IMG/VR virus record: IMGVR_UViG_3300037136_000082
Location: 1 to 33,638 of that record
Direction: 5' to 3' (one strand)
DNA length: 33,638 nucleotides
DNA from: a virus
Numbering within the stretch: position 1 is the first letter of the stretch; each line of letters opens with the position of its first letter. A model generated the notes under the pieces. It did no database searches and was not told the DNA's origin. It saw nothing but the letters and a program-made list of their open reading frames with translations. This document shows positions 1-33,638 of this stretch, one piece after another. A program made the position numbers and the translations under genes.

Positions 1-4
1 TTCG

Positions 5-169
5 ATGATGACATCCCGTTCTAGAGACGGTTTTTGGATCCGGGTGCTCGCCGCGCTCGTGATCGCCCTGGGCCTCCTGTCGACCGGCCACTCCTGGTGG
101 GCGGCTCTCTACGCTTTCGTGGCGGGCATTTACCTGTGCAACGACTATGACCGACTCCCCCCTAAGTGA
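5..169 (+). CDS. small two-helix membrane protein (54 aa)
   Basis: This short ORF starts with tandem ATGs at 5 and 8 and ends in TGA at 167-169. It encodes 54 residues with a charged N-terminus (SRSRD), two hydrophobic stretches at about residues 10-27 and 31-45, and a polar C-terminal tail (NDYDRLPPK). That pattern predicts a small inner-membrane protein with both ends on the same side. I do not recognise a family. Only four bases precede the first ATG, so the ribosome-binding site is outside the window and the true start could lie upstream. The next gene begins inside its last eight codons, as in compact phage small-gene blocks. It could be a holin-like or superinfection-type protein, but nothing in the sequence decides this. 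Confidence 0.6.
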   Translation: MMTSRSRDGFWIRVLAALVIALGLLSTGHSWWAALYAFVAGIYLCNDYDRLPPK

Positions 170-374
170 CGCGGCGGTTCGGGCTCGGGCCGGTGACTGT
201 TGCGAGTGCAAGGGGGAGTGCGGCCGCTTTCACTTCCGCAGTCGCTGTCGCTGCGGCGCTTCCGGGTCCGCGTCGCTGCAGCCGATGGTGGTCCTCAACC
301 AGAAGCACTACTGCGCGCGGTGCGCTCGGGCGCTGGGTGCTCGGATGGTCAAGGAGCTCCTCGGTGGACGATGA
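147..374 (+). CDS. small cysteine-rich, probably zinc-binding protein (75 aa)
   Basis: This 75-residue protein has eight cysteines: C18, C19, C21 and C25, then C34 and C36, and a C-terminal CxxC at C56/C59. H29 and H54 lie nearby. The spacing suggests one or two structural zinc sites. The ATG at 147 lies 23 nt inside the upstream gene and has no strong Shine-Dalgarno of its own, so translational coupling is likely. The stop at 372-374 lies inside the following gene, which starts at GTG 364. I do not recognise the family. A DNA- or RNA-binding or adaptor role is only an inference from the cysteine pattern and the small-gene neighbourhood. Confidence 0.55.
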   Translation: MTDSPLSDAAVRARAGDCCECKGECGRFHFRSRCRCGASGSASLQPMVVLNQKHYCARCARALGARMVKELLGGR

Positions 375-537
375 TGACGTGGAGACGCTCCTGGAGGACA
401 TCGAGAAGCGCGAGGGTAAGCTCACCGACTGGGAACGGCAGTTCGTCGACTCGGTTAGCGTGCAGCTCGGGCGCGGGCACTTCTTGTCGGACCGGCAGGT
501 GGCGATCGTCAATCAAATATGGGAGCGGGTGACATGA
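364..537 (+). CDS. conserved small phage protein, 'LTDWERQFVDS' type (57 aa)
   Basis: The start is GTG at 364, seven bases after a good AAGGAG at 351-356. A longer in-frame ORF beginning at 166 is a shadow of the preceding gene upstream of this point. The protein begins VDDDDVETLLEDIEKREGK and is charged and mainly helical. It continues with LTDWERQFVDSVSVQL and LSDRQVAIVNQIWERV, a pattern I recognise from small proteins of unknown function in many phages of Pseudomonadota. The stop TGA (535-537) overlaps the next ATG (534) in an ATGA junction, so it was translated together with the disrupted gene that follows. The function is unknown. Confidence 0.7.
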   Translation: MDDDDVETLLEDIEKREGKLTDWERQFVDSVSVQLGRGHFLSDRQVAIVNQIWERVT

Positions 538-719
538 CACAGTTCGAGATCGATCAGCTACGGCTAAAACAGGTCCTGGCGCTGCCCTTGGGCGCAACCG
601 GCTGTTGCGCCCCTTCATTCCGGCCTTGGTCGGCTCGAAGGCCACGGAGAAAATACAAAGCCGCCGAGCGTGGCTTGCGGTCGATTGGACCGTGCGCGTC
701 TTCACGCCTAAGTGTCTAG
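534..719 (+). pseudogene. 5' part of a disrupted phage gene (frameshift plus insertion)
   Basis: Translation from ATG 534 gives MTQFEIDQLRLKQVLALPLG and then turns into unconvincing sequence. From 602 the frame two bases over reads LLRPFIPALVGSKATEKIQ and then RRAWLAVDWTVRVFTPKCL, which is clearly protein-like. One lost base near 600-602 would join the two parts as ...LPLGATG-LLRPFIPAL.... The second frame runs up to base 719, where the inserted element begins. Removing the element and one 8-bp repeat continues it in frame into the 3' part at 1128. From memory this resembles an alanine- and tryptophan-rich phage protein family of unknown function. As given, only an out-of-frame product could be made, so I call it a pseudogene. 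Confidence 0.75.
712..719. repeat. left target-site duplication GTGTCTAG
   Basis: This 8-bp direct repeat lies immediately before the left terminal inverted repeat. It is identical to 1120-1127, which directly follows the right one. The position at both outer ends of a perfect inverted repeat is the signature of a transposition event. Confidence 0.85.
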
Positions 720-735
720 CATGCTTATCCGGTTA
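720..735 (+). repeat. left terminal inverted repeat of the cassette
   Basis: This perfect 16-bp repeat, CATGCTTATCCGGTTA, is the reverse complement of 1104-1119. A further GCCCA block a few bases in matches at both ends, so the original repeat was probably about 28 bp. Confidence 0.85.
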
Positions 736-779
736 AGGCCCAATAGCTTTACAGACAATCAAAACCCAAAGGATCAGCC

Positions 780-1106
780 ATGAGAGAAAACGAGTGCTAC
801 GTCGCAAAGGACTCGCGCGGTCCAGTGCGCAGGCTGGTGGACAGTTTCTTCCCCGGCCAGTACCTGCCTATTCCAGACGATCTGGAGGGCTTTGCGCCGT
901 CCTACATGGTCACCGAGACGATTGCCTTCCTTGACTGGAAGGACCGCCTGCGGACGTTGGTAAGCGGCAAGGTGAAGGTCCGAGTGCATACCAAGACCGA
1001 TGTCATTGTGGGCAAGAGCCTATCGACGGCTGCGGTCAGCGTGTGCTCACCATTCTATCGGCCGGGGGCAGAGTTCGCCCACAGCGCAGGCGGTAATGGG
1101 CGATAA
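780..1106 (+). CDS. phage-type small protein carried by the cassette (108 aa)
   Basis: The gene has an ATG at 780 with AAAGGA six bases upstream, and its TAA stop (1104-1106) forms the first three bases of the right inverted repeat. It therefore fills the cassette almost exactly. The protein is soluble, with no membrane segment or catalytic motif that I can name. The central section, reading GFAPSYMVTETIAFLDWKDR then LRTLVSGKVKVRVHTKTD followed by SAVSV-like residues, matches from memory a family of small uncharacterised proteins in tailed phages of Pseudomonadota. The function is unknown. A phage gene riding between transposon ends suggests the element picked it up from a phage and moves among phage genomes. 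Its own ribosome-binding site would allow expression wherever transcription passes through. Confidence 0.7.
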   Translation: MRENECYVAKDSRGPVRRLVDSFFPGQYLPIPDDLEGFAPSYMVTETIAFLDWKDRLRTLVSGKVKVRVHTKTDVIVGKSLSTAAVSVCSPFYRPGAEFAHSAGGNGR

Positions 1107-1119
1107 CCGGATAAGCATG
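1104..1119 (-). repeat. right terminal inverted repeat of the cassette
   Basis: This perfect 16-bp inverted partner of 720-735 contains the stop codon of the passenger gene. The right copy of the 8-bp duplication follows without a gap. Confidence 0.85.
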
Positions 1120-1127
1120 GTGTCTAG
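1120..1127. repeat. right target-site duplication GTGTCTAG
   Basis: This is the exact copy of 712-719, directly outside the right inverted repeat. Confidence 0.85.
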
Positions 1128-1312
1128 ATCTCGTGCCAGCATTGAAGGATCACGCTGATGGCCTACGCGCTCACGAAGAGATCGCTGACCTTGCAGGTCT
1201 GCTTGCCGCTCAACCGAAGTTGAACGCAGCGCGTTCGGCTTCGGCCGCCGCCGGGGCCGCCGCGTGGGCCGCCGCGTGGGCCGCCGCCTCTAAAAAACTG
1301 CAGCCAACCGTT
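1128..1312 (+). pseudogene. 3' part of the disrupted Ala/Trp-rich phage gene
   Basis: After excision of the element, base 719 joins base 1128 and the frame reads ...FTPKCL-DLVPALKDHADGLRAHEEIADLAG.... It continues into an alanine-tryptophan repeat (AAAWAAAWAAA) and KKLQPTVEW. From memory, members of this family have a conserved N-terminal RRAW-x-AxDW region, a low-complexity AAW/AAR stretch, then an LxPTV motif and about 15-20 further residues. Here the reading after LQPTVE no longer looks like that tail, so the 3' end also seems lost where this block meets the oppositely oriented late genes. The end at 1312 is approximate. There is no start with a ribosome-binding site, so the piece is probably silent. 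Confidence 0.65.
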
Positions 1313-1402
1313 GAGTGGTGCATTCGTGCGGCAGTGCTTCCAGGTGCCCTCCTCCCCCTCGGTGATCTTCAGGAACTGCGGGTCAAGGTCCGTCAGGCGC
1401 AT
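1163..1402 (-). CDS. truncated small phage protein (79 aa as read)
   Basis: The ATG at 1402 lies 20 nt inside the end of the glycosyltransferase-sulfotransferase gene, with GGAA a few bases upstream, so it could be the last gene of the late unit. The N-terminus, MRLTDLDPQFLKI, resembles the start of small phage proteins that usually continue into a Cys-containing, roughly 100-residue domain. Here the sequence after about residue 37 (LNGWLQFF) becomes RGG repeats. These are simply the antisense reading of the Ala/Trp repeat in the plus-strand pseudogene. I infer that a deletion or recombination joined two convergent genes and cut both. The N-terminal third is the only credible part, and expression is uncertain. 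Confidence 0.4.
   Translation of the reverse strand: MRLTDLDPQFLKITEGEEGTWKHCRTNAPLNGWLQFFRGGGPRGGPRGGPGGGRSRTRCVQLRLSGKQTCKVSDLFVSA
1249..1284. repeat. 12-bp tandem repeat, three units
   Basis: Two identical units of CGCGTGGGCCGC (1261-1272 and 1273-1284) follow a diverged unit at 1249-1260 (two mismatches). On the plus strand they encode the Ala-Ala-Trp-Ala stretch of the pseudogene. Such GC-rich codon repeats expand and shrink easily and may have helped form the gene junction here. Confidence 0.8.
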
Positions 1403-2726
1403 GGAGCGTTCCGTTTGATTTCGGGTACAGGGCCGCCGGCACCGGCTTGCCCAAAAAGGTACATAAACGTAACCAATCCGTGTCGGTCTCGCAGTTGAGC
1501 TCGATCAGGTCATGCGGCCGCTCGGTGAAGTAGTGCCGCACCGCCTCGTTGTGGGCGCGGTAGCGGCGCAGGAACACCCCGGCATCAAAGCTCTTGCGGC
1601 CGTAGAGGGCCTTGTGGGCCATGTGGGTGAAGGGGTCGGTGTCCCAGCCGGCGCGGTACTTGTTGGTGTGCGGGTTCCAGTGCGCCTGCACTGATGACAG
1701 CCACCCCTCCTCGCTCCTCGTGGTCAGGATGAAGCGCGAGCCGGGGTAGGCGACATCCAGCTCCTTGAAGAGCAGCGGGAAGGGCAGGTCGCTGAAGGCG
1801 TAGCCGCGGTCCACCGCGCTCGAGCGCCCCTCGGCGCGCATCTCAAGCCAGATGTTCTTCGCCCAGTGCGCGTTCTTCCAGTGCGCGCTCTCCACGCCCA
1901 ACGACTGCAGGGCGTGGTGCAGGCTCGTGGTGCCGGTCTTGTGCATGCCGATGCCGAAGATCCGGGTCGGGACGGGCTCGATGCGGATGAACTCATCCCC
2001 CGGCCAGCGCAGCACCTCGGCGCACCCGATCGCCCCCGCGTTGACCACCGTGGTCTCGCACTCCTCGGTCTGGCGCTTGTGCTCCCAATAGGGGGTGTCC
2101 TTGGCGTGCGGGTACTCCTTGAAGCGCAGCTTATCGTTGTGGCGCACGGCGCCTAAGTACTGCGGGTCGATCTCGGCCCCCACGTAGCCGCAGCGGGTGA
2201 GGCGCAGGTTAAAGTCCCGGTCATCCGGGCCCCAGTCCCCGAAGCGCTCATCGTACCCGCCGACTTTCAAGAACGCGGCGGCGGTGACTGCAATGCGGCC
2301 GCTGATCCCCCGGTCGAGCACTCCCTTTTCCATTTTTGCCCACAAGAAGGCGCCGCCCTCCAGGTGCGCGAACTGCGAGGCGATGTAGGTGGCGAATCCC
2401 GGGTTGGTGAAGTTGTCGGCGTCCAGGTTTACCAGCAGGTCCGCGCCCTCGCGGATCGCGCACCGGTGGGCCAGGTTCTTCGCGTGCGCCATGCGAAAGG
2501 GCCCCTCGCACGGGTTGCAGTAGACGACCAGGCGGCCGCTTTGCAGGTCCTCTTTGTGGAACTCCTGGAGGTACCCCTGCAGGTCCTCGCAGCCACCGTA
2601 GTCCACCAGGACGAACACCGCGTTCGGGTAGTCGGCGTTGTCTTTCAGGTTTTGGGGGAGGGTCTGGGATAAGTGCGCGGTGCGGCCCTTGCAGGTGATG
2701 CAGAAGGCGATGCGGGGGAGGCTCAT
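1383..2726 (-). CDS. glycosyltransferase (GT-A) - sulfotransferase fusion
   Basis: The protein is 447 aa with two domains. Residues 1-245 are a GT-A type glycosyltransferase. They include a metal- and nucleotide-sugar-binding DAD at 102-104 in LVNLDADNF, and a GGYDERFGDWGPDDRDF segment (156-172) typical of the acceptor/base region. Residues 254-447 are a sulfotransferase-like domain. It has a phosphosulfate-binding loop GMHKTGTTSL (260-269) and a second cofactor segment FILTTRSEEGW (332-342). By family, the first half would transfer a sugar from a nucleotide donor and the second would transfer sulfate from PAPS, perhaps to that sugar. No signal peptide or membrane segment is seen, so it should act in the cytoplasm. 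It is the distal complete gene of the late unit. The substrate could be a virion glycan or host surface polysaccharide. Confidence 0.85.
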   Translation of the reverse strand: MSLPRIAFCITCKGRTAHLSQTLPQNLKDNADYPNAVFVLVDYGGCEDLQGYLQEFHKEDLQSGRLVVYCNPCEGPFRMAHAKNLAHRCAIREGADLLVNLDADNFTNPGFATYIASQFAHLEGGAFLWAKMEKGVLDRGISGRIAVTAAAFLKVGGYDERFGDWGPDDRDFNLRLTRCGYVGAEIDPQYLGAVRHNDKLRFKEYPHAKDTPYWEHKRQTEECETTVVNAGAIGCAEVLRWPGDEFIRIEPVPTRIFGIGMHKTGTTSLHHALQSLGVESAHWKNAHWAKNIWLEMRAEGRSSAVDRGYAFSDLPFPLLFKELDVAYPGSRFILTTRSEEGWLSSVQAHWNPHTNKYRAGWDTDPFTHMAHKALYGRKSFDAGVFLRRYRAHNEAVRHYFTERPHDLIELNCETDTDWLRLCTFLGKPVPAALYPKSNGTLHAPDGP

Positions 2727-2862
2727 TGTTGTTGCGACCCTTTCTCTTTGCGACGGCTCTTGCGGCGGCAGCCCTGGTAGGCGCCCAAAATTCCGCGGTC
2801 ATCTTCGCCCGGTCTGGCGGTGGGGTCACGTTCCACCAGCGCCCCGCCACCCACACGGACAT
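2723..2862 (-). CDS. possible small gene, frame ambiguous
   Basis: This gap between the secreted protein and the glycosyltransferase is open in two minus-strand frames. From ATG 2862 the reading MSVWVAGRWWNVTPPPDR... looks protein-like for about 46 residues but has no stop before running as a shadow through the next gene to 2248. The other frame, from GTG 2854, gives a basic 43-residue peptide ending ...KGSQQQ. Its TGA (2725-2723) overlaps the next ATG in the ATGA fashion usual here. Neither has a strong ribosome-binding site. A one-base error or mutation could join the first reading to the second stop. No function can be suggested. Confidence 0.3.
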
Positions 2863-2872
2863 CTGGCTTAAC

Positions 2873-3847
2873 TTAGTTGGCACCTACCGGCAGCGTGACC
2901 GCGCACAGCGCGAACACGTCCCCCAGGATGGCGGGAGCGTTCGCCGCGTCCGTCTGCCCCTGCACGCTGTAGTAGCTGGTGCCGGGCAGGCGCTTGGAGG
3001 GGTTGCACGTGGTGCCCACATGCACTCGGCTGGTGGGGGACTGGGCGCCCAGCACCGTGTCATTGGCGGTGGCTGCGAACACCACGCGGGTCTTGATGCT
3101 CCCGTTGCCGGATACCTTGGCGCTCGCCTGGTAGGTGGCGGAGAGCGTGTTCATGTACAGCTGTTCGGCCCCCGACGGGGGTACGCAGGTCGCGACGCAG
3201 TCCGCCTGGGCTTGGGCTGCGGTCCAGCTGCCGAACACGTAGTTCCATGCGTACTTGAGCACGTTGCTCTGGGAGGCGAACAGGTTGGTGGTGGTCACGT
3301 AGCCGGTGGGCAGGTTGCACACCCACACCGCGTAGCTGTCGTAGCGGGCGCTCACCCCGGCCGGGAGGGTCCCGGAGGCCATCGCCGGCGGCAGCTTCAC
3401 CTTCGGGTAGCACTGCGGCACGTAAGGGGCGAGCACGCTGAAGGCCACGTGTGGGCCTTGCGCGCTCTCCACGCACGCCCCAGCGGCCGTGCAGTACCAG
3501 GCGGTGACCGTGATCGCGTAGGAGCCGACGTAGAGCGCCGGCATCGTGGCGCTGAGCGTCGTGGCACCGGCGACCGAAATCGCGCACAGAAGGAAGGGCC
3601 CGTTCGCTGGGCAGTTCGGGGTGCCGGCGATCGTGTTGGGAAGCGCGGTGAGCGCAGCATCGGTGGTGGCAAGGTAGAGGTTGTACCCGCTCACGAGTGC
3701 CGGAGTGCTGCCGCCGACGTTCGCGGTCGGGGTCCAGCTCACCGTCGTGGCACTGACCCCGACCTGCCCGGGAGCGTTGGACTGTGCCTGCACCAGCCCC
3801 GTCAGCAACAGCAGTGCGACTATCGCACCGAGGGTGCGCAGCTTCAT
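2873..3847 (-). CDS. Sec-exported protein with fibronectin-III-like N-terminal domain
   Basis: The protein is 324 aa. The first 22 residues (MKLRTLGAIVALLLLTGLVQAQ) form a classical Sec signal peptide with a probable cleavage site after AQA or AQAQ. The mature N-terminus (VSWTPTANVGG..., VSGYNLYLATTDAAL..., YAITVTAWYC) has the rhythm of a fibronectin type III domain. The remainder is Thr/Ser/Ala-rich, with cysteines that could form disulfides after export. An exported protein is unusual in a late virion operon. It follows a lipoprotein and lysis-like genes with 3 nt to the next gene, so an envelope function during lysis, or a host-surface activity such as blocking adsorption of other phages, is possible. 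I cannot name a homologue. Confidence 0.7.
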   Translation of the reverse strand: MKLRTLGAIVALLLLTGLVQAQSNAPGQVGVSATTVSWTPTANVGGSTPALVSGYNLYLATTDAALTALPNTIAGTPNCPANGPFLLCAISVAGATTLSATMPALYVGSYAITVTAWYCTAAGACVESAQGPHVAFSVLAPYVPQCYPKVKLPPAMASGTLPAGVSARYDSYAVWVCNLPTGYVTTTNLFASQSNVLKYAWNYVFGSWTAAQAQADCVATCVPPSGAEQLYMNTLSATYQASAKVSGNGSIKTRVVFAATANDTVLGAQSPTSRVHVGTTCNPSKRLPGTSYYSVQGQTDAANAPAILGDVFALCAVTLPVGAN

Positions 3848-3850
3848 GGG

Positions 3851-4045
3851 CTACTTCCCGGCGGCCTTGGCCGCGGCGATCGACACTTGCAGAGCAGCGC
3901 TGTCAACGCTGTACTTGGTCAGGATCGCCTGCACGTCCGCGGCGCTCGCGGTTCCGGAGTTGCCGATGGTGCCGATGAGGCTTGCGAGCTCGGGGACAGC
4001 GCCCAGGAGGCCTTGGATGATGGCAAGGATGGCAGCGGCGGTCAT
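3851..4045 (-). CDS. small hypothetical protein (64 aa)
   Basis: The start overlaps the stop of the lipoprotein gene in an ATGA junction. The protein begins MTAAAILAIIQGLLGAVPEL and is hydrophobic or amphipathic over the first 27 residues. A soluble, Ala-rich tail follows (ADVQAILTKYSVDSAALQVS). It might be membrane-associated and take part in the lysis cluster around it, but the hydrophobic stretch is short and interrupted by proline and glutamate. No family is recognised. Confidence 0.6.
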   Translation of the reverse strand: MTAAAILAIIQGLLGAVPELASLIGTIGNSGTASAADVQAILTKYSVDSAALQVSIAAAKAAGK

Positions 4046-4473
4046 GGCTTCACCTTCTTGGCTTTGTGGGCAGCGGCGGTCATCGGAAGGACCACCGGGG
4101 CGATGCAGGTATCCAAAGTGCTCCCGACCGGCGCTTTGGTGGAGGTTAAACAGCTTTGTGTGGTGGTCAGCGCCACGTTGGCGCTCGAGAGGTTCGAGTT
4201 CGCAAGCGCGGTGTTGCCGGCCTGGAAGGCGGTATTCGCCGCAATGAGTAGGGCGTTCACCGTGTCCGAGACAGTTGCGACCTTCTCGGCCTGATCGCTA
4301 CTGATCGTACCGGCGTTGAGCAGCGCTTTGGTCGTGACCACGATCGCATCGTTCGCGGATCCTGCGATCACCTCCATCTGATCGAAGGTCTGGGCGGCGG
4401 TGCCGGTGGTGGCACAGGCGCCAAGGGTGGCGAGGGCTACCAGCAGCAACAGGGCGGAAACTGTACGTATCAT
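4042..4473 (-). CDS. predicted lipoprotein (143 aa)
   Basis: The ATG at 4473 overlaps the preceding gene's stop by four bases. A longer in-frame ORF upstream is a shadow. The N-terminus, MIRTVSALLLLVALATLGAC, is a lipoprotein signal peptide with lipobox LGAC and lipidated Cys20. The mature part is Ala/Thr/Asn-rich, probably helical, with two further cysteines near the C-terminus and a basic end (KAKKVKP). Its place in a cluster with a holin-like and a lysozyme-like gene suggests an envelope role in lysis. It is far longer than a typical Rz1-type outer-membrane spanin and lacks its proline-rich body, so I do not call it one. Confidence 0.7.
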   Translation of the reverse strand: MIRTVSALLLLVALATLGACATTGTAAQTFDQMEVIAGSANDAIVVTTKALLNAGTISSDQAEKVATVSDTVNALLIAANTAFQAGNTALANSNLSSANVALTTTQSCLTSTKAPVGSTLDTCIAPVVLPMTAAAHKAKKVKP

Positions 4474-4844
4474 TTCGGGAGCTCCTTTGTGGCTACGATC
4501 TTCGCCTGCGTCGCCGCGGCGGTCGGGATGTTGGCGGCCTTCATGGCGGCCTGCGTTTCCTCCACCGCCACGGTGGCCGGGTGAGCGGCAGCTGCCTTCT
4601 TGCTCCACACCAGAGGCTGGATCGCGCTCCATGCCCGCATCGCGAGGCCCCAAAGCAGCGCAAGGGCCGCAAGAGCGCCGGCGACGGCCTGCACGGTCGA
4701 CTGCACATCGGCGGTGGAGGTGATGCCTACCTTCGCCCAAACCCCGGGGGACAAGGCGACCAGCGTCGAGGCGAAGGCGGCCACCTGGGCGATCTGGACC
4801 TGCGAGGTGTACCAGGGAGCGGCGCCTGCGGTGACGGGTGTCAT
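4470..4844 (-). CDS. holin-like membrane protein (124 aa)
   Basis: The start at ATG 4844 overlaps the upstream stop (ATGA). The reading upstream of it is antisense-like. There are two hydrophobic segments, a weaker one at about residues 17-33 (IAQVAAFASTLVALSPG) and a strong one at 52-68 (AVAGALAALALLWGLAM). A basic, alanine-rich cytoplasmic-type tail ending TKELPK follows. The size, the two helices and the position next to the lysozyme-like gene fit a class II-type holin or holin-like protein. This rests on topology and context, since no family-specific motif is visible. Confidence 0.55.
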   Translation of the reverse strand: MTPVTAGAAPWYTSQVQIAQVAAFASTLVALSPGVWAKVGITSTADVQSTVQAVAGALAALALLWGLAMRAWSAIQPLVWSKKAAAAHPATVAVEETQAAMKAANIPTAAATQAKIVATKELPK

Positions 4845-5215
4845 AGGACCTCGAGGGGTAGCGTCGGATCGTTCGGGATCTTCAAAGCGTGCGCGACCGA
4901 GGTGCCAAAGGGTACACCCAACCCGCGGCACACGTATTTCAAATAGGCGCGGGTGTTGTTCTCGCTGCGCGGGGCGAACTCAAAGATGGCCTGCTTAAGC
5001 GTCAGCTTTCGCTCAGCGAAGAGCACGAGCTGGCGCTCGAGGTCCTCCCACCCCTCCGCTCGGGTCGGGATCTGCCCGATGCCGTTCGGGTCGGAGGGCG
5101 TGTGGAAACTGTGAGGCGAGTGGCGCAGGTCCCCGGGGTTGTTGTCCCGGGCGGGCACCGATCCTGGCACCAGGATGCCCTCCTCGTCCGCGATCAGCTG
5201 AGCGAGCTTGCTCAC
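4841..5215 (-). CDS. lysozyme-like protein, NNPGDLR type (124 aa)
   Basis: The GTG start at 5215 overlaps the upstream stop in a GTGA junction. The protein has MSKLAQLIADEEG near the N-terminus, then RDNNPGDLRHSPHSFH, GIGQIPTRAEGWEDLERQL and YLKYVCRGLGV. The N-N-P-G-D/N-L-R motif with the later E-G-W/LERQL element is found in a family of phage virion or lysis proteins with a predicted peptidoglycan-hydrolase fold. E11 or E12 would be the catalytic candidate. With the holin-like and lipoprotein genes downstream it most likely cleaves the cell wall, either for lysis or as a virion-borne enzyme at entry. It has no signal peptide. Confidence 0.6.
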   Translation of the reverse strand: MSKLAQLIADEEGILVPGSVPARDNNPGDLRHSPHSFHTPSDPNGIGQIPTRAEGWEDLERQLVLFAERKLTLKQAIFEFAPRSENNTRAYLKYVCRGLGVPFGTSVAHALKIPNDPTLPLEVL

Positions 5216-5478
5216 GTGGGGTTGGCCTTCTCAGTTGCTTTGCCTTCTGCGATACCCAGGTGGCGCGCCAGGATCTCGTTCCTTTCTGACAGGCCATTGG
5301 TGGTCTTGCGAACCTGCTCGAGCTTCACGGCGCCGGCATCGATCTTGTGCGAGTTACGTTGCGAAATCCGCATCCCGCAAAACGCAACCGCGACCGCCGT
5401 CACCGAGCCTACGGCTGCCAGGCACGCAGCAATCGACGTAAGCAGCGGCGCGAGCTGTGCGACCTCTGTGATAGTCAT
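5212..5478 (-). CDS. single-helix membrane protein (88 aa)
   Basis: The protein has one N-terminal membrane segment (about residues 8-36, ending CGMRIS). A charged, probably coiled-coil tail follows: NSHKIDAGAVKLEQVRKTTNGLSERNEIL. The KTTNGL/K-TN-x-M type motif after a helix is common in small phage membrane proteins found beside tail fibres and lysis genes. The topology would suit an inner-membrane spanin (Rz-like) or an accessory to the holin. The ATG at 5478 follows GAGGGGG with good spacing. Its stop overlaps the lysozyme-like gene's GTG start, so the two are co-translated. Confidence 0.6.
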   Translation of the reverse strand: MTITEVAQLAPLLTSIAACLAAVGSVTAVAVAFCGMRISQRNSHKIDAGAVKLEQVRKTTNGLSERNEILARHLGIAEGKATEKANPT

Positions 5479-5487
5479 GGTGCCCCC

Positions 5488-7737
5488 TCAATTAAGCAGC
5501 GGATAGGCGAGCATACCTCCCAGCGCGCCCTTGACGGCCGAGGTGGTCCACCCGGTGGGGTTGCCGCCCTTGTTGAAGGCCAGGACGCCCGCGGTGGTCA
5601 TCTGGGCGCTGGCATCCACACCCGCCCCGTTGTCCTCGGCGAACACCCAGTTATAGCGGCCCGAGGCCGAGGGCAGGATGAAGGCCGGGGCGCCGGTGAT
5701 GGTGAGGCTGTTCGCGTTGCTCGTGGCGGTGAGGTTCGGGATGCGCACGAAGATCGTGCCGCCGTCCATCTCCCAGTACACCGTCGCCGTGGGCGCGGTG
5801 GTGCACCCGGTGAGCGTCCCGGTGTAGTTGCCCTGGACGTTCATGTCGAGGTAGGAGGGCCCGCCGTGGATGACCGAGAGCGTGACGATCGTGATGCCGG
5901 CCGAGGACTGCGCGCCTGACAGCCCGCCGCTCCAGGACACCGCGGTCGAGCCTTGCGTGAAGGTCGCCTGGCGGGTCTCCCCGTCCGGGAACTGCACGAG
6001 CCAGGTGCCTGAACCCGACACGCCGCCCTTCCAGGCCGCGGTGAGCGTCGCCGAGGTCGCCCCGTTCCCGGGGTTGCCGGTGAAGGTCGCGGTGCTCTGC
6101 GGGATCATCTGCCCGGAGCCTGCCAGGTCATTGCCGCGCCACAGGAGGGAGACCGTGTCGGTGAAGGTGGACGGGTGGGTCAAGGAGACGATGATCGGGC
6201 TGCCGCCCTGGATCCAGTGATTACCGACGAAGGTCACCCCGTTGCAGTGGGTGAAGAAGATCACCGACACCCCGCTCGTGGCCAGGAAGCTGCAGCCCTC
6301 GACCGTCGTGCTCTGGGCGCCCGTCTCCCAGATGTGGGAGACCGCGTTCACCTCGAACCAGCAGTCCCGGATGGAGGTGCCTTGCGTGAAGGCCCCGGAG
6401 CCGTCCGCCTCGAGCACGATCGCCCCGATGCCGTTCGCGGTGGTGCTTTGCAGGGTGCAGGCGAACACCCGCACCATGAGGCAGCCCTTGATCCGCAAGG
6501 AGTTGCTGTTCGTGAAGAACTCGCAGCGGTTGAAGATCACCTCATTGGAGGAGGAGCTCGTGGTCCAGGAGTCGAGCACGCACCCGGCGCTGTTCGCACT
6601 CGCGGTGGAGAGGTTGAACTGGCAGCTCCAAAACTCCGAGTACTGGGCGTAGAAGCCGTAGAAGGCGGCGATCGCCCCATAATTGAATTGGCAGTTCCAG
6701 AACTTCGCGGAGGCCCCGCTGAAGTACACCGCGTAGTTGACATCCCCGGTTGAGACGATCGGCACGAACTTGCGGGCGGTGAAGTTGCAGTTCTTGAAGA
6801 CCACATTCGTGCCTGAGTAGGCGCCGGCCTGGCCCCCTCCCGGAGCGACGCCTGTGTTGTTGGCGAAGATGACGCACGACTGGGTAGGCGTGCTCGAGAA
6901 GCACCGCAGGGTGGATCCTTGGCCGTTGATGAAGACCTGCGCATTGCTCGGCCCTGAGATGTCGAGATAAAAGGCGTAGTCCCCGTTCGGCGGGAACATC
7001 AGCGTGCCGCCCGACACCTTCGCCTGGTTGTAGACCGCCTGGATGATCGAGGTGTTGTCGACCCCGTTAGGAAGGATGCCGTAGCGCTGCAGGTCGTAGA
7101 CCGGGGTGTTGGCGAAGGCGAGGCTTGAGATCGCGATCGCGCTCAAAGTCTCCGCGACGTTCCTGGGCCAGATGAGGCCGCCGATCAGCGCGGCGGACAC
7201 CGGCTGCACCGAGACCACCTGCCAGTTGGTGCCGTCGTACTCGAAACGGTAGATGCCGGTCGCTAGGATGTTGCCGGCGACCAGGGCGCTGCCCCCTGAC
7301 TGCACCAGGTTCTTCGCCCCCGTGCCGTTGAGGTTGAACGTGGAGGCGCCGGTGCAACTGTTGCCGGCTGAGATCTCGACCTTAAGTCCCGCGTACAGCT
7401 GCGCGGACAGGCGCTGGTCGTTGACCACGTAGGCGTTCGCGGTGCCGCTCTCGGCCATCGTGACGAAGCCGGTCGGGTCGATCATCTGGACCGGGGATCG
7501 GACCTTATAGGTCGCGCTGTTGTAGTTGTAGGTGAGGATGTACGCCCCGTCGGGCACGTAGAAGCTCACCTGGCCCGTGGCATCGGCCGTGACGGTGGAG
7601 CTCGGGATCGGGTTCGCGGTGCCGTTGGTGCTGTAGATCGCGGCAGCTCCGCCTCCCGGGTAGGCGGTCACCACCACCTGGGCGCCGGGCAGCGCGTTGC
7701 CTGAAATGTCGGCCAGGGTGTCGAAAAATTGCAGCAT
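5488..7737 (-). CDS. tailspike with right-handed beta-helix
   Basis: The protein is 749 aa. The N-terminal ~100 residues (MLQFFDTLADISGNALPGAQVVVTAYPGG, VSFYVPDGAYILTYNYNSATYKVRSPVQM) look like a virion-anchoring domain. From about residue 210 there is VYDLQRYGILPNGVDNTSIIQAVYNQ, the usual entry motif of pectate-lyase-like tailspikes. It is followed by many short rungs with N-C, F-N-C and F-W-C patterns (VFKNCNFTA, FWNCQFN, IFNRCEFF), which form a beta-helix. A later beta-sandwich-type segment contains GTWLVQFPDGETRQATFT, and the C-terminus is probably a trimerisation region. It should bind, and perhaps cleave, a host surface polysaccharide. Catalytic acids cannot be assigned from sequence alone. 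Confidence 0.85.
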   Translation of the reverse strand: MLQFFDTLADISGNALPGAQVVVTAYPGGGAAAIYSTNGTANPIPSSTVTADATGQVSFYVPDGAYILTYNYNSATYKVRSPVQMIDPTGFVTMAESGTANAYVVNDQRLSAQLYAGLKVEISAGNSCTGASTFNLNGTGAKNLVQSGGSALVAGNILATGIYRFEYDGTNWQVVSVQPVSAALIGGLIWPRNVAETLSAIAISSLAFANTPVYDLQRYGILPNGVDNTSIIQAVYNQAKVSGGTLMFPPNGDYAFYLDISGPSNAQVFINGQGSTLRCFSSTPTQSCVIFANNTGVAPGGGQAGAYSGTNVVFKNCNFTARKFVPIVSTGDVNYAVYFSGASAKFWNCQFNYGAIAAFYGFYAQYSEFWSCQFNLSTASANSAGCVLDSWTTSSSSNEVIFNRCEFFTNSNSLRIKGCLMVRVFACTLQSTTANGIGAIVLEADGSGAFTQGTSIRDCWFEVNAVSHIWETGAQSTTVEGCSFLATSGVSVIFFTHCNGVTFVGNHWIQGGSPIIVSLTHPSTFTDTVSLLWRGNDLAGSGQMIPQSTATFTGNPGNGATSATLTAAWKGGVSGSGTWLVQFPDGETRQATFTQGSTAVSWSGGLSGAQSSAGITIVTLSVIHGGPSYLDMNVQGNYTGTLTGCTTAPTATVYWEMDGGTIFVRIPNLTATSNANSLTITGAPAFILPSASGRYNWVFAEDNGAGVDASAQMTTAGVLAFNKGGNPTGWTTSAVKGALGGMLAYPLLN

Positions 7738-7741
7738 GGGG

Positions 7742-8848
7742 CTACCCGATCCTGGTGATGATGAGGGAGGAGCCGGAGTTCATCTGGATAGCATTCGCGC
7801 TGGATGAGTTCTGCGCGAACTGCACCGTCAGCACTCCGGCCAGGGTGGTCTGGATGATGAAGTCCATGTTCACCACATCAGGATTCGTGGAGCCGGCCGC
7901 CGCCCCGGTGAGTGCCGAGGGGCCGTTCGCCGCGACCGCGTAACTGGCCGCCGCGGTGCCGTTTGAACTGCTCACGCCCCCGCCCGCCCCGTCCCCTGCG
8001 ATCGAGCCTGCGTAGTTCAGGCCGAACTTCCAGCCCTGACCCGTCCCGCCGATGCCCAGGAGCTGCAGGCGCACCTGCACCAGGTAGAAGGCCCCGGCGG
8101 CCAGGTTCGCCGTGAGCACCGTGTCGTTCTGCAGCGTGGTCTGGGAGGCGACCTGCTGCGGGCTCACCTTCATGATGATCTGCGGCACCCCCAGCGGGTA
8201 GTACCGAAGCCACCGACCCTGGGAGGCGGTGGCGACGCTGTTGGGCTTGAGCACCGTGCGGCCATCGTCGGTCGCGGTGCTGGTCGGTGACCAGTAGAAG
8301 AAGCCCCCCAGGCCATCGTTGATCGCAGAGCCGCCCTGCAGCTCGATGTTCAAGGTCTGCCCGGTCACAAGGGCGGGGGCGTTCGCCGCCCGCACGTCCG
8401 CGATCACGTCATAGGACTTGACCGCATTGGCGACCAGGTCCGCCCCTGCGACGGGGCCTGAGCCTGAGACGTTGATGTTGCTCGCCGAGGCCAGGAGCGA
8501 CTGCAGGGAGTTGGTCGCGTTGGTCAGATCGTTGAGCGCCGGGAGGTTGTCCAGGTACACCAGCTGGTTCGCCCCGGTGCTGTCGGTGACCACCAGCTTG
8601 ATGACGGTGCCGCCTGGCACCCAGAACTCCACCGGTGCGCCGGCGGCGCTCGCGGGCCTGGCGGCGCTGCTGGCGCTCATCGGGTTCGCGTTCGCGACGA
8701 TCCCTGTGCTGTCGGTGTAGGTGGTGGCCGGGGTGTTCACCGAGCCGGCCACGTAGGTGTTGATCAGCGCGCCGGGTGCGAGCAGCCCCAGGTTCGTGAA
8801 GTACTGGATCAGGAGTGAGACCGGGGAGAGGTAGTAGGTTGTCGCCAT
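7742..8848 (-). CDS. tail fibre or tailspike-adaptor protein
   Basis: The protein is 368 aa. The N-terminus (LSPVSLLIQYFTNLGLLAPGALINTYVAGSVNTPATTYTD) and the following VEFWVPGGTVIKLVVTDS resemble the head-binding or particle-attachment region of P22-like tail fibres. A middle part has the form LNIELQGGSAINDGLGGFFYW. The C-terminal 130 residues are Ser/Thr/Gly/Ala-rich beta structure with no enzymatic motif. It precedes the tailspike gene by 4 nt in the transcript. The likely job is to attach the tailspike to the tail hub or to serve as a second receptor-binding protein. It starts at ATG 8848 after a weak ribosome-binding site, three bases past the ATP-grasp stop. Confidence 0.75.
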   Translation of the reverse strand: MATTYYLSPVSLLIQYFTNLGLLAPGALINTYVAGSVNTPATTYTDSTGIVANANPMSASSAARPASAAGAPVEFWVPGGTVIKLVVTDSTGANQLVYLDNLPALNDLTNATNSLQSLLASASNINVSGSGPVAGADLVANAVKSYDVIADVRAANAPALVTGQTLNIELQGGSAINDGLGGFFYWSPTSTATDDGRTVLKPNSVATASQGRWLRYYPLGVPQIIMKVSPQQVASQTTLQNDTVLTANLAAGAFYLVQVRLQLLGIGGTGQGWKFGLNYAGSIAGDGAGGGVSSSNGTAAASYAVAANGPSALTGAAAGSTNPDVVNMDFIIQTTLAGVLTVQFAQNSSSANAIQMNSGSSLIITRIG

Positions 8849-8851
8849 GGG

Positions 8852-10177
8852 TCACCCGTACTTAAATTCGGTCGCAAAGCCGTGCGCCTGGAGCTTCGGC
8901 AGTTCCTCCTCCAGCTTCTCCCCGATGTCATCCCGGTACATCATGTTCGGGATCTCGATCTCCTTCACCACCCCGTACATGCGCTTGCAGGCCTGGGCCA
9001 CCGTTTTACCCGTTCCGGTCACCACGCACACGTAGTCCCCGCAGGTCGCCCACATCCGCTTCTCGATGACCGCCCCGTCCTTCATGGCCGGCAGCTTCGC
9101 CATCTTCACGCTCTGCGGGTGGACGAATTTGCGGTTGCCCTGGGAGGGACCGTAGATCGGGATGTCCAAGACTTCGGCTTTTGTAGCCTTTGAGTAGGGG
9201 TAGTCGGGCTGGGCTAAAACGACCCCGGCAGCCACCGAGTAGTCCACCTCGAGGGAATCGCGCCCCTCGCACGCGTCGAGCATCCACTCGGCAGGATCGC
9301 CCTTGTGGGTGGCGAGCATGAGGTTGAAGGCGGGCCACCCCCAACGGCACGTAAACTCCAGCGGCCACGGCTGCCCGTCCTCATCGATGATGCAGTTCAC
9401 GTCGACATCGCCCAGGTGCCCCATCTCGATGAGCGCGGCCTCCAGCGGCTCGAGCACCATCTGGTAGAGCAGGCTCTCCTGGCAGTACTTCTGCACCGTG
9501 CCCGCCTCCCCGCAGTTGGCCCCAACATTTCCCGAGAGCAGCTTCTTGTGCTCGAAGTTCTCGTTGGGTGCTGAAATGAAGCCATCACGGCCCATCCAGC
9601 GGCTAACTCCCAGCTCTATGCCGGGAATGAAGGTCTGCAGCATGACCTTGCCCTTAGGGTTCATCCCCAGCTTTCCCCACCGCTGCAGCCGGGCGACCAT
9701 GTCGGCGGCTGACTTGCCCACGTAGGAGAGGCTCTTGTCCTCCTCGCTCCCAAGTGTCTTGAACACGTAGCGCTCCGGCTTCTTCCGGACGTGCTCCTCG
9801 GCCTCCTTCAGCGACTTGAAGGTCTCGTAGGCGGGCACCTCAATGCCGCACTTCTTGAAGAGCTTCATGCCCTTCTCGCGCTCGATCTCCAGGTCTGAGG
9901 AGGCCTTGGTCGGGGCGAACACGGCCACCCCTCGCTTGCGGATGGCGTCCAGCTTCGGGATGAACTCATCGTTCCCCGTGGTCACCACCAGGTCCGCCCA
10001 CCCCGTCGCGGAGGGTACCCAGTTCTTCACGTGCTCCAGACCCCGCATCCCCTCCCCGATCGCCTGGTTGTTCTCGGCGCGCAGGTAGTAGCGCACCTCG
10101 TGGCCCGCCTTGATACACGCCATCGCGAAGGCAAGCCCACACCCCGCATCCTCGTGTTCGATGAGCAGCACCTTCAC
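8852..10177 (-). CDS. ATP-grasp ligase, PurD-like
   Basis: The protein is 441 aa with a GTG start in a GTGA overlap with the ejection-protein gene. The N-terminus MKVLLIEHEDAGCGLAFAMACIKAGHEV is a Rossmann-like pre-ATP-grasp domain. The layout recalls phosphoribosylamine-glycine ligase: VFAPTKASSDLEIEREKGMKLF, then YVFKT (ATP-binding lysine), QTFIPGIELGVS, and a metal-binding strand PWPLEFTCRWGWP. In PurD-type enzymes that last motif reads closer to E-x-N-x-R-x-G-D. Here Thr and Cys replace the central residues, so the substrate may differ. The family joins a carboxylate to an amine through an acyl phosphate. Placed between ejection and tail-fibre genes, a purine-synthesis role is doubtful. 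A peptide- or amino-acid-ligase role is possible. Confidence 0.8.
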   Translation of the reverse strand: MKVLLIEHEDAGCGLAFAMACIKAGHEVRYYLRAENNQAIGEGMRGLEHVKNWVPSATGWADLVVTTGNDEFIPKLDAIRKRGVAVFAPTKASSDLEIEREKGMKLFKKCGIEVPAYETFKSLKEAEEHVRKKPERYVFKTLGSEEDKSLSYVGKSAADMVARLQRWGKLGMNPKGKVMLQTFIPGIELGVSRWMGRDGFISAPNENFEHKKLLSGNVGANCGEAGTVQKYCQESLLYQMVLEPLEAALIEMGHLGDVDVNCIIDEDGQPWPLEFTCRWGWPAFNLMLATHKGDPAEWMLDACEGRDSLEVDYSVAAGVVLAQPDYPYSKATKAEVLDIPIYGPSQGNRKFVHPQSVKMAKLPAMKDGAVIEKRMWATCGDYVCVVTGTGKTVAQACKRMYGVVKEIEIPNMMYRDDIGEKLEEELPKLQAHGFATEFKYG

Positions 10178-12414
10178 TCCTGCGGTCTCTGCACGGCCGC
10201 CGGCGCTGCGGCGTCCTGGTACTTCTTCACCGTGGAGAGGTTCTGGCTGCGTCGCACGTCCTTCCTGGTGCGCGAGAGCTGCTCATCGAGCGGCGTGGTC
10301 ATCGCCGCGTTCACGTCCCGGCGCTCGACGCCGAACTCGCTGATGTTCTTGATTCCCTTCGCCACCGCGGCGGCAGGGTCGGTGATCGCCCGCCCGCCCA
10401 CCATGCTCGTGGCGCCTCCTAAGCGGTCCAGGAACTTGACGATCTTCTCGAAGGTCGGGGAGCCGCGGATCCGCTCAGGGGCGGTGGTGTACATGACCTC
10501 CGCAGCGTCCTGATAGCGGCGCAGCTGCTTGCGAACGCTTTGGCCGAAGATCTCATCCAGGTTCTCATCCGAGATGTTGTCGAGGGCGCGCTTCAGGCCC
10601 ACCCAGTTCACGTGCCCCTCGCCCACCACCGACCCCGCGCCGGTGGCCGCGTCCGCCTCCCCCTTCGGGCCCTTGGTCATCGAGGAGCGGATGTAGTCGA
10701 GCGTCCAGCCCTTCAGGTCCCGCCAGGCGGTCTTGCCGGCCGCGCGCGCGGCGGGGTCCTCACCGGTGAGGAGGGAGCGCTTGACCTTCTGCAGGTCCTC
10801 CAGGCGCCCGAGCACGGTCTTGTGGGCGGTGTCCTCGATCGCGACCTTGCGGTCCGAGCTGAAGGGCTTGTCCTCGACCAGGCCCTTGACCGCGCCCTGG
10901 TCGGAGAACTCCTGCTTGTGCTTCCGGTAGGCATCGATCGCCTGCTTCCAGGCAGGGGCGGCCGCCGGGGCGTTCTCCTCCATCACCTTGTCGATCGACT
11001 GCTTCACATCCGCCGCGTAGTGCGCGTCGGGGCCGCCTGACTTGATGACCGCGTTCGCCCGCACCCGCAGGTCCTGCAGCTCCCCGATGTTGAGCGGTCT
11101 GCGGGTGAGGGTCTCGTTGCCCTCCGCGTCCACGGTCTTCTGGGTGACCTTGCCCTTTTTGAGAAAGTCCTGCACCCACCCCAGATGCTGGATCGAGGGG
11201 TTCTGCTCGAGCATTCCGTAGAAGCTGTCGGCCGGGGCGGTCGCATCCGGCTCGGTCTTGCGCGCCTTCTTGAACAGGTTGTCGACCCGACCTTTTGAGG
11301 AGGTGGCCTTCGCCCGCAGCGCGCTGTCCTGCACCGAACGGCCCACGGGCAGGTCCCCTTGCGCCTTGGAGCCGGTCTGCAGGCTTTCGGCGGTCACCTT
11401 CTTGCGCAGGTCATCGAACCCCTTCAGGAGCGTCGCGTTTTGCTCCTGATCCAGTGCCTTAAGGGGCTTGCCCGCCTCGGTGCCCTGGATTGAGATTTCA
11501 TGACCACGCTGGGTGGCATCCCGGGTGAGCTGCCCGCTGGTCGCTCGATCGATGCCAACCTGCGCCAGTAGTCCCTGTCTTTTAACAGCCGCCTGGTTGA
11601 GCTTGCCCAAGGCCTGGGCATCCCCTGCGATCTCGGTGAGCTTGCCCTTGAAGCCCTCAGATAGCTTGCCCCAATCCAGACCCAGATTTGCCACATACGC
11701 CTGTGCCCTCCCAGCCGCATCTGCGGCCCCTGGCGCCGCGCTCGCCCCAGCGGCGCCCCCTGTACCCGCCCCAGCACCTCCCGCGGCCTCTGGTGTGCCC
11801 TTGAGCGCGTCCAGGCCCATCCCGACCCCGTGGGCGGCCAGCGCCTGGGGTATGACCTCGGTACCGGTCTTCACAGTGGCGCCCACGGCCGCTTGCAGCG
11901 CAGGGGAGGCGCCCATCTTCTCGGCGAGCTGCCGGGACTTCTCGCCCATGAACTCCCCGGGCTTCTCCGACAGGTAGGACAGGGCGTTGCCGGTGGCCCC
12001 GGCGAACTGCTTGCCCTTCTCGGTGCTGGGCTGGTAGGTCAGGGCTTGGCTGACCTGATTCACCCGGTCCGCGGCCGGCATGCCCGGCTGTCCCCCGAAG
12101 GCCTCCTTGGTCAGGTTCGAGGCCCCCTGTGCCAGGCCGGCGAGGCCTGCCACCGGGGTCGCGAGCATCCCGCTGCCGACGTTCGTGCTGGTCTCCATGA
12201 CCCCGCCCACGTCCTCCGCGGCCGTGGCCAGCGGCCCGGACTTCGGCTGCGGCAGGTCGGCGGTGCCGGTGTCGGTCACCCACTTGCCACTGATGAGGTA
12301 GGCCTTGGACTGGTCCTTCGGGTTGACCGCGACCTGGTCGGCCTTCGCCCACGCCCCGTCCACGAGCACGGCGGTCTCGTTGGTTTGCGGGTTGACAGCG
12401 GTGGTCAGCGGCAT
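10174..12414 (-). CDS. large ejection (DNA-transfer) protein, P22 gp16-like by position
   Basis: The protein is 746 aa. The N-terminal 60 residues (TTAVNPQTNETAVLVDGAWAK..., SKAYLISGKWV) form a short beta domain. An Ala/Gly-rich stretch with possible membrane-inserting helices follows (about residues 65-110 and 180-240), and then a long, charged helical region to the C-terminus. The size, low complexity and place as the last of three consecutive ejection-type genes match the P22 gene 7-20-16 order. Such proteins leave the capsid before the DNA and help it cross the cell envelope. I see no lysozyme or transglycosylase motif. The assignment rests on architecture and context, not on a diagnostic motif. 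Confidence 0.6.
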   Translation of the reverse strand: MPLTTAVNPQTNETAVLVDGAWAKADQVAVNPKDQSKAYLISGKWVTDTGTADLPQPKSGPLATAAEDVGGVMETSTNVGSGMLATPVAGLAGLAQGASNLTKEAFGGQPGMPAADRVNQVSQALTYQPSTEKGKQFAGATGNALSYLSEKPGEFMGEKSRQLAEKMGASPALQAAVGATVKTGTEVIPQALAAHGVGMGLDALKGTPEAAGGAGAGTGGAAGASAAPGAADAAGRAQAYVANLGLDWGKLSEGFKGKLTEIAGDAQALGKLNQAAVKRQGLLAQVGIDRATSGQLTRDATQRGHEISIQGTEAGKPLKALDQEQNATLLKGFDDLRKKVTAESLQTGSKAQGDLPVGRSVQDSALRAKATSSKGRVDNLFKKARKTEPDATAPADSFYGMLEQNPSIQHLGWVQDFLKKGKVTQKTVDAEGNETLTRRPLNIGELQDLRVRANAVIKSGGPDAHYAADVKQSIDKVMEENAPAAAPAWKQAIDAYRKHKQEFSDQGAVKGLVEDKPFSSDRKVAIEDTAHKTVLGRLEDLQKVKRSLLTGEDPAARAAGKTAWRDLKGWTLDYIRSSMTKGPKGEADAATGAGSVVGEGHVNWVGLKRALDNISDENLDEIFGQSVRKQLRRYQDAAEVMYTTAPERIRGSPTFEKIVKFLDRLGGATSMVGGRAITDPAAAVAKGIKNISEFGVERRDVNAAMTTPLDEQLSRTRKDVRRSQNLSTVKKYQDAAAPAAVQRPQE

Positions 12415-12417
12415 GGG

Positions 12418-13956
12418 CTACTGCACGACGAACCCTGGCGGCGGTGGGGGCCCTTGGGCCGCAGGACCGCCGGCCGGCGGGGCTCCTCGCCCAGGGGTGG
12501 GGGTAAGACCGGTCCCAGCCGCCGGCGATTGAGGGGTGCCAGAGGGAGGGCTGGCAGCCCCCGCAGCACCGGCGGCGGGAGTCTGCCCGGCCAGGAACGC
12601 GTCGTGCAGGCGCGCCTTGGCGGATTGCGGGGCGGCGAGGGAGGCCTGGGTCTCCTGCTCGAAGCGGTCCAGCACCGCATCGTAGGTCGCCTTGTCCTGG
12701 GCGGCGCTAAGCAAGTCGTAGCCGTGTTCCTTGTCGGCGACGGTGGCAACGCCTTTGGGGTTGATCGCTCGCGCCCAGGTATTGATGACGGCGGTGGTGG
12801 CGGCTTTGAGACTGGCAAGCTTCGGGTCCTGCAGCTCCTTCGCCCCCCACTGCTCGATCTTGTTCCACCCGAGCACGTGCGCGCGCGCCACGGCAGTGTC
12901 GTCTGATGCGCCGCGGGCGTTTTGGATCATCTGCTGAGCTTCGCTTGAGGCCATCTCCACGTTCGCCTGCTGGGTGCCCATCGTGCGCTGCTCGGACATG
13001 TAGCCGTTGTACTCAGCCAGGCGCGCGGCCACGTCGGCGGGCTTCAATCCCTGCGCCTCGGCGGTCGTGCGGATCGCCTTTCGCACCATGACGATGTTGC
13101 CGGCGCCTTGCTTGCCCCGACCCACGTTCTGCAGCACGGACTTGTCCCCTGCCAGGTACTGCTGGGCCATGAAGGCGGCGTCCTCCGGGGCGAGCTTGTC
13201 ATCGGAGGCGGCCTTCGCGGCCGCGGCGCGCGCGGCGTCCTCGCTGTTGGCCTTCTTGTCCTGGATGTCGGTGCGCCGCTCCGTGTCGGTCTCGCGGCGC
13301 TCGGCGAGGCCCTGCTTCTGCTGCGCTAATTTTTCCGCGATCGCCTGCTTCGCCTGGGCGCTTTTAGCCACCAGGGCGTCGACGGCTCCCGGGTTATATC
13401 CGTTTGAGAAGTTTTGCTTAAGGTAATCCAGGTCCTGCTGATTTAAGACCGGGGTGCCATCCGGCAGCGTCGCTTGGCGAAGCCCCTGGATGGTCTGCAG
13501 CAGATCCCCCTTCATCGCATCGTGCACCTGCTGCTCGCTTTGGCCTTGCTGGATCAGCTGATCGTGCTTGGCTTTGAGCTGGTACACCGCCCCGCCGATA
13601 ATGTCGTTCTTCGCGTTGTAGAGCTGCAGCTGTGCCATCTGGTTGGAGGTCTTTTCGGCCTGAGCACCCTGGAAGGACTTCATGAGCTCCATCCCAAGCT
13701 GCGGGGAGCGCTGCGCGATCTTCGCCACCGCCTCGTTCTGGTCTTCGAGCTTGGTCAAGTCCTTGCCGGCGAGGATCTGCTTCGCATAGGTCATGTCGGA
13801 CTGCTGGGTCTTCGCGTCCTGCACCTTGATCTTGTTCAAGGTGTTCTGGTCGTACAGATCGCTAAGCGTTAAGCCCTTGGCGATCGAACCTGTCACGTCC
13901 GGACCGTCACCTCCGATGTCGGAGATGACTGATGGGTCAAAGGTGGTGCCGGCCAT
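12418..13956 (-). CDS. ejection protein, P22 gp20-like by position
   Basis: The protein is 512 aa. ATG 13956 was chosen because the ORF upstream of it is a shadow and it lies two bases after the preceding stop. The protein starts MAGTTFDPSVISDIGGD and is almost entirely helical, Gln/Ala/Lys-rich and without cysteine. Long coiled-coil-like regions run at residues 100-270, and the final 60 residues are a Pro/Gly/Ala-rich tail (PPSGTPQSPAAG..., GPPPPPGFVVQ). These traits and the middle position in the three-gene ejection block fit a virion DNA-transfer protein. No enzymatic motif is visible. Confidence 0.6.
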   Translation of the reverse strand: MAGTTFDPSVISDIGGDGPDVTGSIAKGLTLSDLYDQNTLNKIKVQDAKTQQSDMTYAKQILAGKDLTKLEDQNEAVAKIAQRSPQLGMELMKSFQGAQAEKTSNQMAQLQLYNAKNDIIGGAVYQLKAKHDQLIQQGQSEQQVHDAMKGDLLQTIQGLRQATLPDGTPVLNQQDLDYLKQNFSNGYNPGAVDALVAKSAQAKQAIAEKLAQQKQGLAERRETDTERRTDIQDKKANSEDAARAAAAKAASDDKLAPEDAAFMAQQYLAGDKSVLQNVGRGKQGAGNIVMVRKAIRTTAEAQGLKPADVAARLAEYNGYMSEQRTMGTQQANVEMASSEAQQMIQNARGASDDTAVARAHVLGWNKIEQWGAKELQDPKLASLKAATTAVINTWARAINPKGVATVADKEHGYDLLSAAQDKATYDAVLDRFEQETQASLAAPQSAKARLHDAFLAGQTPAAGAAGAASPPSGTPQSPAAGTGLTPTPGRGAPPAGGPAAQGPPPPPGFVVQ

Positions 13957-13958
13957 GA

Positions 13959-14699
13959 TTACGGGCCTCCGTAGGTCGGCAGAGCGCCTTGATAGGTTCC
14001 CGAGTACCCCGCATCCGCGGGTGCGTAGCTGTCCGGGCCGCCGCCTGTTTGCCACCCCCCGGCAGGGGCGCCGGCGTTGGGGTTATTGAGGTTGTTCAGC
14101 GTCTGGTAGGTCAAGCCCTGGTTGATCGCGCCACTGCCGGCCTTCGTGATGCCTGCGATCTCGTTCGCGTCGATCGCCGCGGTCGTATTGCCCTGGTTTG
14201 AGATGAGCCCTGTGATGTTGCTCGCCGCGGTGCCAATGTTCGCCGCCTGGCCCGCCGCCGCGCCTTGGCCGATCTGGATGGGCTGCAGCAGATCCTGCAG
14301 CTCGGTCTGGTAGGTGGAGTCGGCAAGCTGGCTGCCGAACTGCTCTACCCCAGCCACCTGGTTGCCAGAAAGGTTCAGGCCCGAAGCCCCGGCTGAGCGC
14401 TCGGCGGCCTCCGTGCCGGTCGCGAGCGTCGTCTGGTAGCCGGGCAGGCTCTGCAGGGTCTGCTCAGGCGTAGGGCCGCCTGGCCCGCCGCCGGTCAGCA
14501 GGTTCTGGTAGGTGGGGATATTCGCCTGGCCCAGCTGCGTGTAGGGGGCGGCAAGCGTCGCCTGCTGTGAGAGCGCCGCGTTTTGCTCGTTGATTCCGGC
14601 CGTGGTTGCGGTGTTCTCAGCGCCTGCTGACTTGCCGGCTGCGACCGACGCTCCGACCCCTCCAATTACCGCGCCCCCAATGACGGCTGCTGCGACCAT
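13959..14699 (-). CDS. small ejection protein, P22 gp7-like by position
   Basis: The protein is 246 aa, with an excellent AAGGAGT before ATG 14699. The N-terminus has a glycine-zipper-like hydrophobic segment (AAVIGGAVIGGVGASVAAG), then a long Gln/Ala/Asn-rich body with repeated LPGYQ, FGSQLADSTYQ and NITGLISNQGN patterns. It ends in a Gly/Tyr/Pro-rich tail. I recognise this profile from DNA-transfer proteins of P22-like podoviruses, where the smallest of the three lies first. The zipper segment suggests insertion into the host membrane during DNA entry. It follows the GNAT gene by three bases. Confidence 0.65.
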   Translation of the reverse strand: MVAAAVIGGAVIGGVGASVAAGKSAGAENTATTAGINEQNAALSQQATLAAPYTQLGQANIPTYQNLLTGGGPGGPTPEQTLQSLPGYQTTLATGTEAAERSAGASGLNLSGNQVAGVEQFGSQLADSTYQTELQDLLQPIQIGQGAAAGQAANIGTAASNITGLISNQGNTTAAIDANEIAGITKAGSGAINQGLTYQTLNNLNNPNAGAPAGGWQTGGGPDSYAPADAGYSGTYQGALPTYGGP

Positions 14700-14702
14700 G
14701 GG

Positions 14703-15161
14703 TCAACTCCTTCCCAGCCACAAGCTGTAATAGCGCTCGACGGGCACGTACCCGCGCTTCTCGAAAAAATGCCCCACGTCCTTGTGCAGCTTGCAGCCTG
14801 CGAAGAAGCGGTTCACGCCTCGTCTGCGCAGCTCCGCCTCGATGGTGTCAAAAAGTCCTTGACCTAAGCCGTTGCCGCGCAGGTCCGGGTGCAACCAGAA
14901 GATGTCCATGGTGCACGTGAGGCACGTCTTGTAGTGAAGACCCGGGGCAATGAAACCTATGAAGTAGCCCACGATCGCCCCGTCCTCGCGCACCGTCACG
15001 ACCAGCACTTGGCCGGCCTGATCACGCCGGGCGTACTCCTCGTACTGCGGGTCAAGGGGAACCTCGTCTTGGTTTAGCGCAAGCTCCTTCCAGTGCTTAG
15101 GCAGAAGCGGCTGCACCTCCGCGATGAAGGGCGCCCACGGCTCCAGCTGATAGGTGATCAC
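14703..15161 (-). CDS. GNAT-family N-acetyltransferase
   Basis: The protein is 152 aa with a GTG start at 15161 in a GTGA overlap with the hydroxylase gene. The acetyl-CoA pyrophosphate loop is RGNGLGQG (95-102) within IFWLHPDLRGNGLGQGLF. Before it lies the beta4 strand, and after it come the FFAGCKLHKDVGHFFEKRGYVPVERYY segments of the C-terminal half, so the domain is complete. By family it moves an acetyl group to an amine. Similar acetyltransferases appear among tail genes of some podoviruses. The acceptor may be a virion protein's N-terminus or lysine. Tight coupling to the 2OG hydroxylase suggests the two act on the same or related targets. Confidence 0.85.
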   Translation of the reverse strand: MITYQLEPWAPFIAEVQPLLPKHWKELALNQDEVPLDPQYEEYARRDQAGQVLVVTVREDGAIVGYFIGFIAPGLHYKTCLTCTMDIFWLHPDLRGNGLGQGLFDTIEAELRRRGVNRFFAGCKLHKDVGHFFEKRGYVPVERYYSLWLGRS

Positions 15162-15748
15162 TGGACCTCCGGCAAGACAGTCGGGGTGAGACCTGCGATC
15201 GGCGCTGAATGGCGGATGTCTACGATCATGTGCACTCGCTCCACGGCACCATTGTTTGCAACCTCATGCTCGAGCGCGTTTTGGAACCACCACACCTGGC
15301 CTGGCGGCAGGTAAAGGGTTTCATCCCCACAGCGAAAGTTGCACCCGGGGGAGCTTTGTAGGACCAGGTGGTACCGGTCCCAGTAATCCGCGTGCACCGG
15401 GGTGTCCGCGTGCGGGTAGATGCGCCCGCCGGGGCGAAGCTTGTTGATCATCACGCGCCCGATCCGCTCCCCCTCGACCTTCATCATCAGGTCAAAGATC
15501 AGCCGCCGCGCGGCGGGCAAGTGGATCATGCCGTCCATCCACACGCACTCGTGCTGGTCCTTGGTCCCTTGCTCAAGCTCGCTGACAGAGGCAGGCGGGA
15601 AGCGCAAGAAGACGGTCTCGGTGTCCCCGAAAGGTCCTTGTGGATAATCACGCAGGTACGTGTCTGCCTTCCACAGCTGCGGCTGGCGCTGCAGCTGGTG
15701 CAAGAGCGGCACGGGGTCAAACTGGTAGAGGCCCTGGAAGTTCTTCAA
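15158..15748 (-). CDS. aspartyl/asparaginyl beta-hydroxylase-like 2OG-Fe(II) dioxygenase
   Basis: The likely start is TTG 15748, which overlaps the upstream stop (TTGA) and has GGGGAG before it. The longer ORF back to 15937 is a shadow. The resulting 196 residues contain the iron-binding triad H113-x-D115 (IYPHADTP) and H161 (LEHEV), with R171 for 2-oxoglutarate in VERVHMIVDI. The characteristic DRYHLVLQSSPGCNFRCGDE and LPPGQVWWFQN segments are also present. The domain is complete. By family it hydroxylates a protein side chain, using oxygen and 2-oxoglutarate. Neighbouring virion genes make a phage structural protein a reasonable substrate, though a small molecule is also possible. Confidence 0.85.
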   Translation of the reverse strand: MKNFQGLYQFDPVPLLHQLQRQPQLWKADTYLRDYPQGPFGDTETVFLRFPPASVSELEQGTKDQHECVWMDGMIHLPAARRLIFDLMMKVEGERIGRVMINKLRPGGRIYPHADTPVHADYWDRYHLVLQSSPGCNFRCGDETLYLPPGQVWWFQNALEHEVANNGAVERVHMIVDIRHSAPIAGLTPTVLPEVQ

Positions 15749-17106
15749 ACCACGCTCCCCGCCCCGTTCACCCACACCGCAGGCGGGCCTACGAATTTCA
15801 CCGTCACCTGGTACCCAAGAGTCGTATCGAAGTAGTTCTGCCCCACGAAGAGCCCCTTCGTCGGCCGCTGTGCGGTTGGGCCGTTGGCGCCGATCGTACA
15901 CGCGTATGTCCACAGCTGCTGAAACCATGCGAGCCACTGAGCGGTGACGGTTAAGAGATTTGTGACTGCAATGGCCGCGGCGCTCGGCGGCGGTGGCAAG
16001 GTGACGCTTTGTCCGCTACCCACCGGGGGCACGTACGGTTGCGTAAGAGTGCCGCTTGCGGTGAAAAGAAGCGCCGCGTTGCCGATGAGGGAGGCTGCGC
16101 CGGCAGGGGTGGCGCTTGCCGCGAAGGTGATCGGGGTCGTGCCGGCAAGTGCTCCGGAGGGTTGATTAAGGGTGCCGCTGACTGCAAACACTATCGAGGT
16201 TGTCGCAGCGAGCGCGCCGACCGCAGCAATGGCGCCTGACTCCCCGAAGTTCACCGCACTCGTGGCAGCCAAGGCGCCGGCGCCCGCAAGGCTCCCGGAC
16301 TGACTGAAGGTGACGGCGGTTGTGCCGCCCAGAGCGCCGCTGCCGCTTAGAGCGCCTGATTGCCCAAAGGTGATGGGCGTCGTCCCACCCAGCGACCCCG
16401 CGCCAACAAGTGCGCCGGATTGACCAAACGTGATCGCCGTGGATCCTGAAATTGCGCCGCTTGCGGCGGCGGCTTCGAGCGTGACCAGCGTGACGTACGC
16501 TTCGGTAGTGCCCGCGCCGCTTGAGGTGAAAGAGGTCTGCTGCGTTCCCGTCGCAGATACAACCTTCGTCGCGATGCCGCCGGTGATCGCATTCGCATTA
16601 CCTAGCGCGGTTTGTTGTGTATAGCTATTCGCAGACCAATTCAAAGTCTCCGTGCCGGAGCTGCTGACGGTGAGCGTGAAGGCGACGCACATCTCAGCCG
16701 CCTGCGTCGTGGCGGACGTGGCGTTGGAGGTGAAAGGGGACGAGGTGTCATCGTTCCACTGCGTGGCGGGGATCTGATCCACGAGCGAGGCGAGCGCCCC
16801 GCCTGTGACCTCGAGGAAAAACACCGCGTTGTAAAGTGCCCCGCCGCTTACGATTGCGGTGTGGCCTGAGCCTCCGGCGCCGTTGGTGCAAAGGTAAAGC
16901 CCACAGACCTGGCCGCCTTTTGAAAAGGTGGAACCGATCAGGGTGTAGGTATTGCTTTTGCTGTCCGAAACGGCGGGCGTCACGCCGATGATGGACGCAC
17001 CGATCAGAAAGCTTGAGCCGGTGGCGGCAGTCGTGACGGCGGCCGTCGTGATCGACGTGGCGGTAGTGGACGCAGCCGAGGCGGACTGACCCGGTGCGAT
17101 TGCCAT
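15745..17106 (-). CDS. repeat-containing tail or virion fibre protein (453 aa)
   Basis: Residues 1-215 form a Ser/Thr/Ala-rich beta domain (SSFLIGASIIGVTPAVSDSKSN, GLYLCTNGAGGSGHTAIVSG). Residues 219-360 are seven degenerate 20-residue repeats with core T-x-I-T-F-G-Q-S-G-A-L. A proline stretch (LPPPPSAAA), a helix with WLAWFQQLW and a C-terminal module TKGLFVGQNYFDTTLGY follow. That last module is common at the ends of phage tail-fibre-type proteins. It lies just downstream of the gp10-like hub gene and a small structural gene. A virion surface or adhesion role is likely, with no enzymatic residue evident. Confidence 0.65.
   Translation of the reverse strand: MAIAPGQSASAASTTATSITTAAVTTAATGSSFLIGASIIGVTPAVSDSKSNTYTLIGSTFSKGGQVCGLYLCTNGAGGSGHTAIVSGGALYNAVFFLEVTGGALASLVDQIPATQWNDDTSSPFTSNATSATTQAAEMCVAFTLTVSSSGTETLNWSANSYTQQTALGNANAITGGIATKVVSATGTQQTSFTSSGAGTTEAYVTLVTLEAAAASGAISGSTAITFGQSGALVGAGSLGGTTPITFGQSGALSGSGALGGTTAVTFSQSGSLAGAGALAATSAVNFGESGAIAAVGALAATTSIVFAVSGTLNQPSGALAGTTPITFAASATPAGAASLIGNAALLFTASGTLTQPYVPPVGSGQSVTLPPPPSAAAIAVTNLLTVTAQWLAWFQQLWTYACTIGANGPTAQRPTKGLFVGQNYFDTTLGYQVTVKFVGPPAVWVNGAGSVV
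16027..16452 (-). repeat. seven degenerate ~60-bp coding repeats
   Basis: In the fibre gene these encode 20-residue units of the type L-G-G-T-T-P-I-T-F-G-Q-S-G-A-L-x-G-x-G. One unit is 21 residues. The first three are the most alike, and the later ones drift (NFGESGAI, VFAVSGTL, TFAASATP, LFTASGTL). Each unit would supply two beta strands, so copy number may set fibre length. Confidence 0.8.
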
Positions 17107-17112
17107 GTGGGG

Positions 17113-17565
17113 TTAATCCACCGTGCAGGTGAGCTGCCCGATCGCGAAGCTTGGGGTGATGCCGTTGGACACCGCAAGGGATGCGGTCAGCGCGCCTGAG
17201 GCGAGGATCTTCGTAGCGCCGCTTGACTGGTAGCCGATGGAGAAATAGGTCTCCGTCTCGCTGCCGCCGGTACAAGCCGGGAAATTGATCGCTGCGGTAT
17301 TGGCGATCGTGGTCGGGGAGGAACCGGTCTGGGTCCAGGATCCTGAGATTGCCCGCGAGACCGCCACGCGCGCATAGCCCGTGTAAGCCGCCTCGCTCGT
17401 AGCCTGGTTGCCCCCGGCGCCGGGGTTCGCCGTGTGCAGCGCGATGTAGAAGCTGCCCGCAGCTGAGGAGGGCTGCAGGCCGCCGGCGTTGCCGATGTTG
17501 GCGATCGCGCTGTTGCCGAAGAGCAGCCCCATGAGGTCGGATTGGAACGCGTTACTGGCTGGCAT
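17113..17565 (-). CDS. structural protein, 'FYIALHTANPG' type (150 aa)
   Basis: The protein begins MPASNAFQSDLMGLLFGNSAIANIG and contains SFYIALHTANPGAGGNQATSEAAYTGYARVAV. That segment recurs in uncharacterised virion proteins of many phages. The rest is beta-rich, with INFPACTGGSETETYFSIGYQ and a short C-terminal strand LTCTVD. ATG 17565 follows CAGGAA. The position between the gp10-like hub protein and the repeat fibre supports a tail or decoration role. The exact function is unknown. Confidence 0.65.
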   Translation of the reverse strand: MPASNAFQSDLMGLLFGNSAIANIGNAGGLQPSSAAGSFYIALHTANPGAGGNQATSEAAYTGYARVAVSRAISGSWTQTGSSPTTIANTAAINFPACTGGSETETYFSIGYQSSGATKILASGALTASLAVSNGITPSFAIGQLTCTVD

Positions 17566-17598
17566 GATGATTCCTGTGTTCGATTTTTGAGGGAAGGC

Positions 17599-19104
17599 TC
17601 ACGCTGCCAAGGACTGCTTGCCCTTGACCGTCATGGCAGCATCGGTGATGACGAACTTCACAGGATCCGTCATCCGGATCCGGAAGGTGAAGACACGGGA
17701 TTGGCCGAAGCGGCGGGCGACGACGCGCGTCATGTACTGACCCAGGGCGCCAAGCGGCAGGATCCTGGGGGGGAACCAGGTGCGTCCGTTGTCCTTGGAA
17801 ACCTCGATCGATATCTTTGGTTGAACGCCTTGCACGCCTGCCATGCCGGCGATTCCCACCCCGGTCTCCATGTCGAGATAAATGCGCGGCACGCGGAAGC
17901 GGTTGAAGCCCTTCACGGTATGTCGGGTCACGATCTCACGCAGGATCGTCGCCCCGTTGTCGGTGTAGGCGGTGTCGCTCATCGAGTAAAGGCTTGAGCT
18001 TGCCCAGTCGCTGATCAGGGTGGCGCCTGCGTAGTTCACCGAGAGGTTGCCCTGGTGGCGCGCCGCGTACGCACTCGTGAGTCCGGTTTGTGCCTCCGCC
18101 CACACCATCGTTGAGAGATCAAGCACAAAGGTGCGCCCCATCGTGGGGAAGGTGAGCTGGTAGAAGCCGTGCTTGTCCGCCCCGTACGAGAGCGCCACCG
18201 CATCTGAGTAAGTGAATCCTGCGGTGTTGATGACCGCGTCGATCTCATCGGACACCGGCAGCACCGAGTAGCCCTGGATCATGTACACGTGGCGCTTGCC
18301 CTGCACGGTGGTGCCCAGGAAAAGCAGGCTGTCGATGCCGCCGGCGCCGCCTGAGAATTGCGCGCGAGAAAAGACCGCGGCAAGCCCGATACGGCACGCG
18401 GCCGACTGGATGGGGTAGAAGGGCTGGTTCGGCGGGGTGGAGGGCACCGGCTGCCAAAATTCCAGGTGCTGCTGGGCGAAGGTGATGAGATTCCCAGACA
18501 AGTTATCCACAGCCGCCATGATGTCCGGGTAGGCGGCGGCGGAGGCGAAGGAGAGCGCGTTCCCGTTGGTGGCATCGTTGATGTTGGAGACACCGAACTG
18601 CGCCGTTCCTGGGATCTCCGTCACGAAGTAGCCCCCGACGTTCGTCACGGTGAGCGCACCGGGCACGAACCAGGAACCGGAGGGCAAGAGCGACAAGGCC
18701 CCTGCCGTGTAGACGTAGCCGTTGGAGCCGTCGACTACCACCGTTTGGCTCTGAGCGGGGTTTGTGGCGAGGCTCACCAGGCCCTGGCTTGTGCCGATGG
18801 GGGAGGAGAACGCGGCGGTTGCCTCACCCCCTGGTGCTGTGGGGGGCACGAGCACCTGGAATTGATTTTCGATCACCCCGAAGAGCGTGCTGTTGGTGCC
18901 AAAGAGCCCGCGCATCGGTTGGTTTGCGTTGCTGCCCACCGTCATCGCAAGCACCAGGCCCGGGGAGCCGTAGATCACGATCTTCGACTTATCCCCGTCC
19001 GGGCGGTTCTCGTAGTAGCAGTTCAGCCGCCGCTGGCGCGTGACAACAGCGGACTTCCCGTACACGCCGGACCCGAACAAAGGCACGGGTCGCAGGGCCG
19101 CCAT
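17599..19104 (-). CDS. packaged-DNA stabilisation / tail-hub protein, P22 gp10-like
   Basis: The ATG at 19104 overlaps the preceding stop by one base (TGATGG). Sequence upstream in this frame is a shadow. The 501-residue protein starts MAALRPVPLFGSGVYGKSAVVTRQRRLNCYYE, the form seen in P22 gp10-type plugs. It continues as repeated beta blades (GYFVTEIPGTAQFGVSNIND, HLEFWQPVPSTPPNQPFYP, GQSRVFTFRIRM). Known gp10 is about 470 residues. The family seals the portal after packaging and forms the hub to which tail proteins attach. It directly follows the gp4-like gene, as in P22. Confidence 0.85.
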   Translation of the reverse strand: MAALRPVPLFGSGVYGKSAVVTRQRRLNCYYENRPDGDKSKIVIYGSPGLVLAMTVGSNANQPMRGLFGTNSTLFGVIENQFQVLVPPTAPGGEATAAFSSPIGTSQGLVSLATNPAQSQTVVVDGSNGYVYTAGALSLLPSGSWFVPGALTVTNVGGYFVTEIPGTAQFGVSNINDATNGNALSFASAAAYPDIMAAVDNLSGNLITFAQQHLEFWQPVPSTPPNQPFYPIQSAACRIGLAAVFSRAQFSGGAGGIDSLLFLGTTVQGKRHVYMIQGYSVLPVSDEIDAVINTAGFTYSDAVALSYGADKHGFYQLTFPTMGRTFVLDLSTMVWAEAQTGLTSAYAARHQGNLSVNYAGATLISDWASSSLYSMSDTAYTDNGATILREIVTRHTVKGFNRFRVPRIYLDMETGVGIAGMAGVQGVQPKISIEVSKDNGRTWFPPRILPLGALGQYMTRVVARRFGQSRVFTFRIRMTDPVKFVITDAAMTVKGKQSLAA

Positions 19105-20141
19105 CAGTACGACTCCTCGCTCTCGGGCATGAAGTACTCCGAGGATGTCTGCGGGTTGCCCTCTCGCGCCATCGCGGTCGCGGTCGTGTAGGAGAGCTGC
19201 CGGTCGGGGGTCCAGTCCCCGTCGAACATGCCGCAGATATTCAACGACAGATGCCAGGAGAGTGCGTTGAACCACTCTTGCGGGAAGTCGGTCGCATCCC
19301 CTGGGTTGTTGTAGTCCTGGACCTGGCGAAGATACACGCAGTGCAGGTGCTTGGTGACATCCTGGGCGCCTGAGCAGTCGATGTAGAAGTGCCCGATGTT
19401 GTCGTTGGAGCGCGGCTCGTAGTAGAAGGCGGTCGGGTCTGCGACAAACCCGGGCTGCACCTTCGTGGGCAGCGCCTCGTACTGCTGCAGGTCCATGCGG
19501 GTAAGGGGGGTGTCGGTGCCGTAGATGTCCCGCAGCACGGCGGTCACGATCTCAACCGGACGCTGCGCCTGGGTCGTGTAGTTCCACACGTACGCGTTCG
19601 CGAGCGCCCCGCTGCCAAGCGCTGCGGCAAGGGTGATGCTGGTGTTGGGCACAAAACTTGCGACCGTGCCCCAGGTGATGTCGTTACCCACCAGCACCCC
19701 GATCTTGTCGTTGATGTTGACTGAAGAGGTGGAGGCGACCGGCAGGACACTGCCGCCTGCCGCAACCGCGGCAGTCAACTGCAGCTGGTTGTAGAGGGTA
19801 GGGAAGGGCGTGCCGGTCACCCCTGCCGCCCAATGATCCCCGGTGACGCCTAACGAGTACAGGTACTTGCTGTACCCCAGGAAGAGATCTGCGCGCATGC
19901 GCTGCCACATCTTCCAGCCCGGAGCCTTGTCGTTGCCGGCGATGAGCTGCTTTACGATCATGTTGAGCTTGAAGCTGATGTCCACGCTCTCCTGCGCCGT
20001 GGGCAGCTCCTGCTCCTCAAGGAGCGCGAGATTCAGCATCGACTGGCGGATGATGTCATCGCGTGCCGCCCAGAAGATGTAGCTGCCACCGGTGGGTGAG
20101 ATCCCGGTGGTTTGGCTCCCCGGAATGTTAAGGTCGGTCAC
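19104..20141 (-). CDS. tail accessory / head-completion protein, P22 gp4-like
   Basis: The protein is 345 aa with a GTG start at 20141. The N-terminal helical part (AARDDIIRQSMLNLALLEEQE, SVDISFKLNMIVKQLI) and KMWQRMRADLFL are typical of gp4-type tail accessory proteins that bind the portal ring. Residues of about 115-185 (GGSVLPVASTSSVNINDKIG... WGTVASFVPNTSITL) are an inserted beta domain often seen in this family. The C-terminal part contains LQQYEALPTKVQPG and EWFNALSWHLSL. It makes this protein about twice the length of P22 gp4 (~166 aa). In assembly it would be the first protein added to the portal after packaging, and the gp10-like protein would follow. Confidence 0.8.
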   Translation of the reverse strand: MTDLNIPGSQTTGISPTGGSYIFWAARDDIIRQSMLNLALLEEQELPTAQESVDISFKLNMIVKQLIAGNDKAPGWKMWQRMRADLFLGYSKYLYSLGVTGDHWAAGVTGTPFPTLYNQLQLTAAVAAGGSVLPVASTSSVNINDKIGVLVGNDITWGTVASFVPNTSITLAAALGSGALANAYVWNYTTQAQRPVEIVTAVLRDIYGTDTPLTRMDLQQYEALPTKVQPGFVADPTAFYYEPRSNDNIGHFYIDCSGAQDVTKHLHCVYLRQVQDYNNPGDATDFPQEWFNALSWHLSLNICGMFDGDWTPDRQLSYTTATAMAREGNPQTSSEYFMPESEESY

Positions 20142-20144
20142 GCG

Positions 20145-21929
20145 CTACGCCTCGATGACCGACTTCTCAGGCGGGTTCTCAAGCTCCTCGATCACCTGCG
20201 CGGGGGCTTGCATGTACGAGGGGAAGGTCCCGCGCACCTTTCGCACCTGCTCCTCGGAGAGCTTCACGACCCCTGGCATGTCGCGGCCGTCGCGCTTCGC
20301 GTAGGCCTCAAGCTGCCACTGCACCACGTGCCAGATGACCTTGTAGGCGTCCTGGGCGCTGATGTCCGCCTGACACTGGGCGTAGCCGGCGCCCTTCCTG
20401 GGGTACAGGTGCTCTGTGCCGGCTTCAGGCTGCGCCTCCGTGCAGCGCGTCCATCCAAAGTGCAACCGGTGGCAGGCCGGGGCTTCGTCGCGGCCGCGCC
20501 CTGCGCAGTGCGTGCCTAAGGAAGCCAGGGAGTGGGTGTTCACCCAGTCGCGCGTCAAGTTCTCTTGCGTTGAGTGCGAGAGAAAGCACACCTTGGGCAT
20601 CGGCTCGTGCGCCACCGCGTTCAAGACACCGGTCTCAGGGCCTATGACCACATCGGCAAGCTGAGAAAGGGACAGGGTCTCGCGGATATTGTATTGGGCG
20701 CTTCGGCAATGCACACGCGGGGTCTTCTCCCACCCCTGTTCGAGCACCACCCCGTCTGGGCCCCCGACAAACATGATCTCTACTTCCGGGAAGTCGATCA
20801 GCAATCCTGAGACCACCGCATCCAGGCCCGGCCACACCTTGTGCACCGATGAGCCGTTCATCGCCCACAGCACCAGGAACGATCCGTACTTCTCCCGCTC
20901 GCGTGCTGCCCACATCTCCTCCGCAGGGCTTGGGTAGAACTTCACGCGAATCGGGTGCTGGCCCTCCTCGCTCCCCAACGGCACCCCTGCAATGAAGTGC
21001 TGGTAGGCGAGGTAGTTCTTGTTGAGCAGAGCATGGCGCACCGCCGGGGTGTAGGTGTCGACGATGCGGTTCGCCATCGTCAAAAGGCCGCCTTCGACGC
21101 TCTCCGACAAGTTCACCCAGCGGTCGTACTTCTTTTGCTGCCACTCCCAGAAAGGCCCAAGGGCGGCGTCGGGGACCTGGCCGCGGCCTTGGATGTAGAA
21201 GTCGTCAATGTTGGGGTCGGCGCGCACCACCTCCTCGCACTGCCCTTCAGCGCAGTAGAGCGTCACGTGGTAGCCCTCGGCTTTGAGCGCCGCCCACACG
21301 GATGACGCCTGCATCATGTCGCCCACCGCCCCGTAGCGCACCACCCCGACCGTCTTCGTGGGCTTGGGTTTCTGCCAGCTAAAGGCGTGTCCGCGGTGAC
21401 GCTTTTGGAAGACGAAGAAAAGCGAGTACTCGAAGCCCGAGGAGCGCTTCTGGAAGTCCAAAAGGTCCCAGGTGCCAGCCTTCTCCATGAGCTCAACCAC
21501 TTTGTCGTAGCTCACGTTCCACTTGTGGTCTGGGTTCGCCCCAGGCTCCCCCATCTTTGGGTACTGATCCTCATCGGGCAGGTAAAGCACCAGGTACCCA
21601 GACATCTTCACGACGCGCAGCCACTCCTTCAGGGTCTTCACCAGCTTCTGCGGCTCCACGTGCTCGAGCATGTGGGAGGAGAAGACGAAGTTCATCGACT
21701 CGGTGGCAACGAGCCCCAGGTCGCTCGCATCCTCCACGTAGAGATCGGGCCTGGGCATGGTGTGCCCGAAGATATGGGCATCGATGTTGTTGTCGACGGT
21801 GATGAAGTGCGGAAAGGTGCGATACAGCCCTGCGCCTATGTCAAGGCCGCGCCCGCGCGTCCACTTCACGATCTCCCACTTGATCTTCCCCGCCTCGTTT
21901 CCCTGCGGGTCTTCGGCTCGCCATGCCAT
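20145..21929 (-). CDS. SAM methyltransferase - GT9-type glycosyltransferase fusion
   Basis: ATG 21929 is preceded by GGAGG. Reading upstream of it is a shadow. The 594-residue protein starts with a class I methyltransferase domain. It has the SAM loop GLDIGAG (28-34), an acidic strand end TVDNN, and SSHMLEHV (84-91) in the catalytic region. From about residue 193 (VGVVRYGAVGDMMQASSVWAAL) it has the layout of ADP-heptose:LPS heptosyltransferases (GT9). The nucleotide-sugar site is near VIGPETGVLNAVA and a mid-domain segment reads FLVLWAMNGSSVHKVWPGL. Cys-rich C-terminal sequence follows. Such a fusion could glycosylate a target and methylate the added sugar. It stands between head and tail genes with no membrane anchor. 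Confidence 0.85.
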   Translation of the reverse strand: MAWRAEDPQGNEAGKIKWEIVKWTRGRGLDIGAGLYRTFPHFITVDNNIDAHIFGHTMPRPDLYVEDASDLGLVATESMNFVFSSHMLEHVEPQKLVKTLKEWLRVVKMSGYLVLYLPDEDQYPKMGEPGANPDHKWNVSYDKVVELMEKAGTWDLLDFQKRSSGFEYSLFFVFQKRHRGHAFSWQKPKPTKTVGVVRYGAVGDMMQASSVWAALKAEGYHVTLYCAEGQCEEVVRADPNIDDFYIQGRGQVPDAALGPFWEWQQKKYDRWVNLSESVEGGLLTMANRIVDTYTPAVRHALLNKNYLAYQHFIAGVPLGSEEGQHPIRVKFYPSPAEEMWAAREREKYGSFLVLWAMNGSSVHKVWPGLDAVVSGLLIDFPEVEIMFVGGPDGVVLEQGWEKTPRVHCRSAQYNIRETLSLSQLADVVIGPETGVLNAVAHEPMPKVCFLSHSTQENLTRDWVNTHSLASLGTHCAGRGRDEAPACHRLHFGWTRCTEAQPEAGTEHLYPRKGAGYAQCQADISAQDAYKVIWHVVQWQLEAYAKRDGRDMPGVVKLSEEQVRKVRGTFPSYMQAPAQVIEELENPPEKSVIEA

Positions 21930-21975
21930 GTTCGTCCTCCCAAAAGTGTGACGAGCCGAAGTGTAGGAGAGAAAC

Positions 21976-22374
21976 CTACGCTTGGGGAGCGGCCTCTTTG
22001 CTGCGGTGGATGCCGCTTGCCTTGGGCGCTTTGTTGCCGGCGGGCGTGGCTTCCTTTTGCGCGAGGAGCCTCTCGAGGAGCTCCTGCGTGCGAAGGCTCG
22101 AGGCCTCAAGGTCTGCGATGCGCTGCTTCAACGCCTGGTTCTCGTCGAGCACCTCATCGTAGGCGGGTGGCAGGGGGGCGCCAAGCTTGTAGCCCACCGG
22201 GGTGCCGTCTCCTCGGTAGTGGACCTCGCGCCCCTCGAACTCCTGGATGTACTTCACCTCGATGAAGCCGTCCGAGTAGACGACGCCGTGGGGTTTCGTC
22301 GGGTTGAAGAGCCGCACGCCGTCTTGGGTGATGCGGTCCTTCTCGATGCGTACCTTTTTCTGCGCAAGCGACAT
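21976..22374 (-). CDS. hypothetical protein with C-terminal coiled coil (132 aa)
   Basis: The start at ATG 22374 has AAGGGAGA at good spacing. An in-frame ATG eight codons earlier lacks one. The N-terminal part (KVRIEKDRITQDGVRLFNPTKPHGVVYSDGFIEVKYIQEFEGREVHYRGDG) is a small beta domain. Residues of about 82-118 (ENQALKQRIADLEASSLRTQELLERLLAQKE) form a clear coiled coil. The basic tail is ...GIHRSKEAAPQA. It may be a virion or assembly accessory protein. No family is named. Confidence 0.65.
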   Translation of the reverse strand: MSLAQKKVRIEKDRITQDGVRLFNPTKPHGVVYSDGFIEVKYIQEFEGREVHYRGDGTPVGYKLGAPLPPAYDEVLDENQALKQRIADLEASSLRTQELLERLLAQKEATPAGNKAPKASGIHRSKEAAPQA

Positions 22375-22388
22375 ATCAGTCTCCCTTG

Positions 22389-22745
22389 TCAGTCCCACAA
22401 CACATTGAACTGGCCGCCCGTGCCCGATGCTACCGCAACGAGCGCCCCACCGTATCTCGCCCCGACATCTCCCACGCCGGCCGACACGCTCTGCCCCACC
22501 GCCGATGCGGTACAGGTGCAGATGGTCTTGGTGGAGGTCGCAGTGTTCGTGCCCAACCCGTTAGGAAGCTTCACGTCGTAGAGACTCACCGCAAAGCTCG
22601 TGCCAACGGACTGCACGTTCACCCCGTAGAGCACGCCGAACTGCCCGACGATCTCGGTGTTGGCTCCTTGGCCTGGGTTCAGCGTCGTCGTCCCCGCCGT
22701 GCTGATGGGGGTGACCTTCGCATTGCCTACGCCATAGCGGGGCAT
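22389..22745 (-). CDS. small beta-rich structural protein candidate (118 aa)
   Basis: The ATG overlaps the preceding stop (TAATG). The protein starts MPRYGVGNAKVTPISTAGTTTLNPGQ and is nearly all beta-prone Ser/Thr/Gly/Ala with a central SFAVSLYDVKLPNG. A short CTC run (ICTCTAS) and the end GGQFNVLWD follow. Small proteins of this composition downstream of the major capsid gene are often decoration or head-vertex proteins, so that role is inferred from context. No motif proves it. Confidence 0.6.
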   Translation of the reverse strand: MPRYGVGNAKVTPISTAGTTTLNPGQGANTEIVGQFGVLYGVNVQSVGTSFAVSLYDVKLPNGLGTNTATSTKTICTCTASAVGQSVSAGVGDVGARYGGALVAVASGTGGQFNVLWD

Positions 22746-23125
22746 TACATGCGGTCCAGGACGTTGTTGCGCTCGGCAAAGCCCACTTCACCGTCGACCT
22801 TCATCTCGTCGTAAAAGGCGTCCACGTGGGCGTTGGAGTACTCATCGTCGGTGGCGCGCATGGGCAAGCGTTTGACGCCGCGGCGCATCGACTCAGGGTT
22901 CACGTCCTTGGAGACATCCGACTCCCCCCCCGTCGTCATGGCGAAGGACGGCTGGTCGGAGTTCGGCTGGTCTTGAATGTTCATGCCGGGGGGCAGCGGG
23001 AGGCGATTGGTGCCCTTCACGCCCTTTGCCGTGCGCGCGCTCGCATCGCTTGCCCAGCCGGCCTCCGCATCATCGCGGGCCTGGGGGTAATCGACCTGAA
23101 ACTTCTCCTGCATGATGCCGGGCAT
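22745..23125 (-). CDS. small protein with LPLPPGMNI motif (126 aa)
   Basis: The ATG at 23125 follows AGGAGA. The hydrophilic protein contains RLPLPPGMNIQDQP in the middle. The next upstream small gene (23160-23411) has nearly the same peptide, with 23 identical bases. The N-terminal part includes FQVDYPQARDDAEAGWAS and the C-terminal part is acidic or charged (DDEYSNAHVDAFYDEMKVDGEVGF). It is likely an intrinsically flexible virion or scaffolding accessory. The shared motif could bind a common partner such as the capsid protein. No catalytic residue pattern is visible. Confidence 0.6.
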   Translation of the reverse strand: MPGIMQEKFQVDYPQARDDAEAGWASDASARTAKGVKGTNRLPLPPGMNIQDQPNSDQPSFAMTTGGESDVSKDVNPESMRRGVKRLPMRATDDEYSNAHVDAFYDEMKVDGEVGFAERNNVLDRM

Positions 23126-23159
23126 CGATCTCTCCTACGGGGGCGGTGAAACGCGCTTT

Positions 23160-23411
23160 TCAGTCCCAGCCGTCTCCCGGGTAGCTTAAGCCACCACCGT
23201 AGGTCTTCAGCTCCATCGGGTTGATGTCCGCGGTGGGCTGATCCTCGATGTTCATGCCGGGGGGCAGCGGCAGGACATTCACGCTCTCACCGGTCGTGCC
23301 CTTTTTCGTCAGGTACCCGGAGTCCTTGATGCCCACGCGCTCCCCGCCTGCCATCTTCTCCGAGTCCGGCAGCACCCCCACATCGGGGATCTTCTTTGAG
23401 CCTTTAGCCAT
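23160..23411 (-). CDS. small protein with LPLPPGMNI motif (83 aa)
   Basis: Two adjacent ATGs stand at 23414 and 23411. AGGAG is three bases from the first and six from the second, so 23411 is preferred. The protein (MAKGSKKIPDVGVLPDSEKM...) is basic at the start. It carries VLPLPPGMNIEDQP near residue 47-60, the motif shared with the following gene, and ends GGGLSYPGDGWD. A stem-loop lies just before its ribosome-binding site (23430-23452). It is probably a short linear-motif protein of the virion. The function is unknown. Confidence 0.55.
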   Translation of the reverse strand: MAKGSKKIPDVGVLPDSEKMAGGERVGIKDSGYLTKKGTTGESVNVLPLPPGMNIEDQPTADINPMELKTYGGGLSYPGDGWD

Positions 23412-23429
23412 CATCGTCTCCTGGGGAAT

Positions 23430-23452
23430 GGGGCGGTTGGTGGTCCCGCCCC
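23430..23452 (-). other. stem-loop upstream of the small LPLPPGMNI gene
   Basis: Seven perfect G-C-rich pairs (GGGGCGG with CCGCCCC) enclose a 9-nt loop. On the transcript strand no uridine run follows, and the AGGAG of the next gene begins about six bases downstream. It may slow readthrough or shield the ribosome-binding site. It is not a canonical terminator. Confidence 0.4.
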
Positions 23453-23472
23453 TTTTGGGGTTTATCTGAAGG

Positions 23473-24018
23473 TTAGGCCGGAACCGCAGCCAGCGGCTGG
23501 ATGTTGTAGTCCATCGTGATGGACGCCGAGGCTGCCGTGTCGGTGCCGCCTTGCAGGTAGAAAAGCGCACCTTCCGGAATCACGATACCACCCAGGCCAG
23601 CCGTGCCTGAATTGGTGTTCAGCTGGATTTGCTGGGTCTGTCCCACCTGGTTGGTGTAGGTGCCGGAGGCCAGGTACTGGCCCGTCACCACGAAGGGCCC
23701 GTAGGTCGCGGTCGAGAGCGACACGGAGGCCGTGCCGGTGCTCGTGTTGGTGACCACGTACAAAGAGAGCTGATCTGAGACCGCAGCGACGGTCGCGGAG
23801 CCATTCACACCGGTGAAGGTGTACGAGCTCGTCGCGTTGCCAATCGCGGTCACCTGCAAGGTGAGGGCGTAGGCCACAAGGTTCGCGTGCGCGGCGTACT
23901 TGGCGGTGACACCGTTGGCGCCGGCGGCGCGCACGAAGAAGGCCGACTGCCGGGTGACGTAGGAGGGGTTGTCGTACCCCATCGACTTTAGCGTGCTGGG
24001 GATCTGCGTCTGAGCCAT
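23473..24018 (-). CDS. putative virion (head decoration) protein (181 aa)
   Basis: ATG 24018 follows AGGAG. The codon three bases earlier (TTG) is less likely as start. The protein begins MAQTQIPSTLKSMGYDNPSYVTRQSAFFVRAAGANG and then consists of beta-prone Ser/Thr/Gly/Val sequence with YTFTGVNGSATVAAVSDQLSLYVV. It ends TMDYNIQPLAAVPA. The position directly after the major capsid gene, separated only by a strong hairpin, suggests a head decoration or auxiliary capsid protein. This is from context only. Confidence 0.6.
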   Translation of the reverse strand: MAQTQIPSTLKSMGYDNPSYVTRQSAFFVRAAGANGVTAKYAAHANLVAYALTLQVTAIGNATSSYTFTGVNGSATVAAVSDQLSLYVVTNTSTGTASVSLSTATYGPFVVTGQYLASGTYTNQVGQTQQIQLNTNSGTAGLGGIVIPEGALFYLQGGTDTAASASITMDYNIQPLAAVPA

Positions 24019-24067
24019 CAAAGTCTCCTAATACAGGCCTCTCCTGCGTTGTTGGGGCTTGGAGGCA

Positions 24068-24089
24068 CCGCGGGGAGAAGGCCCCGCGG
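24068..24089 (-). other. strong stem-loop after the major capsid gene
   Basis: This perfect 8-bp palindromic stem, CCGCGGGG with CCCCGCGG, has a 6-nt loop and starts 21 nt after the capsid stop. No uridine tract follows on the transcript strand, so it is not a textbook intrinsic terminator. It could still partly terminate transcription or protect the capsid mRNA 3' end, which would help express capsid protein above its downstream neighbours. Confidence 0.5.
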
Positions 24090-24109
24090 TCACCCGTTTG
24101 GAGCCGCTG

Positions 24110-25081
24110 TCAGGCGGCGGAGTCCCACTTCACGATGCGCACGTTGGCGGCAAGCGTATGCACGATGCCAAAGCCGCCCAGGTAGTACCAGGCGATGCCC
24201 TTGGAGCGCCCGTAGTCGGTGGGGATCTTGCCGCGCATCTCCTCAGGCACCACCACGGCCTCCGCCACCGTGTCGTTGCCGAAGAAGAACATCCAGTCAG
24301 ACTGTCCGTTCACCCACGCAATCGTGGTCACCCCATCGGTGCCGGAGCCCTTGGCGACGTTGGTCTGCTCTATGTACCGGGTGTTCTCGTAGCGGCCGAT
24401 CTCGCTGTTCATGATGAGACCGAAACCGGTGTCCGAGTACTGATGGATCGTCTCGAGCGTGTTCTTCAGCGTGCGATAGGTCGTCGGCCACCCCAGGCAG
24501 TAGTAGTCATCGGCGACGTAGGCTGGGATGTTGCGCTCCTTCATCGCATCCGTGATCGCCTTGGCGTGGGCATTGCTGTAGGCGATGTTGTTGGTGCCGG
24601 TCACGGTGCCGTTGGTGTAGAGCACCACCGCGGACACCGAATTGCCGCCGACCGGGATCACGCGAAGCAGCGTCTGGTTGAACTGCGCCCAGGCGAGCCG
24701 ATCGAAGAACTTCACCGCGTCGTTCTTCAGGACCTTCTTGATGATGTCCTCGACGGGGAATTTCGAGAGGTTGTCGAGCTTTGCGCTGTAGGGGATGGAG
24801 TTTCCACCCTCAGTCACCGTCAAGGTGCCCTGCACGATGGTGAAGTTCGACTCCGGCATCGTGTTGGTCTCGGTGAGCACCGCACCTGCCGTTGCCACAT
24901 CCGAGAACACATCCCACGTGAAGGTGTCACCCTTCTTCTTGCCTTGTTGGCTGATGTCGTGGACGTCTGCGAATTGGCGGAATTTCACCAGCGGTTGCAC
25001 CGCGGCGCGCATGACGTTTGAGAGCTGGCGGCTGTAGAAATAGCCGCCGAGGGATGAGATGGCCCAGACCTGACCTGCCAT
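24110..25081 (-). CDS. major capsid protein, N4-gp56 family
   Basis: The protein is 323 aa. The N-terminal YFYSRQLSNVMRAAVQPLVKFRQFADV is the hallmark of the N4-gp56 capsid family. KKKGDTFTWDVFSDVATAGAVLTETNTMPE and the later segment GGNSIPYSAKLDNLSKFPVEDIIKKVL agree with it. The C-terminal GFGIVHTLAANVRIVKWDSAA completes a domain with an HK97-type fold. The scaffold gene lies immediately upstream and a probable decoration gene downstream. AGGAG stands five bases before ATG 25081 and is partly locked in a hairpin (25081-25106). No cleavage region or protease gene is visible, so assembly probably does not need proteolysis. Confidence 0.88.
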   Translation of the reverse strand: MAGQVWAISSLGGYFYSRQLSNVMRAAVQPLVKFRQFADVHDISQQGKKKGDTFTWDVFSDVATAGAVLTETNTMPESNFTIVQGTLTVTEGGNSIPYSAKLDNLSKFPVEDIIKKVLKNDAVKFFDRLAWAQFNQTLLRVIPVGGNSVSAVVLYTNGTVTGTNNIAYSNAHAKAITDAMKERNIPAYVADDYYCLGWPTTYRTLKNTLETIHQYSDTGFGLIMNSEIGRYENTRYIEQTNVAKGSGTDGVTTIAWVNGQSDWMFFFGNDTVAEAVVVPEEMRGKIPTDYGRSKGIAWYYLGGFGIVHTLAANVRIVKWDSAA

Positions 25082-25130
25082 GGTGACTCCTGACCAGAGT
25101 CACCATCGACGAAGCGGTGTGGTGACTCCT
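25081..25130 (-). promoter_or_regulatory. competing hairpins over the capsid ribosome-binding site
   Basis: The 11-mer AGGAGTCACCA (mRNA sense) occurs twice. One copy overlaps the scaffold stop (25120-25130) and the other spans the capsid Shine-Dalgarno and the A of the start codon (25081-25091). Between them is the complement, ATGGTGACTC (25097-25106). It can form a perfect 10-bp stem with the second copy (7-nt loop) and so hide part of AGGAG and AU of AUG. Alternatively it can pair nine bases with the first copy and free the capsid start. Ribosomes finishing the scaffold would cover the first copy, so capsid translation could respond to scaffold translation. The direction of control is inferred. 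Confidence 0.6.
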
Positions 25131-26232
25131 AGTGTTTGAACGGCCTCGCCTGCCCTCGAGACTTCGCCATCGCGGCGATCGCATCGGAGGCCGACTGCAC
25201 TTCATCCGGCTCAGCCTCAGGCCGCTGCCTGCCTGCCGCGCTCGGAACCGAAGGGACCGCCGCCTTTCGCTGTTGCTTGGTTTGGGCAGGCGCCCCTTTC
25301 GGCTTGCCGCCCAGATCGATGCGCAGCTGACGAAGCTCTTGGCCGACCTTGGCAAGCCTGGTACGCGGGTCCATGTCCGGATTCTCTCGTGCAAAATCCG
25401 CATCACGGCGTGCCGCCTGGGCCTTCAAGGCTGGGGTTGCCAGCTCCTGTGCGTACTCGGTCTCGAACCACTCAACAGCCGCGTTAAAGGCTGTGCGTCC
25501 CATCACACGCTGATCGACCCGCTCATCCACGATCCGTAGGACATCCGGAGTCACCCTGGAAAGTCCTGCCTGGATCTCTGCTAGCTGTTCGATCGCTTCC
25601 TCGTCCCCCATGCTCGCTTTGGTGTACAGGTCCTTTAACCGGGCCTTGTATGCCGCCGCTTCCGCTCGTGCCGTCTCATCCGCCTGGCGTCTTGCTTGCG
25701 CAACCGCTGCAGGGTCTGGAGCCTGGGTGCGAGTCGTTGTAGCACCGTCCTCCCCATTATGTCCAGAAGTGTCAGTCTCCCCGCCGAGCTCGAGGATGGC
25801 TTTCAACGTCAGCCACTTGCCCCCGATCTGGTACTCGGTGACCCCTGCCGCGTTCTTGCGCACATCATCGGCGCCGGCGTTTCGCGCCTCATCCGCTGCC
25901 CGATCGTCCGCTTCGTGCTGGCGGATGAGCGCGGCCGCGGCCTCCTCTTCGGTCTGCTCGCCGCCTTCTTCTTCGGCTTCCTGTTCGGCGATGAGCTCGG
26001 CACGAGTCTTGCGTCGGTTCTCTGGGCGATCCTGCTGATCCCACACCTCATCGGTGAGGTCCACGAGCTCGTCATCGTCCGCCTTCAACTGGTCGGCGTT
26101 GTCGGCGATCGAGTTCAGCCTCGCCACGCGCGCATCGTTGCGGTTCTTGTTGGCCTCGCGCGCCAGGCGCTCGCGCTCCGCCTGGTCCGCGGCCGCCTCG
26201 GCGGCAAGTTCTTCGGGTGTCTTGTCAGCCAT
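25129..26232 (-). CDS. capsid scaffolding protein
   Basis: The protein is 367 aa. It is highly charged, alanine/glutamate-rich and helical (KTPEELAAEAAADQAERERLAREA, EEEAAAALIRQHEADDRAADEA), with no cysteine. This is the usual composition of a scaffold. A middle ordered element, GVTEYQIGGKWLTLKAILELGG, is followed by more helix and a Pro/Gln-rich linker. The end SRGQARPFKH is basic, as in scaffolds that contact the capsid through their C-terminus. GGAGG precedes ATG 26232. It lies directly before the capsid gene, and its stop overlaps the regulatory repeat. It would guide procapsid assembly and then leave or be lost. Confidence 0.75.
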   Translation of the reverse strand: MADKTPEELAAEAAADQAERERLAREANKNRNDARVARLNSIADNADQLKADDDELVDLTDEVWDQQDRPENRRKTRAELIAEQEAEEEGGEQTEEEAAAALIRQHEADDRAADEARNAGADDVRKNAAGVTEYQIGGKWLTLKAILELGGETDTSGHNGEDGATTTRTQAPDPAAVAQARRQADETARAEAAAYKARLKDLYTKASMGDEEAIEQLAEIQAGLSRVTPDVLRIVDERVDQRVMGRTAFNAAVEWFETEYAQELATPALKAQAARRDADFARENPDMDPRTRLAKVGQELRQLRIDLGGKPKGAPAQTKQQRKAAVPSVPSAAGRQRPEAEPDEVQSASDAIAAMAKSRGQARPFKH

Positions 26233-26524
26233 CGATCTCGTCCTCCCCGTCCAAGGCCCTGATGGCCACGTGTCCTGATTCCACCGCCGCTCCGAGCCAA
26301 CTCTCGAAGTGCTCCAGGAGCTCGATCTTAGTCTGCAACGCGACGATCTGTATGGGCTTATCTGGCGCGATCTTCTTCAACTGCTCGATCGCGGTTGCCA
26401 GTTCCTTCTCCGCGCTCTTGATCAGGTAGTCCCCGATCGGGCTCGCCAGGAACTCCTCGACCTCCTTGCCGAAGACTGCGGTCCTCACCAGGGGGTTGTC
26501 CGGATCCAGTTGTCTCTCCCGCAC
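26225..26524 (-). CDS. conserved small head-region protein (99 aa)
   Basis: It starts at GTG 26524 with GAGGAG about ten bases upstream, inside the 3' end of the preceding ORF in another frame. The protein RERQLDPDNPLVRTAVFGKEVEEFLASPIGDYLIKSAEKELATAIEQL is helical. It resembles, from memory, small proteins between the portal and scaffold genes in many podoviruses. The C-terminal half continues as helix (TKIELLEHFESWLGAAVESG) with an acidic end. The function is unknown, possibly portal or scaffold accessory. Its stop overlaps the scaffold start. Confidence 0.7.
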   Translation of the reverse strand: MRERQLDPDNPLVRTAVFGKEVEEFLASPIGDYLIKSAEKELATAIEQLKKIAPDKPIQIVALQTKIELLEHFESWLGAAVESGHVAIRALDGEDEIDG

Positions 26525-26885
26525 GGCGCACGTTCTCCTCGTGTTCTGCCCAGCTCATGCCCAGTTGCACGACCATGAAGCGCTCGATGACCTCCGCTAT
26601 CTGGTGCTGGTTGCGGTACGGGCAGTCAGGCGCGTCTCCTGGCTCCTCGAGTGCAGCTCCCGGGCCCATGTCAAACGCGTCGATCGTCTCGATGCTGATC
26701 CTGGCACGCTGACAGAGCATTGCCTCCACGAACTCGTGCAGAAAGACTGCCGCCTCACTGCGCCAATCGGCCATTCGGCTGATCTTGAAGGCAAGGGCGC
26801 GGCCGTAGTCGGCTTCGAAGTAGTCCCCGACCGTGTCGTACCGCTGGCTTGTGTGCGCGATGGTCGTGACAAGGATGCGGATCAC
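26358..26885 (-). CDS. conserved portal-adjacent protein with long 3' overlap (175 aa as read)
   Basis: The GTG start at 26885 overlaps the portal stop (GTGA). Residues 1-125 look genuine: RILVTTIAHTSQRYDTVGDYF, WRSEAAVFLHEFVEAMLCQRARIS, DAFDMG...EPGDAPDCPYRNQHQIAEVIE. The central H-E-F-V-E and E-P-G-D-x-P-x-x-P-Y segments recall a family of small phage proteins with an HE-type, perhaps metal-binding, core. The function is not established. The last 50 residues (GETTGSGQPPGEDRSLRQGG...) are low-complexity antisense-like reading of the next gene over 167 nt. The true C-terminus may therefore be near 26510 if a stop or frame was lost. Confidence 0.6.
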   Translation of the reverse strand: MIRILVTTIAHTSQRYDTVGDYFEADYGRALAFKISRMADWRSEAAVFLHEFVEAMLCQRARISIETIDAFDMGPGAALEEPGDAPDCPYRNQHQIAEVIERFMVVQLGMSWAEHEENVRRAGETTGSGQPPGEDRSLRQGGRGVPGEPDRGLPDQERGEGTGNRDRAVEEDRAR

Positions 26886-29107
26886 GCCGTCGCCCCATCA
26901 GCCGCCGCAGGAGCGCCCTGGGCGCCTCCAGCGCCGCCACCCGTCCCGGGTGCCCCAGGAGGTTGCTCGCCGGGCAGCTGGGTGGCGCCCAGCGCCTTGC
27001 CGAGCAGCATATCGTCCTGGTCAAGCAAGTGGTTCGCGTACAGCAGGTGCGTCTTGCTGCCATGCGTCAAGGCGGCGATCTTCTCCCGGGAGGCGTTCTG
27101 TTCTCGGGAGGTGACCAGACGCACGACGTTCGCCCCGTCCTTGTCGGACTTGTGGCGCTTCAAGTCCTGCACCATCTGCATGAGCTTCTTGTTCGTCGCC
27201 TCAAGGGTTGCCATCTCCTGGTTGCCCTGCGTGCTGAAGCGCTCCCCGTCCTGGTAGCCTGAGAGCGCCATCATCTCCTTCCACACCTCCCCTAAGTTCA
27301 CCCCCTGCGGGGGCTTGGTGGCGACTTTGGTAAAGGCGTCAACCGCGTAGACGAAGCGGGCCATCTTGGCAACCGGGGAGGTCGCGCCCATGCCGACGTT
27401 CACAGTCGTCGTGAGCTCGTGATCGAGCATGTCGTCGGTCACCTTGTCGATGCCGAATTTCAGGGCGACCTTCGCCTTCTCCCCTGCGATCGCAAGGATC
27501 GTCGCGTCGGTCTCGTAGTGCTGCTCCAATAGCACGAGCTGGCGCAGCACCCGCACCACGAAGGTGAGCGAAAAGGTCTGCAGCATGTACTCGGTCATGA
27601 GACTCGCCGGGGCCTCGAGCATCTTCACCGTGCCCTGCGCCTCGCGCGGCGCGCCGGCCTGGTGCATCTGCATCGGGTTGAAGTTGCCCACGAGGTCATC
27701 GAAGGCCTGGCGCTTACGGTCCGACTCCTGGTACGAGGAGGCAGTGATGTCCTCGAACTCGACCGACTCCAGGTCCTCCATGTTGTCGACCATCGTCACC
27801 CCGCCCGGGACGTTGCGCATCAGGCTTGCGGTGTCGACGTTGGTGCCGCGCTTGACCTTGTGTCGCTTGTTCAGGACCAAGAGCACGTTGTCGTTGCGCT
27901 GGTTCTCGATATTGTTGATGCCTTCCTGAAGCGGCTGCACGAGCTGCGGGACGGAGGTGGGTAAGGGCTTGTGAGTCTCCACCATCACGACACCGAGCAC
28001 GTAGTCGCGCTGGCCGTGAAAGACCGTCTTCTCCAGCAGCTCCGGGTCGGTCAAGAGCTTGCCGTTGCCAAGCGTGTAGAACTCCCAGTCGCACTCGTCC
28101 CAGCGGTGGATGTGGCGTTGCACCCAGATGATGTCGTAGTCGGAAACAGAGCGGTTCTCCTGGGTGGGATCTTGCTGATCTCCGAGGCGCGCCATGCGGG
28201 TGGAGTCATCCGGGTTCTCGGATGCCTTCAGCTCCTGGTCCGAGTAGTCATGCCACTGCCGACCCTTCGGGTCTGGCTTCGTCATCTTCGCCTTCACGTC
28301 CCCGATGTACATCGGGATGAGTTCGATGACGTACGGGCTCGTATTGATCGGGTCCATCCAGTTGGCGCTTGGGTCAAAGCGGATGTTTTCGATGGGTTTC
28401 AAATCCACCGCCGGGCCGTCCTTGGCGACGATGAGCTTGCCCTTCGCATCCCGGCGTGTCGCGTACTCCCACTTCACGCGCGCGACGACCGCGCCTTGGG
28501 TCTGCCCGTCCTGGATGCCACCGATCAGTACCTGAAACCACGGGATCGTGTGGGTGAGGCGGTACTGCAGCAGCTCCTTCATCAAGGCCGCTGAGATCAG
28601 CTGGCGCTTATCGCCTTGGTTTAGCGCCTGGATGGAGGTGAGATCCTGGTTCGAGAAGAAGGCCTGGCACGCCGCCGCCTCGTTCTTGCGGATGACGGTG
28701 CGGGTGATCGGCACGAAGAGGTGCGAGCGCTTGCGGAAGGTCTCTGAGTTGTACTTGCTGCCGCCTGCGTGCTGGTTGTTGAAGGCGCGGATCGAGTCAT
28801 CCCACTGCTGACGGTAGTTTGAGTCAATGTAGGTGGTGGAGAAGCGAAAGGCGTCCTTTGCGCGCTGCTCCCAGTCGGGCTCATCCCCGCGGTCGTAGTC
28901 ATCCTCATCCTCGTCGACAACCGGGTCGCCCCCGCTCATGTCCTCGTGGCCCGCCTCCCAATGAGGGGCGTCGGCGACCTCTACCCTGGAGCCGGCACCA
29001 GGGGGCTGCGGGCGCATGGGCTTCGTCACCCCTCCTGAGGATGGCGGGTCCTTGATCGCCGGCGGCTGCGGGCGCATCGGGGAGTTCTCGTCATTCTCCA
29101 GAGGCAT
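26882..29107 (-). CDS. portal protein
   Basis: ATG 29107 with GAGGAG before it is preferred over an in-frame start five codons earlier. The resulting 741 residues match the size of P22-type portals (725 aa). An acidic, Pro-rich N-terminus is followed by the body: FSTTYIDSNYRQQWDDSIRAF, KRSHLFVPITRTVIRKNEAAA, DPSANWMDPINTSPYVIELIPM, QPLQEGINNIENQRNDNVLL (the wing/stem region). Long C-terminal helices come next (EQHYETDATILAIAGEKAKV, QEMATLEATNKKLMQMVQDLK), and the tail is Gly/Ala/Pro-rich. Twelve copies would form the DNA entry channel. It lies after the terminase and seven small genes and before the scaffold. Confidence 0.85.
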   Translation of the reverse strand: MPLENDENSPMRPQPPAIKDPPSSGGVTKPMRPQPPGAGSRVEVADAPHWEAGHEDMSGGDPVVDEDEDDYDRGDEPDWEQRAKDAFRFSTTYIDSNYRQQWDDSIRAFNNQHAGGSKYNSETFRKRSHLFVPITRTVIRKNEAAACQAFFSNQDLTSIQALNQGDKRQLISAALMKELLQYRLTHTIPWFQVLIGGIQDGQTQGAVVARVKWEYATRRDAKGKLIVAKDGPAVDLKPIENIRFDPSANWMDPINTSPYVIELIPMYIGDVKAKMTKPDPKGRQWHDYSDQELKASENPDDSTRMARLGDQQDPTQENRSVSDYDIIWVQRHIHRWDECDWEFYTLGNGKLLTDPELLEKTVFHGQRDYVLGVVMVETHKPLPTSVPQLVQPLQEGINNIENQRNDNVLLVLNKRHKVKRGTNVDTASLMRNVPGGVTMVDNMEDLESVEFEDITASSYQESDRKRQAFDDLVGNFNPMQMHQAGAPREAQGTVKMLEAPASLMTEYMLQTFSLTFVVRVLRQLVLLEQHYETDATILAIAGEKAKVALKFGIDKVTDDMLDHELTTTVNVGMGATSPVAKMARFVYAVDAFTKVATKPPQGVNLGEVWKEMMALSGYQDGERFSTQGNQEMATLEATNKKLMQMVQDLKRHKSDKDGANVVRLVTSREQNASREKIAALTHGSKTHLLYANHLLDQDDMLLGKALGATQLPGEQPPGAPGTGGGAGGAQGAPAAADGATA

Positions 29108-29285
29108 CAACCTGCTCCTCAACCTCAGGTGGCTGCTCGCGCGACTCCTGGCGCTTGTAGTCCTCTGCTGCCCGGTCGACCAGCTGCAAGATGCGGTGCG
29201 CCTGCGGGTTCACGTTGGCGGTGGCGGAGACGATGGTACGCGCGCCCATCAAGGCTAGATATAGCCGTCGCTCAAGGCTCGTCAC
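29091..29285 (-). CDS. small hypothetical protein (64 aa)
   Basis: The start is GTG 29285 in a GTGA overlap with the preceding stop. Upstream reading in the same frame is a shadow. The protein VTSLERRLYLALMGARTIVSATANVNPQAHRILQLVDRAAEDYKRQ is helical, and its C-terminus is acidic (EQPPEVEEQVDASGE). Its stop lies 14 codons... inside the extended portal reading, with the portal ATG 17 bases upstream of its end, so translation is probably coupled. No function is known. Confidence 0.6.
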   Translation of the reverse strand: MTSLERRLYLALMGARTIVSATANVNPQAHRILQLVDRAAEDYKRQESREQPPEVEEQVDASGE

Positions 29286-29503
29286 GTCGGCGGCTCCTGC
29301 TCGTGGTCGGGCGGGTTGATCATGTCGGACCTGAAGAACTCCCCCCAAATCAGGCGCGGCGAGATGACATCGCACTTCGTGCACTGGATCTTCGCATCGG
29401 GCCGCAGGATGAACGCTTGATTGCCGCAGGGACACGTGAAGCAGTACCGGTTCTCAGGCTTCTGGGCTTCGCGGCGCTTGACCAGGTCGGCAACCTCGCT
29501 CAC
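29282..29503 (-). CDS. small zinc-ribbon-like protein (73 aa)
   Basis: GTG 29503 overlaps the preceding TGA (GTGA). The ATG further upstream at 29554 is inside another gene and unlikely. VSEVADLVKRREAQKPENRY is followed by CFTCPCGNQAF and IQCTKCDVISPRLIW. That gives two cysteine knuckles (CxxCxC and CxxC) about 15 residues apart, as in a zinc ribbon. The tail is acidic and Pro-rich. It may bind nucleic acid or terminase during packaging, but that is a guess from its position between terminase and portal. Confidence 0.65.
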   Translation of the reverse strand: MSEVADLVKRREAQKPENRYCFTCPCGNQAFILRPDAKIQCTKCDVISPRLIWGEFFRSDMINPPDHEQEPPT

Positions 29504-29922
29504 GCGAAGTCCTGCTGCTGCCGGCGCTTCCAGTGCGCAGGGATCACGACGCACCCGTGGATCACCATCTCCTCAGGGGTCGGGTACTCGGCGCGGCCGC
29601 GCGGGATGCTGAAGAGCTCGAGCATGTTGCCACCGGCGCTGATGGCTGAGGCCTCGATCTCCTTCGGCGTGCCCATCTTCTCCCGCGGCATGAGGTAGCT
29701 GAAACCTTCGCGGCGCAAGAATGCGGACGCCACCATGCTGATCGCCGCGTGGCGCAGCACGATGCCGCGGCCCTGCACGCTCACCTGCCACAGGTGGTCT
29801 GGGTAGTGTTTGTTCAGCGCCGCTCCGAGCTGCCGGGCGATCGCCATGTCGGAGCTCTCGTCATCATCCCCCTCGTCCATCGTGATGATGAGGCCTGAGT
29901 CGGCTCGTGATTTGCTGCTCAT
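29500..29922 (-). CDS. hypothetical protein (140 aa)
   Basis: The ATG overlaps the preceding stop (ATGA). The first 25 residues are polar and acidic (MDEGDDDESSD). Then MAIARQLGAALNKHYPDHLWQVSVQGRGIVLRHAAISMVASAFL begins an ordered alpha/beta domain. A beta-rich end follows with GRAEYPTPEEMVIHGCVVIPAHWKRR. The pattern resembles small phage proteins encoded between terminase and portal. I know no function and see no active-site motif. Confidence 0.6.
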   Translation of the reverse strand: MSSKSRADSGLIITMDEGDDDESSDMAIARQLGAALNKHYPDHLWQVSVQGRGIVLRHAAISMVASAFLRREGFSYLMPREKMGTPKEIEASAISAGGNMLELFSIPRGRAEYPTPEEMVIHGCVVIPAHWKRRQQQDFA

Positions 29923-30128
29923 GGGTGCGGCCAGGTCGCGATGCCAAGGTGGTGCGAGACTCGGTAGCGATCCCCGTTGATCATCACGTACTTTGGGATG
30001 GGCAGCACCTTCCCGAGCTTCACCGATTCCTGGAACTTAGCCTCAATCACCTGAGCAACCAGCGCGTCTGCAAGCTCAAGGGTCACCGGCCCGTGGGCGA
30101 AGAACTGCGGGTAGGAGGTGAGGCTCAT
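29919..30128 (-). CDS. small hypothetical protein (69 aa)
   Basis: ATG 30128 overlaps the preceding stop in an ATGA junction. A longer ORF in this frame back to 30461 is a shadow. The protein reads MSLTSYPQFFAHGPVTLELADALVAQVIEAKF and then VLPIPKYVMINGDRYRVSHHLGI, a small alpha/beta fold with three histidines near the end. Its function is unknown. Confidence 0.6.
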   Translation of the reverse strand: MSLTSYPQFFAHGPVTLELADALVAQVIEAKFQESVKLGKVLPIPKYVMINGDRYRVSHHLGIATWPHP

Positions 30129-30355
30129 CCTGCCCGCTTCGGTCCGTCGTCGTGGTACCACCGAAGCGGCAGGATGAAGGTCTGACAGCCGGTGCAGATG
30201 ATCCGGTTGTCGTGCGAGAGGTGAAAGATCGCGCCATTGCACGTCGCGCAGGCAATGAGCTGCACAGCCACGGTGCCGGAGGCTTCGCCCTCCTTGACGG
30301 CAACGTCCAGCGCCTTTCGCATGCGGTGCTGGGTGAGGTCGACCACCTCGGTCAC
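30125..30355 (-). CDS. small zinc-ribbon protein (76 aa)
   Basis: The N-terminal helix is MTEVVDLTQHRMRKALDVAVKEG. It is followed by a ribbon with CATCNGAIFHLSHDN and CTGCQTFILPLRW, two CxxC pairs about 18 residues apart, which is a classical four-cysteine zinc site. The C-terminus is basic (DDGPKRAG). Similar one-helix plus zinc-ribbon proteins occur in small-gene clusters of many phages, with function unknown. Both ends overlap neighbours by four bases. Confidence 0.65.
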   Translation of the reverse strand: MTEVVDLTQHRMRKALDVAVKEGEASGTVAVQLIACATCNGAIFHLSHDNRIICTGCQTFILPLRWYHDDGPKRAG

Positions 30356-30552
30356 GGCGGGTTCGGCGGCCGGTAGATGCCGGTGGTCCCGAGGTCCGTG
30401 CTGTCGAAGCTTCGGCCGTTGCTGAAGTTGTAGATCCGGTGATCAGGCGCCGCGTACTCACTGCCCCACTGACGGATGACCATCTCCTTCCAGGAGAACT
30501 GCCGGGTGGTCACCTGTTTGCCAAGCTGCGGCGGAAGTGGTGGCAGGGGCAT
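30352..30552 (-). CDS. small hypothetical protein (66 aa)
   Basis: It starts at ATG 30552 on a one-base overlap with the preceding stop (TGATG). The protein MPLPPLPPQLGKQVTTRQFSWKEMVIRQWGSEYAAPDHRIYNFSNG... begins with a proline-rich stretch, and aromatic residues are spread through it. No hydrophobic helix or metal site is visible. The function is unknown. Confidence 0.55.
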   Translation of the reverse strand: MPLPPLPPQLGKQVTTRQFSWKEMVIRQWGSEYAAPDHRIYNFSNGRSFDSTDLGTTGIYRPPNPP

Positions 30553-30725
30553 CAGTAGGCTCCTTCCTCGAGGCCTTGGATCGCCCGAGCGAACGCTTCG
30601 CGGCTGCGCAGCTCATCGAGCTCCCCGATCAGGCGCTCGAGCTGGTCGCGCTCGTGCGGGCCCATAGTACGCGCCATGAGTCGCACGTCCCGTATCTCCG
30701 CTTCAGTGAGGTCTCGACGCGGCAC
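30552..30725 (-). CDS. small helical protein (57 aa)
   Basis: GTG 30725 stands one base after the large-terminase stop, and GGGAG lies about ten bases upstream. The 57 residues (VPRRDLTEAEIRDVRLMARTMGPHERDQLERLIGELDELRSREAFA...) are charged and strongly helical, probably one or two coiled-coil helices. The start is basic and the end acidic (GLEEGAY). It fills what would otherwise be a 170-nt gap in a unit that has no other gaps of that size. The function is unknown. Confidence 0.6.
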   Translation of the reverse strand: MPRRDLTEAEIRDVRLMARTMGPHERDQLERLIGELDELRSREAFARAIQGLEEGAY

Positions 30726-30726
30726 G

Positions 30727-32358
30727 CTAGATCTCTCCCTCGTCCGGCTCGATAGGGCCTGAGTCTACCCATGCCGGGGTCATCGGGTCCATGTCATAAA
30801 TGCGCGCCACGGCGTCAATCAGGTCTTTTAGGCCCACGAAGGGGTAAAACCCGACCTGCATGACGAAGCGCTCCGCCAGGTCGTACTTGTTGCCGTGCTC
30901 GTCCACCTGCTCGATTTTTTGCGAAAGGCGGTACTCGTAGCCCGCCGCAATCATCCGCACCTGCGCCGGGGTGAGATCCTCCTCGTCGGTCGGGTGGGGG
31001 ATAAAGTAGGCGTGCTGCTTGAAGTCCGGGCCTAAGCGCTGCACCCGATCGTTCTTGCTCCCAGGCGAGTCGTTCGGCCACTCCAGATCCTCGATCTCGA
31101 AGCGGTTGTTCTCAAGGCGCATCCGCTCCTCGAAGTAGTCCATGTCCGCCTGGGCACCGTAGGTCTCGTAGCCGACCTTCACCCCGAGGATCCCAGGCAT
31201 GCGCTGCCACTTGTTGCGCAGGTCGCGCATGTTGGTCCAGCGCTCCGACAGATCCATCTTGTGATCAAAGCCGTCGAGCAGGTACTTCTGCCCCTGGATG
31301 TCCACTCCTTGCACAGCCATCGCAGTGTTTGCCGAGTCCTTCTTCTTCGAGCGCGCCGGGTCGATCGTGATGTAGACATTGAGCACCATCGGGCGGAACT
31401 CGTACCGCTGCAGGTTGTCCGGGTCGAAGTAGCGCTGGGTGCCGGCCAGGGGGTTGAGCAGCTGCTGGCAGGCGATGTCGGCCTCCAGCTGCTCGATCTT
31501 CTTCTGCGCCCATGCGGCCGGCGAGAGCAGCACCGGGCGCCCGTCCGCCCGCCCGTTGTGCGTCGCGGGATACACCCGGGCCTTCGCCGCCTTGCGCTCC
31601 AGGATCACGCTGTAGGTGTCGGCGAAGTTGTAGCGCGTGCCCTCGTACCACACCCGCCCGCCGTCCTGGCCGAGGTTCGAGGACTGCGACCAGGCCGCGG
31701 TGGTCTTCGTGATCTGCTCAGGGGTGGAGACGCTCTCCGGCACCACCACGTCGTTGTAGATGCGCAGGCGAAAGTGCCTCGAGGTGGGCTGCCCATCGAT
31801 GAGACCGTGCGCCTCGATCGTCGCCTCCTTCGGGTTCCCGCGGCGCTTGACGGTGATGCCGCCCTGCAGCGACCAGGAGGGCGCATCGCGCTGCGGGTTC
31901 TCCCACAGGACGTCCGGGAAGGCGGCCTTCAGGAGCTCGTTGGATTCAAGCTCCTGCTGGATCTGCATCAGGAACTTCTGCGCAATGCCCTTGGTGTGGC
32001 TGAAGATCCCGATCGTGATCTCCTGATCGCGCAGCAGCTCCTGGATGCCGCCTGCGAAGGTGATGATCGTGGACTTGTAGTGCTCGCGCGCCCACAGGTC
32101 CAGGTGATCATCAGGGTCCGCCTCGACCTCACGGCAGCGCGCGTAGAGCCAGGGGTGCAGCAGGTCCGGGCGGCGCAGCCCCTTAACGAGGAGATAGTAT
32201 CGGTCCGTCAGGCACAGGGTCCGGATCGCCGTCAGGTCCGTCCCCTTCCGATCGACCTCGTCCCATATTCCCAGCAAGACCGGTATCGGGGGCCTCGGCA
32301 GAGGCGCGCGCCAGGCGGGCGTAGTAGTCAGCGAGGAGCTGGGGGCTGCCGGGGACAT
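30727..32358 (-). CDS. terL: terminase large subunit
   Basis: The protein is 543 aa from ATG 32358. The ATPase domain has a Walker-A variant AREHYKST (90-97, in the place of G-x4-GKS/T) and Walker B RLRIYNDVVV (197-206). The RNase-H-like nuclease domain has D333 in ITIDPARSKKKDSAN, E398 in GYETYG and the late acid pair in KDLIDAVA (D512/D515). So both motor and headful-cutting activities look intact. The first 27 codons overlap the small subunit, whose frame looks genuine there. TTG 32277 (LLGIWDEVDRKG) could be the real start, giving 516 aa. It drives DNA into the procapsid through the portal. Confidence 0.92.
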   Translation of the reverse strand: MSPAAPSSSLTTTPAWRAPLPRPPIPVLLGIWDEVDRKGTDLTAIRTLCLTDRYYLLVKGLRRPDLLHPWLYARCREVEADPDDHLDLWAREHYKSTIITFAGGIQELLRDQEITIGIFSHTKGIAQKFLMQIQQELESNELLKAAFPDVLWENPQRDAPSWSLQGGITVKRRGNPKEATIEAHGLIDGQPTSRHFRLRIYNDVVVPESVSTPEQITKTTAAWSQSSNLGQDGGRVWYEGTRYNFADTYSVILERKAAKARVYPATHNGRADGRPVLLSPAAWAQKKIEQLEADIACQQLLNPLAGTQRYFDPDNLQRYEFRPMVLNVYITIDPARSKKKDSANTAMAVQGVDIQGQKYLLDGFDHKMDLSERWTNMRDLRNKWQRMPGILGVKVGYETYGAQADMDYFEERMRLENNRFEIEDLEWPNDSPGSKNDRVQRLGPDFKQHAYFIPHPTDEEDLTPAQVRMIAAGYEYRLSQKIEQVDEHGNKYDLAERFVMQVGFYPFVGLKDLIDAVARIYDMDPMTPAWVDSGPIEPDEGEI

Positions 32359-32869
32359 ACGTGTGGACCTGCTCGATCGGTTGACCTGGTGGGGTGGTGA
32401 GCTCGGTGGTCTTCTGCTCGCGCCAGTTTTCCTTGTCGCGGTTGATCATCCAGAACTTCAAACAGGTCGGATCCGGCGGCACGTGCTCCACGTATTTCAC
32501 GCGGGTCACCTTGCCCTCGATCACCATGATTTTCTCAGCATCGAAGCTGTAGCCGTGGGCGCGCCGGTAGAGCGATGCCTTGATCCGCTCGTTCGCCGGC
32601 TCCTTGGCGACCCGTAAGGACTCAAAAAATTCAGGGTGAGCGAGCTTCCAGTTGTTGCAGGTCTGCTCGGTGATCCGCAGACCGTGAGCGATCTCCCGGT
32701 CCGTTGCGCCCAGGGCGGCCATCGCCCTCGCCATGGCGCAGAAGCTCGGATCGTACTTGGTGGGCCGGCCGACCCGGGCCGGCTTCTTCTTGACCTTTGG
32801 GCGGCGGCGCCGGGGCTTGGGGTTCTTCCTCGGCGCGCTCTTCTTCGCAGGCTTCTTCTTGCCGACCAT
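32183..32869 (-). CDS. terS: terminase small subunit
   Basis: The protein is 228 aa. A very basic N-terminus (GKKKPAKKSAPRKNPKPRRR) precedes GRPTKYDPSFCAMARAMAALGATDREIAHGLRITEQTCNNWKLAHPEFFESL. That is the helix-turn-helix DNA-binding domain seen in many phage small terminases. The oligomerisation region follows (ERIKASLYRRAHGYSFDAEKI, VEHVPPDPTCLKFWMINRDKENWREQ). The Lys/Arg-rich head is longer than usual. It recognises the packaging site and hands DNA to the large subunit. The last ~58 codons overlap that gene, and the final 30 residues (Gly/Asp/Pro-rich) may be dictated by the overlap. Confidence 0.85.
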   Translation of the reverse strand: MVGKKKPAKKSAPRKNPKPRRRRPKVKKKPARVGRPTKYDPSFCAMARAMAALGATDREIAHGLRITEQTCNNWKLAHPEFFESLRVAKEPANERIKASLYRRAHGYSFDAEKIMVIEGKVTRVKYVEHVPPDPTCLKFWMINRDKENWREQKTTELTTPPGQPIEQVHTYVPGSPQLLADYYARLARASAEAPDTGLAGNMGRGRSEGDGPDGDPDPVPDGPILSPR

Positions 32870-32872
32870 CCC

Positions 32873-33181
32873 TTACGGTGTGGTGGGCTGCCGGTACCTG
32901 TTGCGGTGCTTCTTCCAGGGGCCCTTCCAGCCCTCGTGAGCTCCAACCTGGGCCGCCGGCTGTTCAGCAGGGGCGGGCGTGGTCGGCACTTCCACCGGAG
33001 GAGACACCGGGGCCTTGAAGGCGCCGGCCGGCTGATTGGCCACCTCGGAGGCGCTCTTGGCTACCGCTGACTTGACGCCCGCATCGAAGCCCGCCTTGTA
33101 CACCGCGTTGACGGCATCCTCGTGGGTGCGCGTGGCGCCCTCGGCGAAGATACTCAGCTTCTCTTTGGTCGTGTGCATCAC
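32873..33181 (-). CDS. hypothetical protein (102 aa)
   Basis: It starts at tandem ATGs (33181/33178), the first overlapping the previous stop. The N-terminal half is helical (MHTTKEKLSIFAEGATRTHEDAVNAVYKAGFDAGVKSAVAKSASEV). The C-terminal half is a Pro/Ala-rich linker ending in a basic patch (GWKGPWKKHRNRYRQ). It is adjacent to the small terminase (three bases apart), so it may be a packaging accessory. No family is recognised. Confidence 0.6.
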   Translation of the reverse strand: MMHTTKEKLSIFAEGATRTHEDAVNAVYKAGFDAGVKSAVAKSASEVANQPAGAFKAPVSPPVEVPTTPAPAEQPAAQVGAHEGWKGPWKKHRNRYRQPTTP

Positions 33182-33414
33182 TCGTCTCCGTGGTTGCCGC
33201 TGTAGCCGTGGTAGGCCGTGCGCGGGGTGTAGCGCGGGTTGCTCGTGGCCAGGTGCTGGCGAAGCCGGGCGGGCATGTCACGATTCGACTTGTGCATGAT
33301 GCTCGCGTCGAAGTCGTAGTCGCCGGTCACGATCGGGACGGAGTGCCAGCCCTTGGGCGAGCAGTCCCGATGGCTGCCGCGGTGCGCGAGGTTGTGCATG
33401 TCACGTGGGCGCAT
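33178..33414 (-). CDS. histidine-rich small protein (78 aa)
   Basis: The protein MRPRDMHNLAHRGSHRDCSPKGWHSVPIV... has nine histidines in 78 residues and is basic. AGGAGG lies about 11 bases before ATG 33414, and the next in-frame ATG (MHNLAH) is possible. The middle part, TGDYDFDASIMHKSNRDMPARLRQHLATSNPRY, shows no known motif. The histidine content might mean metal binding, but the spacing is irregular. The function is unknown. Confidence 0.55.
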   Translation of the reverse strand: MRPRDMHNLAHRGSHRDCSPKGWHSVPIVTGDYDFDASIMHKSNRDMPARLRQHLATSNPRYTPRTAYHGYSGNHGDE

Positions 33415-33452
33415 CGGCGGGTGCCTCCTGGTCGGTGAGCTCGCAAGGTACT

Positions 33453-33638
33453 CTACCGGCGCGGCTTGCGTCCATTCTTGGCCCGCGTCAGCTTACTGCG
33501 CTGCAGCTTCGCGCGGGCCGCCTCAAGCGCCCCGCCCTGCAGCACCACGAGCTCCGCGATGGTGCGCTCCAGGAGATCCGCCAGCCGGCTGAAGCGCGCC
33601 TCCGCCCCCTCCTGGGCGTTCTTGAGGCCCGCGGTGTC
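33453..33638 (-). CDS. C-terminal part of a coiled-coil protein, cut by the window edge
   Basis: Sixty-one codons and a TAG stop are visible. The start lies beyond the right end. The readable part (LKNAQEGAEARFSRLADLLERTIAELVVLQGGALEAARAKLQ) is a heptad-like helix followed by a very basic tail (RSKLTRAKNGRKPRR). This would suit a DNA- or terminase-associated protein. It shows the minus-strand unit continues upstream of the window. Confidence 0.6.
   Translation of the reverse strand, partial: DTAGLKNAQEGAEARFSRLADLLERTIAELVVLQGGALEAARAKLQRSKLTRAKNGRKPRR

Follow-up and report, generated by a model that had tools for sequence, protein, structure and literature searches.

The window analysed here, a 33,638-nucleotide stretch of DNA comprising positions 1 to 33,638 of IMG/VR virus record IMGVR_UViG_3300037136_000082, is from a phage: it is an IMG/VR entry and has genes for the large terminase subunit and for head-closure and major head proteins. 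A phage gene near its start is split by a 400-bp insert (the element), which has inverted ends, is flanked by an exact 8-bp duplication and carries one complete gene, the passenger (Table 1). The GC content of the insert is 0.57 vs 0.63-0.66 in the surroundings. The sequences of the two ends are CATGCTTATCCGGTTAAGGCCCAATA and CATGCTTATCCGGTTATCGCCCATTA. By our own rough arithmetic, the chance of finding a perfect 16-mer partner within 6 kb together with an exact abutting 8-bp repeat, taken over all window positions, is ~1e-6.

Table 1. Features at and around the insertion (window coordinates)
Feature	Position	Strand	Comment
5' part of interrupted phage gene	533-719	+	open in frame 2; joins 1128 once the insert is removed
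Target-site duplication (TSD), left copy GTGTCTAG	712-719		exact 8-bp repeat
Insert (element)	720-1119		400 bp
Left terminal inverted repeat	720-745	+	26 nt, 88% complementary to the right end, outer 16 nt perfect; same as family end CATGCTTATCCGGTTNNNRCMCA
Passenger gene, 108 aa	780-1106	+	RBS-like AAAGGA upstream; ORF is 81% of the element
Right terminal inverted repeat	1094-1119	-	gives the passenger its last codons and stop (TAA, 1104-1106)
TSD, right copy GTGTCTAG	1120-1127		exact 8-bp repeat
3' part of interrupted phage gene	1128-1498	+	includes Ala/Trp-rich repeat region
12-bp tandem repeat	1238-1285		encodes the Ala/Trp-rich tail of the interrupted gene
Fusion-like protein adjoining interrupted gene	1386-2726	-	Sulfotransfer_4 (5.2e-31) and glycosyltransferase signatures
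ATP-grasp protein	8855-10177	-	phosphoribosylglycinamide synthetase domains; unusual amid phage structural genes

When position 719 is joined to 1128, a single open frame (frame 2, ...RRAWLAVDWTVRVFTPKCLDLVPALKDHADGL...) is restored that is open from about 533 and that the insert closes with stops. Homologues of the interrupted gene are encoded by 44 IMG/VR viral contigs, 26 of them ungapped across the junction, and one relative (L212) spans the window junction at the DNA level with 67% identity. Since homologues read through the junction and the frame is rejoined, the insertion is real. The interrupted frame is distinct from the ATG-initiated ORF at 519-719 (66 aa), which lies in another frame and ends at a TAG inside the duplication. 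The protein encoded by the interrupted gene is common among phages and has a tail rich in Ala and Trp; at least one homologue from another phage (L220) has a similar tail. No DNA-level relatives of the window locus were found among isolated phages.

The window passenger found no match in Pfam or PHROGs, and its AlphaFold2 model, made from 7 sequences, was poor (mean pLDDT 60). Its relatives are ordinary phage genes outside elements, full-length homologues among them. For example, a relative in IMGVR_UViG_3300014501_000008 is 59-60% identical over 72 aa, and one in Acetobacter phage phiAX1 (49% over 65 aa) lies a few genes upstream of the portal. The dN/dS of the passenger against its nearest relative is ~0.23. 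These relatives outside elements indicate that the window element has in all likelihood captured a native phage gene. The first passenger relative picked up in viral contigs (L095), a metallophosphoesterase-like protein, was rejected as a chance match. An IS1595-clade transposase was found neither in the window element nor anywhere in the record, which is probably incomplete, so that its absence says little.

The first-pass annotation, made from the sequence alone, had claimed a 400-bp element with 16-bp perfect inverted ends, an exact 8-bp duplication, one complete 108-aa gene whose stop lies in the right end, no transposase, and a reading frame rejoined upon removal of the insert. All of these held; only the imperfect extent of the ends, given as about 28 bp, was measured as 26 bp at 88%.

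Cassettes with the same ends in viral contigs

The exact 16-bp end occurs in 92 viral-contig stretches against about 20 expected (our own estimate), and many of these stretches show a partner end in inverted orientation together with an 8-bp duplication. The ends CATGCTTATCCGGTTNNNRCMCA define a large family in IMG/VR: relaxed-end and two-end searches yielded 104 distinct elements, 134-2253 bp long, that have inverted ends and an 8-bp TSD, which is exact in 96 and has one mismatch in the other eight. One entry in this collection, of 908 bp, is made up of two elements that abut, and a minority of the entries are from bacterial contigs. Same-strand end pairs served as a control and none of 43 had a matching 8-mer. 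The 124 distinct target sites follow the palindrome GWWYRWWC. Only 66% of junctions fall within open frames, compared with 86% of random positions, and passengers tend to be co-oriented with the flanking ORFs (75:39, p=0.001).

Most elements consist of one ORF occupying 70-95% of the length. An RBS and a start codon lie at positions 30-46 of many 5' ends, and stops are provided by right ends. A few short members (134-241 bp) have no ORF of 50 aa and would qualify as MITEs; another member (L193) retains the C-terminus of the transposase. CACA-type ends commonly have an inner block, CTAnATnTTG, at position 29-30 or, one helical turn deeper, at 41. We interpret this block, by inference only, as an inner transposase-binding site. 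The inner end sequences of the window element are without this second conserved block, and its match to any particular transposase is therefore limited to the outer 23 bp.

Several records contain more than one cassette. In L180 (2899-3806), two cassettes of 396 and 504 bp abut, with the 8-mer CGTTGATC in three copies, one cassette being inserted exactly at the duplication of the other. A 194-kb viral contig of jumbo-phage size (L040) has three short cassettes (862-1142, 5310-5676 and 8551-8837) with diverged ends, e.g. GACAACCAC. Three cassettes lie inside 3.2 kb in G012, the record of L127 (50348-53471), and three are also found in G014; these might be cassette arrays or hot spots.

The outer 15-23 bp of the window ends are those of elements with an IS1595 transposase, and they resemble the ends of ISAcr1. 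Elements of about 1.4-2.6 kb with these ends carry an intact IS1595-family transposase (NF033547 IS1595, 8.7e-56) and a passenger; the 11 transposases that were aligned are intact and at least 64% identical. An alignment-based search placed the transposase at 79 viral loci, 51 of which have the ends and an 8-bp TSD. These 51 autonomous phage elements have a median length of 1.8 kb, all but two exceeding 1.25 kb, and the additional sequence is usually an ORF beside the transposase. In a quick tree, the compact, ISAcr1-like bacterial copies fall among the phage ones. No close relative of the transposase was found in isolated phages, hence no cultured phage example was obtained.

The cargo is diverse. 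Hits among the 82 passengers scanned are distributed over 56 PHROG families and include D12 and C5 DNA methyltransferases, Mom, PAPS reductase, NADAR, MazG, ASCH, DHH phosphoesterase and TnpB; other elements carry a single passenger of unknown type. Three passenger families (C5 methylase, PAPS-reductase-like and phrog_12600) occur on both transposase-bearing and passenger-only elements. Passenger pairs mostly have a dN/dS of 0.02-0.41, i.e., purifying selection acts on most. The youngest pair, L098 and L127, differs by one synonymous and five non-synonymous changes, too few to show purifying selection. In one phage (L120, 1253-2408) an element with IS1595-type ends and an 8-bp duplication has TnpB (OrfB_IS605, Cas12f1-like TNB) as its only passenger, that is, TnpB is carried there by a foreign transposon end pair.

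Phage residence and movement

The relaxed end was found in at least 119 viral stretches vs 27 in 257 Gb of prokaryote genomes, and at least two of the 27 prokaryote contigs are equal in size to viral contigs already found (L187/L023 and L195/L066). Among 397 genomes from the order of one carrier, the end was matched in that carrier only. Ten flanking proteins were tested from seven bacterial loci, of which six clearly carry an element, and all ten proteins match PHROG families. Family members are also present in the genomes of cultured isolates, Rhodoplanes elegans and Bradyrhizobium viridifuturi. Judging from the bacterial carriers, the hosts are likely Alphaproteobacteria, other Proteobacteria and Acidobacteria. 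The viral contigs are metagenomic, and their phage status rests on IMG/VR and on phage genes, terminase or others, which about half of the tested records have: terminase was detected by two models in 22 of 49 viral cassette records, the window being added by another model, and a tyrosine integrase in 11 of the 49.

Movement of relatives of the window element is shown. The elements of L098 and L127 are 98% identical and have unrelated flanks and duplications; L034 and L036 have an element in common at 92% at unrelated sites. Furthermore, the uninterrupted DNA-level site of the L073 element is carried by L101 (81% identity). An IS1595-type transposase is also contained in nine of the 49 cassette records and is of the close clade in six of the nine.

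The window element is thus very likely a non-autonomous IS1595-type passenger cassette (a mobile insertion cassette, MIC) of a phage-resident clade, most likely trans-mobilised; trans-mobilisation is an inference, as no transposition was observed. For this element it is shown that: i) its ends match those of transposase-coding IS1595 elements; ii) an 8-bp duplication was made; iii) a phage gene was interrupted; and iv) a phage-type gene that has its own start region is carried. The presence of a transposase between the same ends is shown at the level of the family. Trans-mobilisation is supported because near-identical passenger-only elements are found at unrelated sites, because some phage records hold passenger-only and transposase-bearing elements together, and because passenger families are common to both kinds of element. 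By inference only, the window ends are recognised in trans and the passenger is expressed and of benefit to the phage; the route of gene capture is likewise inferred.

In the proposed mechanism, an IS1595 transposase would be supplied in trans by a second phage or prophage residing in the cell or, at an earlier time, by the phage itself. It would recognise the ends and move the cassette by cut-and-paste or copy-out, after which the passenger may be translated from phage read-through or from a nearby promoter. Such movement would distribute small accessory genes across unrelated phages. Passenger-only elements probably arose from transposase-plus-passenger elements via transposase loss or via a gene swap between the two ends; because passenger families are shared, transposase loss is the best-supported origin.

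A bolder reading, for and against which we would argue with equal conviction, is that phages host a gene-cassette exchange system of their own. A clade derived from IS1595 and found almost exclusively in phages and prophages would capture single phage accessory genes between standard ends, which often supply the RBS, start and stop, and would move them between unrelated phages mostly without a transposase. If this is true, many of the captured genes are for DNA modification, usable against host restriction, and the system would have a role for phages comparable to that of integron cassettes for bacteria.

Alternative explanations

The rival that survives best, although unlikely, is a decayed remnant: an internally deleted IS1595 copy, now immobile, that retained an ORF by chance, the gene having no role. 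In its favor, the window record has no transposase, and internal deletion does happen, as in the members without a 50-aa ORF and the one with only a transposase C-terminus. Against it, the passenger has full-length homologues outside elements and the low dN/dS given above, the window ends and TSD are perfect, and one ORF occupies most of the element across the family.

A moron, i.e., an independently transcribed gene acquired via illegitimate recombination with the inverted ends being merely promoter- or terminator-like borders, is very unlikely. A single phage-type gene of slightly lower GC inserted between phage genes would fit. However, the ends are identical across unrelated phages and passengers and have an 8-bp TSD alongside, transposases are located between the same ends, and the insert splits a gene. 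An assembly or binning artefact is suggested only by the window being a single metagenomic contig and is all but excluded, having already been refuted for the family by 104 distinct elements of the same architecture from independent samples and by members in genomes of cultured isolates.

The trans-mobilised passenger cassette remains the preferred reading, and the other claims of the first-pass annotation can be judged against it. That the insert is a passenger cassette with a phage-type gene held, its relatives being ordinary phage genes; trans-mobilised spread is supported and remains an inference; and 'little described' is fair within the literature searched. The IS family, which had been left to be identified, is IS1595, from the transposases between the same ends, and a search for the paired ends in phage and bacterial genomes gave the 104 elements, with the ends nearly absent from bacterial genomes. 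Two observations had been named as refuting the insertion. The first, a lack of uninterrupted relatives, is not the case, as the 26 homologues that are ungapped across the junction show. The second, the same 400 bp without inverted ends, was not met either: passenger relatives lacking the ends are ordinary phage genes at other loci and not this segment.

Relation to known elements

According to PMC8136500, which cites Leclercq and Cordaux (2011), phages rarely contain insertion sequences. The family also bears on the unsolved question of how unrelated phages exchange small accessory genes. A single end sequence recovers more than 100 passenger cassettes, nearly all from phage contigs, together with a transposase, a target motif and examples of recent movement. 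The family offers a mechanism for phage mosaicism that is concrete and can be tested, and searching with the ends allows accessory and anti-restriction genes of phages to be mined.

Besides the moron and artefact readings, MITE and integron cassette were considered and rejected for the window element. A MITE has no coding capacity, whereas the window element carries a conserved gene; an integron cassette has an attC site and lacks a target duplication, whereas the window element has a pair of inverted IS ends flanked by an 8-bp TSD (no attC model was applied). It resembles a phage moron, since both add a small accessory gene to a phage genome, but differs in the defined transposon ends, the TSD and the family-wide mobility. 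Of the IS1595 criteria, homologous ends and an 8-bp TSD are met, and an internal transposase is not, though it is met by relatives. The nearest named IS is ISAcr1 (Acidiphilium), whose transposase is 68% identical to that of L068 and which has similar ends (CTTGCCTATCCGGTTGACTCCCAT / CTTGCCTATCCGGTTGTTACCCAC) and an 8-bp TSD. However, ISAcr1 is 1080 bp long and codes for the transposase only, as do the other plasmid copies measured (1.08-1.15 kb), whereas phage members have a median of 1.8 kb with a passenger or, like the window element, are passenger-only.

Transporter IS (tIS), passenger-carrying members of the IS1595 family (Siguier et al. 2009, cited in PMC3129680), have a transposase and an unrelated passenger between IS1595 ends, as do most of the 51 autonomous phage elements; the window element differs in that it lost, or never had, the transposase. 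To our knowledge, no tIS has been described outside bacteria. The MIC concept and trans mobilisation of passenger cassettes are likewise established (cited in PMC3129680 and PMC3281130), and the window element meets the description of a MIC such as MIC231 of Bacillus cereus, a passenger between IS ends without a transposase. MIC231 uses the ends of IS231, of the IS4 family. It is bacterial, whereas the window family has IS1595-type ends, phage carriers and many different phage genes. Neither the end sequence nor IS1595 phage cassettes were described in the literature searched, which did not include preprints or the primary 2009 IS1595 paper. Thus, IS1595 passengers and MICs are known, and what is likely new, within that literature, is their phage-resident radiation with diverse phage genes.
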